64,000 nucleotides of DNA, taken from contig NZ_CP035733.1 in the NCBI RefSeq assembly GCF_009768975.1, forward strand, positions 2,772,001-2,836,000, written 5' to 3'. The notes under the pieces are model-generated. The model ran no database searches, had not been told where the DNA came from, and saw only the letters and a list, made by a program, of their open reading frames with translations. Of this stretch, positions 1 to 64,000 are shown piece by piece. Made by a program: the position numbers and the translations under genes. The stretch's first letter is position 1. The number at the start of each line of letters is the position of its first letter. The stretch is from Sphingorhabdus lacus (lineage in GTDB: Bacteria; Pseudomonadota; Alphaproteobacteria; Sphingomonadales; Sphingomonadaceae).

Positions 1-109
1 GCCGCTGGCCATTGCCGCCGGGGCCGACACGCTCGTCGCGGGGACGGCCACTTTCAAGGGCGGCCCTGACCAATATGCCGCCAACATCCACGCATTGAGG
101 GGTGGATGA
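1..109 (+). CDS. rpe: Ribulose-phosphate 3-epimerase, C-terminal end (partial)
   Basis: Only the last 35 codons are present, cut by the left edge of the window. The visible frame ends in GADTLVAGTATFKGG followed by a YAANI-type helix, which is the conserved phosphate-binding loop (GxxxxVxGxxxF) and terminal helix of the pentose-phosphate TIM-barrel epimerase. The enzyme interconverts ribulose 5-phosphate and xylulose 5-phosphate in the cytoplasm. Its TGA overlaps the ATG of the next gene as ATGA (106-109), so the two are translationally coupled. The call rests on a short tail but the motif is typical. Confidence 0.8.
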   Translation, partial: PLAIAAGADTLVAGTATFKGGPDQYAANIHALRGG

Positions 110-1824
110 CGGAAAATGACGCAGGCGGTGAAGGAGTAAGGCAGGCGGCATTGATCGTCAGGCCCACGGGTGTGGGTCAGAATCTTTTCGAACGTCTGTC
201 GTTGCAATTTTACAAACTCACTTGGCGCACGCCCCTGCACAGCGGACGGCTGAAGGGCAAAGTGCCCCTCCGCCTGATTACGGTTCCCGAAGATATATTG
301 AAGGGCGATGCCGCGCGCGGGCAGGCGCTGCGGATGGGCAAATTCTACCATCAGGGGTTTGAGCAGGCGTTTAGCGGGCTCGACTACCAGAAGCTGGCGC
401 TGCCGCCCACCATGACGGACTATATCCACCGTTTCGGCTGGCTGCGCGATCTGGCGGCGGCGACGAACCGCGGCGACGGGGCGCCAATTGCGGCGGCGAT
501 TGCGGACGACTGGCTGATCGCCAATGGCATGAAGACGCGCGAGCCTGCTTGGCGCGTGGACAATTGCGCGTGGCGGTTGCTGAACATGGCGGCAGGCTCG
601 CCCCTGTTGCTCAGCAGCAATGATCCGGTTTACCGGTCGCGTGTCATAAACCATTTTGCCCGTGTCGCGCGGCATCTCGACCAGTCGGCCCCGCGTGCGC
701 AAAGCCATTTCACCAAAAGTCTGGGTTGGGCCGGCGTCGTCGCGGCGTCATTGTTGCTGCCCGAAGGCAAGGCGCGGCGGGCTGTTGGGGAAGACGGGCT
801 GGCGGCATCCTTGCAGGCAACGATATTCCCCGATGGCGGGGTGATTTCCCGCTCGCCGGTGCAGTTGATCGAGCTGATCGGTCTGCTGAGCCTGTTGAAA
901 CAATGCTATAATGCCCGCAAGGAAATGGTGCCGGCCTTCCTGTCCGATGCGATCGGACGCGCGGTTCCGGCTTTGCTCGGCCTGACGCACGCCGATGGCG
1001 GTCTGGGGGCGTGGCAAGGCTCGGCCCATATGGCTGCCGAAAGCATCGAGGCGCTCGTTGCGGCGAGCGAAGTGCGCGCCCGTCCGCACCGTCAGGCGCT
1101 GGATTGGGGCTATCAACGGGTATCGGCGGGCAAGTCGGTCCTGCTGCTGGATGCAGGCCCGCCACCTCTGGCGCGGCAATCGGCATCGGGCTGCGCATCG
1201 ACGCTTGCGTTCGAACTGTCGCACGGGCGCCAGCGGATTATCGTGAATTGTGGCGGGGCGGCCTTGGTCGGTTCGTCAATCCCTGTCGCTCTCGCGCGGG
1301 GTTTGCGGACGACAGCGGCGCATTCGACGCTCTGCATCAACGACACAAATTCGACCGCGATCCTTCAGGGCGGGCAATTGGGCAAGGGCGTGGCCGAAGT
1401 CGGCCTTGAACGGCGGGACGTCGACAAGGCAACGCGCATCGAGGCGAGCCACGACGGCTATGTGCGCGGCTATGGCTATATCCACTCGCGGCTTTTGATT
1501 TTGCGGTCGGACGGCCTCGAACTGCGCGGGGAGGATACGCTGCTGCCCAAGGGGAAGTCAAAGGAAGGCACGCCGGTGCACGTCCGTTTTCACCTTGGTC
1601 CCGATATCGAAATCATGCCGACCGAAAACAAACAGACTGCCTTGCTGCGCATGGCAGACGGCAGCAACTGGGCCTTTGCCGCCGCAGGCGGAACGCTGGC
1701 GGTCGACGAAAGCCTCTGGGTCGACGAAGAAGGTCGCCCGCATCCCACGCATCAACTTGTGATCGGTGCCGATTCCGGTAAAGGCGGCCTCACCTTCAGC
1801 TGGCAATTGCGCCATTTAGGATAA
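106..1824 (+). CDS. Heparinase II/III family protein
   Basis: 572 residues. The N-terminal two thirds are rich in helices with WxxN and DGG(V/S)xxRSP-type motifs ([19 protein letters not shown]), as in the alpha/alpha-toroid of heparinase II/III-like polysaccharide lyases. The C-terminal third (from about residue 380) has the beta-sandwich character of the family, with a HxxxCIND stretch near [10 protein letters not shown] and SHDGY near 450. No signal peptide is evident, unlike classic secreted lyases, so a cytoplasmic or non-classical role is possible and the substrate is unknown. It lies between rpe and purH, coupled to rpe by ATGA and only 4 bp before purH. Confidence 0.75.
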
Positions 1825-1828
1825 GTAC

Positions 1829-3418
1829 ATGGAAGACGTCGTAATCAAACGGGCCCTTTTGTCGGTTTCGGATAAAACCGGCCTTGTCGAATTGGGTCAT
1901 GCCCTGGCGGCGCGGCATGTCGAGCTGGTGTCGACAGGCGGCACGGCAAAGACCCTGCGCGACGCCGGTCTGGCGGTGAAAGATATCAGCGAATTGACCG
2001 GCTTTCCCGAAATGATGGACGGCCGCGTGAAGACCCTGCATCCCAAGGTGCATGGCGGCCTGCTGGCCGTGCGCGACAATCCGGAACATGCGGCGTCGAT
2101 GAAAGAACATGACATCGGCGCGATCGATCTGGTCGTCGTCAACCTCTACCCCTTTGCACAAACCGTCATGAAGGGCGCAAGCCGCGACGAGATTATCGAA
2201 AATATCGATATTGGCGGCCCTTCGATGGTGCGCAGCGCGGCCAAGAACCACGCCTATGTCACCATCGTCACCGACCCTGCCGACTATGACAATCTGGTAG
2301 CCGAGCTTGAGGAAAGCAACGGCAAGACCAGCTACGATTTCCGCCGGAAATGCGCGGCCAAGGCCTATTCGGCGACCGCTGCCTATGACAGCATGATCAG
2401 CCAGTGGTTCGCCTTTGCCGACCAGCAGCAGCTGTTTCCCGATATGCTGGCGGTCAACGGAAACCGCATCGAAGAATTGCGCTATGGCGAAAACCCGCAT
2501 CAGCGTGCCGCGCTTTATGTGCCGGTCGGCCCTCATGGTTCCGGAATTGCGCAGGCCGAGCAGGTGCAGGGCAAAGAGCTGTCCTATAATAATTACAACG
2601 ACGCCGATGCCGCGCTTGAGCTTGTCAGCGAATTTCGTGATGGCCCGCCGACGGTGGTAATCGTCAAGCACGCCAACCCCTGCGGTGTCGCCAGCGGAGA
2701 CACCCTGATTGACGCCTATCGCGCCGCACTGGAATGCGACAGCATTTCGGCCTTTGGTGGGATCGTCGCGGTCAACCGTCCGCTGGACGGCGCGACAGCC
2801 GAGGCCATAACCGAAATCTTCACCGAAGTGGTTGCCGCCCCGTCTGCCGACGATGCGGCCAAGGCGGTGTTCGCGAAGAAAAAGAATCTGCGCCTTCTGC
2901 TGACAGGCGATTTGCCCGATCCCAAACGCGGGGGTCTTGCGATCAAGCCGATCACCGGTGGGTTACTGGTCCAGTCGCGGGACAATGGCCATGTCGCGGA
3001 TAGCGAATTCAAGGTGGTGACCAAGCGCACCCCGACGGCGCAGGAACTGGCCGATTGCCGCTTTGCCTGGACCGTTGCCAAGCATGTCAAATCCAACGCA
3101 ATTGTCTATGCCAAGGATGGTGCGACTGCGGGCATTGGCGCAGGCCAGATGAACCGGCGCGACAGTGCGCGGATTGCGGCCATAAAGGCGCGCGAAGCTG
3201 CTGAAACCTACGGGTGGGAAAGCCCCAGAACCGTTGGCTCTGCGGTCGCATCGGACGCCTTTTTCCCCTTTGCAGACGGCTTGCTTGCGGCGGCTGAAGC
3301 GGGGGCGACCGCTGTGATCCAGCCGGGCGGTTCGATGCGCGACGATGAAGTGATTGCGGCCGCAGACGAAGCTGGCCTGGCGATGGTCTTTACGGGCATG
3401 CGCCACTTCCGCCACTAA
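1829..3418 (+). CDS. purH: Bifunctional AICAR formyltransferase / IMP cyclohydrolase
   Basis: 529 residues, the usual length for PurH. The N-terminal MGS-like cyclohydrolase domain begins with [13 protein letters not shown] and contains [10 protein letters not shown] and [11 protein letters not shown]. The C-terminal formyltransferase domain carries [12 protein letters not shown] and [10 protein letters not shown] and ends with [16 protein letters not shown] before GMRHFRH. It catalyses the last two steps of de novo IMP synthesis in the cytoplasm. It starts 4 bp after the heparinase-like gene and is probably in one transcript with it. A hairpin at 3451-3481 separates it from the convergent helicase gene. 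Confidence 0.97.
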
Positions 3419-3450
3419 ACAGGCGGCGCAAATCTCTGGATAAATGTTGT

Positions 3451-3481
3451 CCGCCGCCCTGACACTGGTTCAGGACGGCGG
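3451..3481. terminator. Hairpin between convergent purH and DEAD-box genes
   Basis: CCGCCGCCCTGA (3451-3462) can pair with TCAGGACGGCGG (3470-3481) in 11 of 12 positions around a 7-nt loop. It sits between two convergent stop codons, where a bidirectional terminator is expected. There is no clear U tract on either side, so it could also be only a 3'-end stabilising stem. Confidence 0.5.
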
Positions 3482-3493
3482 GGTAACAGAAGA

Positions 3494-5035
3494 TTATCCG
3501 GCGCGCTTTACCGCACCGCGGAATTTACCCGGGCCGGATTTTTTCGGGCCATAGTTGCGGGCCGGTGCACCGGGATCGCGACGGCTTTCCTTGCGGGCAG
3601 CAAATGCGCGGTCGGCGGTTGGACGGCGGTCACCCGATGCGGCATTGTCGTTGCGCGGACGGGCATCCGCACCGCCTTCACGACTGCCGTCCTTGGGACC
3701 GATGGCCGGTTGCCAGCCACCTTGCGGGGCATGTGTGCGCTGGCGGGTTTCGCCATTGCGTCCGATGCCGCCATTATTCCCACCCAGCTTTTTGCCGGCA
3801 TAGTTGGTACGACCACCACCGGGTTGTCCGCCACCACGGCCACCACGTGACTGTTGTGGTTTCTTGTCGGCGACGGGCGGCGGCAATGCTGCAACGGCAG
3901 CGCGGAAGCCCTCGGGCAAGCCCAAGGTCATGGCGCGTACACCGGTCAGACGTTCAATATCCTTCATATAGCCGCGCTCATCGCCGGCAACGAAGCTCAT
4001 CGCAACGCCTTCGCGGCCTGCACGTGCGGTCCGGCCAATGCGGTGGACATATTGTTCCGGCACATTGGGCAGTTCGAAGTTGAACACATGGCTGACACCG
4101 GGAACATCGATACCGCGTGCGGCGATGTCGGTTGCAACCAGAATCTTGATCTTGCCGTCACGAAACGCCTGAAGCGCTGCGGTACGTTGGCCTTGGCTCT
4201 TGTTGCCGTGGATGGCAGCAGCCTGGATACCGGCACCCGCAAGACCGCGTACGACCCGGTCGGCACCATGTTTGGTGCGCGTAAAGACCAGTGCACGGTC
4301 AATCTCTTCGCTTTGCAGCTTGAGCGTCAGCAGCGTCTGTTTTTCGCGTTGCTCGACAAAGGTCACAAATTGTTCAACGCGTTCCGCCGTGGTGGCCGCA
4401 GGGGCAACCGATACGCGGACAGGGTTATTCAAGAAGCGGTTGCCAAGCTCGGCAATCGCCTTGGGCATCGTGGCCGAGAAAAACAGCGTCTGGCGCTGTT
4501 TCGGCAACAATTGATCGATACGCTTCAAGGCATGGATAAAGCCAAGGTCCATCATCTGGTCGGCTTCGTCGAGAACGAAGATTTCGACATCCTTCAGGGT
4601 GATCGCGCGCTGTTCGATCAGATCGATCAAACGGCCTGGCGTCGCAACGAGGATATCGACACCGCCTGCAAGACGCTTTTTCTGACTGAAAATCGGCATT
4701 CCGCCAAAAACACAATCGATCTTGAGGCCGAGGAATTTGCCATAGGTGCGGAAGCTTTCCGCAATCTGCGCGGCCAGTTCGCGTGTTGGCGAAAGCACAA
4801 GCATGCGGCAGCTATATTGCTGGCGCGCCTTGGGCTTGGTTGCAAAATGGTGGAGCGACGGCAACGCAAAGGCTGCGGTCTTGCCGGTTCCGGTCTGCGC
4901 GATACCGCACAAATCGCGGCCCTGCAGCAAAGGCGGGATCGATTGCTGCTGGATCGGCGTGGGGGTGTCATATCCCGCCGCTTCGAGCGCTTTCAGGATA
5001 GGTTGGGCAAGGCCCAAGTCATGGAAAAAAGACAT
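3494..5035 (-). CDS. DEAD/DEAH-box RNA helicase (RhlE-like)
   Basis: 513 residues from ATG 5035. The frame is open a further 37 codons upstream, but that stretch is Cys/Arg-rich and not family-like, whereas MSFFHDLGL is the typical RhlE/DbpA-type start. Motifs in order: Q motif near GYDTPTPIQQQS, Walker A AQTGTGKT (about 46-53), PTRELAAQI, VLDEADQMMD, SATMP, and HRIGRTARAG. The C-terminal tail from about residue 370 is Gly/Arg/Asn-rich (RGGRGGG and similar) and likely binds RNA. The protein is predicted to unwind rRNA or mRNA structure during ribosome assembly or in the cold. It is monocistronic and divergent from the oxidoreductase at 5435. Confidence 0.92.
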   Translation of the reverse strand: MSFFHDLGLAQPILKALEAAGYDTPTPIQQQSIPPLLQGRDLCGIAQTGTGKTAAFALPSLHHFATKPKARQQYSCRMLVLSPTRELAAQIAESFRTYGKFLGLKIDCVFGGMPIFSQKKRLAGGVDILVATPGRLIDLIEQRAITLKDVEIFVLDEADQMMDLGFIHALKRIDQLLPKQRQTLFFSATMPKAIAELGNRFLNNPVRVSVAPAATTAERVEQFVTFVEQREKQTLLTLKLQSEEIDRALVFTRTKHGADRVVRGLAGAGIQAAAIHGNKSQGQRTAALQAFRDGKIKILVATDIAARGIDVPGVSHVFNFELPNVPEQYVHRIGRTARAGREGVAMSFVAGDERGYMKDIERLTGVRAMTLGLPEGFRAAVAALPPPVADKKPQQSRGGRGGGQPGGGRTNYAGKKLGGNNGGIGRNGETRQRTHAPQGGWQPAIGPKDGSREGGADARPRNDNAASGDRRPTADRAFAARKESRRDPGAPARNYGPKKSGPGKFRGAVKRAG

Positions 5036-5434
5036 AAAATTACTTTCAATGGTCGTCGCGCCCCAAAGCGCGTGCCCTTCAAACAGGACCGCACGGGCGC
5101 AACAGCAGGTGTTCGGGAGCGGCTTATGCCGACCCGTTGGAAACAACCCTGCGTGATATGGGAAGCCTCTAAGCTTTACGTATCTTGTTCGATTGGCGGA
5201 GCCGGATCGTCCGAGCCCTCACGCTGCCAATACTGCGGCGGTTTCGTCCGCTCGCCTCATACGCTTGGCGGCCCTATGCTCCCCGGCGGCGCCAAAAGCA
5301 AGATAATATTAGCTGGTCGCAATATTCGGTAACGCAATCTGCCGCGTTTTGGCGATTCTGTAACCCCTCGTTAACCATCTATTAGGGCATTTCGTTCACA
5401 GATTTCCCCGATACATATCTACGGGGGATTACAA
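5036..5434. other. Divergent intergenic region, about 400 bp
   Basis: This gap between the helicase and the FAD oxidoreductase holds no convincing gene. It should contain both promoters. The helicase-proximal 110 bp would be a long 5' leader, a common situation for DEAD-box mRNAs. The sequence turns AT-rich toward 5300-5400. At 5404-5428 a short stem covers the ribosome-binding site of the downstream gene (listed separately). I see no clear -35/-10 pair. Confidence 0.5.
5404..5428 (+). promoter_or_regulatory. Possible SD-masking hairpin upstream of the FAD oxidoreductase
   Basis: TTCCCCG (5404-5410) can pair with CGGGGGA (5422-5428, one G-U) across an 11-nt AT-rich loop. The 3' arm is the Shine-Dalgarno sequence itself, lying 6 nt before the GTG start at 5435. 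Translation of the oxidoreductase could therefore depend on melting or on a factor. The 7-bp stem is short, so the support is limited. Confidence 0.3.
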
Positions 5435-7027
5435 GTGATTGCTCAGGGCCAGAACTCAGTTGACGTGGCGATTATTGGAGCGGGGCCTGCTGGCCTGACT
5501 GCGGCCTATCTCCTGACCAAAAAGGGATATAGCGTCACCGTTATCGAGAAGGACGAGCGTTATGTCGGCGGCATCAGCCGGACCGTTGAGGTCGACGGCT
5601 ATCGCTTTGATATTGGCGGACACCGGTTCTTTTCAAAGTCGAAAGAGGTCGTCGATCTGTGGAATGAAATCCTGCCGAACGACTTTATCCAGCGCCCGCG
5701 CATGAGCCGCATCTATTATGAAGGCAAATTCTACAGCTATCCCTTGCGTGCGTTTGAAGCCCTGTTCAACCTGGGCATCGTTCGTTCGACCCAGTGCATG
5801 ATCAGCTATGCCAAGGCCAAGCTCTATCCCAACACAAATGTGCGCAGCTTTCAGGATTGGACGATAAACCAGTTTGGTGAAAAGCTGTTTTCGATCTTTT
5901 TCAAAACCTACACGGAAAAAGTGTGGGGAATGCCCTGCAATGAAATGTCTGCCGACTGGGCCGCACAGCGCATCAAGGGCCTCAGCCTGGGCGCCGCGGT
6001 GGTCGATGGCCTCAAACGGTCTTTCGGCCTGAATAAAAAGCCGAATGACGGCATGGAAACCAAGACCTTGCTGGAAACCTTCCGCTATCCGCGTCTGGGA
6101 CCCGGCATGATGTGGGACGCGGCGCGCGACTTTGTGGTGTCGAAAGGCAACACGGTATTGATGGGCCACCGCTTCAAACAACTGGCACAGGACAGCAACG
6201 GCGATTGGCGCTTGTCGGCAACCCGGACCGATGGAACCGAAGCACTGATTTGTGCCAAGCATGTCATCAGCAGCGCGCCGATGCGCGAGCTGTCGGCCCG
6301 TATCCATCCGCTTCCACAATGCTCCATGCCCGCCATGAACTTGCGCTATCGCGATTTTCTGACCGTCGCATTGATGATCAAGTCGGACGATCTGTTCCCT
6401 GACAACTGGATCTATATCCATGACAGCAAGGTGCAGGTTGGCCGCGTGCAGAATTTCCGCAGCTGGTCGCCCGAGATGGTTCCCGATCCGTCGATTGCGT
6501 GCGTTGGTCTTGAATATTTCTGCTTTGAAAATGATGGCCTTTGGTCGTCGAGCGATGCGGACCTGATCGAGCTGGCCAAAAAGGAAATGGCGATCCTCGG
6601 GCTCTGCAAGGCCGAGGATGTTGTGGGCGGTGCCGTTGTCCGTCAGGAAAAAGCCTATCCGGTATATGACGATGATTATGCCGCCAATGTCGAAGTCATG
6701 CGTGCGGAACTCGAAACGCTATACCCGACCCTGCACATGGTAGGCCGCAACGGGATGCACCGGTATAACAACCAGGATCATGCGATGATGACGGCCATGC
6801 TGACGGTCGAAAATATCGTCGCGGGATCGCGCGTCTACAATATCTGGAACGTCAACGAAGACGCCGAATATCACGAAGCTGGCGACGAAGGTGCCCAGCA
6901 GGTCATTGTTGCGAAAGTTACCGAGGATCAAGCCGCTGCGCTCGAGTCCGAACGGGAAGTTCCACGCCGTATCGTCAAGGATAAGGACGGTGATGGTCAA
7001 GGTCGCAAGATCGGCCAGGCCGCTTAA
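5435..7027 (+). CDS. NAD(P)/FAD-dependent oxidoreductase (protoporphyrinogen oxidase / UDP-galactopyranose mutase-like)
   Basis: 530 residues from a GTG start preceded by CGGGGGA. The N-terminus has a Rossmann dinucleotide motif (VAIIGAGPAGLTAAYLL, about 9-25), then the acidic end of beta-2 (VIEKDERYVGG) and FDIGGHRFFSKS, a signature shared by the amine-oxidase/UGM-like flavoproteins found near glycan genes. The C-terminal part contains GRNGMHRYNNQDHAM, typical of the FAD pyrophosphate-binding region. The substrate is not deducible; family members often sit with GT2/GtrA genes and may act on nucleotide sugars or polyprenyl-linked sugars. It is the first gene of a plus-strand run with GtrA (5 bp downstream), a sulfatase-like protein and a GT-C protein. 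Confidence 0.8.
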   Translation: MIAQGQNSVDVAIIGAGPAGLTAAYLLTKKGYSVTVIEKDERYVGGISRTVEVDGYRFDIGGHRFFSKSKEVVDLWNEILPNDFIQRPRMSRIYYEGKFYSYPLRAFEALFNLGIVRSTQCMISYAKAKLYPNTNVRSFQDWTINQFGEKLFSIFFKTYTEKVWGMPCNEMSADWAAQRIKGLSLGAAVVDGLKRSFGLNKKPNDGMETKTLLETFRYPRLGPGMMWDAARDFVVSKGNTVLMGHRFKQLAQDSNGDWRLSATRTDGTEALICAKHVISSAPMRELSARIHPLPQCSMPAMNLRYRDFLTVALMIKSDDLFPDNWIYIHDSKVQVGRVQNFRSWSPEMVPDPSIACVGLEYFCFENDGLWSSSDADLIELAKKEMAILGLCKAEDVVGGAVVRQEKAYPVYDDDYAANVEVMRAELETLYPTLHMVGRNGMHRYNNQDHAMMTAMLTVENIVAGSRVYNIWNVNEDAEYHEAGDEGAQQVIVAKVTEDQAAALESEREVPRRIVKDKDGDGQGRKIGQAA

Positions 7028-7032
7028 ACGCC

Positions 7033-7443
7033 ATGGATCGTGCTATCGCCTCGGCACTGGTGCTTTGGCACCGGTTTACGATCACGCGCTATCTCGCCGC
7101 CAGCATCATTGCGCTGCTGTTTGACGTTGCGCTGTTCTCCGGCCTTGTGGCCGTGGCGGTCGACCCGACGATTGCATCGGCGGCGGGCTATTGCGTGGGC
7201 ATCATCATCCATTGGATGGTGAGCGCCAATATTGTCTTTACGGGTAAGACCCGCGACGGTTCGGCGCTTCATGTGCAACGGGCGCTGTTTGCGGGGTCTG
7301 CGTTGGTGGGCCTGGGGATCACTGTCACGACGGTCGAACTGCTCGGTCGCCTGGGTATCGAACCAATTGCTTCGAAAGCGGTGGCGATCGGCATCAGTTT
7401 TGTCGCTGTCTATGCCATGCGTAAATGGGGAGTATTCCGGTGA
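7033..7443 (+). CDS. GtrA family membrane protein
   Basis: 136 residues with four predicted membrane helices, the standard GtrA/DPMS-like size and topology. Visible features are FTITRYLAASIIALLFDVALF at the N-terminus and a terminal MRKWGVFR, matching the conserved RKxWVF end of the family. GtrA proteins are thought to help move or transfer polyprenyl-phosphate-linked sugars across the inner membrane. No GT2 partner is next to it, which is unusual; the flavoprotein occupies that position. The stop codon overlaps the preferred GTG start of the next gene (7440-7443). Confidence 0.88.
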   Translation: MDRAIASALVLWHRFTITRYLAASIIALLFDVALFSGLVAVAVDPTIASAAGYCVGIIIHWMVSANIVFTGKTRDGSALHVQRALFAGSALVGLGITVTTVELLGRLGIEPIASKAVAIGISFVAVYAMRKWGVFR

Positions 7444-8822
7444 CCGCGCTGACAGCCGACATGGAAAAACCTGCCCTCTGGCAGGTTGACGACGAAGTCC
7501 GGAAATTCGGAAACTGGGTTCTTGTTTGGGTCGTGCTGGCCAATATCGGCTTTGCCGCCATGTGGTTTTCCGGCGCGCCCCCGCGGCATATGGAAATAGT
7601 CTATGCCGGGCTAATCGGGCTTGTGGTCAAGCGTATGCCCTTTGCGATCCGTTATCTCGCCTTTGTGGGCATACTTACATTTTCGACCCTGAAATTTGTC
7701 GGTGGATTGTTCAACCTCGACATGTCGTCGCTTTTTTATTCGCTGCAGTTTTTTGCCGAGATAAAGCCTTCAAACTCGTTCGATTATATTGCGGGGGCGG
7801 TGACAATCATCGGCGTCATGATTGCGGCGTACAAGCTTTTGCGCCGCGATACTGATTTTGCGCGTCCGTTGCTGATCATTGCAGCCGCGGTCGCCTTTAT
7901 CTCGCTTGCTGCTGTCGACCTGTGGATGGGGAAAGATATGCGCGGACATTATTTCCGCGCTGCGCCAGAGGGTGCGGTCTTTGGTTCTGCAACCGGTGAC
8001 AGCGGTTTTGCCGCGCGCGCCGATGGTAAACGCCATCTGGTTTTGATCGTGGTGGAGGCCATGGGCGTTCCCAAAGACAATCCCGAAATGGCAAAGCTGC
8101 TGTTTGCTCCGCTGGTGGATAATGCAGCGATTCAGGCCCGTTACGATTTCAAGCGTGGAACCGCGCCTTATTATAACAGCACCACCGCCGGCGAAATCCG
8201 CGAACTATGTGGGCGGTGGGGCGATTATTATGATCTTCTCGACCGGAAGGATTCGGGATGCCTGCCCAATGTTCTGGCGAAGAAGGGCTATGACACGCTG
8301 GCCATGCACAGCTTCACCGGCTCCTTCTTCAAGCGGGAGCAATGGTATCCTAATATCGGCTTTGCCAAGCGCGAATTCGGCAAAGATATGATGAAGGCCG
8401 GCGCCGAAAAATGCGGCGGCGTATTTCCGGGCGCTTGTGACCGGCAGATACCGCAGCAAATTGCGGCAAAGCTGAAAGCTGCGCAAAAGCCGACATTTCT
8501 ATACTGGCTGACGTTGAATTCGCATTTGCCGGTGCCGTCGGGGCTTAATCTGAACGTCGACAATTGCGAACGCGTGTCCCCGTTGCTGAAGGCTGAGTTT
8601 CCGCAGATTTGCCGCCAGTTTGCCATCTATCACGACATCCAGACCGCTTTGGCGGATGAGATTTCGGCCTCTGATTTTCCCGATGCGGACATCCTGCTGG
8701 TTGGTGACCACATGCCGCCCTATTTTGACCGGCATCACCGGACCCAGTTCGATCCCGGCCAGGTGCCATGGCTCTATCTCCGCCGTAAAGATGAGGCAGA
8801 CAAAAGCGCTGCGTCGCGTTAA
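7440..8822 (+). CDS. Sulfatase-fold membrane protein (phosphoethanolamine/LTA-synthase-like)
   Basis: 460 residues from GTG 7440, chosen because it makes a GTGA overlap with gtrA and has GGGGAG 7 nt upstream. ATG 7425 is in frame but lacks this. The N-terminal 170 residues hold several hydrophobic helices. The periplasmic domain begins with HLVLIVVEAMG, resembling the metal-binding start of alkaline-phosphatase-superfamily transferases, followed by YYNSTTAGEIRELCG, where a Thr is the likely nucleophile, and later ILLVGDHMPP, the metal-binding DH motif. Enzymes of this type transfer phosphoethanolamine or phosphoglycerol to envelope glycans, so a role in modifying the product of this cluster is likely. 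The exact donor is unknown. Confidence 0.75.
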   Translation: MTALTADMEKPALWQVDDEVRKFGNWVLVWVVLANIGFAAMWFSGAPPRHMEIVYAGLIGLVVKRMPFAIRYLAFVGILTFSTLKFVGGLFNLDMSSLFYSLQFFAEIKPSNSFDYIAGAVTIIGVMIAAYKLLRRDTDFARPLLIIAAAVAFISLAAVDLWMGKDMRGHYFRAAPEGAVFGSATGDSGFAARADGKRHLVLIVVEAMGVPKDNPEMAKLLFAPLVDNAAIQARYDFKRGTAPYYNSTTAGEIRELCGRWGDYYDLLDRKDSGCLPNVLAKKGYDTLAMHSFTGSFFKREQWYPNIGFAKREFGKDMMKAGAEKCGGVFPGACDRQIPQQIAAKLKAAQKPTFLYWLTLNSHLPVPSGLNLNVDNCERVSPLLKAEFPQICRQFAIYHDIQTALADEISASDFPDADILLVGDHMPPYFDRHHRTQFDPGQVPWLYLRRKDEADKSAASR

Positions 8823-8842
8823 ACCGGCGGCGGGGGTATCCG

Positions 8843-10618
8843 ATGAATTTTGGGGCGCAATCTGGTCGCGAGACAATGCCGGTTCGGCTGCTGGCGCTAT
8901 TATGGCTTTTGGTAAGCGCCGCTTTGATCTGGTCGAGCTGGCCACAGATCGGCACTTTGGCGGGATGGGACCCGGATGATGCCCTGCGGCTTGTGCAGTT
9001 GCGCGATTTCCTGAACGGTCAAAGCTGGTTTGATACCACCCAATACCGCATGAACCGTCCCGACGGTGCACCCATGCACTGGTCGCGGCTGGTCGAAGTA
9101 CCGCTGGCGTTACTCATCCTGATTCTTCGTCCGCTGACGGGGCAGATGTGGGCAGAGATTCTTGCCGGGATTGCGGTTCCCTTACTGCTGCTCGGCTGGA
9201 TCAGCTACATGCTTGCAGGGATCGCAACGAAAATCGCGTCGCGCGAAGCGGGCGTGGCGGCGGCGCTGATCACGCTGTCGTCGGGTGCCTTGCTCTTGCA
9301 GCTTCGGCCCATGCGCATCGACCATCATGGCTGGCAGATTGCCATGGCCGTTCTTGCCCTCTCGACCCTATTCCGGACCGACGTGCGAAGGGCGGGCATA
9401 GTGCTGGGTCTCGCTCTGGCGGTGTGGTTGCATATCTCGCTGGAAGGCGCGCCAATGACGGCGGCCTTTTTCCTGTTTCTCGGCATCGGCTGGGTGCGGG
9501 GATCCGCCGTGCAGGGGCGGCTTTTCTGGACAATTACCAGCTTTGCCGTCTGCACCGTGCTGCTCTTCTTCGGAACACAGGCGCAGGGTCTTTACGCCGC
9601 CACTTATTGCGACACGATCTCGCCGCCTCATATGTTTGGCATAGCCAGTGCCGCGCTCGTCATGGTCCCTGCGACTTATGTACATCCGGACCGTTGGGAA
9701 ATACGGCTTGGCGCGGCGGCTTTGGCCGGGGGTCTGGCGCTTGCCCTGTTGCTGGCGATGGCGCCCCAATGTGTCGGCGGTGCCTTCGGTGGAATGGACC
9801 CGCTGGTCCGCACCTATTGGTATAGCAACGTCACCGAAGGCTTGCCCATCTGGCACCAGCCATGGCGTGTCGCGCTGAACCTGTCGGCCGGTCTGGTGGC
9901 CGGCGCAATCAGCTGGTTCCTTTTGAGCGCCCGTTTACGGGGTGACGCCCGGCGTCAGCTTTTGACCATCGGCTTTTTCGTCTTCTTCGGCGTGCTGCTG
10001 TCCTTGCTAGTTGTCCGCACCATTTCGGTCGCAACCGCATTCGCCATTCCAGTGACTGCGAGCTTCATCGCCGTGCTCTTCCGCGCCTATCGCCAAGCTA
10101 AAATTCCAGCCCGCAGAATCGGTCTGATCGCTGCGATCCTTATCCTTCTGGTTCCGGGAGCTGCAATATCCTCGCTGGTCAAGGCCTTGCCGGACGGCGG
10201 GAATGTGAGCACGGCCAAGGCCAAAACCAAGGCTGCTGATGTGCTGTGCCAGTCGGCGCTCTCCATCCGGTCGCTTGGCTCGCTTCCCAAAGGGAATTTC
10301 CTTTCGACCTTCGACATGGGCCCGACCATATTGGCGCAAACACCGCATAGCGTCCTTGCCAGCAGCCATCATCGTAACGAGCAGGCGATGCACGACCATA
10401 TCCAGATATTCCGGTCATCGCCCGATGCTGCCCATCAATTGCTGAAGGCCCGCGGCATCAATTATCTTGCCCTATGCCCAGCAGAAACCGAACTGGCCAT
10501 TTATGCCCGCAAGGATCCGGGTGGATTATGGGCGCAGATGGCCAAGGGCAAGATTCCGGCTTGGCTCGAGCCGCTGGGATCGCGGGGCGAGGGTATCAAG
10601 GTCTGGCGTGTGCGCTAA
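8843..10618 (+). CDS. Polytopic membrane protein resembling STT3/PglB-type GT-C glycosyltransferases
   Basis: 591 residues with roughly a dozen hydrophobic segments. Near the N-terminus GWDPDDALRLVQLRDFL supplies an acidic DxDD loop after the first helix, followed by RMNRPDGAPMHWSRL, resembling the PDGTP..W(P/S)xL segment of oligosaccharyltransferases. Further on, RPMRIDHHGWQ matches the DHH(x)xE-type loop of STT3/AglB. The C-terminal about 130 residues form a soluble domain. I infer a GT-C enzyme that uses a polyprenyl-phosphate-linked donor on the outer face of the inner membrane. Database names for relatives may be misleading (I recall AcrB-like labels). An internal ATG at 8876 is an alternative start. 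Last gene of the 5.4-10.6 kb group. Confidence 0.6.
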   Translation: MNFGAQSGRETMPVRLLALLWLLVSAALIWSSWPQIGTLAGWDPDDALRLVQLRDFLNGQSWFDTTQYRMNRPDGAPMHWSRLVEVPLALLILILRPLTGQMWAEILAGIAVPLLLLGWISYMLAGIATKIASREAGVAAALITLSSGALLLQLRPMRIDHHGWQIAMAVLALSTLFRTDVRRAGIVLGLALAVWLHISLEGAPMTAAFFLFLGIGWVRGSAVQGRLFWTITSFAVCTVLLFFGTQAQGLYAATYCDTISPPHMFGIASAALVMVPATYVHPDRWEIRLGAAALAGGLALALLLAMAPQCVGGAFGGMDPLVRTYWYSNVTEGLPIWHQPWRVALNLSAGLVAGAISWFLLSARLRGDARRQLLTIGFFVFFGVLLSLLVVRTISVATAFAIPVTASFIAVLFRAYRQAKIPARRIGLIAAILILLVPGAAISSLVKALPDGGNVSTAKAKTKAADVLCQSALSIRSLGSLPKGNFLSTFDMGPTILAQTPHSVLASSHHRNEQAMHDHIQIFRSSPDAAHQLLKARGINYLALCPAETELAIYARKDPGGLWAQMAKGKIPAWLEPLGSRGEGIKVWRVR

Positions 10619-10629
10619 CCTTGCGCCTT

Positions 10630-11391
10630 TCAAAGGTGCATGAAATCGCGATCAAAGCTTTTCAAATGGCCCCCCCCATCGACAAAAATAGTCTGCCCCG
10701 TGACATCAGTCGCCCGCGCGAGATACAGCACGGTTTCGGCCACCGCAGTAGGCGATGGCAAGGCTCCCAAAGGCATCATCTGGGCAAGGCGATCCTCTAG
10801 CACCGCATCATAATCATCCGTTGAAATGACAAGACCGGGGGCAACGCCGTTCACCCGTGCTGCAGATCCGAAAGATGCGGCCATCGACCGGACCGACGCC
10901 GCCAGCGCCTGTTTGGACAATGTGTAGCTGACCTGGTCGCCATGCGGATTGGTGATGCGCTGGTCGAGAATGTGGATAATAGCGGGTCGCGGGCCGCCAA
11001 CTGCCGCCTGCGCAACTTCCTTTGCCAAAAGCAGCGGCGTGAACAGGTTCAGCCGGAAATGCGCTTCCAGCGTATCGACATCCATGCCGTGCCAGTCATC
11101 CTGCCCGAACATGGCAGCGTTATTGACCAGCAAATCAACAGGTCGACCGAAATGTGCGGTCACTTCGCTGACCAGCTTCCCTGCATTTTCAGGGTTTCCA
11201 AGGTCGCATGTGAACGCATGCCATTCACTGTTCTGCTCGGCTATTATCTGGAGCAGGTCCGCATCGGGTGCCTTGTCGACATGGCTGACAAGTGCAAGGG
11301 CATAGCCCGCCTTCGCCAATGTTTTGGCAATTTCCGCGCCCAAGCGGCGCTTGCCGCCCGTGACTAATGCGAGCGGCGCCTGTGTTGTCAC
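10630..11391 (-). CDS. SDR family oxidoreductase, pteridine-reductase (FolM/PTR1)-like
   Basis: 253 residues from a GTG start that overlaps the folB stop (GTGA). The nucleotide-binding loop is VTGGKRRLGAEIAKTLA, the TGxxxRLG form seen in pteridine reductases rather than the common TGxxxGIG. NNAAMFG follows, and the catalytic motif is YTLSKQAL (YxxxK). The coupling with folB supports a role in reducing dihydromonapterin or dihydrobiopterin-type substrates in pterin/folate metabolism. Substrate specificity is inferred, not shown. Confidence 0.8.
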   Translation of the reverse strand: MTTQAPLALVTGGKRRLGAEIAKTLAKAGYALALVSHVDKAPDADLLQIIAEQNSEWHAFTCDLGNPENAGKLVSEVTAHFGRPVDLLVNNAAMFGQDDWHGMDVDTLEAHFRLNLFTPLLLAKEVAQAAVGGPRPAIIHILDQRITNPHGDQVSYTLSKQALAASVRSMAASFGSAARVNGVAPGLVISTDDYDAVLEDRLAQMMPLGALPSPTAVAETVLYLARATDVTGQTIFVDGGGHLKSFDRDFMHL

Positions 11392-11756
11392 TTGCGGCTC
11401 CGTGCCATTGTAATGCCGATGGCTTCACCGTCTTCGGCAATCGCCAGCTTCACTATCTTGACGCTGATATGGCTGATCCGCGCATCATCATCGAACAGTT
11501 TTTCGATGATGTGATCGGCAACCGCTTCGATCAAGGTGAAATGGACGCCCTCGGGAAGGTGCGTCGCCGCCTCCTTCAACGTCATATAGTTTTTCGATGC
11601 GTCGAGCGGAGTATCGGGTGTGTAGCGATCGGCAATATCGAGCGTCGCGCTGATCGAGATTTTCAGCGGCTGCGGCAGATGCGTTTCCTGACTGTAAATG
11701 CCCGTCAGGACATTGACGACAAGATCATGCACTTCAAGTATGAGGGAGTCGGCCAT
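11388..11756 (-). CDS. folB: Dihydroneopterin aldolase family protein
   Basis: 122 residues from ATG 11756. The frame is open upstream, but that extension runs into the preceding methylase gene and is Arg-rich. Family features are LEVHDLVVNVLTGIYSQE at the N-terminus and HFTLIEAVADHIIEKLF near residue 80, which provides the conserved Glu/Ala/Val pattern of the FolB tunnel fold. The enzyme cleaves (or epimerises) dihydroneopterin in folate synthesis. It starts 8 bp after the end of the methylase and overlaps the SDR gene. Confidence 0.88.
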   Translation of the reverse strand: MADSLILEVHDLVVNVLTGIYSQETHLPQPLKISISATLDIADRYTPDTPLDASKNYMTLKEAATHLPEGVHFTLIEAVADHIIEKLFDDDARISHISVKIVKLAIAEDGEAIGITMARSRK

Positions 11757-11764
11757 AATGCTCC

Positions 11765-12643
11765 TTATTGCGACCAGCGCGCGAATATTGCAGTGGGCAG
11801 CAACAGGCCGCGTGCCTGCTCCCGGACGGCGAGTTCTCCGAACTCCACCTTGCCGCCCAAATCCGCGAAATGGGAATTCAACAAACCGCCTAGTGCGAGT
11901 GCCGACATGCGTACCGCGTAGACTGTCAGGAACAGGAATCGCGAATCTCGGTCGAGCAATTTGCGGCAATTGGCGATCAGACCCGGCAAATCTTCCTCAA
12001 GCCGCCAGACTTCTCCTTCGGGTCCGCGTCCATATTTGGGCGGGTCCAGCAATATGCCATCATAGCGCTTTTCCCGTCGGACCTCGCGCGCCACGAATTT
12101 TGCCGCGTCATCGACAATCCAGCGGATCGGACGATCGCTCATACCCGACATTTCCGCATTGGCGCGGGCCTGCGCGACGGACTTCTTCGATGCATCGACA
12201 TGCACCATTTGGGCACCTGCGGCGGATAATGCCAAGGTTCCGACACCGGTATAGCCAAACAGGTTCATCGCCACCGGATCCGCAACGCCCGCAATCTCGC
12301 CCCGCATCCAGCGCCACACAGGGTCCATATCGGGGAAGAACCCAAGGTGCCGAAAGGGCGTGCATTGCGCGTTGAAGGTGACTTCGTCATTCCAGACGAG
12401 CGGCCAGCCGTCCATGGGAACCGGACGGTTATTGTACCACCGCCCGCCGCCATCTTCGTCGGAACCGGGTACAAATTCGGCGTCCGCATCCCATTCCTCC
12501 ATCGCCGGGGCCCACATGGCTTGTGGTTCGGGACGGATGAAACGGCGGTCGCCGTAGCTTTCATATTTCCGGCCATTACCGCTGTCGATCAGGGTATAAT
12601 CCGGACGCGGTTCGCTGATCAGGGTGACGAAATGAGGCTCCAT
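11765..12643 (-). CDS. Class I SAM-dependent methyltransferase, RlmI/RlmK-like
   Basis: 292 residues from ATG 12643; the longer frame would overlap thrC. The SAM-binding region is MNLFGYTGVGTLALSAAGA, followed by VDASKKSVAQARANAEMSG and the catalytic IV motif LLDPPKYGRG. This pattern is typical of 23S rRNA m5C/m7G methylases of the RlmI/RlmK type. Unlike E. coli RlmI (about 396 residues) there is no N-terminal PUA domain, so the target RNA may differ. It lies 31 bp after thrC and 8 bp before folB in one minus-strand run. Confidence 0.82.
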   Translation of the reverse strand: MEPHFVTLISEPRPDYTLIDSGNGRKYESYGDRRFIRPEPQAMWAPAMEEWDADAEFVPGSDEDGGGRWYNNRPVPMDGWPLVWNDEVTFNAQCTPFRHLGFFPDMDPVWRWMRGEIAGVADPVAMNLFGYTGVGTLALSAAGAQMVHVDASKKSVAQARANAEMSGMSDRPIRWIVDDAAKFVAREVRREKRYDGILLDPPKYGRGPEGEVWRLEEDLPGLIANCRKLLDRDSRFLFLTVYAVRMSALALGGLLNSHFADLGGKVEFGELAVREQARGLLLPTAIFARWSQ

Positions 12644-12674
12644 GACAGGCGCTATTGTGTGTTCAGGCCAAAGG

Positions 12675-14081
12675 TCATCGCACAGCCTTGGCAAGGACAT
12701 AGTCCCGCACCGCGTCATAATCGCCCGGCAAAATGTCAAACCGCTCTTCGCGTTCAAACAGATTGGCAAGGCGCTGGGGAAGGGCAGGGCGAACACCCGT
12801 GGCCCGTTCCACTGCGTTGCGGAACTTTGCCGGATGCGCGGTGGCCAGGGTCACTACCGGAATGTGCGGGGCGATCATCTCGGCCCGCGCGGCGTGCAGC
12901 GCGATACCAGTGTGCGGATCGAGCACTTCCCCGCAATGTTCATAGGCCCAGCGCATTGCCAGCGCCATATCATCCGCATCAGCCCGTGCGCTGATGAAAA
13001 TATCGCCCTCGGACCGCATTTCGGGACCGATCTGCATTTGGCCGCTGGCTTCAAACGCCTTCATCCGCGCCAATGTAGCCGCGCCATTGCGCCCTTCGAG
13101 ATCGAACAGCAGGCGTTCGAAATTGCTCGACACCTGAATGTCCATGGAAGGAGCTGCGGTCGGCGTGACGCCCGAAACCGAATAATCGCCATTGGCCAAG
13201 GCGCGGTGCAATATGTCATTTACATTGGTGGCAACGATCAGCCGTTCGATCGGCAAACCCATTTGCGCGGCGACATAGCCTGCAAAAACGTCCCCGAAAT
13301 TTCCGGTTGGAACCGAGAAGGCAATTGTCCGGTCTGGCGAACCGAGGCGTAAGGCGGCGGCGAAATAATAGACCACTTGCGCCATCAACCGGGCCCAGTT
13401 GATTGAGTTAACCGCCGATAACGTCAGTGGCCCATTGACGTCGCGGTCACCAAACATGCGTTTCACCATGGCCTGTGCATCGTCAAAGCTGCCTTCAATG
13501 GCGATATTATGCACATTGGGGGCAAGGATGGTCGTCATCTGTCGGCGCTGCACATCCGATACCCTGTCGTGCGGGTGCAGCATGAAAATCTCAATCTGGT
13601 CGCGTCCGGCCACGGCATCAATGGCCGCGGAGCCGGTATCGCCCGACGTCGCCCCGACAATCGTCAGCTTCTTGTCGGTTCCCGACAGGAATCGCTCGAA
13701 CAATTGGCCCAGCAACTGCAGCGCGACATCCTTGAACGCCAATGTGGGGCCGTGAAAAAGTTCGAGGAGGAAATGCTGGCTATCAAGCTGTTTCAGGGGG
13801 ACAATCGCGCTGTGCGCGAAACTGCCATAGGCGGCTTTGCACAGACCCTGCAGCTCATCTTCGCTCAGAACGCCTTGAGTGAACGGGGCCATGACACGCG
13901 CGGCAAGCGCCACATAGTCCAGCCCGCGCATGGCCTTAATCTGCTCCGGCGTGAAACGGGGCCAGTGCGTTGGCACATAGAGCCCGCCGTCGCCCGCAAG
14001 GCCGGTGAGAGTGACGCCTGCGAAATCCAGGATATCCGCATTTCCGCGTGTGCTGAAATATTCTGTGCTGTTGTTGCCCAT
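12675..14081 (-). CDS. thrC: Threonine synthase
   Basis: 468 residues from ATG 14081 (MGNNSTEYFSTRG), the length and start usual for the long-chain bacterial form. The frame opens 13 codons earlier but without family similarity. The PLP-binding segment HGPTLAFKDVALQLLGQLFE contains the Schiff-base Lys, and GATSGDTGSAAI is the phosphate-binding loop. The C-terminus has VVTLATAHPAKF. It converts O-phosphohomoserine to threonine. The gene begins 41 bp after the GMC oxidoreductase stop and is followed by an RlmI-like methylase. Confidence 0.96.
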   Translation of the reverse strand: MGNNSTEYFSTRGNADILDFAGVTLTGLAGDGGLYVPTHWPRFTPEQIKAMRGLDYVALAARVMAPFTQGVLSEDELQGLCKAAYGSFAHSAIVPLKQLDSQHFLLELFHGPTLAFKDVALQLLGQLFERFLSGTDKKLTIVGATSGDTGSAAIDAVAGRDQIEIFMLHPHDRVSDVQRRQMTTILAPNVHNIAIEGSFDDAQAMVKRMFGDRDVNGPLTLSAVNSINWARLMAQVVYYFAAALRLGSPDRTIAFSVPTGNFGDVFAGYVAAQMGLPIERLIVATNVNDILHRALANGDYSVSGVTPTAAPSMDIQVSSNFERLLFDLEGRNGAATLARMKAFEASGQMQIGPEMRSEGDIFISARADADDMALAMRWAYEHCGEVLDPHTGIALHAARAEMIAPHIPVVTLATAHPAKFRNAVERATGVRPALPQRLANLFEREERFDILPGDYDAVRDYVLAKAVR

Positions 14082-14122
14082 AGCGCGCCCGCCGTTAGCG
14101 GTGCGGGCGGCTTTCCGCAAGA

Positions 14123-15709
14123 TTATTGCAAATCGGCACGGATAAATTCGGCGGCACGCTCTCCGATCATGATACTGGGCGCATTGGTATTGCCCGAAAC
14201 CAGACGCGGCATGATGCTGGCGTCGGCAACATAGAGGCCATCGAGTCCCCGATATTTCAGCCGTGGATCGACCACGGCATCGGCATCAGGCCCCATGCGG
14301 CAGGTGCCGACAGGGTGGTAAACGGTGTCGGCGCGGCTACGGATCAGGGCATCCAGTTCGGCATCATTGTCGATGTTGACGGGGTGCCTGTCCTTGCCGC
14401 CATAGGCAGCAAGTGCCGGCGCGCTGAATATGCGGTGCATCTCGCGGACACCACGGCGCAAGGTTGCCATATCGCGCTCGTCCGTCAGAAACGCAGGATC
14501 GATTAACGGCGCCTTGCGCGCATCGGGCGAGGCAAGGCGCACCGTCCCGCGGCTTTCGGGGCGAAGGACACAGGCGTGGCAGCTAAAGCCGTGGCCTTTG
14601 ACCTTGGTGCGCCCATGGTCTTCGAGCATTGCGGGTACAAAATGATACTGGATGTCGGGAGCAGGCGCTTCGGGCGTGGAGCGCCAGAAGCCACCGGCTT
14701 CGGCGAAACAGGTGGTCAGGATGCCGGTCCGCTTGCGCCGGTGTTCGAAAAAGGCTTTCGCCATGCGGACGGTGCCGCTCAGTGAGTCGCCGAAGAAATC
14801 CTCTTTCGACGTGGTTTCGAAACTGGAGACATAATCGATATGGTCCTGCAAATCCGCACCGACCGCAGCTTTGTCGTGGACAACGTCAATGCCTAGGCTT
14901 TGCAGATGCGCCGCAGGGCCGATGCCCGAAAGCTGCAATATCTGTGGACTGCCAAAGGCGCCCGCCGAAAGGACCACTGCGCCGCGCGCACGGACCGTGC
15001 GCTTGCGGCCCCAGCCTTGCGCGATGACGACGCCGGTGGCGCGACCATTTTCGACTAAGATCTTTTCAGTAAGGGCGCCGGTGATGATTTCCATCCGGTC
15101 TCGCGCCGGTTCCACATATGCGCGGGCTGCCGTCCAGCGCTCGCCGTCTTTCTGCGTCACCTGATACAGGCCGAAGCCGTCCTGGCTTGCGCCGTTAAAG
15201 TCGGAGTTGCGGGGCAACTGCAATTCTGCTGCCGCCTCTACAAAGGCAAGGCTGCCTGCCTGTGGCCAGTGCTGGTCCATAACGGAGAGAGGTCCGCCTG
15301 CGCCATGGTAGGGGTTGGCGCCACGGGCATTGTCTTCGCACCGTTTAAAGACGGGCAGAACATCATCATAGGACCAACCGTCACAGCCGAGCTCGGCCCA
15401 ATTGTCATAGTCCCATTTATGTCCGCGAATATAGACCATCGCGTTGATGGCGCTGGACCCGCCAAGGCCCCGGCCACGCGGTTGGTAACCGGTGCGTCCG
15501 TTAAGCCCCTTTTGCGGGACAGTTTCATATTTCCAGTTAGACGCGCCGCGAATGAAGGGCATGAATCCGGGCGTTTTGACCAGCATATTATTATTGGTCC
15601 CGCCGGCTTCGATCAGGCAGACGGAATAGCGGCCGCCCTCGGACAGACGTCCGGCCACCGCGCTGCCAGCCGAGCCACCGCCAACCACGATGATGTCAAA
15701 TTCGTCCAT
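14123..15709 (-). CDS. GMC family FAD-dependent oxidoreductase (choline/alcohol dehydrogenase-like)
   Basis: 528 residues; ATG 15709 follows GGAGA. The N-terminal FAD motif is [23 protein letters not shown] signature 1 is seen in [19 protein letters not shown], and signature 2 in [15 protein letters not shown]. The C-terminal [10 protein letters not shown] and [15 protein letters not shown] supply the catalytic His/Asn region. It probably oxidises an alcohol substrate. The adjacent fatty acid hydroxylase gene suggests hydroxylated lipids or alkanols, but that is inference. Confidence 0.92.
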
Positions 15710-15773
15710 GCCATCTCCTCTTCGGGAGTGGGTTTAATCGGACGATTAACTGCTGGCAAGAGTGTAAATAAGG

Positions 15774-16676
15774 CTATTCTGCAGGCTGCTGCGTTTGCCG
15801 GTCCAGCCAGCGTTGGCGGATCGTGTCCGACGTGTCGCGGCTGTTGTCGTGGCTCCAGCCCGGTGGCCGCCACGCATAGGATAACTTATGTTTCCACGGT
15901 GCGGACCAGATGTCGCGTGCAATGCCAACCCATTCATGGAATACCGACCACAGCAGGTTGAATGTGCCGAGCTGCTTGACGATGCCATAGCGGATTTTCT
16001 CGCCTTCGACCTCTTCGGTGAAGGTGCCGAGCATCCGGTCCCAGATGATGAACACCCCGGCATAGTTGCGATCCAGGTAGCGCGGATTGGTGGCGTGGTG
16101 GACGCGGTGATGGCTCGGCGTGTTCATGATGAATTCGAACCAGCACGGAAATTTGTAGATGGCCTCGGTGTGAATCCAGAATTGGTAGATCAGGTTGATC
16201 GCGCCGACAAACAGGATCATCGCCGGATGGAATCCGATAAAGACCAGGGGTAGGCGAAAAAGAAATGTGAAGGCGAAAAAGCCGGTCCAGGTCTGCCGCA
16301 GCGCGGTCGACAGATTATAATGCTGGCTGCTGTGATGGTTGACATGTGCCGCCCAAAACCAGCGGACGCGATGCGCGGACCGGTGAAAAACATAATAGAA
16401 AAAGTCATCCAGAACGAAGCAGGCAATCCATGCCCACCAGGTCCAGGGAATGGTCGTGATGCGAAAGCCATAGCCCCACATAGCAATGGCGAACATCGTT
16501 CCGCCAAAGAGCGCGCCGGCAACCGTGCTTCCGGTGCCCAGCGCCAGCGATGTCAGCGTATCGCGCGGTTCATATTTCTCAGGCGCATTCCGGCGAACCC
16601 ACAGCATTTCCAGAATGACGAGCAGGATGAAGAAGGGAACGGCATAGTCGACAGGGCTGAACAGTTTTTCGGTCAT
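15774..16676 (-). CDS. Sterol desaturase / fatty acid hydroxylase superfamily membrane protein
   Basis: 300 residues from ATG 16676, chosen because it forms an ATGA overlap with the upstream gene. Hydrophobic N-terminal helices precede three His clusters typical of the di-iron family: HRSAHRVRWFWAAHVNHHSS, then HTEAIY, then HHRVHHATNPRYLDRNY. It likely introduces a hydroxyl group or double bond into a membrane lipid. The neighbouring GMC dehydrogenase could oxidise such a product. Substrate unknown. Confidence 0.88.
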   Translation of the reverse strand: MTEKLFSPVDYAVPFFILLVILEMLWVRRNAPEKYEPRDTLTSLALGTGSTVAGALFGGTMFAIAMWGYGFRITTIPWTWWAWIACFVLDDFFYYVFHRSAHRVRWFWAAHVNHHSSQHYNLSTALRQTWTGFFAFTFLFRLPLVFIGFHPAMILFVGAINLIYQFWIHTEAIYKFPCWFEFIMNTPSHHRVHHATNPRYLDRNYAGVFIIWDRMLGTFTEEVEGEKIRYGIVKQLGTFNLLWSVFHEWVGIARDIWSAPWKHKLSYAWRPPGWSHDNSRDTSDTIRQRWLDRQTQQPAE

Positions 16677-17083
16677 GTGCGTAAATGCCTGAGGCCCGAG
16701 GCCCAATATTGCGCTTCTTTACCAAGGTTGAGCGTGACCCGGCCAAATGTCCGTTCGCCGGTGCCGACGGTCAGGAAATTCTGGTCCAGCCGTGTCTCGC
16801 TATGGTTGTCGAGCAAGCGGCCCGCAAAATGTGCACCATGGCGGCGGACCAGCAAATGGCGGCCTTGGGCATCGCGCATCAATGCGCCGATTCCTGCCTT
16901 GTCGATGGCGATATCGACCGGATCAAATCCGCAGATGATTTCATCGGCGATGGCGCGGGCCTGCTCTTCGCTGCGGATACGGACATCGCCGCCGAGCCCC
17001 AATTTCCGCGCGAACCAGGCCAGAAACAGGATGGCTGCGACTGACCCTGCCAACTTCAATATCTCGACGACTGCCGGTGTCAT
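16673..17083 (-). CDS. Conserved-looking small membrane-anchored protein, function unknown
   Basis: 136 residues. A single hydrophobic segment (about 7-24) is followed by a soluble region with EEQARAIADEIICGFDPVDIAIDKAG and a His/Arg-rich part. I do not recognise a named domain. It overlaps both neighbours by ATGA (upstream DUF442 phosphatase at 17080-17083, downstream hydroxylase at 16673-16676), so it is tightly coupled and probably functions with the hydroxylase. Confidence 0.7.
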   Translation of the reverse strand: MTPAVVEILKLAGSVAAILFLAWFARKLGLGGDVRIRSEEQARAIADEIICGFDPVDIAIDKAGIGALMRDAQGRHLLVRRHGAHFAGRLLDNHSETRLDQNFLTVGTGERTFGRVTLNLGKEAQYWASGLRHLRT

Positions 17084-17511
17084 GAAGCGCGACCGCGGAC
17101 CATATCCATCATCGCCGTCACGGGCGACAGATCATATCCTGCATCCGCCGCCTGTTCGCTCAAGACGGCGGGATGGTCGCCGCGGGACGCCCGGGCGAGG
17201 GCCCATAGCAAAGTTGAACGCGTGCCGGACCGGCAATAAGCAAGCACCTTGCCTTCGGCCTTTTCCAGCGCATCCGCCATGGCGGTGACCTGCCATTCGG
17301 CAAAACCTGCATGTGTCACCGGGATCGCTACATAGGCAAGCCCTGCCGCATTGGCAGCGGCTTCGACGTCGGCACCGGGTGTCTGGTCGGCAGACTCATC
17401 CTCCGGCCGGTTGTTGATGATAAGGGTAACGCCCAAAGCCGCCGCTTCGCTGACGTCGGCGACGCCAATTTGCGGGGCTACATAGATTATATCGGTCAAT
17501 TTTCTGAACAT
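17080..17511 (-). CDS. TIGR01244 / DUF442 family phosphatase-like protein
   Basis: 143 residues from ATG 17511 (MFRKLTDIIYVAPQ); ATG 17523 is an alternative four codons upstream. The family pattern is plain: YVAPQIGVADV, then LIINNRPEDE, and the active-site loop YCRSGTRST. Members resemble dual-specificity phosphatases or rhodaneses, and some are fused to beta-lactamase-like persulfide dioxygenases in sulfide oxidation. No such partner is adjacent here. First gene of the run that continues with 16673-17083 and the hydroxylase. Confidence 0.85.
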   Translation of the reverse strand: MFRKLTDIIYVAPQIGVADVSEAAALGVTLIINNRPEDESADQTPGADVEAAANAAGLAYVAIPVTHAGFAEWQVTAMADALEKAEGKVLAYCRSGTRSTLLWALARASRGDHPAVLSEQAADAGYDLSPVTAMMDMVRGRAS

Positions 17512-17557
17512 GGTTCGATCCATATTTTAATCGCGCATTTAGCACAAGCGGCCTGCA

Positions 17558-19390
17558 TCATGCGATCGCCGCGAACTCGCGCACCACATCCAGAAACGCG
17601 TCGCCATAGGCATCCAGCTTGCGTGCGCCGACTCCGTTGACCAGCGCCATGTCCGACCGGTTGCGCGGTTTCAGCATCGCCATATCGCGCAACGTGCTAT
17701 CGTGGAATATGACATAGGGCGGCACACCCGCCTCTTCAGCCAGTTCCCGCCGCTTTGCGCGCAGCGCGTCGAACAGCGGATCGCCGAGCGGGTTGCCGCC
17801 ACCGCGTTCACGCCGCTTACGTCCGGTTGGCACAAGCGCAATCTCGACCTTTTTTTCGCCGCGCATGATCTGGCGTGCATCACCCGCCAGCTTGAGCCCG
17901 CCATGTTCATTGGCAACAAGGCTACCCCGCGCCTGCAACGCCCGCGCCAACGGCTTGAGCGACGTTGCTTCCTGGTCATCGACGATGCCGAACACAGACA
18001 ATTGGTCATGCGCGAATTTCAGAACCCGCTCATCACTTTTGCCGGTCAGCACCTTTTCCAAATGGCCGACGCCAAACAATTGCCCTGTACGAAAGACAGC
18101 AGATAGCAGCTTTTGCGCCAGCTCCGTCGCGTCTTTGACAGCGGGAGCCTCCAGACAATTGTCACAATTGCCGCAGGTCTCCGGCGGATCTTCGCCAAAA
18201 TGCCGCAGCAAGATCGCGCGTCGGCAGCCATGGGTTTCGACGAGGCGCGACAGGGCATCGATACGCACCCGCTCCGCATCGCGCCGCTCTTCGGGTAGCT
18301 CTGCCAGGCGTTCGCGCGCGCGCGTAAAATCGCCTGCAGACCACAGCATATGCGCAACCGCCGGGTCGCCATCACGCCCGGCACGTCCGCTTTCCTGATA
18401 ATAGGATTCGATCGATTTCGGCAGCCCTGCATGAACGACAAAGCGGACGTCGGGCTTGTCGATGCCCATGCCGAACGCAACCGTGGCGACCATGATCATA
18501 TCTTCGGACGCGACGAAATCGGCCTGCGCTTTTGCCCGCACGCGCGGCTCCATTCCTGCATGGTAGAAGCGCGCGGTTCGTCCGGTCGCTGCGATCTGCG
18601 CTGCAATCTTTTCTGTCCGGTCCCGCGTTTGCGCATAGACAATGCCCGCACCATTCAGGGAGCGCACAAGCGACGCGACCCCGCCCTTGCCCCCGCCGTT
18701 CATGGCATAGCGGATATTGGGCCGGTCAAAGCCGGAGACGATGATCCCGTCGGGCGCAATGCCAAGCTGTTCGGCAATGTCTTCACGCGTATGGGCATCG
18801 GCTGTCGCGGTCAGGGCGAGGCGGGGAACATTCGGAAAATCATCCATCAACGGCCGCAAGAGCCGGTAGTCGGGACGGAAATCATGCCCCCATTCGGACA
18901 CGCAATGCGCTTCATCAATCGCGAAAAGCGCGATTTTGCTTTCACGGAGCAGCCCCCGGAATTCGAAGCTGTTCGCCCGTTCCGGCGCGACATATAAAAG
19001 GTCGAGCCGCCCGTGCCGGAAGCGGTCCATCGTTTCGGCGCGATTATCGTCCGCCGAAGTCAGCGTCGCTGCCCTTATACCAACCGCATCGGCCGCCCGC
19101 ATCTGGTCATGCATAAGGGCGATGAGCGGGGAAATAACGATGGTTGTGCCGTCCATGATCACCGCCGGCAATTGATAGCAGAGCGACTTGCCTGCACCCG
19201 TCGGCATCACGGCCAGACTGTTCCGACCGTCAAGCACGCGGGCGACGACGTCTTCCTGAACCCCGCGAAAGGCGGGAAAGCCGAACACTCGGTGCAATAT
19301 ATCGGCAGCTTTGATCGGTGCAGGGGCGGTGGCCATCGCGCTAGGCTCTAACCCCGATATCTCGCCCAGGATAGACCGTGCTTCGACCAT
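17558..19390 (-). CDS. recQ: ATP-dependent DNA helicase RecQ
   Basis: 610 residues from ATG 19390, preceded by GGAG six nt upstream; ATG 19336 is an alternative. Walker A is MPTGAGKSLC, motif II is FAIDEAHCVSEWGHDFRP, and the zinc-binding subdomain is CGNCDNC. The C-terminal HRDC-like domain carries KPRNRSDMALVNGVGARK. It unwinds DNA in recombination repair. It is a 3'-5' helicase by family. The gene lies 46 bp before the DUF442 gene and 123 bp after the ABC exporter stop. Confidence 0.96.
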   Translation of the reverse strand: MVEARSILGEISGLEPSAMATAPAPIKAADILHRVFGFPAFRGVQEDVVARVLDGRNSLAVMPTGAGKSLCYQLPAVIMDGTTIVISPLIALMHDQMRAADAVGIRAATLTSADDNRAETMDRFRHGRLDLLYVAPERANSFEFRGLLRESKIALFAIDEAHCVSEWGHDFRPDYRLLRPLMDDFPNVPRLALTATADAHTREDIAEQLGIAPDGIIVSGFDRPNIRYAMNGGGKGGVASLVRSLNGAGIVYAQTRDRTEKIAAQIAATGRTARFYHAGMEPRVRAKAQADFVASEDMIMVATVAFGMGIDKPDVRFVVHAGLPKSIESYYQESGRAGRDGDPAVAHMLWSAGDFTRARERLAELPEERRDAERVRIDALSRLVETHGCRRAILLRHFGEDPPETCGNCDNCLEAPAVKDATELAQKLLSAVFRTGQLFGVGHLEKVLTGKSDERVLKFAHDQLSVFGIVDDQEATSLKPLARALQARGSLVANEHGGLKLAGDARQIMRGEKKVEIALVPTGRKRRERGGGNPLGDPLFDALRAKRRELAEEAGVPPYVIFHDSTLRDMAMLKPRNRSDMALVNGVGARKLDAYGDAFLDVVREFAAIA

Positions 19391-19513
19391 AGGCGACTCC
19401 GCTGTGGATAGTTGGGTCGCGGTAGAAGAAATAATGGGCGAACTGCTTTTGTAAATGATTGAGTGCGTGATTGGGTTTTCTGACCATCGGTCGATAAAGG
19501 CGCGTTGAGAGGT

Positions 19514-21334
19514 CTAGCTGGCTGTAACCGCTTCCTCTTCGACCTCATTCTGCTGCCGTGCCCACATCTCGGCATAGAGCCCACCCTTGGCCAACAGCTC
19601 GAAATGGGTGCCTTGTTCGGCAACTTGCCCCGCTTCCAGAACAAGTATGCGGTCTGCATCCACAATTGTAGAAAGCCTGTGTGCGATGATGATCGTGGTG
19701 CGGCGTACCGATATACGGTCGAGCGTCGACTGGATTTCTGCCTCGGTCCGGCTGTCCAGGGCGCTGGTTGCTTCGTCGAGGATCAGGATCGGCGGATTTT
19801 TGAGGAGTGTTCGGGCGATAGCCACACGCTGCTTTTCGCCCCCGGACAATTTTAGCCCACGCTCGCCAACCTTGGCCTCGTAACCTTCGGGCAGGGAGTT
19901 GATAAAGCTGTGGATCGCGGCACCGCGGGCGGCCTCCTCGATGGCCGGTTGATCGGCTCCTTCGCGGCCATAACCGATATTATAGCCTATAGTGTCGTTG
20001 AACAGCACAGTGTCCTGCGGCACAATTCCGATTTGGGAACGCAACGAGCTTTGCGTAATCTGCCGGATGTCCTGACCATCAATCGTGATCCGTCCACCGG
20101 TGACGTCGTAAAAGCGATAGATCAGCCGCGCGATCGTCGATTTTCCCGCGCCCGATGGTCCAACAACGGCAAGCCGGCCACCCGGCGGAATTTCGAAGCT
20201 CACACCTTTCAGGATCGGGCGATTTGCCTCATAGCCGAATTGCACATTTTCAAAGGCGAGTGCGCCGCCCCTGATGACCAGCGATGGAGCACCCGGGGCA
20301 TCGACTATTTCCGGCGCTGTATCGATCAGATCAAACATCGCCGCCATATCGGTCAGGCCCTGGCGGATGGTGCGATACACCATTCCGAGCATATCCAGCG
20401 GCCGGAAAAGTTGCGCGAGCAGCGTGTTGACCGTCACAACATGACCAGTTGTAAACTGCCCCTGTGACCAGCCCCAAACGACATAGCCCATGGCACCTGC
20501 CATCATCAGATTTGTAATCAGCGATTGGCCGATATTCAGGATAGCCAGCGAATTTTCCGATTTTACCGCCGCATCGGCCCATTGGCTGACAACCTGGTTG
20601 TAGCGGGCGGCCTCACGCTTTTCAGCGTTGAAATATTTGACGGTTTCATAGTTCAATAGGCTGTCAACTGATTTGGCGACCGTCTGGGTATCCAGTTCAT
20701 TCATCTCCTCGCGCAATTTGTTGCGCCAGTTCGTGATGACCGCGGTAAAACTGATATAGGCGACCACCATCACCCATGTCGCCGCGACAAGGCCCCAGCC
20801 AAATTCAATCTGGAAATAAGCGGACACAAGAATCAACTCGAGCAGCGTCGGAGCAATATTGAACAACAGGAAATAGAGCATGATATCGATGCTCTTGGTA
20901 CCGCGCTCAATGACTTTGGTGACGGCTCCTGTCCGCCGGTTCATATGGAACCGCATCGACAGATTATGCAAATGGCCAAAGACATTTTCGGCAAGTCGGC
21001 GCGTGGCGTCCTGCCCGACGCGTTCGAAAACGACATTGCGTAAATTGTCGAATAATACGCCGCTAAAACGCGCCCCTGCATAGGCCGCGACCAGAGCAAT
21101 GGCGATGGCAACGCCATCTTCCATGCCCGGAACCATGCGGTCGACCGCAGCGCCATAAAGCCACGCCATGCTCAGCTGCACAAGCTTGGAAAGAACGACT
21201 AGAAGAAGAGCGCCGACGATGCGTACACGCAGCCCGAATTGGTCCTTTGGCCATAAATAGGGCAGGAACCGCCGCATGACGGCGAAATCGGGTTTGGTAT
21301 CGGTCGGAGTTTCTAAAGGCGGCACCCGCGCCAT
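19514..21334 (-). CDS. ABC exporter, fused permease and ATPase (Atm1/HMT1-like)
   Basis: 606 residues. Six membrane helices span about 30-330, with the Atm1-type segment RRTGAVTKVIERGTKSIDIMLYF on the coupling region. The nucleotide-binding domain has Walker A VGPSGAGKST, signature LKLSGGEKQR, Walker B ILILDEATSALD and the H-loop IIIAHRLST. Atm1-like transporters of alphaproteobacteria export glutathione-linked or persulfide species and aid metal tolerance. It ends the pyrE-lepB gene string and is separated from the next upstream gene by 40 bp. Confidence 0.93.
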   Translation of the reverse strand: MARVPPLETPTDTKPDFAVMRRFLPYLWPKDQFGLRVRIVGALLLVVLSKLVQLSMAWLYGAAVDRMVPGMEDGVAIAIALVAAYAGARFSGVLFDNLRNVVFERVGQDATRRLAENVFGHLHNLSMRFHMNRRTGAVTKVIERGTKSIDIMLYFLLFNIAPTLLELILVSAYFQIEFGWGLVAATWVMVVAYISFTAVITNWRNKLREEMNELDTQTVAKSVDSLLNYETVKYFNAEKREAARYNQVVSQWADAAVKSENSLAILNIGQSLITNLMMAGAMGYVVWGWSQGQFTTGHVVTVNTLLAQLFRPLDMLGMVYRTIRQGLTDMAAMFDLIDTAPEIVDAPGAPSLVIRGGALAFENVQFGYEANRPILKGVSFEIPPGGRLAVVGPSGAGKSTIARLIYRFYDVTGGRITIDGQDIRQITQSSLRSQIGIVPQDTVLFNDTIGYNIGYGREGADQPAIEEAARGAAIHSFINSLPEGYEAKVGERGLKLSGGEKQRVAIARTLLKNPPILILDEATSALDSRTEAEIQSTLDRISVRRTTIIIAHRLSTIVDADRILVLEAGQVAEQGTHFELLAKGGLYAEMWARQQNEVEEEAVTAS

Positions 21335-21374
21335 ATAGGCAGGCGGCGGCCAATAACAAAGGGTCTTTGGTGCC

Positions 21375-21644
21375 TTAGCCCCTGCCCGTCAGCAACAGCC
21401 AGGTCGCGATCACATTCATGCCCGTATAGGCGGCGTAAAAAAGGGTGATTAGTACGGATCCCTCGTTCGCCAGCCATAACGCCCCGATCAGCAACGCCAG
21501 TTCAATGGCATAGCTGCCATAGGGACCGATATGCTTGCCAAAATAGCGCTTGGTATCCTCGACAAAGGGATGTCCCGATTCCACCACAGCCTTGTGCATC
21601 GCAAAATTTGCGACGCCCAAGAGAAAACCGATGATCAGCAACAT
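21375..21644 (-). CDS. Small membrane protein, function unknown
   Basis: 89 residues from ATG 21644, which follows the AI-2E transporter stop; a longer frame would overlap that gene. About three hydrophobic segments are visible (1-18, 46-63, 66-86) with a short KRYFGKHIGPYGSYA loop between the first two. No family recognised. Its place between the AI-2E transporter and ABC exporter genes suggests shared transcription. Confidence 0.7.
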   Translation of the reverse strand: MLLIIGFLLGVANFAMHKAVVESGHPFVEDTKRYFGKHIGPYGSYAIELALLIGALWLANEGSVLITLFYAAYTGMNVIATWLLLTGRG

Positions 21645-21654
21645 GGGTACGGCT

Positions 21655-22779
21655 TCACGGCCCTTGGCGGATAGCCCGCGCCTCGTTCCGTTCCGATTGC
21701 CGTTCGAGCGCAACCTTAATCATCGCGATGATAGGATCGGCAAGTGCGAGTCCCAACACGCCGAATAAGGCACCGAACAATATCTGGGCTCCCAATACCA
21801 GCGCCGGCGCAAGATCGACCGCACGCTTGGCGACCATCGGGACAATCAGATATCCATCCACCATCTGCACCACGAAATAGACGAAAATGGCATAAAGGCC
21901 GACATCAACCCCTGCGGAAAAGCCGACGAGTATGATGAGGGCGCCCGATACGATGGCACCGATATTCGGAAGAAACGCCAGCAAGCCGGTAAGTATGCCC
22001 AGCAACGCGGCCATAGGCACGCCGCCGAGGCTTAACAGGATCCACGTGCCGAAACCTTCGACCGCCATGCCGAGCAAGCGTCCGGCCATCAGCCGGCGCA
22101 GCACACGCCCGATCTTCTCGGCAGTCCCATAGAAATGCTCGCGTTCGGCAAGTGGCAACATCCACGCTACACCGCGTTCGTACATCCGAGGCTCCGCAGC
22201 AATAAAGATGGCGAGCACCAGCATCATGGCCATGTTGGTCAGCGTACCGACAACCGAAGATACGGCGGCCGTCACGCGCCCGACCGAGTTCAAAATCTGC
22301 GTGCCGAAACCTTTGACATCGTCGGCCGAGATGTTGAAGCCTGCCGCTGCAATCTGGTTGCCGATGGTCTCGATTTGCTTTTCGACAATCGCCTGGAGAC
22401 TGGCCGCTTGCGATGCCAGTTCGGACCCCGTGAAAACAAAGGTCCAGTAAATGAAGCCGAATACGGCGAGCACGACGATTGTCAGGCGAAAACCGCGCGG
22501 AATAGGCAGAACCCGGCCTAACAGCCGCGCGCCGCCATCAAACATGGCGGCCAAAACAAGCCCGCCGATAATCAGCAATATGGGCTGTGCCAGCCAGATC
22601 AGCGCGACAACCAAAGTTGCCATGCCGATCCACACGGCTGCCTTCTTCAACTCGCTGCGGACGAGCGGATCATATAGTTCGGTTGGCCCGACCTCTTCGC
22701 GAAAGGTGTCGGTGGCTGGTGCTTCCGCCTTGCGCGGCGCGCGGGCTTTGCGCGGCTTTGCGGCGACAGCGTCATTCAT
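21655..22779 (-). CDS. AI-2E family transporter (PerM/UPF0118)
   Basis: 374 residues with an N-terminal Lys/Arg/Ala-rich cytoplasmic tail (about 1-45) and eight predicted helices. Family features are PIPRGFRLTIVVLAVFG, the periplasmic amphipathic region about 115-170, and the closing FLPNIGAIVSG and DGYLIVPMV segments. Members export small molecules or act as Na+/H+ antiporters; substrate here unknown. It overlaps the end of lepB by 8 bp. Confidence 0.88.
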   Translation of the reverse strand: MNDAVAAKPRKARAPRKAEAPATDTFREEVGPTELYDPLVRSELKKAAVWIGMATLVVALIWLAQPILLIIGGLVLAAMFDGGARLLGRVLPIPRGFRLTIVVLAVFGFIYWTFVFTGSELASQAASLQAIVEKQIETIGNQIAAAGFNISADDVKGFGTQILNSVGRVTAAVSSVVGTLTNMAMMLVLAIFIAAEPRMYERGVAWMLPLAEREHFYGTAEKIGRVLRRLMAGRLLGMAVEGFGTWILLSLGGVPMAALLGILTGLLAFLPNIGAIVSGALIILVGFSAGVDVGLYAIFVYFVVQMVDGYLIVPMVAKRAVDLAPALVLGAQILFGALFGVLGLALADPIIAMIKVALERQSERNEARAIRQGP

Positions 22780-23716
22780 TCGGTTTTGCCTTTTGCGGAC
22801 GCAGGCTGGTTCCGGCGCGATCGCCCCGAAGTGAACTCACCCATGTCGCGGGATTGAGTGTGGTGCTACCATCGACCGAGAAGGTGATGATTTCAGCCCG
22901 GCCACCCAGACGGTCCCAGGAAACAGGGCCGCCTAAACCCCCCAGTTCAGAGGCGACGCGGCTGTCCGAGCTGTTGTCACGGTTGTCACCCATCAGGAAT
23001 ACATGACCCGCCGGAACCTTAACCGGCCCCATATTGTCCGTATCGCGGCGGCGGGCATCGATCGTGTCATACTGGACACCATTGGGCAGCGTTTCGCGAA
23101 TGATCGGCAGATGACATGTCATTTTGCCATCGGCTTCACGGGTCAGTCTGCCGGGAAAATCATAATCATTGCAGGGGCTGTTGGCGTCCACCGGTAATAT
23201 CAGATTGGGCTGGGTGTCCTGTTTGACGGGCTTTCCATTCAGAAAAATTTGCCCCTCACGCAGCTCGACCACATCGCCCGGCAGGCCGATGACCCGCTTG
23301 ATCCAGTCCTGATATTTGCCCTTGGGGGTGAGGATGACGATATCACCGCGTTCAGGCAACTTGCCCCAAACCCGTGTGTTGCTCTCAGGGAGGGGAACGG
23401 CAAGCGCCTCGACCTCTTCACGCAGCACAAGCCAGCGAAATATAGCAACGGGGTTGGGAATAGTCGGGGAAACATGGCTCCAGCCATAGGGATATTTCGA
23501 CACGAACAGGCGATCGCCCACAAGCAATGTCGGCATCATCGAAATCGACGGAATGTAAAAAGGCTTGGCGATGAAGCTGTGGAAAGCGAGTACCGCGATA
23601 AGAAGCCAGAACATACCCTTGATTTCGGCCCAAAGCGATGCCGCCCAGCTCCGCTTCTCTGGTGTCGAAGCGGGTGGAGTGGCGGGATTGCTGTTTTCGG
23701 TTGTCAAACTGCTCAT
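22772..23716 (-). CDS. lepB: Signal peptidase I
   Basis: 314 residues from ATG 23716, which overlaps the acpS stop (ATGA). After a hydrophobic helix (about 33-50) comes the serine box [13 protein letters not shown], the Lys-containing box [11 protein letters not shown], and the late box [11 protein letters not shown]. The enzyme cleaves signal peptides on the periplasmic face of the inner membrane. It is the fourth gene of pyrE-pdxJ-acpS-lepB, a typical alphaproteobacterial order. Confidence 0.96.
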
Positions 23717-24123
23717 ACCTTTTGTGCTGGAAGCGCCTCTATGATTACAAATGCCTGCGCCCATGGATGGTCATCGGTGAGCGTCAGATGAATATGCGCT
23801 TCATAGCCGCTTGGAATCATTGCGTCGAGCCGCGCTTTTGCTCCACCCGAAAGCGCCAAAGTTGGTGCGCCCGATGGTGCATTGACAACGCCGATGTCTT
23901 TCATGAACACGCCGCGTTTGAACCCTGTGCCCACGGCTTTGGAAAAAGCCTCTTTGGCCGCGAAGCGCTTGGCGTAGGTGCCGGGCTTGGTGAACGGACG
24001 CTTTGCCGCCTTGGCGCGTTCGACGTCGGTAAAGACCCGTTTTTCAAATCGTTCACCGAACCGCTCAAGCGAATTGGCGATACGCTCAATATTGCACAGA
24101 TCGGATCCCAGGCCGATTATCAA
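23713..24123 (-). CDS. acpS: Holo-[acyl-carrier-protein] synthase
   Basis: 136 residues from a TTG start that overlaps the pdxJ stop (TTGA at 24120-24123). [14 protein letters not shown] holds the metal-binding Asp, and [16 protein letters not shown] has the catalytic Lys/Glu motif. It transfers phosphopantetheine from CoA to apo-ACP. The rare TTG start and overlap suggest tight coupling with pdxJ. Confidence 0.95.
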
Positions 24124-24860
24124 CGTGCCATATCCATCAGCATACGCATTTTGCGGACACTTTCTTCAAGACCGATAAAGATGGCTTCACCGATCAGATA
24201 ATGACCAATGTTGAGTTCGGCGATCTGCGGGATCGCGGCGATGGGCTGGACATTGTCGAAGGTCAAACCATGACCTGCATGGGATTCGATGCCATTTTTT
24301 GCCGCAAGCGCGGCCGCATCTGCAATCCGGCGCAGTTCGGCCTCGGCCCCTTCGCGATCGCCATCGAGCAGCAGATGGGCATATTTACCTGTGTGGAATT
24401 CGACAACGGGGGCTTTGAGCTGGATCGCAGCATCAATTTGCCGGGTGTCGGGTTCGATGAACAGGCTGACGCGGATGTTGGCTTCGCGTAACCGGGTCAC
24501 CATCGGCGCCAGCTGATTATGCAGACCGGCCGCATCCAGCCCGCCTTCTGTTGTGCGCTCCTCGCGCTTTTCGGGCACGATGCACGCGGCGTGCGGCCTG
24601 TGGCGCAAGGCAATGGCGAGCATTTCTTCGGTTGCGGCCATTTCGAGGTTCAGCGGCAGGCTCGTCGCCGCCATGATCCGTTCAATATCGGCATCGCGAA
24701 TATGACGTCGGTCCTCGCGTAAATGCGCTGTGATACCGTCGCCGCCAACATGAGCGATAATTTCGGCCGCGCGGACGGGGTCAGGATGGTCGCCTCCCCG
24801 CGCGTTGCGGATGGTGGCGACATGGTCGATATTGACCCCGAGGCGCAGCGGGGCCGTCAC
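24120..24860 (-). CDS. pdxJ: Pyridoxine 5'-phosphate synthase
   Basis: 246 residues from a GTG start overlapping the pyrE stop (GTGA). [19 protein letters not shown] is the family N-terminus, with [19 protein letters not shown] residues and [11 protein letters not shown] providing phosphate and catalytic groups. PdxJ condenses 1-deoxyxylulose 5-phosphate and amino-phosphoacetone in vitamin B6 synthesis. Confidence 0.96.
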
Positions 24861-25441
24861 GCTGCCATCCGGCTGCCGGGCTTTACGGCCGGGATGCTGG
24901 CGAGATCGGAAGGCACCTCATCTGCGGCGTATGTCGGAAAATTCAGCTGGATCAGGGGATAGAAGGGCACGCCCAGATCGGCTGTCCCTGCGGAACGGTC
25001 CACCACTGCACCTGCGGCGATTACTTCGCCCCCGGCCTCTTCAATGGCCTTGATCGCTTCGCGAGACGAGAGGCCGGTGGTGACGACATCTTCCATCATC
25101 AATATCTTCGCCCCGGGAGCAATCGAAAAGCCCCGGCGCAGCCCGAATACACCGTCAGGGCGTTCAACGAACATCGCGTCAACGCCCAATGCGCGGCCCA
25201 TTTCATGGCCTATGATAATCCCGCCCATGGCAGGTGAGATCACTGCCTGAATTTCGCTGCGGACTTCGCGTGGCATTTTCTGCGTGATCGCAAGCGCTAT
25301 GCGTGCGGCACGATCTGGATTCATCAGCAACCGCGCACATTGCAGATAATGCGCACTGTGGCGCCCTGAGGAGAGGAGAAAATGCCCCTCCAGAAGGGCT
25401 TCGGCATTACGAAATTCGGACAGGATTTCATCTTCGGTCAT
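24857..25441 (-). CDS. pyrE: Orotate phosphoribosyltransferase
   Basis: 194 residues. The PRPP-binding motif is [16 protein letters not shown] and the N-terminal [16 protein letters not shown] is typical of the PyrE form next to pdxJ in alphaproteobacteria. It makes OMP in pyrimidine synthesis. First gene of the minus-strand string; its promoter shares the 229-bp region with coxB. Confidence 0.95.
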
Positions 25442-25561
25442 GGAAATGGGAACGTCCCTTTTGAGTGATTGCCAATTTATGCAAGTCTGGCGTGTTTGAT
25501 TGCATCGGCAAATAGGTGGAAAAGCTAAGCAAATAAATGCTAAAAATCTTTAATCGACCGC

Positions 25562-25590
25562 TTGAGGCTTCGGAAAAGCGCGCCTATAGG
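25562..25590 (+). promoter_or_regulatory. Candidate promoter of the cytochrome oxidase operon
   Basis: TTGAGG (25562-25567) and TATAGG (25585-25590) are spaced by 17 bp, about 80 bp upstream of the coxB start. The match to a sigma-70 consensus is moderate and the site lies in the only non-coding gap before the operon. No operator is evident. Confidence 0.3.
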
Positions 25591-25670
25591 TCGCGCGAGT
25601 CCGGCAGACTGAGGTTTGGTCGGAACTGCGCAATGTTCCTGCGCCGCACCAAGAATACGGGGCCAAGTTG

Positions 25671-26768
25671 ATGAATATGTTGAAGAAAATCCTGATTGTC
25701 CTTGCTGCAATGACGATGCCGTCATTGGCCATGGCGCAAACGGCGAATCCCGCCCCTGCGCCTGTGACCAAGGAAATTGCCGCACCCGTTGTGGCAACGC
25801 CTGCTGCTGCAGTACCCGAAACCGCAGCACCTGCTGCGTCTGCCGAGGCTGCTGCTCCAAAATCCATGGACGGTTCTTTGCCGGGCTACACCCCGATGAA
25901 ACCGACCGAAGGTATTGGCATGCCAAAACCTAAAGAAATCGATTTTCAGGAACAGTTCAGCGAAAATGGCCAATATGCCAAATGGATCAACAACAGCATC
26001 TTGCTGCCGATCATCACCGTCATCTCGCTCTTTGTATTGGGGCTTTTGCTCTGGGTAATCATCCGGTTCAACCGCCGTGCCAACCCGGTACCGTCGAAAA
26101 CGACGCATAACACGTTCATTGAAATCGTGTGGACACTCGTCCCCGTTTTGATTCTGTTGGGAATTGCCTATCCATCACTTGATCTCCTGGCAAAGCAGTT
26201 CAAGCCTGCGCCGGCAGATGCCGTTACCATCAAGGTGACCGGTTATCAGTGGTATTGGGGCTATTCCTATCCGGATCATGGTGGGTTCGAAGTCGTATCC
26301 AATATGCTGAAGGAAAAAGGCGACGTCGCGCCTGGCGAGCGTTTCCGCACTGAAAATGACGGTCCGGGCCAGTTGGCTGTAGATAATCGTATGGTAGTTC
26401 CTGCCGGCGTACCGCTTCGTATTCAGACAACTGCGGCTGATGTTATTCACGCCTTTGCGGTGCCATCGCTTTGGTTCAAACTGGACGCGGTCCCCGGTCG
26501 CCTGAACGAAAAGTCACTCACAATTACAAAGCCAGGTGTTTATTTCGGGCAATGTTCGGAGCTTTGCGGCGCGCGTCATGGTTTCATGCCGATCGCTGTG
26601 GAGGCTCTGCCTCCTGAAAAATTCGCAGCATGGGTAAAGGCACAAGGCGGGCAAATGCCCGGTGAAGCCGCGGCAGCTGCCGCGTCACCTGCACCTGCTG
26701 CCGCAGCAACACCCGCTGCCGCTGCAACCACTCCAAGCGCTGCGCCTGCCGCAGCCGTAACCAAGTAA
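25671..26768 (+). CDS. coxB: Cytochrome c oxidase subunit II
   Basis: 365 residues from ATG 25671. A signal peptide (about 1-21, ending SLAMA) is followed by an Ala/Pro-rich linker, two membrane helices (about 110-190) and a cupredoxin domain. The CuA ligands are seen in HAFAVPS and in YFGQCSELCGARHGFMPI. The C-terminal about 40 residues are an Ala/Pro tail, low complexity at DNA level. It accepts electrons from cytochrome c in the aa3 oxidase. First gene of the cox operon. Confidence 0.96.
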   Translation: MNMLKKILIVLAAMTMPSLAMAQTANPAPAPVTKEIAAPVVATPAAAVPETAAPAASAEAAAPKSMDGSLPGYTPMKPTEGIGMPKPKEIDFQEQFSENGQYAKWINNSILLPIITVISLFVLGLLLWVIIRFNRRANPVPSKTTHNTFIEIVWTLVPVLILLGIAYPSLDLLAKQFKPAPADAVTIKVTGYQWYWGYSYPDHGGFEVVSNMLKEKGDVAPGERFRTENDGPGQLAVDNRMVVPAGVPLRIQTTAADVIHAFAVPSLWFKLDAVPGRLNEKSLTITKPGVYFGQCSELCGARHGFMPIAVEALPPEKFAAWVKAQGGQMPGEAAAAAASPAPAAAATPAAAATTPSAAPAAAVTK

Positions 26769-26780
26769 AAGGCCAGACTG

Positions 26781-28448
26781 ATGACAACCATTGCTGCTAC
26801 GGGCGCCGACCTTCACGCACATGACCATCATGATGCGGATCATAAGCCGGGCTTTTTCGCCCGCTGGTTCATGTCCACAAACCATAAGGATATTGGAACG
26901 CTTTACCTGATTTTCGCGATTTTTGCCGGTATTGTCGGCGGCGCGATTTCGGGTCTGATGCGCATGGAGCTGGCTGAGCCGGGTATCCAATATCTGCAAA
27001 GCTGGGCATCAATGATGGCCGGCAAAGACGCCTCGATGGATGAGGCCTATCATATGTGGAACGTGTTGATTACCGCGCACGGCCTGATCATGGTGTTCTT
27101 CATGGTTATGCCCGCGATTATCGGCGGTTTCGGTAACTGGTTCGTACCCTTGATGATTGGTGCGCCGGACATGGCGTTCCCGCGTATGAACAACATCAGC
27201 TTCTGGCTGACCGTTGTGGCATTCATCATGCTCCTGGGTTCGAGCTTCGTGCCGGGTGGTACAGGTCTCGGGGCCGGAACAGGCTGGACGGTATATGCAC
27301 CGCTTTCGACGTCGGGCTCGGTTGGCCCGGCTGTCGATATGGCGATTTTCTCGCTCCACCTTGCAGGTGCTGCATCTATTCTGGGTGCAATCAACTTTAT
27401 CACGACGATCTTCAACATGCGTGCGCCGGGCATGACCCTGCACAAAATGCCGCTGTTCGTATGGTCTGTGCTGGTAACGGCGTTCCTGTTGTTGCTTGCT
27501 CTGCCTGTGCTCGCAGCAGCCATCACCATGTTGCTCGTCGACCGTAACTTTGGCGGTGCATTCTTCGATGCATCGGCAGGTGGCGATCCAGTGCTTTATC
27601 AGCATCTCTTCTGGTTCTTCGGTCATCCCGAAGTGTACATCATGATTTTGCCGGGCTTCGGCATCATCAGCCAGATCGTTGCAACCTTCAGCCGCAAGCC
27701 GGTCTTCGGTTATCTCGGCATGGCCTACGCAATGGTCGCCATCGGCGTTGTCGGCTTCGTTGTTTGGGCGCACCACATGTTCACCACGGGCATGAGCGTC
27801 GATATGAAGATGTACTTCACCGCAGCAACCATGGTCATTGCCGTTCCAACCGGGATCAAGATCTTCAGCTGGATCGCAACGATGTGGGGCGGTTCGGTTA
27901 GCTTCAAGACCCCGATGGTCTGGGCCATGGGCTTCATCTTTATGTTCACCGTTGGTGGCGTGACCGGTGTTGTGCTCGCAAATGGTGGCTTGGACGATAA
28001 CCTGCATGATACTTATTATGTTGTCGCACACTTCCATTATGTGCTCTCGCTGGGTGCGGTGTTCTCTTTGTTTGCCGGTTTCTACTACTGGTTTGGCAAG
28101 ATGTCCGGCCGCCACCTCAACGAGTTTTTGGGTCACCTGCACTTCTGGGTGTTCTTCATCGGCGTGAACGTCCTGTTCTTCCCGATGCACTTCCTCGGAA
28201 ACTCCGGCATGCCGCGTCGTTACCCTGACTATCCGGAAGCTTTTGCTTACTGGAATGGCGTCGCGTCGACAGGCTATGCCATCATGGCTGTCGGTGTGCT
28301 GATCTTCTTCATCAACGTCTTCTGGTCTTTGGCCGCCGGACGTCGTGCGGAAGAAAATTATTGGGGTGAAGGTGCGACCACGCTCGAATGGACGCTTTCG
28401 AGCCCGCCGCCTTATCACCAGTTCGAAACACTTCCGGTCATCAAGTAA
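26781..28448 (+). CDS. ctaD: Cytochrome c oxidase subunit I
   Basis: 555 residues with 12 helices. The start follows coxB by 12 bp. Heme and CuB ligands are visible: the heme a His near [29 protein letters not shown] with the cross-linked His/Tyr, WAHHMFTTG, and [11 protein letters not shown]. The D-channel entry region [20 protein letters not shown] is present. It is the catalytic subunit of the aa3-type terminal oxidase. A long antisense frame lies across it but shows no protein character. Confidence 0.98.
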
Positions 28449-28466
28449 CCGGAATGCATCCTCCAC

Positions 28467-28497
28467 TCCTGCCTCGTTGAATATCAACGGGGCAGGA
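28467..28497 (+). promoter_or_regulatory. Strong intergenic hairpin between ctaD and ctaB
   Basis: TCCTGCCTCGTTGA (28467-28480) pairs with TCAACGGGGCAGGA (28484-28497) over 14 bp (one G-U) with an ATA loop. No U tract follows, so it is not a standard terminator. It ends close to the ctaB ribosome-binding site (AGGA at 28499-28502). It could stabilise the coxB-ctaD mRNA end or limit expression of the assembly genes. Confidence 0.6.
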
Positions 28498-28510
28498 CAG
28501 GAACTAGATT

Positions 28511-29416
28511 ATGACAACGGCTACGCGAAACATCTCCCTGCCAGCGGAATGGCGTGATTTCTGGGCGTTGACCAAGCCCCGGGTGATGTCGCTTGTTGTC
28601 TTCACCGCATTATGCGGCCTTTTGGCAGCCCCCGGCCATATTCATCCGGTGATCGGTTTTACCGCCATATTGTGCATTGCATTGGGCGCTGGAGCCTGCG
28701 GTGCGCTGAATCAATGGTATGAAGCCGATGTCGATGCCAAGATGGCCCGTACATCAAAGCGCCCCCTGCCCGCTGGCCGGATGGATCGTGAAGCAGCCTT
28801 GCACTTCGGTATCGGTCTGGCTGCTTTTTCCGTTGGCATCATGGGGGTCGCGGTAAACTGGATCTCGGCAGGTCTTCTTGCCTTTTCAATCTTCTTCTAT
28901 GCCGTGGTCTATACGATCTGGCTCAAGCCGAACACGCCGCAAAATATCGTTATTGGTGGTGCTGCCGGCGCATTTCCGCCCGTCATCGGCTGGGCCGCCG
29001 TCACAGGCGATGTAACGCTTGTGCCAATATTGCTCTTCTCCATCATCTTCCTTTGGACGCCGCCACATTTCTGGGCTTTGGCGCTCTTTATGAAAACGGA
29101 TTATGGCGCAGCCGGGATCCCGATGTTGCCTAATGTTTCCGGCCAACGTGTCACCCGCAACCAGATATTTGCCTATAGCTTCCCGATGGCCGCAGTAGCC
29201 ATTGCGCCTTTTGCCTTGGGTGAGAGTGGCTGGCTTTATGGGGTAACGTCCGCACTTTTGAACGTCGTATTTTTGGCGCTTGCGTTCAAGGTTTGGCGCA
29301 ACGAAGCAAATGAAGCCAAGGATATGAAGCCCGAAAAGCAGCTTTTTGCTTTTTCGATCCTCTATCTATTCCTGCTCTTTGCCCTCTTCGCCATTGATCG
29401 GATCTTGTTCGCATGA
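28511..29416 (+). CDS. ctaB: Protoheme IX farnesyltransferase (heme o synthase)
   Basis: 301 residues with nine hydrophobic segments. The prenyl-binding motif [20 protein letters not shown] and the second loop [15 protein letters not shown] mark the UbiA-superfamily heme o synthase. It adds a farnesyl group to heme b for the aa3 oxidase. AGGA lies 8 nt upstream of the start. The stop overlaps the start of the next small gene (ATGA). Confidence 0.96.
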
Positions 29417-29568
29417 CACAGCCTGAGCAAAGCGGCTTTACAGCAGAGGAGACACGCATCATTCGCGCGCGGCAAGCTGCCCGATCGCGGATTATGGGCA
29501 TTATCCTCGTTGCGTTATGCGTCTTGTTCTTCCTGATTACCGTCGTGAAAATCGGAGTATGGGGCTGA
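29413..29568 (+). CDS. Small single-span membrane protein, CoxF-like
   Basis: 51 residues, overlapping ctaB by ATGA and ctaG by TGATG. It has a charged N-terminal half ([17 protein letters not shown]) and one hydrophobic helix (about 28-48). Position between ctaB and ctaG, size and shape match the small CoxF-type protein found at this place in alphaproteobacterial cox operons. The role in oxidase assembly is inferred from context. Confidence 0.75.
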
Positions 29569-30134
29569 TGGCACGTTCAAATGCCAAGGTGGGCTTGATG
29601 GCCGCCGCAATCGCGGTGTCTATGGTGGGCGTGGGCTTTGCGGCCGTTCCCCTCTATCGGATATTTTGTCAGGTAACAGGCTTCGGCGGCACAACGATGC
29701 GGGTTGATGCAGCGCAAGCCGCGACTGTCGTTGCGACACAAAAACCAATTGTCATTCGTTTCGATGCAAATCAGCGCGACGGCCTGCCATGGGAATTCAA
29801 GCCCGAACGCCCGACGGATACCGTCAGCATCGGTGCAAAAGACATGTCGATCTTCATCGCAAAGAACCTGTCCAATGAACCGGTAACAGGAACGGCAACG
29901 TTCAATGTGACACCGGAGCTTGCCGGCAAATATTTCAACAAGATCCAATGTTTCTGTTTTACCGAACAGACGCTTCAGCCAGGTCAACAGGTGCGCATGC
30001 CGGTGCTCTATTATGTAGACCCGAAGATTATGTCGGATCCGGAAACCAAAGACATTGAGGAAATCACTCTTAGCTATACTTTCTATCCCGTGGAGAACCC
30101 AAAGACGGTAGACCCGACGGGCGAGGGAAGCTAA
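29568..30134 (+). CDS. ctaG: Cytochrome c oxidase assembly protein (Cox11 family)
   Basis: 188 residues from ATG 29568, overlapping the preceding stop; ATG 29559 is also possible. One N-terminal helix with VPLYRIFCQVTGFGGT, then a periplasmic domain with the copper-binding CFCF motif (IQCFCFTEQTL) and the PVLYYVDP segment. It delivers copper to the CuB site of subunit I. Confidence 0.95.
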   Translation: MARSNAKVGLMAAAIAVSMVGVGFAAVPLYRIFCQVTGFGGTTMRVDAAQAATVVATQKPIVIRFDANQRDGLPWEFKPERPTDTVSIGAKDMSIFIAKNLSNEPVTGTATFNVTPELAGKYFNKIQCFCFTEQTLQPGQQVRMPVLYYVDPKIMSDPETKDIEEITLSYTFYPVENPKTVDPTGEGS

Positions 30135-30171
30135 GAGCCAAGATAACGCGTTAGACTACAGGGAATTGATC

Positions 30172-31059
30172 ATGGCTGGTGCCAAAAATCACGATTATCA
30201 TATTTTGCCGCCGAGCATTACGCCAATTCTTGGCTCATTCTCGGCGCTGACGATGTTCTTTGGCCTCGTGATGTGGATGCATCCCGAGCAATTCGGCTAT
30301 GGCAGTCTCGTGTTCGGCCTCGGCCTGATCGGCGTGCTCTACACCTTCTACACCTGGTGGTCAGATGTTGTGCATGAAGCGCATGCTGGTGATCATACGC
30401 CTGTGGTGCAATTGCATCTGCGCTACGGAATGATCATGTTCATTGCGTCAGAAGTCATGTTCTTCGTGGGCTGGTTCTGGGCATGGTTCGATTTCTCCTT
30501 GTTCCCTGCCCCGCTGGAATTGGTGAAAGACGCAGAAACGCATGCGTTCACGGTTTCCAATCTGATTGGCCAAGAAGGCGCCGCAGCTTTGATGCAGTGG
30601 CCGCCAAAGGGTCTGGAAGTATTGGACGCGATGAAGCTGCCTTTGCTGAATACGCTGATACTGCTGTGCTCGGGTACAACGGTGACTTGGGCTCATCACT
30701 CCTTGATCCATGGCGATCGCGAAGGGTTGAAGAAGGGCTTGTGGCTCACGATCCTCCTCGGCCTTTTGTTCAGCGCCATTCAGGCCTATGAATATTCGGT
30801 CGCTCCGTTCCCGTTCGGTGGACTGAACTACGGCACCGCCTTTTACATGGCGACTGGTTTCCATGGTTTCCACGTCATCGTTGGTACGATTTTCCTGATC
30901 GTATGCCTCGTGCGGTCGTACAAAGGACATTTCACGCCCCAACAACATTTCGGTTTTGAAGCTGCGGCCTGGTATTGGCATTTTGTGGACGTCGTGTGGC
31001 TGTTCCTGTTCATCGCCATCTACATCTGGGGAGGATGGGGCGCACCCGTCCACGCATAA
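30172..31059 (+). CDS. ctaE: Cytochrome c oxidase subunit III
   Basis: 295 residues from ATG 30172, with AGGGA 7 nt upstream. Seven helices; family stretches are HDYHILPPSITPILGS, WWSDVVHEA, RYGMIMFIASEVMFFVGWFWAWF and YWHFVDVVWLFLF at the C-terminus. It is a non-catalytic core subunit of the aa3 oxidase. The gene is followed by a terminator-like hairpin that lies inside the next reading frame. Confidence 0.97.
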   Translation: MAGAKNHDYHILPPSITPILGSFSALTMFFGLVMWMHPEQFGYGSLVFGLGLIGVLYTFYTWWSDVVHEAHAGDHTPVVQLHLRYGMIMFIASEVMFFVGWFWAWFDFSLFPAPLELVKDAETHAFTVSNLIGQEGAAALMQWPPKGLEVLDAMKLPLLNTLILLCSGTTVTWAHHSLIHGDREGLKKGLWLTILLGLLFSAIQAYEYSVAPFPFGGLNYGTAFYMATGFHGFHVIVGTIFLIVCLVRSYKGHFTPQQHFGFEAAAWYWHFVDVVWLFLFIAIYIWGGWGAPVHA

Positions 31060-31068
31060 GGCATTTTG

Positions 31069-31455
31069 GTGCCAGACATACAAAAACAGGAAGGGCAGCC
31101 GGGCATCGCCAAGGCTGCCCTTTTTGGTCTCTGCCCGCAATGCGGTGCTAAGACCTTATTCGCCGGCCCTGCGCGTTTTTCGGAACGCTGCTCTTCCTGT
31201 GGTCTGGATTTTTCGGCCTTTAACGTTGGTGATGGCCCCGCAGCACTTTTGACGCTGGTCATTGGCGCGCTGATCATCATATTTGCCCTCATATTGGATT
31301 CCGCTGTGCGCCCACCTTTTTGGGTGCATGTGGTGATCTGGGTTCCCGTAACAATTGCCATGACCGTGTATGCGTTGCGCGTGTCGAAAGCTGCTCTGTT
31401 GGCGGCCGAACATTATAACCGGGCGCATGAAGCAGGGCGGGATGACGTTCTATGA
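31069..31455 (+). CDS. DUF983 family protein
   Basis: 128 residues from GTG 31069 (AAGG 7 nt upstream; TTG 31066 is also in frame). A zinc-ribbon-like pair, LCPQCGAKTLF and ERCSSCGLDF, precedes FNVGDGPAALLTL and two hydrophobic helices, the usual DUF983 layout. It is standard between ctaE and SURF1 in alphaproteobacteria and probably helps oxidase assembly; the exact role is unknown. A hairpin with a U5 tract covers codons 8-19. The stop overlaps the SURF1 start (ATGA). Confidence 0.88.
   Translation: MPDIQKQEGQPGIAKAALFGLCPQCGAKTLFAGPARFSERCSSCGLDFSAFNVGDGPAALLTLVIGALIIIFALILDSAVRPPFWVHVVIWVPVTIAMTVYALRVSKAALLAAEHYNRAHEAGRDDVL
31091..31125 (+). terminator. Intrinsic-terminator-like hairpin inside the DUF983 coding start
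   Basis: AAGGGCAGCC (31091-31100) pairs perfectly with GGCTGCCCTT (31113-31122) around a 12-nt loop, and TTTTT runs at 31121-31125. It lies 32 bp after the ctaE stop and within the N-terminal codons of the DUF983 gene. It would be expected to end or attenuate transcription after the structural subunits, with some read-through to the assembly genes. Confidence 0.65.
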
Positions 31456-32030
31456 AATGGCCGGTGCTTCCGACAATTTTGGTCTCTGTCGCGGTAGCCA
31501 CCATGATCGGATTGGGGATCTGGCAACTTCAACGTAAAGAGCAGAAAGAGTTGCTCCTTGCACGCTATGAAGCCGCCGCCGATTTGGATCCCGTCACATG
31601 GCCGGCAGTTCCGGATAAGGCGAACCTCCCATTGTTTCGAAAATCCACGTTGATGTGTATCAAGGTTGTGCGCATTGAATCGGTGTCCGGAAGTAACCGC
31701 GAAGGGAAGGCCGGCTTTGCGCATATAGCGTCCTGCTCGACCGGCGGCGCGGAGGGGCCTGGCGCAAAGGTGGCCATTGGGTGGTCAGAGCGGCCGGAGT
31801 CTCCCAAATGGGCTGGTGGATTGGTAAACGGCATTGTTGCGCCGGATAATGTGCAACTGATCAAACTCGTCGTCACGGATAAAGTAGAAGGTCTCGACCA
31901 GCTGTCTTTACCCTCGCCGCAGCAGATCCCCAACAACCATCTGCTTTACGCCATCCAGTGGTTTATCTTCGCGACTGCTGCCGCGGTCATTTATGTGTTA
32001 GCGCTGCGTAAGCGCATGCAATCGGCTTGA
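31452..32030 (+). CDS. SURF1 family protein
   Basis: 192 residues. N-terminal helix with LGIWQLQRKEQKELLL (the conserved GxWQxxRxxxK pattern), a periplasmic middle part, and a C-terminal helix preceded by IPNNHLLYAIQWFIFA, matching the NNHxxYAxxW SURF1 signature. It is shorter than the usual 220-250 residues and the middle domain is divergent, but both ends are intact, so I treat it as a functional compact form. Role: insertion of heme a into the oxidase. Confidence 0.85.
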   Translation: MKWPVLPTILVSVAVATMIGLGIWQLQRKEQKELLLARYEAAADLDPVTWPAVPDKANLPLFRKSTLMCIKVVRIESVSGSNREGKAGFAHIASCSTGGAEGPGAKVAIGWSERPESPKWAGGLVNGIVAPDNVQLIKLVVTDKVEGLDQLSLPSPQQIPNNHLLYAIQWFIFATAAAVIYVLALRKRMQSA

Positions 32031-32782
32031 GCCTCCCGGCAGACGTTACTTTCTACCTTGTCGCCTCCGCCGCAGTCATCTTGGTGGGTCTGGCGAAAGG
32101 TGGATTTGCCGGCTTGGGTGCTGCGGCGATCCCTCTGCTGGCTCTTGTCATGGATCCCGTATCCGCAGCGGGCATGTTGCTCCCCATATTGATGGCGCAA
32201 GATATTGTCAGCGTATGGGCTTTTCGGCGAAGCTTTGACAGCCGCACTTTGAAACTTACCTTGCCAGGGGCAGTCTGCGGTATTTTTCTAGGCTGGTGGT
32301 TTGCCGCGGTTGTGAATGCGGACGCGGTGCGAGGACTTGTCGGAGTCATCGCGCTCGCCTTCGGCACGTACAGGCTATCCCCGAAGATAAGTGGACTTGC
32401 ACAAATGAAAGGCCCTGCGCCTGAATGGGTCGGTACACTTATGGGTGGAGTATCCGGATTTACGAGCCAGATCGCGCATGCCGGCGGGCCTCCTTTTCAG
32501 ATTTGGGCATTATCCCGCAACTTTCCCCATTTGGTATTTGTCGGGACATCTTCGATATTCTTCGGGATCATCAACTGGATGAAGGTCCCGGCATATGCCG
32601 CCCTGGGGCAATTCAACAGTCAGAATATGACGTTGACGGCCGTATTCATGCCACTGGCACTCGCAAGTACCTTTGCCGGGGTCTGGTTGGTAAAAAGAGT
32701 GTCGCCTGTCCGGTTCAACGCGATCATCAACCTATTGATGATCGGCGTTGGTCTCGAACTTATCCGGCAAGCCATCTGGTGA
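32027..32782 (+). CDS. TSUP family (TauE/SafE) membrane transporter
   Basis: 251 residues from a TTG start that overlaps the SURF1 stop (TTGA). Two similar halves of four helices, with LVGLAKGGFAGLGAAAIPLLA in the first half and GGVSGFTSQIAHAGGPPFQIW in the second, as in TauE/SafE transporters. These export or import small anions such as sulfite, sulfonates or sulfoacetate. The link to the oxidase operon may be only positional. Confidence 0.88.
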   Translation: MSLPADVTFYLVASAAVILVGLAKGGFAGLGAAAIPLLALVMDPVSAAGMLLPILMAQDIVSVWAFRRSFDSRTLKLTLPGAVCGIFLGWWFAAVVNADAVRGLVGVIALAFGTYRLSPKISGLAQMKGPAPEWVGTLMGGVSGFTSQIAHAGGPPFQIWALSRNFPHLVFVGTSSIFFGIINWMKVPAYAALGQFNSQNMTLTAVFMPLALASTFAGVWLVKRVSPVRFNAIINLLMIGVGLELIRQAIW

Positions 32783-32794
32783 TGGCGCTAATGC

Positions 32795-33340
32795 TTATTT
32801 CGGTGAAAGCACCATCAGCATCTGGCGACCTTCCATCCGGGGATGGGCTTCAATCTTTGCGGTTTCGGCTGTATCGGCCTGGACGCGCTGCAACAGCTGC
32901 ATTCCCAGCTGTTGGTGGGCCAACTCGCGGCCACGGAAACGAAGCGTGATCTTGACCTTGTCACCCTCTTCAATGAACTCGGCAACCTTCTTCATCTTCA
33001 CCATATAATCATGGTCATCGATGTTCGGACGCATCTTGATCTCTTTGATCTCCTGCGTCTTCTGGCTCTTACGGGCCAGGTTGGCCTTTTTCTGGGCCTC
33101 ATATTTAAACTTGCCGATGTCGAGAAATTTGCAGACTGGGGGATCAGCATTTGGAGAAACCTCCACCAGATCCAGTCCTACTTCAGCAGCTTGAGCTATC
33201 GCTTCGCGGGTATATAACACCCCCAGATTTTCACCGTCATCATCAATGACACGGACTTTTTCGGCGGTGATTAAATTGTTGTAGCGCGGTCCACTTTTAA
33301 CAGGTGGGGTCATAGCGCGCCGGGTCGGCGGGGTTGCGAT
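32795..33340 (-). CDS. infC: Translation initiation factor IF-3 (probable ATC start)
   Basis: 181 residues if initiated at ATC 33340. The N-domain runs [20 protein letters not shown], followed by the lysine-rich linker [16 protein letters not shown] and the C-domain with [13 protein letters not shown] and the final [16 protein letters not shown] (33349-33353 on the complement) lies 8 nt before ATC. The in-frame ATG at 33313 has no ribosome-binding site, and the more distal start would place AGGAG inside the gene. IF-3 genes are known to use rare AUU/AUC-type starts for self-regulation. It is convergent with the TSUP gene, 12 bp apart. Confidence 0.9.
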
Positions 33341-33480
33341 AGTCGATACTCCTGAAATTGTTATGGTGCGCCAATACAGCCATTTGCCACGCAAATAAAG
33401 GCCTTAGGCATAGGGTGTGCAATATTGTCGCATATAGTGACTTCAGCGCCACGATGTAAGAGTTGACGGAGGTGTTCGCG

Positions 33481-33606
33481 TCACGACGATCGCGTGATTC
33501 GCTCGATAGAACCGCGCATCGCGAGGTCGTTTGATTCACGCATACGAATGCGGACAAATACCGGCCAAAATTTTTCAGGAACGCTTTCAACGCGATACTC
33601 AGGCAT
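33481..33606 (-). CDS. Possible 41-residue protein, unknown
   Basis: ATG 33606 opens a frame of 41 codons ending in TGA at 33481-33483. The product begins MPEYRVESVPEKFWPVFVRI and continues with alternating charged and hydrophobic residues, which looks like a small folded protein rather than noise. There is no obvious Shine-Dalgarno sequence, which lowers confidence. It lies upstream of infC on the same strand, so it could be part of the infC leader transcript. Confidence 0.4.
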   Translation of the reverse strand: MPEYRVESVPEKFWPVFVRIRMRESNDLAMRGSIERITRSS

Positions 33607-33670
33607 GCGATGAAATGCCCGTCTGTTCACTTTACGTGCAGGTAAAACACTGTATGGCTCCGAAATATAG

Positions 33671-33711
33671 TGTCACAATTGACAATCAATAAAACTCTTT
33701 TGTGATATAAA
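33671..33711 (+). promoter_or_regulatory. Candidate promoter with overlapping operator
   Basis: TTGACA (33679-33684) and TGATAT (33703-33708, preceded by TG) with an 18-bp spacer form a plausible sigma-70 promoter 25 bp before the gene at 33735. The -35 box is the right arm of a perfect interrupted palindrome TGTCA-CAAT-TGACA (33671-33684), suggesting repression by a dimeric regulator. Confidence 0.45.
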
Positions 33712-33734
33712 ATTGCGAAAGATTAGGAATTGAA

Positions 33735-34094
33735 ATGAACAGCTCCTCCAGTGGTTCGCTTTCCAGCGTACCAAATGGGCGGATCATTGACTTCGAAACA
33801 GCAGAATTGCGCAAGCTGCCCTTTCAGGACAGCCTGTATCTCTGGGTAAAGGGGACCCTCCCGGGAGCAGGTTTCGAAGCTAGACTGGCCCCCCGAATAT
33901 ATCAGAACAGACCCGACTATTGGGGGATTGAGGTGGCGGTTGTGCAGGCACACGCCCCTGATCAATCGGGCGACACCGAACTATTACATATTTTCGAGCG
34001 ATCGATCCCTCTGACGGGCATTACGGGAAATCGGGGGATTACCGTTATTGGTGCCAATCAGGTGAAGCGGATCGACATTGCCGGTGAGTCCTGA
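33735..34094 (+). CDS. Hypothetical protein, 119 residues
   Basis: AGGA lies 7 nt before the ATG. The product is soluble with no signal peptide. After a Ser-rich start it has IIDFETAELRKLPFQDSLYLWVKGTLP and several beta-strand-like stretches (GIEVAVVQAH, IPLTGITGNRGITVIG). No family recognised. It is monocistronic, with an operator-like palindrome upstream and a hairpin downstream, so it appears to be an independently regulated gene. Confidence 0.7.
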   Translation: MNSSSSGSLSSVPNGRIIDFETAELRKLPFQDSLYLWVKGTLPGAGFEARLAPRIYQNRPDYWGIEVAVVQAHAPDQSGDTELLHIFERSIPLTGITGNRGITVIGANQVKRIDIAGES

Positions 34095-34120
34095 GAGGGT
34101 CGCAACTTGCCGGTAAGGTC

Positions 34121-34149
34121 GGGGGCAGGCAATTTCATTGTCTGTCCCC
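34121..34149. terminator. Bidirectional hairpin between 33735 gene and dsbD-like gene
   Basis: GGGGGCAGGCAAT (34121-34133) pairs with ATTGTCTGTCCCC (34137-34149) over 13 positions, two of them G-U, with a TTC loop. It lies between convergent stop codons. U tracts are weak on both strands. Confidence 0.6.
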
Positions 34150-34166
34150 GTACTTTGCTTCCCCTC

Positions 34167-36272
34167 TTAGTTCGCTAACCCCGTTAGATCCGAAACGCTC
34201 AGGATCTGGGGAAGAATCTTCGCCTCGCCCTGAGGTGGATAATAGAGATAAAGCGGAACGCCGGACCGTCCGTGCTTGGCAAGAAACCGTGTTATCACAG
34301 GATCGCGGCGCGTATAGTCGCCCACCATCGTCACAATAGCAGCTTTCTCAAAAGCCTTTTTGGTTTCATCTCGGTCAATCGCCGCAGCCTCGTTGACTTT
34401 GCACGTCACACACCAGTCAGCGGTGAAGTAGAGGAAAACGGGCTTCCCTCCTTTTCGAAGCTGCGCAAGCTTTTCTTCCGAAAAAGCTTCCCCGCCCAGT
34501 TCCGCGACGGAAGGTTGTGTTACCGCAGAATTTGGCAACCGGTCCAATGCCAAAAAGCCCATGATCATGAGGGTGCTACCCAGTCCCAATATCAAACTGA
34601 CGGGCGCCTGCTGTCGTTTGATGATTATAATGCCAAGGAGCATGGCTGCTGCGGCTATTGCCCCCAACACCCAACCCGCGCCACCCACCAATTGACCGAG
34701 CAGCCACACCAACGCCAACGCCGTCAGCGCCATGGGGAGCGCCATCCATTTTCGGAATGTCACCATCCAAGGACCCGGTCGGGGCATACGCGCGCGTAAC
34801 GCCGGAATATAGGCAATGGCCAGAAACGGCAGGGCGAGGCCCAGGCCCAGCCCTGCAAATATCAGCAAAGCCTGCGCCGCAGGCAGTAAAAGGGCCGCGC
34901 CTATTGCCGCTGCCATGAACGGACCGGTGCAGGGCGTGGCTACAACAGCCGCAAGCACGCCCGTCCAGAAAGATCCTGCTGCACCGCCTTGGCGTGTAAG
35001 ACGATCGCCCGCGCCGATGCCGCCTATTTCAAACAGGCCGACAAGATTTGCGGTGACTGCGACCATCAACAGCAACAGCACGAATACAATGAAAGGGTCC
35101 TGAAGCTGGAAGGCCCAGCCGACTTCTTGTCCCGCCGCGCGCAGGCCCAGCATGATCGCGCCGAGTGCAAGGCAGCTGAGCAGGATTCCTGCGGTATATG
35201 CCCAGGCATCGCGGCGCGCCGTGCGTTCGTCACCACCGGCCTTTGCGATTGCGATCGCTTTCAGCCCCAAGATCGGAAAGACGCAAGGCATCAAGTTCAG
35301 AAGAAGACCGCCGAGAATAGAGAGCGCCAATATCAGTGCAAAGCTCGTGGGATTACCGGATGGCGGGGTTGCACTGTCGGCGCCCAGCACCGACACCACT
35401 TCGCCACCGCTGGGCACCGATCCTGGAACGGCCCGCAATTCTATTCCCTGACCATCGCCAAACCGCAGCAGGCCGTCAATTTGTCCGTCAAAAGCTTTGT
35501 CGACACCGCCTGTCAGAATAAGCCAATTGCCGGTGCGCCGTGCTGTCTGCGGCGCGGCGTAGCGGAAGACATTCTGGGTTTGCGGGAAGAACCAGACTTT
35601 ATCGGCAGCAGCTCCTTCCGGGAAGGGAATGGCGATCGAAATGGCGCTGCCGTTGATGGCGTAGCTTGCCTGCCTGTCCAGCGGTACCGGCAATGCGGCG
35701 CGCCATTGGTCGAAGCGAGTGCGCTGCTCAACAGTGATGGTTCCGTCACCGACCGTCAGCGGGATGGTGAAGCTTCCGCTTTCCGGAACGCAAACCAGAT
35801 CGGAGCAGGCGGACCATCTGGCGTTCACTTTGATGTCGAGTTTTTTACCCGGCTGACGCTTCGGCGCTATCTGAAGGTCGACCAGAAAGGCGTGTTTGGC
35901 CTTGTAGATATGGTTCATAAACCCGCTGACAACCAGGGTTTCCGGGACCGGAGCGCGGATCGGGCCGGGGGTGACGCCCTCGGGCAGGGTCCATTCCAGT
36001 TCGAGGGGCGTTCCGGCATCGCCGGGGTTTAGCCAATAGTCGTGCCAGCCCGGTTTCGGGTCCATGATGATGGCGATTGTGACCGTGTCCCCCGGTGCGG
36101 GAACTGCCGTTTCCGCCTCCACCGTGGCGCGCACATTTTGGGGGGCGCCGGGAATTTGGGCGCTGGCCGGGTGAAACGCAGCCGAAAGGGCGAGCAGGAA
36201 CAGGCCGAGCGCCCCTATCCAAAAGGCCGCCAGTATTGCGCGTCCATTACCCTGAAAATGCGTACCCGTCAT
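34167..36272 (-). CDS. Thiol:disulfide interchange protein, DsbD/ScsB-like
   Basis: 701 residues; AGAGG lies 6 nt before ATG. Signal peptide about 1-38, then an N-terminal beta-domain with the two Cys of SACSDLVCVPESG, a membrane domain of about eight helices (about 310-570) including LLNLMPCVFPILGLKA and VATPCTGPFMAAAIG (each with one redox Cys), and a C-terminal thioredoxin domain with FTADWCVTCKVNE. This is the full three-domain DsbD electron relay that moves reducing power from the cytoplasm to periplasmic proteins. The N-terminal domain is of the ScsB/copper-tolerance type. It lies 41 bp after the MATE gene's end, which is upstream-oriented as the next gene in the same direction. Confidence 0.9.
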   Translation of the reverse strand: MTGTHFQGNGRAILAAFWIGALGLFLLALSAAFHPASAQIPGAPQNVRATVEAETAVPAPGDTVTIAIIMDPKPGWHDYWLNPGDAGTPLELEWTLPEGVTPGPIRAPVPETLVVSGFMNHIYKAKHAFLVDLQIAPKRQPGKKLDIKVNARWSACSDLVCVPESGSFTIPLTVGDGTITVEQRTRFDQWRAALPVPLDRQASYAINGSAISIAIPFPEGAAADKVWFFPQTQNVFRYAAPQTARRTGNWLILTGGVDKAFDGQIDGLLRFGDGQGIELRAVPGSVPSGGEVVSVLGADSATPPSGNPTSFALILALSILGGLLLNLMPCVFPILGLKAIAIAKAGGDERTARRDAWAYTAGILLSCLALGAIMLGLRAAGQEVGWAFQLQDPFIVFVLLLLMVAVTANLVGLFEIGGIGAGDRLTRQGGAAGSFWTGVLAAVVATPCTGPFMAAAIGAALLLPAAQALLIFAGLGLGLALPFLAIAYIPALRARMPRPGPWMVTFRKWMALPMALTALALVWLLGQLVGGAGWVLGAIAAAAMLLGIIIIKRQQAPVSLILGLGSTLMIMGFLALDRLPNSAVTQPSVAELGGEAFSEEKLAQLRKGGKPVFLYFTADWCVTCKVNEAAAIDRDETKKAFEKAAIVTMVGDYTRRDPVITRFLAKHGRSGVPLYLYYPPQGEAKILPQILSVSDLTGLAN

Positions 36273-36313
36273 AGGCGCCTCTTTGCCATCAAGCGGCGCG
36301 GGTGGACAGCATA

Positions 36314-37720
36314 TTATTCGGCTGCCGCAGCCGCAGAGGCAAAGGGCATGGCCTTCGCCTTGCGCCAGCCGCCGTGCAGATAATAGGCAATGGACAAGAT
36401 ACCCGACGCGATGGAAGTGGCGATAAAAGCCGCCCAGATCGCGTCCGCCCCGAACCGGTCAAGCAGGCCAAAGCCCACGAGAAAGCGCACCACTATAGCC
36501 GCAAAAATCAGGATCAGCAGCGGCGCCAGCACCGCCCCGTTCGCGCGGACGGCAAAGGTGACGACGACCGACACGCCCATCAGGATAAAGCTCCATCCGA
36601 TGATGTGGTTGATGTGGATGGCAATGGCAATGGCAATGGCCGGACTGCCGTCGGGCAGGAACAGGCCAAGCAAGGGCGCGGCAAAGACCGTGGTCAGCAA
36701 AACCAATATGCCCGACATGATGAGGTTGATGACAATGCCCGACCATACGGCACGGTCGACTCGCGCCCAGTTATTCGCCCCGATATTCTGTGCGACCATC
36801 GCGCTGACCGCGCTGCCCACCGCGACCGCAGGCATTTGCACATAGCTCCACAGCTGGTTCATCACGCCAAAGGCCGCCGTTGTGTCGACCCCTTCGCGGT
36901 TGACGAGGCCGATCATGACAAGGGCTGATCCCGACATGATGATCATCGACAGCCCCATGGGCAGGCCCATGCGCGCAATAGGTTTCAAAAAGCGCGGGTC
37001 TGGACGCACCCATTTCAGCTCCGCCCCGCGCAGACGGATGGTCAAATCCTTCGCGTAGATTTTGCGGATCAGCAGCGCGAGGCTGATGATGCTGGCGATC
37101 AATGTGGCAAGCGCGGAACCGGCAATGCCCATCGCCGGAATAGGCCCCAGCCCGAGAATGAAAACCGGGTTCAGCACGATGTCGAGCCCGACATTGAGCA
37201 CGGTGTTCCAGAAGGGCGTCACCGAATCCCCGACGCCGCGTAAAGAGGAGGAGATCAGTATCATGACAAAGGACGTCGGCATCGACAGGAACATGACGCG
37301 CAAATAGGCAAGCGCGAAGGGATAGGCCCCCTCCGGCGTTGCCATCAGCCGCAGCATCTGTGGAGCAAAAATCCAGCCCAAAGCCGCAGTTACCGCGCCG
37401 GATACAAAGAAGATGCCCGTGGCCGTTCCCATGACACGGCGAACCGATTCCACATCGCGCCGGCCCATATTCTGCCCGATCAAAATGGTGGTCGCCATGG
37501 AAAAGCCAAACAGTGCGGAGAACATCAGGAACATGATCAGCCCTGCATTGGCCGACGCGGCGAGGGCTTCTTCGCCCAGAAACTGGCCGATCCAGATCGA
37601 ATTGACCGAATTGTTCAGCGACTGCAATATGTTGACGCCCAGCGACGGTAACGCGAACAGGAACAATGTCTTGGCGACGGGGCCAACGGTCAGGTCGCGT
37701 TGATGGGCGGGGGCAGTCAT
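36314..37720 (-). CDS. MATE family efflux transporter
   Basis: 468 residues with 12 helices in two related halves. Family traits are LFALPSLGVNILQSL at the start and repeated GxxxAxxxVxxxIGQNxG-like segments (TILIGQNMGRRD and AMVAQNIGANNWARVD). It likely exports cationic compounds using Na+ or H+. A short in-frame hexanucleotide repeat lies in the coding sequence at 36618-36641. Confidence 0.93.
   Translation of the reverse strand: MTAPAHQRDLTVGPVAKTLFLFALPSLGVNILQSLNNSVNSIWIGQFLGEEALAASANAGLIMFLMFSALFGFSMATTILIGQNMGRRDVESVRRVMGTATGIFFVSGAVTAALGWIFAPQMLRLMATPEGAYPFALAYLRVMFLSMPTSFVMILISSSLRGVGDSVTPFWNTVLNVGLDIVLNPVFILGLGPIPAMGIAGSALATLIASIISLALLIRKIYAKDLTIRLRGAELKWVRPDPRFLKPIARMGLPMGLSMIIMSGSALVMIGLVNREGVDTTAAFGVMNQLWSYVQMPAVAVGSAVSAMVAQNIGANNWARVDRAVWSGIVINLIMSGILVLLTTVFAAPLLGLFLPDGSPAIAIAIAIHINHIIGWSFILMGVSVVVTFAVRANGAVLAPLLILIFAAIVVRFLVGFGLLDRFGADAIWAAFIATSIASGILSIAYYLHGGWRKAKAMPFASAAAAAE
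36618..36641. repeat. Hexanucleotide tandem repeat inside the MATE gene
   Basis: ATGGCA is repeated three times followed by a fourth copy ending ATGGCC. On the coding (minus) strand it encodes alternating Ala-Ile residues (AIAIAIAI) in a membrane helix. Unit changes would keep the frame and only alter the helix by two residues per unit. Confidence 0.6.
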
Positions 37721-37778
37721 GATGCGTTCATGGCAAAGCCGGAGCGATCAGGATAGCCGCAAATTGCCGGAACGCGGA

Positions 37779-38636
37779 CTAGCCTGCCAGACCGGCGTCC
37801 TCAATGCCTTCCTCGAGGGAGCCCGGCACCAATATCCAATGCCCTGCGAACAGATCGCCGTCGCCAAATTCCATTTCGAATGCGCCGCCTTCGTAGATGG
37901 TGATCGCGGGCATGGTCAGCCGTGCGCGAAAGGCGGCTTGCGATAAGATCGGTGTTCCTTCCGGGCGCCATTCGTCCACCCAAAGCTGGTACAGATTTTC
38001 GACGATCTTCTTTTCAGCCTCGGCTTGCCACCGCAGCGCATCCTTCAAGAGAATTTGAGCCGTCGCCGCACAGTCGGGAAGTGCATCACGTGATTCCGCG
38101 CTAAGCGTCAGGTCAACAGGTTTGCCCAGCCACGTTGCCGTCCCGTTGAAACTGTCGGGTAAATGGCGGTCGGCTACAAAGCGTCCCAGATCCGCATCCA
38201 CAAAGTCCGGGGGATTAAGGATAGGGTCGGCGGCCTTCATCAACTCCGCGTCGTCGGCTTCCCCCAGATATTCCGCGAATTTGGCAAAAGGCCAAAGACC
38301 CTTCTTCCCGATTTCACCGGCGATCCGGATCTTTACCACCATGCGCGGCCGGAACGACGCCATCCATGGATCCGAGGATGGTAAGCCGTGGCCCAGCGGA
38401 TGTTCGATCCGAAGGGGCGATACTTCGACAGGGCCATCGTCCGACCGCCACGCCACCAGTGTTACGGCACCAATCCATCTGGCGTTCGGACCAGCTTGGC
38501 TGGTCAAAGGCCCTATGGCGGAAGGCCCCATGGCATCCACCACTCCGGTCACAATCGAGGAGCGGTCATTTTCGGCTGCGGCGGAAGGGGACAGAAGCGA
38601 ACCCAGCGCAGCGAAAAGGACCGCCAGTTTCTTCAC
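37779..38636 (-). CDS. Secreted protein, possibly DUF2262/DUF6985-like
   Basis: 285 residues with a signal peptide (about 1-21, ending PSAAA). The C-terminal half contains [18 protein letters not shown] and ends with [27 protein letters not shown], a pattern reminiscent of DUF2262/DUF6985 proteins that are common as hypothetical or immunity-like proteins. The N-terminal half repeats sequence of the same general type ([19 protein letters not shown]). The family link is tentative. Its ATG overlaps the valS stop (ATGA). Confidence 0.65.
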
Positions 38637-41290
38637 CCCAGACGCGCCAGCGCCGCCGTCAGGCGCTCGGCCTCGGCGGTTTTTTCGGCATGGTCGGCGC
38701 GTGCCTTTTCGACCGCTTCGGGCTTGGCCTTTTCGACGAAGGCCGCGTTCGACAGCCGTCCGGCGAGTGAAGCCGCCTCTTTGGTGGCCGCTTCGATCGC
38801 CTTGCTGATGCGCGCACGCTCGGCGTCGAGATCGATGACACCGGCCAGGGGCAGGACAAAGGTTGCCTCATCCACGACCAGCTGGACCGATCCACCTTCC
38901 GGCGCGTCGCCTGTGGTCACCGAATCGAGCCGCGCCAATCGCGCCAGTGCGGACTGTTGACGGGTAATGCGTTGCTCTGTTGCCGGGGACGCGTCACGGA
39001 CAAAGGCATCCATCTTCGCGCCCGGCGCAATGCCCAGCTCGTTCTTCGCGGTCCGCACTTCGCCAACCAGACGGATCAGCCATTCGACCTCCGCCTTGGC
39101 TTCGGCATCGACTTCGGCTTTGGGCTCCGGCCATTTGGCGTGGATCAGGTCATAGGCGCGCGGCGCTGCAGGATCGGCCAGCGCGTGCCATAATTCCTCG
39201 GTCACAAAGGGCATGAAGGGATGCAGCATCACCAATATCTGGTCGAGCACCCAACCTGCGACCATTTGCGATTCTGCGTCCATATCCTGCTTTTCGCCAT
39301 CAACGAACGCAGGCTTGATAAGCTCCAGATACCAGTCGCAAAACTGGTCCCAGACAAAATGGTAGATGGCGTCGGCCATGCCGTCGAAACGGAATTCGGC
39401 AAAGGCCTTGTTCAGCTTTTCGACGGTTTCGACGACTTCGCCGATAATCCAGCGGTTGACGGCAAGCTCCGCCTTGGGCGCGCTGATGCTGTGTGATCCG
39501 CCAATACCGTTGGATTGCGCAAAGCGGGCGGCGTTCCACAGCTTGGTTGCAAAATTGCGGTAACCGGCAACGCGGCTTTCATCCATCTTGATGTCGCGGC
39601 CCTGGCTTTCCATTGCCGCCATGAAGAAGCGCAGCGCATCGGCACCATATTGGTCAATCAGACCCAGCGGATCGACGGTGTTGCCTTTCGACTTCGACAT
39701 CTTGCTGCCGTCGGCGGCGCGGACGAGTCCGTGGAGATAGAGCGTCTTCCACGGCACTTCTTTCATGAAGTGGATGCCCTGCATCGCCATCCGCGCATCC
39801 CAGAAAAACAGGATGTCAAAGCCGGAGACGAGAACGTCATTGGGGTAATGGCGGTCGAGCTCGTTGGTCTGGTCCGGCCAGCCCAAGGTGCCGAACGGCC
39901 AGAGCGCAGAGGAGAACCATGTGTCGAGCACGTCGGGGTCGCGGGTCAGGGCCACGCCTTCACCCGCAAGCGCCTGTGCCCCTGCTTCATCTTCGGCGAC
40001 ATAGCATTTGCCGTCGCCGTCAAACCATGCCGGTATCTGGTGCCCCCACCAAAGCTGGCGCGAGACGCACCATGGCTGGATATTTTCCATCCAGTTGAAA
40101 TAGGTTTTTTCCCATGATTTGGGGACGATATCGATGGCCCCGCTGCGCACCGCCTCGATGGCGGGCTTGGCGAGTGTTTCGGCGTCGACATACCATTGAT
40201 CGGTCAGCCAGGGTTCTATTACCTGCGCGCTGCGGTCGCCAAAGGGGGTCTGGATGATGCGGTCTTCGATCCGTTCGAGCAGGCCAGCCGCCTCGATCGC
40301 TTCGACCACTTTCTTGCGGGCGTCGAACCGGTCCATGCCGAGATAGTCGGCGGGGATCAGCCCGTCGGCGGTCTGCACCACCCGTGCTTCCGCATCGAGC
40401 ATGTTGAGCATCTGGCTCGCCTTGAATCCGGCGCGCTTGCCAACTTCGAAATCGTTGAAATCATGTCCCGGGGTAATCTTCACCGCGCCGGAACCCAGTT
40501 CAGGGTCGGCATGTTCATCGGTGACAATCGGGATCAGGCGGCCGGTAATGGGCAGCCGCACATTCTTGCCGACCAGATGCGCGTAGCGTTCGTCTGACGG
40601 GTTTACGGCGACGGCCATATCGGCCAGCATTGTTTCGGGGCGCGTGGTGGCGACCGAGATAGAGCCGCTGCCGTCCTCGAGCGGATATTTGAAGTGCCAG
40701 AATTTGCCGTTGATCTCGCGCGTCTCGACCTCAAGGTCGGAGATCGCCGTTTTTAGACCGGGGTCCCAGTTCACGAGCCGCTTGTCGCGGTAGAGCAGGC
40801 CCTGATTATAGAGGTCGACAAACACCTTGATGACGGCCTTGCTGAAGCCTTCGTCCATGGTGAAGCGTTCATTTTCCCAGTCCATCGAACAGCCGAGGCG
40901 GCGCAGCTGGCCGGTAATCTCGCCGCCGCTTTCCTCTTTCCATTCCCAGACCTTGGCGACAAATTCGTCGCGGGTGAAATCGGTGCGTTTCTGCTGCTTT
41001 TGCGCCATCTGGCGTTCAACCACCATCTGGGTGGCGATGCCGGCATGGTCGGTGCCCACGACCCATAAGGCATCCTTGCCCTGCAGACGGGCATGGCGGA
41101 TCAAGATATCCTGCAAGGTGTTGTCGAGCGCATGGCCGATATGCAGGCTGCCCGTCACATTGGGTGGCGGGTTGACGATCGTATAAGGCTCCGCATTCGG
41201 GCGTTCAGGGCGGAACGCGCCGGTCGATTCCCAATGGGCATACCATTTCGCCTCAATCGCGGCGGGGTCAAACGTCTTGTCGATAGTCAT
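38633..41290 (-). CDS. valS: Valyl-tRNA synthetase
   Basis: 885 residues from ATG 41290 ([17 protein letters not shown]); the frame opens 20 codons earlier without similarity. HIGH motif: [20 protein letters not shown] motif: [14 protein letters not shown]. The CP1 editing domain lies between them ([16 protein letters not shown]). The C-terminal coiled coil (about 825-885) has the usual [19 protein letters not shown] heptads. It charges tRNA-Val. It is separated from the upstream S9 gene by an inverted repeat at 41375-41468. Confidence 0.97.
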
Positions 41291-41374
41291 GCCGCTGCCT
41301 TTGCCAGCGCGCGGGCATTTGGGCAAGGTTTTCAGATGCGAAGCGGCCAACTCAAGCGCGGTGCTTTATTGGGG

Positions 41375-41468
41375 TCTCACACAAAGGCACAAAGGCACAA
41401 AGGTGAAGGAGAAAAGTCCCTCCCTCATTCCTTCAATCTTCTTCGTGCCTTTGTGTCTTCGTGTGAGA
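41375..41468. repeat. Imperfect inverted repeat, dispersed-repeat-like element
   Basis: The 28-nt arm at 41375-41402 and the arm at 41441-41468 are inverted copies matching at 25 of 28 positions. The left arm contains CACAAAGG twice in tandem, and the right arm has its complement. Inside the loop GAAGGA (405-410) can also pair with TCCTTC (429-434), giving one long stem of about 94 nt. It fills the gap between the S9 peptidase and valS. Such stem elements usually occur in several copies per genome, but this window has only one. Confidence 0.75.
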
Positions 41469-41492
41469 TGAAAAAGCCTGCGGCTCTCGCCC

Positions 41493-43544
41493 TTACTTCG
41501 CAGGTTTCAGATATTCCCCCACCCATTTGAACACGGTCTGGTGCCACTGGATCGAATTTTTGGGTTTCAGGATCCAGTGGTTCTCGTCCGGAAAGACCAG
41601 CAATTTGGATTCCACGCCCTGCTGCTGCAGCGCCGTGAACGCGGCGAGGCTTTGCGAATAGGGGATGCGGTAATCCTTTTCGCCATGGATCACGAGCGTC
41701 GGGGTTTTCCATTTGGCGACATGGTTGACCGGATTCCACTTCTCGGCATCGGTCCGCGTCGTCCAAGGTCCGCCATTGTCCCACTGGTCGAACCATAGTT
41801 CTTCGGTTTCATAGGCCATGGCGCGCAAGTCGAAAATGCCCGCATGGGTGACGAGGCATTTGAACCGGTCGGGCCAGTTGCCCGCAATCCAGTTCATCAT
41901 ATAGCCGCCATAGGACCCGCCGAGCGCGCAGGCATTGGCGGTGTCAAGCTGGCTGTCGATCTTGCCCACTGCGGCCATGCCCTTCTGCAAATCCTCTAGC
42001 GGCCAGCCGCCCCAATTCTTGTTGATGCTGTCGGTGAATTTCTGGCCGTATCCGGTGCTCCCGTGGAAATCGATCGTGACCACGGCATAGCCCTGTGACG
42101 CCATGACGGCGGGGTTCCAGCGGTAGGACCAGCTATTGTTGAACGTCCCTTGCGGGCCGCCATGGACGAGCAGCAGCACGGGAAGCTTTCCGGTCGCATT
42201 TTGCGGTTTGACGATCTGGCCGAACACCTGTTCGCCATTGGCCCCGGCAAAATCGAACTTCTGGTAATTGACCGGATCCAGCGCGGCGAGGGCCTGCGCA
42301 TTGACGTTGGTCAGCCGTGTCGTCTTGCCCTTTGCGTCCATCAGGACAAGGTCGGATGGTCCGGCGATGCTGTTGATCGCATAGACCACGCCGCCATTTT
42401 TCAGCGGCACGACCTCGGCGATATTGCCCCGCTCGGTCAAGCGTGTGACTTTGCCCTTTAGGTCGACACGATAGAGCGGGGTTTCGAGCGTGTCCTGCGC
42501 GGTGACAAGCAGACTCTTGCTGTCGGCGGCCCATGCGAGCGAGCCGACGGAGCGGTCCCATGCATCGGTCAGCGCGGTGACCTTGCCGCTTTTAAGGTCC
42601 ATCAGCTTGATGACCAGCCGGTCGGCTTCATAGGTGGCACGGGCCATCGATGTCCATGCCAGCCATTTGCCATCGGGCGATGCGGCAGGGGTGGTGTCGG
42701 TTCCGGCATTGTCGGCGGTCAGGTTGACCACTTCCTTCGATTTCAGCGATGCGCCGTAAATATCGAGATTGGTGGATTTGGCCTCATTGGCGTCGGCTTT
42801 GCGCAACGCGAAGGCAATGCCGCTGCTGTCGGCGGCCCAACTGACTTCTTCCGCGCCGCCAAAAGGTTTGGACGGCGCGTCGCCGACAAGATCGCCGTCC
42901 ATGGCCTCACCCAACGTGCCAAGCTTGTTATCTGCGCCCAGCACCACGGTGAAGATGCGGCTGTAATTGCCCGGGGTTTCCCATGCGTCCCAGTGGCGGA
43001 CCATCAGCTGGTCATATTCGCGGCCGGTGCCGGGGCCTGGCTTCGATGTGTCGCCATCCTGTTCGCAGCCAAATTCCATGCAATCGCGCGCGATATCGCC
43101 CCAGACCGCGAATTTCTTGCCGTCGGGCGAAATCTTGAAACCGCTGACATCGGTCTTGAAATTGCTCGCCTGGGTGGATGTGCCGCTGGCGAGGTCATAG
43201 CGCCAGATCTGGTCCGACCCGCCCTCGTTGCTGATGTAGAAAATGCTCTTGCCGTCGGGGGCAAAGGCGGGGTCATGCTCGTTCTTGTCGGGCTTGGAAG
43301 CGAACAGAACGGGCTGCGCATTGGGGGTGCCGAGCTTGATCAGATACAGGTCGGTCCGCCCCTTGTTCGCGTCCAGATCGGTTTCGCGCACCTGATAGGC
43401 GATCATGGTGCCGTCGGGCGATGCGGCGGCTCCTGAAAGCCGCTTCATCGTGGCGAGATCGGTCTCCGTCATCGGACGGGCGAAGGCGGGGGCGGAAAGG
43501 GCGGTGGCGCCGATTAGGGCGGCGATCAGAAGGGGTTTTTTCAT
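41493..43544 (-). CDS. S9 family (prolyl oligopeptidase-type) secreted peptidase
   Basis: 683 residues from ATG 43544, chosen because it begins a clear signal peptide (MKKPLLIAALIGATALSAPAFA); the longer frame has no signal. An N-terminal beta-propeller with repeated SPDGT-type motifs (about 30-400) precedes an alpha/beta hydrolase domain with the nucleophile motif LGGSYGGYMMN, Asp in HGEKDYRIP and His in DENHWILKP. Acylaminoacyl-peptidase or dipeptidyl-peptidase-like; periplasmic. It is divergent from the 23-codon ORF at 43763. Confidence 0.9.
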   Translation of the reverse strand: MKKPLLIAALIGATALSAPAFARPMTETDLATMKRLSGAAASPDGTMIAYQVRETDLDANKGRTDLYLIKLGTPNAQPVLFASKPDKNEHDPAFAPDGKSIFYISNEGGSDQIWRYDLASGTSTQASNFKTDVSGFKISPDGKKFAVWGDIARDCMEFGCEQDGDTSKPGPGTGREYDQLMVRHWDAWETPGNYSRIFTVVLGADNKLGTLGEAMDGDLVGDAPSKPFGGAEEVSWAADSSGIAFALRKADANEAKSTNLDIYGASLKSKEVVNLTADNAGTDTTPAASPDGKWLAWTSMARATYEADRLVIKLMDLKSGKVTALTDAWDRSVGSLAWAADSKSLLVTAQDTLETPLYRVDLKGKVTRLTERGNIAEVVPLKNGGVVYAINSIAGPSDLVLMDAKGKTTRLTNVNAQALAALDPVNYQKFDFAGANGEQVFGQIVKPQNATGKLPVLLLVHGGPQGTFNNSWSYRWNPAVMASQGYAVVTIDFHGSTGYGQKFTDSINKNWGGWPLEDLQKGMAAVGKIDSQLDTANACALGGSYGGYMMNWIAGNWPDRFKCLVTHAGIFDLRAMAYETEELWFDQWDNGGPWTTRTDAEKWNPVNHVAKWKTPTLVIHGEKDYRIPYSQSLAAFTALQQQGVESKLLVFPDENHWILKPKNSIQWHQTVFKWVGEYLKPAK

Positions 43545-43762
43545 GGACGCCAAGCTAGTCAACACGATGGGCGCGCGCAAGAAAATTACCTTGCCCATAG
43601 CGATGCTATGTTTACATAAATGCAACTACTTTGTCTACTATATCAATTGAGTTTTAACCTTTGCGCCCTATTTGGGCGGCATAACAAAAACATAAAGGAT
43701 GCCTTCGAACGGACGACCCGGCCCCTTTTGGCGGCTGTGCGGCACATGAGAAGGAATGAAAC

Positions 43763-43834
43763 ATGCAGAAACTGGCTAGCTTTATCGGCGCCGTTGCGCT
43801 GAGCGGCCTGCTTTTCTCGGTCACCATGGTGTAA
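43763..43834 (+). CDS. Candidate 23-residue hydrophobic peptide
   Basis: ATG with AAGGA 7 nt upstream, 23 codons, TAA stop, and an intrinsic terminator 29 bp further on. The product MQKLASFIGAVALSGLLFSV plus three residues is a single hydrophobic helix with one Lys near the start and no Cys. It could be a small membrane peptide, a toxin-like peptide, or a leader. The combination of good ribosome-binding site and terminator makes a real unit likely. No family is recognised. Confidence 0.6.
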   Translation: MQKLASFIGAVALSGLLFSVTMV

Positions 43835-43862
43835 CCGGAAAACAGATCTGAAAAAGACAGAC

Positions 43863-43891
43863 GGGCGGGGGCTTTCCCTGCCCTTTTGTTT
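43863..43891 (+). terminator. Intrinsic terminator after the 23-residue ORF
   Basis: GGGCGGGG (43863-43870) pairs with CCCTGCCC (43876-43883), eight bp with one G-U, followed by TTTTGTTT (43884-43891). It closes the short transcript before the convergent amidohydrolase gene. Confidence 0.7.
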
Positions 43892-43920
43892 ATGGGCGGC
43901 AGGGGAGCGCGGCGCTCGGC

Positions 43921-45258
43921 CTATTTGACCTGCACCCCGTCCTTTACAACATGCGCCACATTTTCAAGTACGCGGATGTCGGTCAGCGGGTCGCCCTTCA
44001 CCGCGACCAGATCGGCGGTGAAGGCGGGGGCAATGCTGCCCAGATGATCCTCTTTGCCCAGCAATTCGGCGGCGCGGATGGTAGCCGACTGGATGGCCTG
44101 CATCGGGGTCATGCCATAGCGGACCATATAGGCAAACTGCCGTCCGTTCAGGCCGTGGGGATAAACACCGCTGTCGGTGCCATAGGCGATCTTGACGCCC
44201 ATCTTCACCGCCTTGGAAAAACCTTCGCGCTGGATATCGGTGGTCTCGCGATTCTTGCGGAGATATTCCTCGGGCCAGCGCTCTTTGGTGCCGATATCGT
44301 TGATATAATCGCCATTATAGATGTCCATGACCAGCCAGGTCCCCGCCTTCTTCGCCATGACCAGCGCTTCGTCGTCGATCAGGCTGGCATGCTCGATGGA
44401 GCGGACACCGGCGCGGATCGCATTTTTGATGCCGATGGCACCATGGGCGTGGGCGGTGACGAAGATGTCGGTGGGCAGCACCGGCACGATCAGCGCACCG
44501 GCAGGCGCATTGCGCATCGGCCCTGACGGCCCCTTGCCCTTGCCCGCCTCAACCACGGCGCGCAGCTGCTCTTCGGTCATTTCGGGCTCGCCCGGTTCCG
44601 TCCCCATGGCCAGCACCGCGCCGGTTGCAATGGTCTTGATAAAGTCCGCGCCATTCGCGATCAGAAACTCGGTCTTCGCCTTGGCTTCCTCTGGCGTGCT
44701 CGCTACGCCCAGCCGCATATCTTCGGGAAGCTTTTCATTGGGAATAACGCCGTTCAACTCCCCCCCGCCCTTGGGGATGGTGATATAGGCCCCGGCCACG
44801 AACATACGCGGCCCCGGCACGAGTCCGGTGTTAATCGCGTTGCGCAGCACGACATCGGTCAGGCCGCGATAGGTGCCCACATCGCGCACGGTCGTAAAGC
44901 CAGCCTCCAGCGTGAGTCGCGCATTGTGCGCACCGATCAGCGCGGTTTCCTCACGCGATGTGTTGAGCGGCAAGGCAATATCGGAATTCTGCCCCGCATC
45001 GGCCAAATGCGTGTGCAGGTCCATCAGGCCCGGCAGGACAGTCAGGTCGGACCAGTCGATCCGCCGTGCATCCTTGGGCGTCTCTCCGCACGGGGCGACG
45101 GATTCGATCCAGTGACGCACAATATGGATACATTGGCCTGTACGGACAGTTCCGGCGGTCACATCGATTAGCCGACCGGCTTCGATATAAAGTTGTTCGG
45201 CAAGGACCGGCGCAGGACTAAGCGCCAGGGAAAGCGCCAGAAGCCGTGCGCCGCGCAT
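43921..45258 (-). CDS. Secreted amidohydrolase family protein (prolidase/imidazolonepropionase-like)
   Basis: 445 residues from ATG 45258, overlapping the DUF2497 stop (ATGA). Signal peptide about 1-20. Metal-binding motifs of the amidohydrolase superfamily: GLMDLHTHLAD, a Lys in FIKTIATGAV, VTAHAHGAIGI, SIEHASL and the Asp in AYGTDSGV. Secreted members hydrolyse Xaa-Pro or Xaa-Arg dipeptides, so peptide scavenging is likely but not proven. Confidence 0.88.
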   Translation of the reverse strand: MRGARLLALSLALSPAPVLAEQLYIEAGRLIDVTAGTVRTGQCIHIVRHWIESVAPCGETPKDARRIDWSDLTVLPGLMDLHTHLADAGQNSDIALPLNTSREETALIGAHNARLTLEAGFTTVRDVGTYRGLTDVVLRNAINTGLVPGPRMFVAGAYITIPKGGGELNGVIPNEKLPEDMRLGVASTPEEAKAKTEFLIANGADFIKTIATGAVLAMGTEPGEPEMTEEQLRAVVEAGKGKGPSGPMRNAPAGALIVPVLPTDIFVTAHAHGAIGIKNAIRAGVRSIEHASLIDDEALVMAKKAGTWLVMDIYNGDYINDIGTKERWPEEYLRKNRETTDIQREGFSKAVKMGVKIAYGTDSGVYPHGLNGRQFAYMVRYGMTPMQAIQSATIRAAELLGKEDHLGSIAPAFTADLVAVKGDPLTDIRVLENVAHVVKDGVQVK

Positions 45259-45686
45259 CAGCCCTTTTTGGTGATGCGGTTGATCTCGCGCTCGACCATC
45301 GCTTCGACGATCGGGGGCAGGTTGGTGTCGAGCCAATCTTTCAGCATCGGCCGCAACAGGTCACGGGTCAGCCCTTCAAGCGAGGTTTCGCCCGAGCGTA
45401 CGATCTGCGGCGCAACGCCGGGTTCGGAAAGTGTTTGCAGTGCGGAGAAGCTGTGCCGCAGGCTGCGGGCCTTGTTATCGTCCAGAAGTACTTCCTCAAC
45501 CTCGTCCATTTCGGTCTCGGCCGCCGCGGTTTCGGTCAATTCGAGAATCTCATCTTCCTGTTCGACAGGTTCGGCTGCCTTGGGCGCGCGCTTGGCGGCC
45601 GGACGGCTGCGGTCATCGTCCGCAATGATTCGCTTAATCGAGGAGAGAATTTCGTCCATAGATGGTTCGTTCCGGCCTTCCGCCAT
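45258..45686 (-). CDS. DUF2497 (PopZ-like) family protein
   Basis: 142 residues. The N-terminal helix EPSMDEILSSIKRIIADDD and the C-terminal block LEGLTRDLLRPMLKDWLDTNLPPIVEAMVEREINRI are the two conserved parts of DUF2497, joined by an acidic linker. In Caulobacter the PopZ member organises cell poles and is encoded close to valS. Here two to three other genes separate it from valS. It lies 28 bp after tolC. Confidence 0.9.
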   Translation of the reverse strand: MAEGRNEPSMDEILSSIKRIIADDDRSRPAAKRAPKAAEPVEQEDEILELTETAAAETEMDEVEEVLLDDNKARSLRHSFSALQTLSEPGVAPQIVRSGETSLEGLTRDLLRPMLKDWLDTNLPPIVEAMVEREINRITKKG

Positions 45687-45713
45687 GTTTCAGCTCCCCA
45701 CAGCTTGATTAGA

Positions 45714-47177
45714 TTACTTCCGCAACTGGCTCGGAATCGGCTCTATTTCTGCTTTTTGCGCAGGCGTGTCAACGGTGCGTGTCGATTTGGTCGTTGGATC
45801 GGGCTGCGAAGCCCAATCGTTCCACGCATTGTCGACCTTTTCATATTCCGCCACCGGATCGTACAAAACGCCACCTTCAAGACCCAGATCGCGCGCTTCG
45901 GCGCGGCCCATGGCGGCGAGCAATGTGAAGCCGGCGACATAGGCATTGCGCCGTGCGGTCACCAATTGCACTTTGCTGTTCAGCAATTCCTGTTCGGCAT
46001 TCAGAATGTCGAGAATCGTGCGGTTGCCGACGCTATTTTCCGCCCGTGTGCCTTCGAGCGACAGTTCATTCGCCGATACGGCACGTTCCGACGCACGAAT
46101 CACATCCTGCGCAGCTTTCCAACTGGCATAGGAGGCACGGGTCTGGGCAATCACCTCACGCTCGGCGGCGATTTCCAGTTCCTGCGCTTGTCCAAGCCGG
46201 GCTTGTGCCTGCCGGATTTGTGCGGCGGGCTGGCCACCCTGATACAAGGGAATGGTCGCACGGACACCGGCTTGCGCGGTAAACGAGCTGTTATCCGCCT
46301 GAAAACCGGGGATGTTGGACGATACCGAGTTCAGCGCATTGCTGTAGGAAGGTGAGGTAAACACGCTCACCGTCGGCAACCGCGACGCATTGGCGGCACG
46401 GCGGTCAAAACCGGCTGCTTCGCGACCTTCGCGTGCCGAAATCAGATCGGGATTATTCTCCAGCGCAACATTGACCGCAGTGTCGGGCGTTTCCGGCAAA
46501 TTGGGCAAAGGTGGCGGAGCTTCCAACCGGCCGGGTTCGCGCCCGACGAGCTGGATGTAGATTTCCTTGGACCGGATCAGATTGGCGCGTGCCGATTCGA
46601 GGCTGCTGGTCGCGAGCGCAAGACGCGCTTCGGACTGGGCAACGTCGGTACGGGTCAGATCGCCAATTTCAAACCGGTCGCGCGTTGCTTCCAGATTGAC
46701 CGACAAGACGCCGACCTGCGCACGGTTCAGCTCGACAATGGATTCGTCACGGATGACATCCATATAAGCGCCCACGACAGCCGAGAAAATTGCGCTCTCG
46801 GTGCCGCGCAGATTTGCAAATCCCGCTTCGACCCGGTTCTCGGCAGCACGGATCGCGTTGCGGATTCCGCCGCCTGCATAGAGCGGGGCCGAAACCGTAC
46901 CGTTGATATTTACACCGCGGGCCTGCGTGACCGACGATCCGCCATCCTGCATGATATTTTCAAAATAGGTGGGCTGGACCGTGACGTCGGGCCGGCCATT
47001 GGCCTTGGCCAACGGCACGCCTTCATTGGTCGCCTTTTGCCCTTCGCGGGCCGCGGTCAGGCTGGGGTTGGTCTCATAAGCCGAAACCAGAGCGTCGCGA
47101 AGCGTGTCCGCCGAGGCAGAGGCACTGAACAAGGTGGACCCGAGCAGGGTCGCAACAAGAAGGCGGCGCGGGCTCAA
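45714..47177 (-). CDS. tolC: TolC family outer membrane efflux protein
   Basis: 487 residues from TTG 47177, overlapping the pcm stop (TTGA). Signal peptide about 1-23 (ends SASA). Typical TolC features: DALVSAYETNPSLTAAREG, repeated long amphipathic helices, and NRTILDILNAEQELLNSKV near the second repeat. It forms the outer-membrane channel for type I secretion and RND/ABC export. The C-terminal tail is periplasmic and Pro/Thr-rich. Confidence 0.95.
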   Translation of the reverse strand: MSPRRLLVATLLGSTLFSASASADTLRDALVSAYETNPSLTAAREGQKATNEGVPLAKANGRPDVTVQPTYFENIMQDGGSSVTQARGVNINGTVSAPLYAGGGIRNAIRAAENRVEAGFANLRGTESAIFSAVVGAYMDVIRDESIVELNRAQVGVLSVNLEATRDRFEIGDLTRTDVAQSEARLALATSSLESARANLIRSKEIYIQLVGREPGRLEAPPPLPNLPETPDTAVNVALENNPDLISAREGREAAGFDRRAANASRLPTVSVFTSPSYSNALNSVSSNIPGFQADNSSFTAQAGVRATIPLYQGGQPAAQIRQAQARLGQAQELEIAAEREVIAQTRASYASWKAAQDVIRASERAVSANELSLEGTRAENSVGNRTILDILNAEQELLNSKVQLVTARRNAYVAGFTLLAAMGRAEARDLGLEGGVLYDPVAEYEKVDNAWNDWASQPDPTTKSTRTVDTPAQKAEIEPIPSQLRK

Positions 47178-47758
47178 AATACAAATTCCGCTTTACGCGC
47201 GAATGCGGCCAAAGGTGCAATCTCGCTGTCGATAAAGGGTTTGAGGGCAACTTTGCCCGCATGAACCACCCCGTTTGCCAGGCGCGTCACGGGCCCTTCG
47301 GCAATTCCGCTGACGATCCGGGCCCCTTCGCCGGCCAAACCGAGAAATGCATCGGGAAGTTCCTCGACCGCGCCGTCAATCACGATCAGATTATAAGGTG
47401 CATTGTCTTTCGCCGACGCCCAGTCGGCAGGCGCGGCACAGGTCAGGTGCGTTACATGCCCTTTGAGCAGTTCGGCCACATAGCCGCCGGGATTGCCGAT
47501 CAACAGCGTTTTGTCGGTCGTCTTTACCTCGGCCGCTTGCAGCAGCAGGGCCGTCGACAAGGGCGGGTTCAAAACCGAACCATCGTCCAGCGCTATGGCG
47601 CGGTCCATATAGGATGTCGCGCGATGCGATGCAGGGACATGGTCTTCGCGCGGCAAACTGCCCATTGCGCCAAGGATCCACGCCTCCGTCACACCATTGG
47701 TGCGAAGCTGGGAATCCACCATCGCCCGCCGCATATCTTCAAAACTCACAGATTCCAT
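47174..47758 (-). CDS. pcm: Protein-L-isoaspartate O-methyltransferase-like protein
   Basis: 194 residues from ATG 47758 (MESVSFEDMRRAMVDSQLRTNGV); a GTG at 47794 is in frame. The N-terminus and VPASHRATSYMDRAI match the PCMT family. The SAM-binding motif is LLIGNPGGYVAELL, where the usual GxGxGY has become GNPGGY, so activity is uncertain. This divergent form is regularly found before tolC in sphingomonads. An inverted repeat at 47796-47819 lies in its promoter region. Confidence 0.8.
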   Translation of the reverse strand: MESVSFEDMRRAMVDSQLRTNGVTEAWILGAMGSLPREDHVPASHRATSYMDRAIALDDGSVLNPPLSTALLLQAAEVKTTDKTLLIGNPGGYVAELLKGHVTHLTCAAPADWASAKDNAPYNLIVIDGAVEELPDAFLGLAGEGARIVSGIAEGPVTRLANGVVHAGKVALKPFIDSEIAPLAAFARKAEFVF

Positions 47759-47795
47759 CAGGATATTTCCATCATTTTCCGGGCCATGTGCCACA

Positions 47796-47819
47796 ACTGT
47801 ATTGCAAACACAATACAGT
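47796..47819. promoter_or_regulatory. Operator-like inverted repeat upstream of pcm-tolC
   Basis: ACTGTATTG (47796-47804) and CAATACAGT (47811-47819) form perfect 9-bp inverted arms with a 6-bp spacer, 38-61 nt before the pcm start. The size suits a TetR/MarR-type dimer site controlling the pcm-tolC-DUF2497 operon. The binding protein is not in view. Confidence 0.5.
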
Positions 47820-48031
47820 CTTTGATTCTGGTTCTAGCCAGCATAGGTCCAATCGCCAAGCCGGATTCAGACAAACGCGCAACCTGAACCCGCAAATGGC
47901 ATTTTTTTCCCGTCACTTGTGGCGGTCAGGGCACAACATGCCAGATTGCCGGTTGATTTGATGAAACCAACCCGCTAGACGCGCGCCTCCACCACATACA
48001 GCAATGCTGTATCAAGCGTTTTGCTTATCGA

Positions 48032-48105
48032 GGCCCGATGGCGGAGTGGTGACGCAGAGGACTGCAAATCCTTGCACGCCGGTTCGATTCCGGCTCGGGC
48101 CTCCA
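48032..48105 (+). tRNA. tRNA-Cys (GCA)
   Basis: GGCCCGA (48032-48038) pairs with TCGGGCC (48095-48101), discriminator T, and CCA encoded at 48103-48105. D arm GCG...CGC, anticodon stem GAGGA/TCCTT with loop CTGCAAA (anticodon GCA at 48064-48066), and the T arm with GGTTCGATTCC. All arms fold normally. No integrase or repeat is adjacent, so there is no sign of element integration. Confidence 0.96.
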
Positions 48106-48153
48106 AGCATATTGGTGCGAAATCTCCGGCCACTGCTGCACTCAAAAAGTCTA

Positions 48154-49461
48154 TTACATTTTGGCGCGCATGGGTGCTGTTTCGGGCATGCGCCAGAAAA
48201 CGAAGATCACACAAGCGGCGACAAGGGCAATCATTGCGCCGGGTGCGGCATCCCATTTGCTGTTCGTCACCAACAGATGCGCAACCAAAGGCGTGAGACC
48301 ACCGAAAATGGCGGTGGCCGTTGTCGCGCCCAATGCAAGGCCGCTCAATCTTCCCTCGCCGGGGAATTGTTCGGCCGTGGTGACGGCGCCAACCGCGCTC
48401 ACCGCTCCACCAAGTGCCGCCAGTGTAATGGCGCCCACCCAGGTCGCGGCGCCACCGCCTGCCATGAAGGCGAACATGCCCGTGGGTAGAAATATCCCGC
48501 CAAGCGCAAGCGCCAGCAGGATGGGGCGGCGGCCATATCGGTCCGATGCGAGCCCGATGACCGGGGTCACCAGAATGACCGTAAGCGCAGCAAGGACCGA
48601 AATCGAAAGCGCCCGTGTCTCCGGCATGGTTCCGGTGGCATCCAGAAACGCCGGGACATAGGTAATGCCGACATAATAGGTGATCGACCCCAGCGCCGAA
48701 ATTGCAAAGCCGCGTGCAATGGCGCTGCGGTGCCGGGTCAGCGTCTGCTTTATGGGGTTGTCCGGCACAGTGCCTGCTACGCGTTGGCGCAGGAATTCCG
48801 GAGTCTCCTCAAGCGTTGCGCGCGTAATGAGAACCAGGCCAGCGAGCGCTGCGCCGAACAGGAATGGCAGACGCCATCCCCATGTGACGAGCGATTCTTC
48901 GGGTACAGCCCATACCACCAGCGCCGCTGCAGCGGCCGCCAGCAGCGCGCCAATCTCGCTTGCCGCCGATGCGCAACTGGTGATCAATCCGCGCCGTTTG
49001 TCCTTCGCACCTTCCATAAGGTAGGCGACGACACCGGTATATTCGCCACCAACCGAAAAGGACATCAGGCAGCGCAGCATAATCAGCAGCACACCGGCAA
49101 GCGGGCCGATTTGCGCGTAGGTCGGCAGCATGGCGGTTGCGAGCATTGCCCCGGTCATCAAAGCCATTGAACCCAGCATGGTCATCCGTCGGCCAAAGCG
49201 GTCCCCAAAGTGCCCGAAAACAAGCGCCCCGACCGGGCGCATCAAATAGGCAATCGCAAAGCCGCCGAGCGTCTCGGTCAGCGACTGCGGACCGGTTCCG
49301 AAAAAGACGCGCGCCAGCACCGTCGAAAAATAAAGGTAAAGCGTGAAATCATACCATTCCACAATTGTCGAAAGACCGGCGAGAGCCATCGACCGCCGCG
49401 ACATCGGTGCGCGTGAAGAGGGAGAGGCACCCTGCCCAGTCTGGCTGACAATTTCGACCAC
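48154..49461 (-). CDS. MFS transporter, metabolite:H+ symporter (MHS) type
   Basis: 435 residues from GTG 49461; ATG 49404 is a plausible shorter start, neither with a good ribosome-binding site. Twelve helices. VEWYDFTLYLYFS, the loop FGHFGDRFGRRM and SVGGEYTGVVAYLME are characteristic of the proline/betaine or alpha-ketoglutarate symporter group. It likely imports a small organic acid or amino acid with protons. Confidence 0.88.
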   Translation of the reverse strand: MVEIVSQTGQGASPSSRAPMSRRSMALAGLSTIVEWYDFTLYLYFSTVLARVFFGTGPQSLTETLGGFAIAYLMRPVGALVFGHFGDRFGRRMTMLGSMALMTGAMLATAMLPTYAQIGPLAGVLLIMLRCLMSFSVGGEYTGVVAYLMEGAKDKRRGLITSCASAASEIGALLAAAAAALVVWAVPEESLVTWGWRLPFLFGAALAGLVLITRATLEETPEFLRQRVAGTVPDNPIKQTLTRHRSAIARGFAISALGSITYYVGITYVPAFLDATGTMPETRALSISVLAALTVILVTPVIGLASDRYGRRPILLALALGGIFLPTGMFAFMAGGGAATWVGAITLAALGGAVSAVGAVTTAEQFPGEGRLSGLALGATTATAIFGGLTPLVAHLLVTNSKWDAAPGAMIALVAACVIFVFWRMPETAPMRAKM

Positions 49462-49684
49462 GCAGCAACGTGGCGAATTTCGGGACAGGTGACAAGACGC
49501 CTTAGCCTTTTCCGAAAGCTAATATTGACCCAGTCTTTTCCCGCTTCCGGGATCGGATTTGCGTTTCAATTGAGAGAGGGCCGATACCGGGTGCCGCCAT
49601 TTGCGGTTGACGGCGATAGGCAAATTTTTATGGTGTGCGATGCGCAGTACTTTTGCCGTAGCGAATGACATTGGGGGCAAGTTC

Positions 49685-51622
49685 GTGAAGTTTATCCTGC
49701 GGGCTTTCCTGCTGATTTCAGTTCTGGCTTCGCGGCCCGTCTTGTCCGCCGAGGCTCCCGCGGAAATTCCGGTTGATGCGTTCGTGGAATCGGGCAGTCT
49801 CGTCCAGCCGATCATTTCCCCCAATGGCGAAAAAATTGCCTTCCGGGAACGTGTCGGCGAACGAACCTATGTCAGCTTTCGGCCCGTTGACACCGAGGAA
49901 ATCGCGCGGGTCGCCTTTCCGGAAGGCTATGATTTGAATTGGTATCGCTGGGCAGGCGATACTAAATTGTTGATCAGCGCCACACGTAAAAGCATATTTT
50001 ACGGCATTGATCTGCCCGTAAGCAGCCTGATCGCCTATGACGTAACGACCCGCAAGGCCACGCAACTGGGTTTGAAATCCCAAGGGCTGGTGGGTGACGA
50101 TGTGCTCTATGTCGATCCCGCGGGTAACTTTTTGCTGATGGCCGTTTCCAAATCCATCTTTTCAACGCCGGGCGTGTACCGGGTCGAAATTGGCAGCAAC
50201 ACATTCACCGAAATAGTCCGGCCCCAGGACAATGTGTGGAGCTGGATTGCCGACGGCAGCGGCGTCGTGCGGATGGGGGTAGCCTATGGAGAACAAGCCA
50301 CCCGCATTTATTACCGGCGGAGCAATGAGGAAAAGTTCGCGCTCGTGGACAAGATCCGCAAGGGCAAGGACGAAGAAAATGCGCCGGAAAGCTTGATCGA
50401 CGTCAGCCAGATCGTCGCGGGTAAGGATGAGGGATATGTGCTGTCCAATAAAGAGAATGGACGGTTTGCGCTTTATCGGTTCAGCTACACCAGCCGGGAA
50501 ATTGGCGAGAAGTTGCTCGACCATCCCGAAAATGACATCACGGGTTTTACGCTGAACGACGCGGGCACCGACATCGAATCCGCGACGCTCACGGATGACC
50601 GGGACCGCATCGTCTGGTTCGACCCGGCTTACAAAAGTCTCCAACGCCTGCTCGACAAAGCTTTGCCCGGTCAGGAGGCGTGGATACAATCGCGCAGTGC
50701 GGACGGCAAACGGATGACCGTGTTTTCAACGTCGCCAACCGATCCGGGCAGCTATTATATTTTTGAACCGTCCGCAAAGCGGCTTCACCGGTTTGCCGGC
50801 CTGAACGACCACATCAATCCTGCGGTGTTGGCGGTCACGAAATATATACGCTACACGGCGCGTGACGGACTTTCGGTTCCAGCCTATCTGACGTTGCCGG
50901 TGGGGCGGCAGCCTGGCAAACTTCCGCTCATCGTGATGCCCCATGGCGGGCCTTACGGCGTGCGCGACACCTTGGATTATAACCGCGAAGTCCAGTTTCT
51001 GGCCAATCGGGGCTATGCCGTAATCCAACCCAATTTCCGCGGCTCCGACAGCTATGGCGAAGACTATTACAAAAAAGGCGAAGGCCAGATCGGCCGGGCC
51101 ATGCAGGATGACCTGGACGACGCCGTGGACTGGCTGGCGAAGGAAGGCATAGCCGACGCCACTCGGGTGTGCATCATTGGCTCATCCTATGGGGGCTATG
51201 CGGCCCTTTGGGGTGTCATTCGCAATCCGGAGCGCTATCGTTGCGCCGCCAGCTTTGCCGGGGTGACCGACTTTGTGACCCAATTGAAATACAGCAAGAA
51301 GGGCATGGAAAGCCGCCATGCCCGCAAATGGCAAGACATTGTCCGCGGCGATGAGGATTTCAAGCTGGACACGGTATCGCCCGCCAAAAATGCAGGCAAG
51401 TTAACCCGGCCCATTCTGCTGACCCATGGCGATGATGACAATGTCGTGCCCATCAGCCAGTTCAACATGATGGTTGCGGCCTTAAAGAAGGCCGGCAAGG
51501 CCGCCGAGAGCCATGTGTACGAAAATGAAGGCCATGGGCTGGACGAACCGGCCAATCAAAAGGATTGGCTGGAACGGCTCGAGGCATTTCTGGATGCGCA
51601 TAATCCTGCAGACCCCTTATAA
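49685..51622 (+). CDS. S9 family secreted prolyl oligopeptidase-type peptidase
   Basis: 645 residues from GTG 49685, chosen for GGGGG 7 nt upstream and because it opens directly into a signal peptide (about 1-22, ending VLSA). ATG 49601 and 49640 are in frame. A propeller-type N-domain with IISPNGEKIAF is followed by the catalytic domain: nucleophile IIGSSYGGYAAL, Asp THGDDDNVVP, His NEGHGLDEP. It lacks the GGSYGG form of the S9 protein at 41493, so the two are not recent duplicates. Confidence 0.9.
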   Translation: MKFILRAFLLISVLASRPVLSAEAPAEIPVDAFVESGSLVQPIISPNGEKIAFRERVGERTYVSFRPVDTEEIARVAFPEGYDLNWYRWAGDTKLLISATRKSIFYGIDLPVSSLIAYDVTTRKATQLGLKSQGLVGDDVLYVDPAGNFLLMAVSKSIFSTPGVYRVEIGSNTFTEIVRPQDNVWSWIADGSGVVRMGVAYGEQATRIYYRRSNEEKFALVDKIRKGKDEENAPESLIDVSQIVAGKDEGYVLSNKENGRFALYRFSYTSREIGEKLLDHPENDITGFTLNDAGTDIESATLTDDRDRIVWFDPAYKSLQRLLDKALPGQEAWIQSRSADGKRMTVFSTSPTDPGSYYIFEPSAKRLHRFAGLNDHINPAVLAVTKYIRYTARDGLSVPAYLTLPVGRQPGKLPLIVMPHGGPYGVRDTLDYNREVQFLANRGYAVIQPNFRGSDSYGEDYYKKGEGQIGRAMQDDLDDAVDWLAKEGIADATRVCIIGSSYGGYAALWGVIRNPERYRCAASFAGVTDFVTQLKYSKKGMESRHARKWQDIVRGDEDFKLDTVSPAKNAGKLTRPILLTHGDDDNVVPISQFNMMVAALKKAGKAAESHVYENEGHGLDEPANQKDWLERLEAFLDAHNPADPL

Positions 51623-51843
51623 ATCGGGGTCATCTAGAGCTTTGCTGCCCAATTCGACCATACCGCAACCTGACGAATTTCAGTGTTGATGACAAGCAGC
51701 CTTTGGCGTCTTCGGAACCCGAAAAGGCACAGCATCTTTCGATGGCAGACAGCGTGGCTTTCGACCAACGACATGGGTGCAGATTGTGAGGGGGGCTGCT
51801 TCCATGCTATTCCATATCAGGTTGTCGATAGGGGGAAATCGCT

Positions 51844-52140
51844 ATGCGTCGTTTTGCAGCCACAGTCATACTCGCCATGTCACTCATCGCCGCACCTGCC
51901 TTTTCCAAGGATGACGCGACGCAGACAACAGGTGCCAATGATCCTGATCTGGTGATCAAGTGCCGCAAGGTTGAAGTGACCGGATCGCTCGTGAAAAAGG
52001 GCAAGGTCTGCAAAACCGCAGGCGAATGGAAGCGCATTCAAAGCAACGGAAACCGAACAGCCCGTGCAATCGTGGAATCAGGCAATATCTGCTCGGGTGG
52101 ATGTTGCGGCAATGCCGTGGGATGCGGTTCCGGGCAATAA
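51844..52140 (+). CDS. Small secreted Cys-rich protein
   Basis: 98 residues with GGGGGA 8 nt before ATG. Signal peptide about 1-21 (MRRFAATVILAMSLIAAPAFS). The mature part has DPDLVIKCRKVEVTGSLVKK and KVCKTAGEW, a pattern I associate with a small exported family common in sphingomonads (VTGSxxxxxxC..xxEW). The C-terminus NICSGGCCGNAVGCGSGQ adds four Cys in 13 residues. Function unknown; metal binding or disulfides are possible. Confidence 0.75.
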   Translation: MRRFAATVILAMSLIAAPAFSKDDATQTTGANDPDLVIKCRKVEVTGSLVKKGKVCKTAGEWKRIQSNGNRTARAIVESGNICSGGCCGNAVGCGSGQ

Positions 52141-52232
52141 TCCCGGCCAAGCTGTACGCTTTACATTGCCAATGTGGAGACATCGGTTACGATTGCCGTC
52201 GGCAAATATCGTCGTGCACGGGATTTAGAGAG

Positions 52233-52826
52233 ATGAACTTAGCGCATCGTTCCGCGGTGTTGGCGGCTTCTTTCGGGCTTCTGGCTTTGTCCTCCCCGGC
52301 GTTGGCGCAGATGTCCGTTCCGCCGCCGATGGCGCAATTAACCGCCGATTGCGCGCGACCGGTCTATGCATCCGATCAACTGGTGTGCGGGGATACCGAA
52401 TTGCGCCAGCTGGACGCGCGGCTTGCCGCTATTTTGAACATGCCGGCGGCTGCGAACGGAATCGCGCTGATCGAAAGTGATGACCAGTGGTTTAAGCGAC
52501 GCAGCCGCTGCGCCTTTGAAACCGATCACCGCGCGTGCCTGGTGCAGTCCTATCGCGACCGGCTCGCCTTTCTGGAAAGTGCGACGCAGATGCGCGAACG
52601 GACATGGGGCGCACGCTGCACAATTTGGGGTCAGGTGGAGATCGACCGGGTGCCCAATGGCTATATGCTTGTACGGACGCGCGACGACCAGTCGCTAAGG
52701 GCCATTGCTGCGCCGGTGTCGGAACAATCTGTCTGGAAACCGGTATGGACCGCGACGGTGCGCGGGTCGCGTATCGACTTTACAAGCCATGATGGCCGCC
52801 GTATTTCGTGCAAGACAAAGCGTTGA
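52233..52826 (+). CDS. Secreted protein with LprI-like (DUF1311) domain
   Basis: 197 residues from ATG 52233, which begins a signal peptide (about 1-25, ending ALA). The mature N-terminal domain has ADCARPVYASDQLVCGDTELRQLDARLAAIL and later RRSRCAFETDHRACLVQSYRDRLAFLE, the four-Cys pattern of the lysozyme-inhibitor LprI N-terminal domain. A C-terminal extension of about 90 residues has two more Cys. A role in lysozyme resistance or envelope protection is suggested by the domain name, but members are varied. Confidence 0.78.
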   Translation: MNLAHRSAVLAASFGLLALSSPALAQMSVPPPMAQLTADCARPVYASDQLVCGDTELRQLDARLAAILNMPAAANGIALIESDDQWFKRRSRCAFETDHRACLVQSYRDRLAFLESATQMRERTWGARCTIWGQVEIDRVPNGYMLVRTRDDQSLRAIAAPVSEQSVWKPVWTATVRGSRIDFTSHDGRRISCKTKR

Positions 52827-52851
52827 AGCGCGGCGCCTTTGCTATGCCCGC

Positions 52852-54201
52852 CTAACCCATTTGCCCTTGCGCCCGCACGAAATGGTCGGCCGCCTTTTTT
52901 GCCAGCAGGAGCATGGCCGCACCGGCAACGGCGCAGCCGAGGTGGAGCGACCAGAAGGTTGTAATCGGTAAGGCTTCAAAACGCGCCGCCAGCACTGTGC
53001 TGAGCAGCCCTGCAAAGAACAGGCCGAGAAAATAGCCCGAAATCGACGTGGCCGAACCCTTCACATTGTCTTTGCTGCCAAGTTCGGCGAGGGCAGCCGG
53101 CAGGATTTGCGCAAGGCCCGCGGCGTTCAGAAACTGGAACGCCACACACCATAGGAGTGTGAGCTTCCCCCCGCCGCCCATCAGCGCCGCTGCCAACAGC
53201 ATGCATGTGCCAGCACATACAAAAAGCGCACCGAAACTTGCCCGGGTCAGCGAGGATACCGGACCGATGTGGCGTTCCAGCGCCCGCCAGGCCGGGACCG
53301 ACGCCACGAGCACGCACAGGCTGAGCGCTGCATCCATTCCGACCAGCCAGCTGACAGGTATCGGCTGACCAAAGAGCATAAGGGCGAAGTCCTTTTTCAC
53401 GCACAGCAGATAGGCATTGAACAATTGAAAGTTGGGAATGGCGAGCAGCCCTACGCCCGCGATCAGCAGGATGTTCGACGGCCATTTGCGAGCGGACAAG
53501 AGGGTGGAAGATGGGGCATATGCCGGCACCTCGACTTTCCGGGCTTTCGCAGGGTCGAAATGGCCAAAGGCGTAAATGGAGAGCGCGACGAGCATGGCGA
53601 AAGCGGAGGTTGCGAACCCCCAATGCCAGCCGGCTTCCTCGCCGATCGTGCCGACCACAAAAGGCCCCGCCAGACCGGCGAGGTTCACTGCGAGAAAGTA
53701 GAGTTGGAACCCTTCGACGCGTCGGGAGTCGGTGTCGTAGAGCGACCCCAACTGGCTGGCGATTGCGCCGCGAAACAGCCCAATGCCGAGCGCTATGCAA
53801 GTTAGCGCCAAAATAAGCGCGGGCTCATATGCCATCGCCAAATGACCCAAGGCCATGATCGATCCACCGACCAATATGGCTCGTGCTGGCCCCAGAACCC
53901 GGTCTGTGATGACGCCACCCACGATCGGAATGATCGAGATGAGCGTCAAAAAGCCACCCGTAATGCTGGAGGCCAGTGCCTGCCCTTTGACCTCAAAGAG
54001 GGTACTGATCGACGCAACGAGCCAGATCTCGTCGGCCGCTCGGGTGACCAGAAGATATTCGGTCAGGTAGAGGATCAGGATTGCCTGCAGCCCGTAATAG
54101 GCGACGCGTTCCCAGAATTTGGTGAGGCAGATTGTTGCGAAACCGTCCGGCTGACCCGTTCGGAGCGATCTAATGCGCCGAAAGGGAAGTGCCGCTGTCA
54201 C
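52852..54201 (-). CDS. POT-family (oligopeptide-like) MFS transporter
   Basis: 449 residues from GTG 54201, which makes a GTGA overlap with the AraC gene; a longer frame from 54246 would overlap AraC by 49 bp. FWERVAYYGLQAILILYLTEYLL is the POT first-helix signature, and ten or more further helices follow. The usual ExxER proton-coupling motif reads KFWER here, lacking the first Glu. Likely takes up small peptides or a related solute, possibly the inducer of the AraC regulator. Confidence 0.85.
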   Translation of the reverse strand: MTAALPFRRIRSLRTGQPDGFATICLTKFWERVAYYGLQAILILYLTEYLLVTRAADEIWLVASISTLFEVKGQALASSITGGFLTLISIIPIVGGVITDRVLGPARAILVGGSIMALGHLAMAYEPALILALTCIALGIGLFRGAIASQLGSLYDTDSRRVEGFQLYFLAVNLAGLAGPFVVGTIGEEAGWHWGFATSAFAMLVALSIYAFGHFDPAKARKVEVPAYAPSSTLLSARKWPSNILLIAGVGLLAIPNFQLFNAYLLCVKKDFALMLFGQPIPVSWLVGMDAALSLCVLVASVPAWRALERHIGPVSSLTRASFGALFVCAGTCMLLAAALMGGGGKLTLLWCVAFQFLNAAGLAQILPAALAELGSKDNVKGSATSISGYFLGLFFAGLLSTVLAARFEALPITTFWSLHLGCAVAGAAMLLLAKKAADHFVRAQGQMG

Positions 54202-55331
54202 GCGCTTCTTCGGCTTCGTGCCTGACCCGGCGTAACCCCGAACCATTGCCGGTAGGAACGCCCGAAACTCGACATATCGGTGAAGCCCAGGAGGCGCGCG
54301 ATATCGGTCAGGCTGATCGCGCTGTTACCGATCAGCTCCGCCGCTTTCATCCTGCGCTCTTCTTCCACAAGCTGGTGGAACTTGATGCCCTGCGCCGCCA
54401 ATGTGCGCACCAATGTCCGCTCGGACACACCTTCGAGGGCCGCAATTTGCTTCAGCCGCGGGACGCGGGCATCAATTTCCATCGCGGCACAGATGGCGGT
54501 GCGGATCCTGCGGACAATGTCGGACCGGCTTCCCTCCCGCTCGGCCACAGCCATGCGTTCTAGGGCGAAGTTCCAAAAAGCCGCGTCGGAACGCAGATTC
54601 TTGATTGACAACCATTCGGCCGCGCCGTGGATCGCATAGTGCCGCGCGCCGCAGGTTATCCCGCAAGGCAGTTTCTGCAACGGGGCGACCAATGCCGAAC
54701 CTTCCATGACCTCGACATCTATATCGATCTCGGCGGCGTCGCCTGTAACGAAAAAGCTGACGAAGCGATATGCGGTGGAGAGGATCGCGATGGCGCAAAA
54801 ATCACGAAGCGAGCCGGGGTTCAGTTCGGAATCCACGACAATCGAAAAGCCATCCTGATGGTGGCGCAAATCAATCTTCAAAAAGGGTGTGCCGAAGGCA
54901 GCTGCCCGGATGAAAAATTGCAATGCGTCCTGCAAGGTCGGGGCATTGTAGAGCGCCGGAACCGTGATAGGCGCGGCGGGTATTTTGAACTCGCCGAACA
55001 AGCGTGCGATGATTCCGGATGCTTCGCCCCGATCCACAATATTGGCGATCAGAATCAAATCGTCCGCCAATGTGACCCGGCTGGGCAATGGCTCGGCGGA
55101 GGGTAGCGCGGTGCCGTCGGTGAGCCAGGCTGGCCAGCCCAGCCATTCCCCAAATTGCGCGGTCGCCGCGGTTGCTACCGTGCGCTGTGCGTCGGGTCCC
55201 AATTGCCGGATCAGGTGAAGAGCGTCCTGCAAGGCAGAGGCGCCGGGCGTCGGGTCGACACATTGCTCCGCCCCGGCGGACTCGACGCAACTTAGCTCAA
55301 TATCGCGATGACGATTTTCATAGCGATCCAT
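54198..55331 (-). CDS. AraC family transcriptional regulator
   Basis: 377 residues from ATG 55331 with AGGAG 5 nt upstream; the longer frame has no ribosome-binding site. The N-terminal about 270 residues resemble the arabinose-binding-like (PF12625) domain of OruR/VqsM-type regulators (DALQFFIRAAAFGTPFLKIDL). The C-terminal DNA-binding domain has ISLTDIARLLGFTDMSSFGRSYRQWFGVTPGQ, the second helix-turn-helix and AraC signature. It overlaps the POT gene and faces the lipoprotein operon, where tandem motif sites lie (55465-55501). Confidence 0.93.
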   Translation of the reverse strand: MDRYENRHRDIELSCVESAGAEQCVDPTPGASALQDALHLIRQLGPDAQRTVATAATAQFGEWLGWPAWLTDGTALPSAEPLPSRVTLADDLILIANIVDRGEASGIIARLFGEFKIPAAPITVPALYNAPTLQDALQFFIRAAAFGTPFLKIDLRHHQDGFSIVVDSELNPGSLRDFCAIAILSTAYRFVSFFVTGDAAEIDIDVEVMEGSALVAPLQKLPCGITCGARHYAIHGAAEWLSIKNLRSDAAFWNFALERMAVAEREGSRSDIVRRIRTAICAAMEIDARVPRLKQIAALEGVSERTLVRTLAAQGIKFHQLVEEERRMKAAELIGNSAISLTDIARLLGFTDMSSFGRSYRQWFGVTPGQARSRRSA

Positions 55332-55441
55332 GCATTCTCCTGCGATTGCTCGCCTGACGTGAAAGATTAAACCACTGAATGCGCCCGTTTTACAAATTGT
55401 AGCGCAAAAGACTAAATCCACAAGTCGATTTACATCCCTTC

Positions 55442-55457
55442 CTGCAAAGCTTTGCAG
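55442..55457. promoter_or_regulatory. Perfect 16-bp palindrome upstream of the AraC-type sites
   Basis: CTGCAAAGCTTTGCAG is a perfect palindrome, 7 bp before the first direct repeat. It might be an operator for a second regulator or for autoregulation of the AraC gene. It has no other copy that I can see in the window. Confidence 0.4.
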
Positions 55458-55464
55458 CGCGTTT

Positions 55465-55501
55465 TGGCAGTGAATGTCCAAATGGTGGCAGCATTTGTCC
55501 A
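55465..55501 (+). promoter_or_regulatory. Tandem AraC-type binding sites, lipoprotein operon promoter
   Basis: TGGCAGTGAATGTCCA (55465-55480) and TGGCAGCATTTGTCCA (55486-55501) share TGGCAGnnnnTGTCCA and start 21 bp apart, exactly two helical turns. They lie in the divergent region between the AraC gene and the operon at 55586, 84 bp before its ATG. A matching pair occurs at 58241-58277. Direct repeats of this spacing are typical for AraC dimers. The link to the adjacent regulator is inferred. Confidence 0.7.
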
Positions 55502-55585
55502 TATCCTATTCTGTTACATTCGGGCAGTTTTCGTGCCAGCTTTCAAAAGAGAAGCAAGCCGTTCAACGGGTTGGAGGATATGCGC

Positions 55586-56266
55586 ATGAAAAACATCCCA
55601 ACTATCGGATTTCTGGCGCTTGCATCGGCGCTTGCACTTTCCGCCTGCGATAAGGCAGGCGATGCACCAGACGCCGCCACTGCAGCGGCACAAACAGCAA
55701 AATGGCCAGAAAATCTGGTCCTTGTCGGTGATGGATTTCCCAACCCCGGCGATGCGTGCCGCAAGATCGGTGAAAGCGCCGAGACCGTGAACTATCTGGA
55801 CGACAGCGCCACCCTTGCCGGATGCCTGACCGAAGACGACGCGAAGAAATTGGGCGGCAAGATTGTGGGGGCAGTCGATGGCGTAACGCTGGTATCGGTA
55901 CCTGCCTCTGCGGCTGGCACGCCGGGTGATGGCGATGGCACGGGTGATGCGAAAGTTGCCGGTACCAATTATAATGCAACCGCGCAGATCAAATGCGCGG
56001 GCTATAAGGGTGCCGCCGCAGGCATGTGTGATGCAGGCGTCGTCCGCAACGCGGATGCTGGCTCTTATATTGACGTGACCCTGCCGGACAAAACCACCCG
56101 CACGATCTTCTTCAACAAGGATGGCAGTTTCCTGAGTTTTTCTACCGCCGAAGCCGATGGCACTGCCGCCATGAAGGCAACCGCGTCGCGGGACGGTGAC
56201 ACAACCATCGCGACTTTAGGAAAGGAGAGATACGAAATTCCCGATGTATTTGTTCGGGGTGACTAA
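55586..56266 (+). CDS. Predicted lipoprotein, function unknown
   Basis: 226 residues from ATG 55586 (GGAGG 8 nt upstream). Lipobox LALSAC at about 14-19 with Asp at +2 of the mature Cys, a residue that in E. coli retains lipoproteins at the inner membrane. The mature part has two Cys-containing segments (GDACRKIGESAETVNYLDD, AQIKCAGYKGAAAGMCDAGV) and a C-terminal stretch like a small beta-domain (KTTRTIFFNKDGSFLSF). No family recognised. First gene of the AraC-associated operon. Confidence 0.75.
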   Translation: MKNIPTIGFLALASALALSACDKAGDAPDAATAAAQTAKWPENLVLVGDGFPNPGDACRKIGESAETVNYLDDSATLAGCLTEDDAKKLGGKIVGAVDGVTLVSVPASAAGTPGDGDGTGDAKVAGTNYNATAQIKCAGYKGAAAGMCDAGVVRNADAGSYIDVTLPDKTTRTIFFNKDGSFLSFSTAEADGTAAMKATASRDGDTTIATLGKERYEIPDVFVRGD

Positions 56267-56310
56267 TCCCGGATTTTCCGGAACATCTGCTGCATAAAAG
56301 GGGACATTAT

Positions 56311-56982
56311 ATGGACTTTATGAAACTCCTCAAATCGCTTGAGGAGTTGCTCTACGAAGTCATGGTCATGCTGGTCTTCTATCCGAAGACATTATGGCTG
56401 ACCTTTCGTTACCCGCAACGGATGATGGACTATGCCGATACCGAGTTGGGCGATGTCCAGTCCGAACAATATATCGACACGTTAAGCCCGCCGCTTTTCC
56501 TAATGATGTGTCTGGCCATCAGCCACGCAATCGAGGTCGCAACCTTAGGGAAAAACGGCGGGCTGGAATTACCGTCTTTTCTGAGCAGCACCGAAAATCT
56601 GCTGGCTTTCCGCGTTCTGGTGTTCAGTGTTTTTCCGCTGATGATGGCGTTGCGCCTGTTATATGGTCTGAAGATACCTCTCGATCGCGAAACCTTGCGA
56701 GCCCCCTTTTACGCCCAATGTTTTGTAACCGCACCCTTGGCGATGTGCTTTGGGATTACGCAATCGATGCGGCAGGTGGCCGTTCCGAACAGTCATCTCA
56801 TTGCGAATATTCTCATGCTGCTGGCATTGAGCTGGTATCTTCGGCAGCAAGCCCACTGGTTCCGGACGAAACTGCATGTCGGACCGCTCCGAAGCTGGGC
56901 CATGGCCATTTTGATGTTCTTCATCACATCGGTGCTGCTCGTGGTTACCGCAGCTGTTTTATTTGCACCCTATCTAACGTGA
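56311..56982 (+). CDS. Polytopic membrane protein, possibly Yip1/permease-like
   Basis: 223 residues with about five hydrophobic segments (including 65-80, 98-118, 132-148, 158-175 and 195-220) and GGGGA before ATG. The layout with an N-terminal PKTLWLTFRYPQRMMDYAD loop recalls Yip1-like or DUF-type membrane proteins but I cannot assign it. It lies 44 bp after the lipoprotein and 18 bp before the CPBP gene. Confidence 0.65.
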   Translation: MDFMKLLKSLEELLYEVMVMLVFYPKTLWLTFRYPQRMMDYADTELGDVQSEQYIDTLSPPLFLMMCLAISHAIEVATLGKNGGLELPSFLSSTENLLAFRVLVFSVFPLMMALRLLYGLKIPLDRETLRAPFYAQCFVTAPLAMCFGITQSMRQVAVPNSHLIANILMLLALSWYLRQQAHWFRTKLHVGPLRSWAMAILMFFITSVLLVVTAAVLFAPYLT

Positions 56983-57000
56983 CGGGACTTGGGAGGATCA

Positions 57001-57813
57001 ATGGGCACATCATCCATTAGGCTGCTTATATCGGTTTTTGCCGTTGTCTTGTGGGTCGCGGTGACGATGGGGCTCGCTTTGCTTCAGGTCGCGGAAGGCA
57101 CGTCGCTTGACCAGCTTGTGTCCCAGCAAATTGTGTGGGGGCCGCCCGCCGCTGCCGCCTTATTGCTCGTGATCATGTGGGCGATGAAGTGGAAAGATGT
57201 CGGATTCAACGCCGTTCGGCCGGTATCGTCCTGGCGCTTGATCTGGTTCCCGATGCTGTTCGTCTCCGGCTTTTTTGCCGCAGCGGTTTTTCTGCATGCG
57301 CCTGTACCGAAAGCGATCCTGCTGACGGTCACGATCAACACCATGTTTGTAGGCTTCAGCGAGGAATTGGCCTTTCGCGGTGTTTTATGGGGCGCGGCGC
57401 GCAAGGCCCTTCCCTTTTGGGGCGCGTTCTTCCTCGTCACTTTCCTGTTCGGGATCGTTCATGTTTTGAACGCGCTATTGACCGGTCAATTTGCCGCCGC
57501 AGGCGTTCAGGCGTTCAACGCGATGCTGAGTGGATCCGCCTTTCTTGCGCTTCGCATCCGTACCCATGCTCTCTTACCCGTAATGATTGTGCATTGGTTG
57601 TGGGATTTGTCGGTCTTCATTCTCTTGTCCGGTCGCTCCGGTCCGGCAGAGCCTGCCGCTGCACCGTTGGAACAGTTTTTGGGCGCATTGATCATAGTCG
57701 GCCCGATGGCATTATACGGTTTCTATCTGATCCGGAACGCGCAGGTTCGCGAAGGCTGGCAAGATGATCGCACCACTTCCCCTGACTTCTTAACCCCCCA
57801 AAAAGGAGAATGA
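57001..57813 (+). CDS. CPBP family intramembrane glutamic endopeptidase
   Basis: 270 residues from ATG 57001 with GGAGG 5 nt upstream. About seven helices. Catalytic motifs of the CPBP (Rce1-like) family are EELAFRG (EExxxR), FGIVHVLNALL and MIVHWLWDLS, providing Glu/Glu/Arg and two His. Such proteases process membrane substrates or provide self-immunity to peptide bacteriocins. The stop overlaps by one base the tandem ATGs of the PliG-like gene. Confidence 0.9.
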   Translation: MGTSSIRLLISVFAVVLWVAVTMGLALLQVAEGTSLDQLVSQQIVWGPPAAAALLLVIMWAMKWKDVGFNAVRPVSSWRLIWFPMLFVSGFFAAAVFLHAPVPKAILLTVTINTMFVGFSEELAFRGVLWGAARKALPFWGAFFLVTFLFGIVHVLNALLTGQFAAAGVQAFNAMLSGSAFLALRIRTHALLPVMIVHWLWDLSVFILLSGRSGPAEPAAAPLEQFLGALIIVGPMALYGFYLIRNAQVREGWQDDRTTSPDFLTPQKGE

Positions 57814-57815
57814 TG

Positions 57816-58232
57816 ATGAAGGTAAAACCGTTTCTGGCCATTGCCCTTCTGAGCGGCGCCTATATTGTGCCCGCGACACTTCAAGCGCAGGATGCATCGA
57901 AACCTGTGGCCATACAATTTGCCAAAGGTGCAAGTTCCAAAGTCATAAAAGGCAGCATCCGGGGTGACCAAGGGCGCCTGTATACGATCAATATCAAGGC
58001 GGGCCAGACCCTCAAGGTCAAACTGGTGACGAGCAACAGCTCGTCCTATTTCAACATTACAGCTCCCGGAGCGCAGGAAGCACTGTTCATCGGATCGACC
58101 GAAGGAAACAGCTATTCGGGCGTGGTCCCCTCGTCCGGAAATTACACCATCGATGTCTATCTGATGCGCAATGCCGCCCGGCGGAATGAAACAGCGAACT
58201 ACACCCTGACGGTAAGCGCGACCGGAAAATAG
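57816..58232 (+). CDS. PliG-like inhibitor of g-type lysozyme
   Basis: 138 residues from ATG 57816 (AGGAG 8 nt upstream; ATG 57813 also possible). Signal peptide about 1-24. The mature domain follows the PliG pattern: AIQFAKGASSKVIKGSIRG, YTINIKAGQTLKVKL, PSSGNYTIDV and the conserved RNAARRNETANYTL, close to the RNxARxNxT segment of E. coli PliG. It should protect periplasmic peptidoglycan from g-type lysozymes. Last gene of the AraC-linked operon. Key residues come from recall of the family, not a search. Confidence 0.82.
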   Translation: MKVKPFLAIALLSGAYIVPATLQAQDASKPVAIQFAKGASSKVIKGSIRGDQGRLYTINIKAGQTLKVKLVTSNSSSYFNITAPGAQEALFIGSTEGNSYSGVVPSSGNYTIDVYLMRNAARRNETANYTLTVSATGK

Positions 58233-58240
58233 GGGCATTT

Positions 58241-58277
58241 TGGCAGCAAATGTCCATCGGCTGTCATCATTTGTAAA
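58241..58277 (+). promoter_or_regulatory. Tandem AraC-type binding sites before the duplicated-domain gene
   Basis: TGGCAGCAAATGTCCA (58241-58256) matches the motif found at 55465-55501 in all twelve fixed positions. A degenerate copy TGTCATCATTTGTAAA (58262-58277, 12 of 16 like the 55486 copy) starts 21 bp later. The pair lies 75 bp before the GTG at 58353. It suggests common control with the lipoprotein operon. Confidence 0.65.
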
Positions 58278-58352
58278 TTGTTGTGCACTGGCCGCAGGCG
58301 CATCCTTCCGGCCAGCAAGGTGGATTGCGACTCAGCAAAAAGGGGAGTTTTT

Positions 58353-59153
58353 GTGAAAAAATTTGGAAAAACAACGTTAGCAACATTGGTAGCGACCTCT
58401 TTACTCGCACAGGGCACTGTGGCGGTGGCGGCCCCTCCCGGATCGGTGCGTGATCTGGTCGGTGCCCGCGCCGCCGGTGGCGAAACCACTTTGGAAGAAC
58501 GCGGCTTCACCATGCACCATGGCTTGACCAAGGATGGTGGCAAAGTGACCTATTGGTGGAATCCCAACACCAAGGAATGCGTCAAGGTCGATACCTATGA
58601 CGGCAAGTTCGACGCCATCGACTTGGCGAAAAATTCCGATTGCAACCAAAAGGGCGGCAACGGCGACAAAACCGCCGTCGCCATTGCCGGCGTCGCCGCG
58701 CTTCTTGGCGTTGCGGCTTTGGCGAGCAAGTCGCATGATCGCGGCGACAAATATTCGGACCAAACCAATACAGCCGAATATGAGCGCGGCTATCGTGATG
58801 GGCTCTATAATCAAAGTTACCACAATTACGGCCGGTCAAATGCCTATTCGGACGGCTATTCGCGCGGTACCGAGCAACGTGGGCACGAAACCTCCTACCG
58901 TTCCAACAACCATTATGGCGGCGGCTATTCCGCGCATTCTTATGTTGGTGATCTTCGCGGGCAATCGCGATCCTATGCGGTTTCGCAGCTTATGAGCCGG
59001 GGCTTCGTCGTGCGGGACAACAAGAAAACCGACGAAGGCCGCTACTTCACATTCTGGAACGAAGGCGCCGAACAATGCGTCGTGATGACGTCGAGCAACG
59101 GATATGTGAACTCGATCGAAAATGTTTCCAAGCGGACGTGCCGTGACTGGTAA
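58353..59153 (+). CDS. Secreted protein with two copies of an unknown Cys-containing domain
   Basis: 266 residues from GTG 58353 (AGGGGAG 5 nt upstream; the longer frame has no signal). Signal peptide about 1-27. Domain 1 (about 31-97) and domain 2 (about 200-265) share DLxG, LxxRGF, a Lys followed by (T/F)xW(W)N, a central Cys and a terminal Cys, so the gene arose by internal duplication. Between them lies a hydrophobic Ala/Val segment (about 110-130) and a Tyr/Gly/Ser/His-rich linker with YERGYRDGLYN and YSDGYSRG. The DLxG...LxxRGF start recalls PASTA domains. Function unknown. Followed by a strong terminator. Confidence 0.75.
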   Translation: MKKFGKTTLATLVATSLLAQGTVAVAAPPGSVRDLVGARAAGGETTLEERGFTMHHGLTKDGGKVTYWWNPNTKECVKVDTYDGKFDAIDLAKNSDCNQKGGNGDKTAVAIAGVAALLGVAALASKSHDRGDKYSDQTNTAEYERGYRDGLYNQSYHNYGRSNAYSDGYSRGTEQRGHETSYRSNNHYGGGYSAHSYVGDLRGQSRSYAVSQLMSRGFVVRDNKKTDEGRYFTFWNEGAEQCVVMTSSNGYVNSIENVSKRTCRDW

Positions 59154-59195
59154 TCGGGTACATTTCTTTCAACCAACACCAGGTTGATGCGTGGG

Positions 59196-59235
59196 CGGGG
59201 CTGACGGATTTCCCTCTGTCAGCCCCGTTTTTTTT
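59196..59235 (+). terminator. Strong intrinsic terminator
   Basis: CGGGGCTGAC (59196-59205) pairs perfectly with GTCAGCCCCG (59218-59227) around a 12-nt loop, followed by eight Ts. It ends transcription from the AraC-linked region and separates it from the M13 peptidase gene. Confidence 0.92.
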
Positions 59236-59328
59236 GCCGATGGTTGGGTCGCGCCCGTCTGCACTTTGCAAAACAGGTTGTTCCGGCCCTTTTGGGGTCG
59301 GCACCCTTTTGTTGAAAAGGCGATCGAT

Positions 59329-61383
59329 ATGAAAACATCATTTTTTGCAAGCGTAGCCGCGTTGATGTTCATAGCGCAGCCAAATGCCTTACTGGCGGCC
59401 CCCGCCGAAGCAGGCACGGCTAAACCGCAGCTTGGCGAATGGGGTGTCGAAACGCGCAACATGTCGACGACGGTTCGGCCCGGCGATGATTTCTATCGCT
59501 ATGTCAATGAAGGCTGGCTCAAGACGGCCAAGCCGCCCGCGGGTATCCCTTATATCGATGCCTCGGTCGATGTGTATCTGTCGACGGAAAAGCGGATTGG
59601 CGGTCTCATCGCCGAGACGCGGCAAAAGACAGGGGATCCGGGAAGTCCGGAACAATTAATTGGTGATTTTCACCGATCCCATTCCAATATGGAACGGCGC
59701 AACGCGCTTGGCCTCACCCCTATTGCCAGCACCTTGTCGATTGTCGCGGGCACCACCGACCGCATGGACATGGCAAAAATCATGGCGATGCCCTGGATCG
59801 ACGGTCTGGTTGGTGCCGGGGTTGTGACCGATGCCGATGACCCCAAGCGGCAGATTGCGGCCGTAGGGGTTGGCGGCCTGACGATGCCATCGCGCGACTA
59901 TTATCTGGCCGACGCTGAACCCTATATCGGGCACCGCAAGGCGCTGCTGGACTATATCGCATCGACATTTCGCCGTGCCGGCATTGCGGACGCCGATGCG
60001 CGCGCCGCCAAAGTCATGGCGCTCGAAACCGAAATCGCAAAGCGGCAGTGGACTACCGCACAACGGCGCGATGTTGTGGCCTTGAACAATGTCATGAGCC
60101 CGGCGCAGTTGAAAGCCTATGCGCCGGGCTTCCCCTGGGACGCCTTTTTGGCCGAGATGAAGTTTGACAAGCAGGCGCGTATCAAAGTTCTGACGGATAC
60201 TGCCGTCCAGGACATTGCGAAATTATTCGCCGACACTCCGGTCCCCGACTTGCAGTCTTTCTTGGCATTCAAAACGCTGGATGCCTGGGCGGATTCGCTA
60301 TCCGAGCCATGGGTTCAGGCGCACTTCGATTTTCATGTCAAACGGCTTCAGGATACGCCGGAGCGGCGTCCTGCCGAACTTGAAAGTATCGCCGCCGTCA
60401 ACGCCGCCTTCGGTGAGGAAGTGGGCCGTCTATATGTCGGAAAATATTTCGGCGCATCCGACCGGGCCAAGGTGGACGAGATGGTGGGTTATCTCCGCGA
60501 CACATATCGCGAGCGTATCGAGAAGCTCGAATGGATGGATGAAGCGACCCGCGCGGAAGCGCTCAACAAACTGGCAAAGGTCACACGCTATATCGGCTAT
60601 CCCGAACGGTGGCACGACCGTTCGAATGTGCGTATCGCGGCCGACGATCTTGTGGGCAACCAGAACAGGCTATCGGACTGGGCGCGGGCCGATAGCCTGA
60701 AAAGACTGTCCGAAGAAACGCGGCGGTGGGAATTTCCCTACACCCCGCAAGAGGTCAACGCCGGTTACAGCCAGTCGCAAAACTCGATCACCTTTCCGGC
60801 CGGAATATTGCAGCCGCCCTTCTTCGATCCGAATGCTGATCCTGCGGTCAATTTCGGTTCGATCGCGGCGGTGATTGGCCATGAATTCGGTCATGGCTTT
60901 GACGATCAGGGAAGCCGCTCCGACGGCGACGGGAAGTTGCGCGACTGGTGGACAAAGGCGGCCCGCAGCGAGTTCGACAAGCGCACGGCCGGACTGGTCG
61001 ACCAGTATAACCGATATGAGGCTTTGCCGGGTCTGACAATTAATGGCCGTCAAAATCTGGGCGAAAATATTGGCGATCTCGGTGGTCTGTCCGTGGCCTA
61101 TGCGGCCTATCAGCGTTTTGTGAAGGAAAAGCAGGGCGCAAAGGCCCCCGTCATTGGCGGCTTCACCGGCGACCAGCGCTTCTTTCTGTCCTGGGCGCAA
61201 CTGTGGCGCAATGTCATGACGGAGGGTGAAACCCGGCGGCGCATCCTTTCCGACAACCACAGCCCCGGAGAATTTCGCGTCAATGGCGTCGTCCGAAATG
61301 TCGACGCCTGGTACACAGCGTTCAATATAAAGCCGGGCGACAAACTCTACCTGCCGCCCGAACAGCGCGTCCGGATTTGGTGA
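59329..61383 (+). CDS. M13 family zinc metallopeptidase (neprilysin/PepO-like)
   Basis: 684 residues from ATG 59329 with a signal peptide (about 1-24). The long frame upstream covers the terminator and is excluded. Zinc site VIGHEFGHGFDDQG (HExxH), third ligand in ENIGDLGG, substrate-binding NAGYSQSQNSITFPAGILQPP and terminal RVRIW, the standard M13 ending (usually CxxW; Cys is Arg here). It degrades peptides in the periplasm or outside. Next gene M1, 48 bp downstream. Confidence 0.94.
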   Translation: MKTSFFASVAALMFIAQPNALLAAPAEAGTAKPQLGEWGVETRNMSTTVRPGDDFYRYVNEGWLKTAKPPAGIPYIDASVDVYLSTEKRIGGLIAETRQKTGDPGSPEQLIGDFHRSHSNMERRNALGLTPIASTLSIVAGTTDRMDMAKIMAMPWIDGLVGAGVVTDADDPKRQIAAVGVGGLTMPSRDYYLADAEPYIGHRKALLDYIASTFRRAGIADADARAAKVMALETEIAKRQWTTAQRRDVVALNNVMSPAQLKAYAPGFPWDAFLAEMKFDKQARIKVLTDTAVQDIAKLFADTPVPDLQSFLAFKTLDAWADSLSEPWVQAHFDFHVKRLQDTPERRPAELESIAAVNAAFGEEVGRLYVGKYFGASDRAKVDEMVGYLRDTYRERIEKLEWMDEATRAEALNKLAKVTRYIGYPERWHDRSNVRIAADDLVGNQNRLSDWARADSLKRLSEETRRWEFPYTPQEVNAGYSQSQNSITFPAGILQPPFFDPNADPAVNFGSIAAVIGHEFGHGFDDQGSRSDGDGKLRDWWTKAARSEFDKRTAGLVDQYNRYEALPGLTINGRQNLGENIGDLGGLSVAYAAYQRFVKEKQGAKAPVIGGFTGDQRFFLSWAQLWRNVMTEGETRRRILSDNHSPGEFRVNGVVRNVDAWYTAFNIKPGDKLYLPPEQRVRIW

Positions 61384-61431
61384 GCTGAAAGCAGAAACAT
61401 GCGCATCAAAAATGTCCAATGGAGGTCGGAA

Positions 61432-63435
61432 TTGGAAAAGCATATTCAAATTCGTATCGCCGCCTTTTGCGCACTTGCATTGGCCAGTCTCCTTTCTCCT
61501 TCCATCTCGTGGGCGAACGAATCCCCATGGGTGATTTCCAACGGTCAGGCCGATGCCGGGCTTTACGAGCCACGCCATATCCAGAAAGCCTATGAAAAAG
61601 GGACGCGCAGCCGCGACGGGAAACCGGGGCCGAACTATTGGCAGAATCATGCGACCCATAAGATAAAGGTCACCGTCGCTCCCCCTGATAAGAAGGTTCG
61701 CGGCGAACAGGTAATCATCTACACCAACAACAGCCCCGATCCGCTTCCTGCTCTGGTTTTCCGCATGTACATGGATGCGCACAAGCCGGAAGCGCTCCGT
61801 GAATATCCCACGTCGCGCGATTTCATGACTTCGGGCATTACGGTCGAAGAGTTCAGCGTCGACGGTGCGGTGATGCTATGGGACGATCCCAAGAGTCCCG
61901 TGGCAGGAATGAACTTTCCCGGCAGTACGACGCATACCATCCTGTTGCCCAAACCGATTCCTCCGAAAGGAAGCGTGTCGATCAAGATGCGCTGGAACTA
62001 TGATCTAGTGCGCGACAAGGGCTGGAAAGAAGGCGCGATTGATGACAGCACTTTCTTCCTCGCCTATTTCTTTCCGCGCGTCACCAACTACAGCGACGAC
62101 AGCGGCTGGGACACGCGATTATTCACCATGGGACGGGAGTTTAACAACGACTTTGCCGATTTCGATGTCGAGGTTGTTTCGCCGCGCGACTATGTGGTGT
62201 GGGCAACCGGCGAACTCCAAAACCCGGCCGACGTTCTGCAACCTGAGATCGTCGCCCGCCTGAAGGCCAGCGAGAAAAGCGATCAGGTTGCAACGATCGC
62301 TGAAGCCGCCGACATCAAGGGCGGTAAGGTAACGGCCCGTGCGGCAATGCTGAGCTGGAAATGGCGGGCAAAGCATGTGCCTGATTTTGCACTGGCACTC
62401 AGCAACCACTACCGATGGCAGGCATCGAGTGTAGTAGTGGCGCCTTCGACGGGCCGCCGCGTGGGTGTACAGGCGGCCTATGCCGACAGCGCGACCGACT
62501 TCAAACCGATGGTCGAATATGGCCGACAGGCGTTGCAATTTGCCTCCACCAAATATCCGGGAGTTCCCTATCCGTACCCCAAAACGACAATCATATTGGG
62601 CGGCGCGGATGAGGAATATCCGATGATGGTCAATGACGGATCAAATATCGGCAGCCCGGAAGCCGCAAGCCTGCCTGAAAATGCCTTCACCGGCTTTGTT
62701 GCGACGCATGAAATCCTGCACAGCTGGTTCCCCTTTTACATGGGTATCAACGAGAAACGTTATCCCTTCATGGACGAAGGCTGGACAACCGCGTTCGAAT
62801 ATCTCCGCAACCGCGAGGTGCTTGGCGTCGAAAAAGCGGATGCCCTGTTCAAGGATTTCCGGGTGGTCAAGGTCGGCTGGCCGGAAGCTGCTTCAGGTAA
62901 TGAAATTCCGGTGATTACGCCGCATGATTCGCTGTTTGGCCAAGCGTCGGTATTTGCATTCAACCAATATGGGAAAGCCGCGCTCGGCTATCTGGCGCTC
63001 AAGGACCTGATGGGAGATGAGGCGTTCAAAAAGGGCCTGCACACCTTCATGGAGCGTTGGCACGGCAAGCGTCCCTTGCCTTGGGATATGTTCAACAGCT
63101 TCAATAATGCAGGCGTCGGCGATCATAGCTGGTTCTTCAAAAACTGGTTCTTTGGCTATAACTATATGGACCTTGCCGTCGGTGAGGTGCGTACGGACGG
63201 GGGATCGCATATTGTAAAGGTGCACAATCCAGGAGGCATGGCGATGCCGTTCGACCTCATCCTCAACTATGCCGACGGCACCAGCGAGCGTGTGCATCGC
63301 ACGCCTGCAGCATGGCAATCGGATGGCGGCGCAACCGACGTTACCGTTTCAAACGGCAAGACACTCAGCGCCGTTACACTCGACACCGGGATTTTTGTGG
63401 ACTTCAATCCGAAGGATAACAGCTGGAAACAGTGA
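61432..63435 (+). CDS. M1 family zinc metallopeptidase
   Basis: 667 residues from TTG 61432, with GGAGG 6 nt upstream and leading straight into a signal peptide (about 1-28, ending SISWA); ATG 61399 gives 11 more residues but has a weak ribosome-binding site. Zinc motif ATHEILHSWFPF with the third ligand Glu 18 residues later (MDEGWTTAFEY). The canonical GAMEN substrate motif is not evident; GGADEEYPMMV occupies its place. Aminopeptidase-type activity in the periplasm is likely. Confidence 0.9.
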   Translation: MEKHIQIRIAAFCALALASLLSPSISWANESPWVISNGQADAGLYEPRHIQKAYEKGTRSRDGKPGPNYWQNHATHKIKVTVAPPDKKVRGEQVIIYTNNSPDPLPALVFRMYMDAHKPEALREYPTSRDFMTSGITVEEFSVDGAVMLWDDPKSPVAGMNFPGSTTHTILLPKPIPPKGSVSIKMRWNYDLVRDKGWKEGAIDDSTFFLAYFFPRVTNYSDDSGWDTRLFTMGREFNNDFADFDVEVVSPRDYVVWATGELQNPADVLQPEIVARLKASEKSDQVATIAEAADIKGGKVTARAAMLSWKWRAKHVPDFALALSNHYRWQASSVVVAPSTGRRVGVQAAYADSATDFKPMVEYGRQALQFASTKYPGVPYPYPKTTIILGGADEEYPMMVNDGSNIGSPEAASLPENAFTGFVATHEILHSWFPFYMGINEKRYPFMDEGWTTAFEYLRNREVLGVEKADALFKDFRVVKVGWPEAASGNEIPVITPHDSLFGQASVFAFNQYGKAALGYLALKDLMGDEAFKKGLHTFMERWHGKRPLPWDMFNSFNNAGVGDHSWFFKNWFFGYNYMDLAVGEVRTDGGSHIVKVHNPGGMAMPFDLILNYADGTSERVHRTPAAWQSDGGATDVTVSNGKTLSAVTLDTGIFVDFNPKDNSWKQ

Positions 63436-63516
63436 AAAAGAAACTGACATTTGAAAACATCTCGTCGGTCCGAACCAACTCGGCGGGACAGCAATTAACG
63501 GGGAAGGGAAATGAAT

Positions 63517-64000
63517 ATGAGTGAAGTAACATCGCCACCGCCAACATGGCTGCGAATATTGCAGTTCCCGCTTATCCGCTTGGTTCTGCTTGGCGTGCCG
63601 CTATTTGGGGGCATCGCCTTCAGCAATACATTCATGGAAGAAAACAAGGGCAACGCTGTTGCAGCTATCGTCGCGGCCACTGCGATGGTGTCATTGGCCA
63701 TGTGCATTTACGTCGGCTTTGTCCGCTGGATCGAGCGCCGCGAAGTCACCGAGTTTGAACTATCCGCTATGCCAAGGGAGTTGGGCATCGGGCTATTGAT
63801 AGGGGCCGGCCTCTATACCGGATGCATGATCATTTTGTACGTGCTGGGGATTTTCCGCATTGACGGATTTAACCCTGTGTCCATCATGCTGCCGGCGATT
63901 GCCCTGGCGATCAGCTCCGGCTTTCTTGAAGAATTGCTGTTTCGCGGCGCCCTGTTTCGCATCGTTGAAGAATGGTTGGGGAGCTGGGTTTCGATCATCG
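63517..64000 (+). CDS. CPBP family intramembrane protease, N-terminal part (cut by window end)
   Basis: 161 codons visible from ATG 63517 (AAGGGA 7 nt upstream; ATG 63511 is also in frame). At least four hydrophobic segments. The catalytic motif LEELLFRGALFR (EExxxR) is present; the His motifs would lie beyond the edge. Second CPBP gene within 6.5 kb. It follows the M1 peptidase by 81 bp. Confidence 0.85.
   Translation, partial: MSEVTSPPPTWLRILQFPLIRLVLLGVPLFGGIAFSNTFMEENKGNAVAAIVAATAMVSLAMCIYVGFVRWIERREVTEFELSAMPRELGIGLLIGAGLYTGCMIILYVLGIFRIDGFNPVSIMLPAIALAISSGFLEELLFRGALFRIVEEWLGSWVSII

Follow-up and report, generated by a model that had tools for sequence, protein, structure and literature searches.

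Tandem repeats with a 21-bp period accompany an AraC-family regulator in Sphingomonadaceae and probably place a PliG-like envelope gene set under its control

Two promoter regions of Sphingorhabdus lacus each carry a pair of direct repeats whose copies start 21 bp apart, and the AraC-family regulator encoded beside the first pair very probably binds both of these tandem operators and most likely activates both promoters, judging from sequence patterns and their distribution among genomes. Physical binding, activation rather than repression, and the signal are what we infer. The stretch of DNA analyzed (the window) comprises 64,000 nucleotides of contig NZ_CP035733.1, and all coordinates refer to it. 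The regulatory elements and the genes on the minus strand are the following:

52852..54201, minus strand: POT-family (PTR2) peptide transporter (PTR2 E 2.3e-19)
54198..55331, minus strand: AraC/XylS-family regulator of 377 aa, with an apparently CdpR/VirS-like N-terminal sensor domain and a C-terminal double HTH
55465..55501, plus strand: operator 1 (tandem), TGGCAGTGAATGTCCA-N5-TGGCAGCATTTGTCCA, copies 55465-55480 and 55486-55501
55502..55530, plus strand: candidate promoter 1, with TATCCT (55502-55507) at the -35 position abutting operator 1 and a -10-like CAGTTT (55525-55530)
58241..58277, plus strand: operator 2 (tandem), TGGCAGCAAATGTCCA-N5-TGTCATCATTTGTAAA, copies 58241-58256 and 58262-58277
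58278..58306, plus strand: candidate promoter 2, with a -35 TTGTTG (58278-58283) abutting operator 2 and a -10-like CATCCT (58301-58306)

The first-pass annotation had reported exact sites at 55465, 55486 and 58241 and a degenerate one at 58262. All four are found at those positions, on the plus strand, and the 21-bp period that it claimed is present in both pairs. As had been described, the regulator gene and the first pair are divergently oriented, and the proposed distance of 75-84 bp to the start codon holds when counted from the last base of the second copy (84 bp to ATG 55586 and 75 bp to GTG 58353; operator 1 gives 78 bp with ATG 55580 as the start). In the 3,458,643-bp genome the exact 16-mer pattern is present five times, three of these being the window sites; the two others are single, overlap long ORFs and were set aside as incidental. 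Allowing up to three mismatches, the window contains 82 single-motif matches, where shuffled sequences average 57.75, and 0 of 100 shuffles reach 82. This excess is modest, and the signal is carried by the fixed-spacing pair. With the same tolerance, the paired pattern TGKCAKN4TGTMMAN5TGKCAKN4TGTMMA occurs twice in the genome, both times in the window, while the reversed control gives 0. A sequence-only profile made from 25 pairs, both window pairs among them, finds these two with E-values of 4.8e-6 and 1.3e-5, the next match being at 0.138. The pair-pattern count, the reversed control and the profile E-values thus put the pairing in the window well beyond chance. A second 58353-like gene in this genome (C1:2076807) has no pair within the 15 kb around it. 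The flanks of operators 1 and 2 are unlike each other. Aligned with S. contaminans, both operators are almost unaltered, which is weak footprint evidence because the flanks are 91-95% identical as well.

The half-site consensus, about TGGCRNNAWWTGTCCA, is 16 bp long, with its TGKC and TGTC blocks 10 bp apart. Across a curated set of 28 pairs, positions T1, G2, C4, T11, G12 and A16 are invariant, and the central N5 spacer holds 0.01-0.23 bits per base. The profile alignment of 25 pairs leaves out L083 9773 and L085 1313, because the genes that follow them are unclear, as well as L077 7055, a near-duplicate of the window. A repeat distance of about 21 bp is also that of AraC-type class II tandem operators.

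The annotation had proposed asking whether pairs with this period track orthologues of the regulator in related genomes, and they do: a pair on the strand opposite to araC lies immediately upstream of it in 11/11 of the orthologue loci whose sequence includes the DNA upstream of araC. Motif model R1 and one matrix were trained on the same pairs, so their matches are partly by construction. A matrix built from the four window half-sites alone was not trained in this way; with it, spacing 21 comes first among 15 in 11/12 AraC-orthologue loci, compared with 0/13 loci whose AraC genes are of another kind or more distantly related. In some loci it leads by a narrow margin (18.2 vs 16.1 bits at the next spacing in L083), and in outgroup loci it scores up to 18.8 bits at spacing 21. 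In loci L077-L089, spacing 21 accounts for 22 pairs, and each of the spacings 17-20 and 22-26 for 0-2. Twenty of the 22 are at regulon promoters; the two elsewhere (L080 7473 and L087 10746) are not at promoters of the set and are outside the curated pairs. No convincing 21-bp repeats turned up beside the more distant AraC homologues L071 and L072 or in the L073 divergent gap, apart from a weak pair in L072/L065.

Pairs precede both the lipoprotein operon and the homologue of 58353 at seven orthologous copies of the regulator, which come from six additional genomes (L077, L078, L079, L081, L082, and L106 and L107, two copies in G303). In L086 and L088, it is the 58353 homologue from which araC diverges, again with a pair, and some other genomes also show pairs ahead of M1 peptidase, CPBP protease, TM223 or PliG genes. 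A survey of 58353 homologues (30 loci among the matches listed, from matches in 62 genomes) found the pair in 5/5 loci in genomes with the AraC gene; the 25 loci without such an AraC, among the matches listed, have no strong pair and one weak one. In a sample of 298 genomes from the larger family, the profile gives 10 matches at E ≤1e-3 in 5 genomes, all AraC-positive, and none at 1e-3 in G227 (30% identity), one of the six AraC-positive family genomes. L034 has a weak 21-bit pair about 900 bp from its araC, and no pair is found in L089 (27%). Among the 45 genomes of the genus set, matches at E ≤1e-3 occur only in AraC-positive genomes; three AraC-less genomes have one match each at 0.0016-0.0198, where about 0.9 would be expected. 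Absence in these two scans is no proof, since their filters were stricter and only some of the first-look candidates were scored; four of the ten weak-match loci were examined (L133, L134, L138 and L139). The genomes of L077, L079, L080, L081 and L088 are G300, G001, G214, G246 and G288, respectively, and were counted once per set. The same motif and spacing are found in loci of five genera, with a diverging N5 spacer. The operator accompanies the regulator across species, which makes it very probable that they act together.

From sequence we also infer promoter elements at both operators. An alternative -10 of candidate promoter 1 is TACATT (55515-55520); a -10 box at this position, +14 after the operator (TACATT/TACAAT), is confined to lipoprotein promoters within the genus. 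Among the 28 pairs, a CANNNT element at a fixed +24 after the operator has its CA in 19 and its T, at +29, in 21. The CA is common to lipoprotein and 58353 promoters and absent in nine pairs, which stand before other genes. Few of the 28 have a TTG-type -35, and a sigma-70 consensus scan detected no promoter at either window operator.

Downstream of the two operators, all on the plus strand, are:

55586..56266, plus strand: predicted modular lipoprotein, lipobox by eye, with an N-terminal GDGYP...LDDSA domain
56311..56982, plus strand: TM223, a 223-aa membrane protein, hydrophobic by eye and conserved in the cluster
57001..57813, plus strand: CPBP / Rce1-like intramembrane protease (PF02517, E 1.3e-14, 54.7 bits over a cut-off of 22.4)
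57810..58232, plus strand: PliG-like protein (inhibitor of g-type lysozyme), PDB sequence matches 4dzg and 4dy3
58353..59153, plus strand: G58353, 266 aa, signal peptide by eye, two repeats of a helix plus four strands each
59193..59237, plus strand: strong intrinsic-terminator-like hairpin downstream of 58353, 16 pairs and a T tract
59329..61383, plus strand: M13 zinc metallopeptidase (PF05649/PF01431), past the terminator and without a pair of its own
61399..63435, plus strand: M1-family metallopeptidase (PF01433, E 3.3e-11), without a pair of its own here

Four window proteins of the gene set have no Pfam match. The lipoprotein gave none in Pfam or NCBIfam, and its C-terminal domain is elsewhere fused to PliG-like or META domains; TM223 has no significant Pfam match. 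The PliG-like protein matches the solved PliG 4dzg with E 1.6e-20 over residues 31-136 and 4dy3 with 3.4e-9, and is by this likeness a likely lysozyme inhibitor. The AlphaFold model of G58353 is of low confidence (pLDDT 62), with its repeats at 40-91 and 206-258; Foldseek returned nothing under E 0.001 and a weak match to YpeB at 0.017. The hairpin is the probable end of the 58353 unit, and the idea that transcription continues past 58353 into the M13 and M1 genes was dropped, since the terminator scan places the 16-pair hairpin with its T tract in between. Both peptidase genes are probably outside the regulon in this genome. The M13 gene also adjoins the cluster in L077, L080 and L106, and the G303 homologue of the M1 gene has a pair 67 bp before its start (L107).

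The regulator scores 59.2 bits for HTH_18 (cut-off 33.6) and 32.8 for HTH_AraC (cut-off 26.6), and 27.0 for Arabinose_bd (PF12625), just below the 27.6 gathering cut-off. It is under the curated cut-offs of the QhpR equivalog NF049968 (97.3 vs 250 bits) and the GliR equivalog NF050186 (57.8 vs 570). Its AlphaFold model (pLDDT 82) matches CdpR (5chh) with E 4.8e-11 and the N-terminal fragment of VirS (8rcw) with E 1.5e-3, which suggests that the modeled sensor domain is related to those of CdpR and VirS. The GTG start of the POT gene and the araC stop overlap (GTGA), so the two genes are probably one operon; a POT gene follows araC in 7/12 orthologue loci (L077, L078, L079, L080, L082, L085 and L087).

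The first-pass annotation held that the lipoprotein-PliG operon and 58353 are both controlled by the regulator; the co-occurrence of the pairs with this AraC lineage supports such control. The regulon it took to be small has two promoters in this genome. It had also called the regulon undescribed, a statement that rests on a few open-access full-text searches: among the matches listed, none treats the regulon by title, in a collection outside which most subscription journals lie, and PliG, lysozyme inhibitor and AraC together gave no match in open-access full texts. In the mechanism we propose, a regulator dimer would bind the 37-bp tandem operator through two 16-bp direct repeats on the same helix face, 21 bp apart, and the TGKC/TGTC blocks 10 bp apart would fit a single AraC subunit with its two HTH motifs. 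The operators would sit directly upstream of the presumed -35 of the two promoters, of which promoter 1 would drive the lipoprotein-TM223-CPBP-PliG operon and promoter 2 would drive 58353, and the regulator would most likely switch both on. Our guess is that the adjacent POT transporter imports a peptide or peptidoglycan cue. Going further, and quite tentatively, the AraC-POT pair might be a sensor of peptidoglycan or envelope attack in sphingomonads, in which a POT-imported peptide enters a VirS-like pocket and turns on an envelope-defence set; this set would consist of the PliG-like inhibitor, modular lipoproteins, the CPBP protease, the helix-strand repeat protein and, in some genomes, the M1 peptidase.

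The same AraC protein might instead repress, or form a loop between the operators 2.8 kb apart, until a ligand releases it. Both pairs are on one strand and near araC, the first lies in the divergent gap and could govern araC too, and the available excerpts of PMC8151288 describe a precedent in the looping repression by E. coli AraC without arabinose. We nonetheless consider this unlikely: in the lipoprotein and 58353 promoters the operators are upstream of the candidate -10 rather than over it, at a fixed distance typical of activation, and looping between two operators is not general, because the examined stretches of L032 and L086 show a single pair.

It is rather improbable that the regulator controls the lipoprotein promoter only, leaving 58353 to another AraC-family protein that recognizes a similar site or to read-through from the operon. 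The second half of operator 2 is degenerate in the window, G303, L080 and L085 have more than one regulator homologue, and the terminator scan found nothing between the PliG gene and 58353. Against this stand the lack of a second homologue passing E 1e-40 in the window genome, the single consensus for both operators, found together with this AraC, and the loci L086 and L088, where the regulator is directly divergent from the 58353 homologue. That two such similar pairs just 2.8 kb apart are chance or fossil repeats, left without function by a local promoter duplication, is scarcely credible, given that motif and spacing are kept in five genera while N5 diverges, that pairs are not found where AraC is absent (weak matches aside) and that the operator flanks differ. 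Activation of both promoters by this regulator remains our preferred reading.

E. coli AraC performs class II activation at araI1-I2, where direct repeats about 21 bp apart lie beside the -35, and its sensor domain is a cupin. The window operators resemble araI1-I2 in having direct repeats that share a helix face and lie beside what is presumed to be the -35, with the regulator gene divergent, and the operator architecture is textbook AraC. Unlike E. coli AraC, the window regulator appears to have a CdpR/VirS-like sensor and envelope proteins rather than sugar catabolism as targets, and shows no looping evidence. CdpR (5chh) is the best fold match of the model, the N-terminal fragment of VirS (8rcw/8rcx) being another, and both are its two best PDB sequence matches, via the DNA-binding domains. 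CdpR is about 20% identical to the window regulator; as far as the excerpted texts go, it acts on quorum sensing (PMC4847859) and its motif, RGWYNNNWNCGGCCA, differs from that of the window (PMC8151288). The model of GliR (PA3027, Pseudomonas aeruginosa) is second-best by E-value in NCBIfam. In the sections available of PMC8151288, GliR motif A instances include TTGGCGACTTTGTCC and TGGCCGATTTTGTCC, PA3026p has one GliR motif upstream of the -35 and one overlapping it, and the differences lie in the consensus of motifs A and B and in the glycerolipid genes that GliR targets. SphR, an AraC-type regulator of P. aeruginosa, is comparable by repeat layout and not by site letters: its proposed site has two 15-bp repeats with 7 bp between them, a 22-bp period, and it differs in its sphingosine ligand and ceramidase target (PMC5150637, in part).

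If the tentative envelope-attack reading is true, it would be an AraC-based counterpart to the way in which Rcs governs lysozyme inhibitors. In E. coli, as the consulted portion of PMC5651002 has it, Rcs is a dedicated regulator that raises lysozyme inhibitor expression; it is a phosphorelay and not an AraC protein, and here the PliG-like gene is in a different gene set. The kind of regulation is known, and the set that appears to be controlled, a PliG-like inhibitor with other envelope genes, would be the new addition. A conserved, unnamed envelope gene set of Sphingomonadaceae thereby gains a precise 37-bp candidate operator and a regulator, and a PliG-like lysozyme inhibitor is linked to probable control by an AraC protein. 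With the operator profile, regulon members can be found in other genomes, and it led to a further AraC/META-domain locus in G221.

The first-pass annotation had described four similar sites with a 21-bp period in two places of the window, and this observation is confirmed. They were found at these same positions and form two putative tandem operators, each a pair of 16-bp direct repeats, in the following setting:

52852-54201, minus strand, POT-family transporter gene
54198-55331, minus strand, AraC-type regulator gene (araC)
55465-55501, plus strand, tandem operator
55586-58232, plus strand, divergent lipoprotein operon (predicted lipoprotein, 223-aa membrane protein, CPBP protease, PliG-like protein)
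58241-58277, plus strand, tandem operator
58353-59153, plus strand, the 58353 gene
59193-59230, terminator-like hairpin (16 pairs plus T tract) 3′ of the 58353 gene

The window corresponds to NZ_CP035733.1 (C1):2772001-2836000 of a single-contig genome of 3,458,643 bp. Genome-wide, the exact string TGGCAGN4TGTCCA occurs five times; three occurrences are in the window, and the other two are single copies that overlap long ORFs. When up to three mismatches were allowed, the pair pattern was found in the genome only at the two places in the window, and its reversed control gave no matches in the whole genome.

The AraC HTH domains of the regulator pass the cut-off, its Arabinose_bd domain falls slightly below it, and the protein scores far below the cut-offs of similar named NCBIfam regulators, QhpR and GliR among them. 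CdpR and the N-terminal part of VirS are structural matches to its AlphaFold model (mean pLDDT 82). The transporter gene comes directly after the regulator gene, with a GTGA overlap, and the PliG-like protein matches PliG 4dzg (E 1.6e-20). According to a low-confidence model, the 58353 product may consist of two repeats of a helix plus four strands. A second 58353-like gene of this genome, 53% identical, lies at C1:2076807 (L068, 6775-7608), and no tandem operator was found in the 15 kb around it. Since the hairpin precedes them, the M13 and M1 peptidase genes are probably separate units in this genome. The C-terminal domain of the lipoprotein is part of a modular envelope-protein family that itself lacks a Pfam match; the domain is fused to a PliG-like domain in L080 (6136-6930) and to a META domain in L088 (6553-7236), with a similar case, judged by eye, in L086 (6961-7644).

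AraC homologs at E 1e-40 or better are present in 6 of 298 family genomes and in just 3 of 45 genus genomes, G303 among them; within the genus, the locus is therefore accessory. Tandem 21-bp sites of another letter string precede the lipoprotein operon in two of the six family genomes, G001 and G246, and the 58353 homolog in a third, G288. A matrix made from five pairs detected others that had not gone into it: those before the 58353 homolog of both G001 and G246, and a further three in G214. An AraC-alignment scan of the genome_contigs collection, based on two short peptide patterns and not exhaustive, gave at least 25 loci. A pair is located immediately upstream of araC, on the opposite strand, in all 11 of the AraC orthologue loci (L077-L088) with upstream DNA, L087 being outside this set as it begins at a contig end. 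The 21-bp pair thus tracks with AraC orthologues, the check that the first-pass annotation had proposed. L077 (Sphingorhabdus contaminans, AraC 79% identical) is a close relative, the remaining ten positives are distant relatives (33-43%), and L089 (27%) has no pair upstream of araC. In L077-L089 there are 22 pairs at a start-to-start spacing of 21, 20 of them at promoters of the set and the remaining 2 elsewhere, and the spacings 17-20 and 22-26 have 0-2 each; 12 outgroup loci, from Acinetobacter and others, gave 2 at spacing 21 and 0-5 at other spacings. Using a stricter matrix, built from the four half-sites of the window only, we compared 15 spacings per locus: spacing 21 came first in 11 of the 12 loci L077-L088, and in the 13 other AraC loci (L089-L101) it never did. 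The margin is small in some loci (L083, 18.2 bits vs 16.1), and at spacing 21 scores of up to 18.8 are reached in outgroup loci; the evidence thus lies in the ranking across the whole set, not in single scores.

Relatives of the 58353 gene occur in 62 of the 298 family genomes, including all six AraC-positive ones. Thirty of these loci, among the matches listed, were examined for pairs: the five from AraC-positive genomes all have one, and none of the other 25 has a strong pair, one of them (L065) carrying a weak pair beside an AraC 22-24% identical. A sequence-only profile built from 25 pairs gave, at E 1e-3 or better, 10 matches in 5 of the 298 family genomes. These five are all AraC-positive, and every match lies at the AraC locus; G227 (30% identity), the sixth genome with the AraC, gave no match at 1e-3. 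Eight more family genomes had one match each at E 0.001-0.02, about the chance level (298 x 0.02 = 6). Of the 45 genus genomes, just the 3 with the AraC gave matches at 1e-3 or better. Three AraC-less genomes had one match each at 0.0016-0.0198, with about 0.9 expected, and an AraC homolog was absent from the 3-kb stretch at both of the weak matches looked at (two of the three). The known pairs' own scores are not independent evidence, because the profile contains them; the near-absence of pairs elsewhere does count as such, as far as the stricter filtering of the large scans allows.

In L077, L078, L079, L081, and L082, the lipoprotein operon and the 58353 homolog each have a pair before them. 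G303, of the same genus, has two diverged copies of the locus (L106 and L107), and in each of them a separate AraC accompanies the two pairs, which suggests duplication or transfer of the block; there is also a third AraC copy, with a pair before a CPBP-type protease (Rce1-like), and a further pair before an M1 peptidase. L080 and L085 have a rearranged set of genes; there, pairs were found before a PliG-lipoprotein fusion, lipoprotein-58353 units, a CPBP-like gene (recognized by eye in L080), and the 223-aa membrane gene. This recurrence of both pairs beside orthologues supports, on comparative grounds, the first-pass reading of a putative AraC regulon with two promoters, in which the regulator would serve the lipoprotein operon and the 58353 gene.

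T1, G2, C4, T11, G12, and A16 are invariant in 28 of 28 curated pairs. Information content at the five central bases is 0.01-0.23 bits per position, and conserved blocks start at offsets 0, 10, 21, and 31; each repeat has two of them, in keeping with the pair of HTH motifs expected in an AraC subunit. Downstream of the operator, CA is found at +24/+25 in 19 of the 28 and T at +29 in 21, while the next commonest dinucleotide over 50 downstream offsets reaches 12. The 19 pairs with CA are those of the lipoprotein and 58353 promoters plus L083, and the nine without it have a different gene or a rearranged unit behind them. As many of these sequences are related to one another, the count should not be taken for a probability. 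At the two main promoters, this pattern fits a candidate −10 hexamer CANNNT, a 17-bp spacer, and a −35 hexamer abutting the operator; a sigma-70 consensus scan found no promoter at either window operator. In the best reading, an AraC dimer would sit on two operators adjoining the −35 and activate.

This kind of system is well known, and the regulon itself is apparently new, no account of it being found in the open-access literature among the matches listed. A link to lysozyme or peptides would be a guess from the PliG homology and the POT neighbor. The lysozyme inhibitors of E. coli answer to Rcs (PMC5651002).

The best of the eight weak family matches, in G221 (L138), is located between a divergent AraC gene, 26% identical, and the gene of a META-domain protein; it was outside the training set, and it suggests that a broader AraC subfamily may share this type of operator. 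In G227, the most distant AraC-positive genome, a weak 21-bp pair near the AraC gene precedes a gene (L034, 9527-10240) for a PAS/LOV-like protein with, by eye, a LuxR-like HTH.
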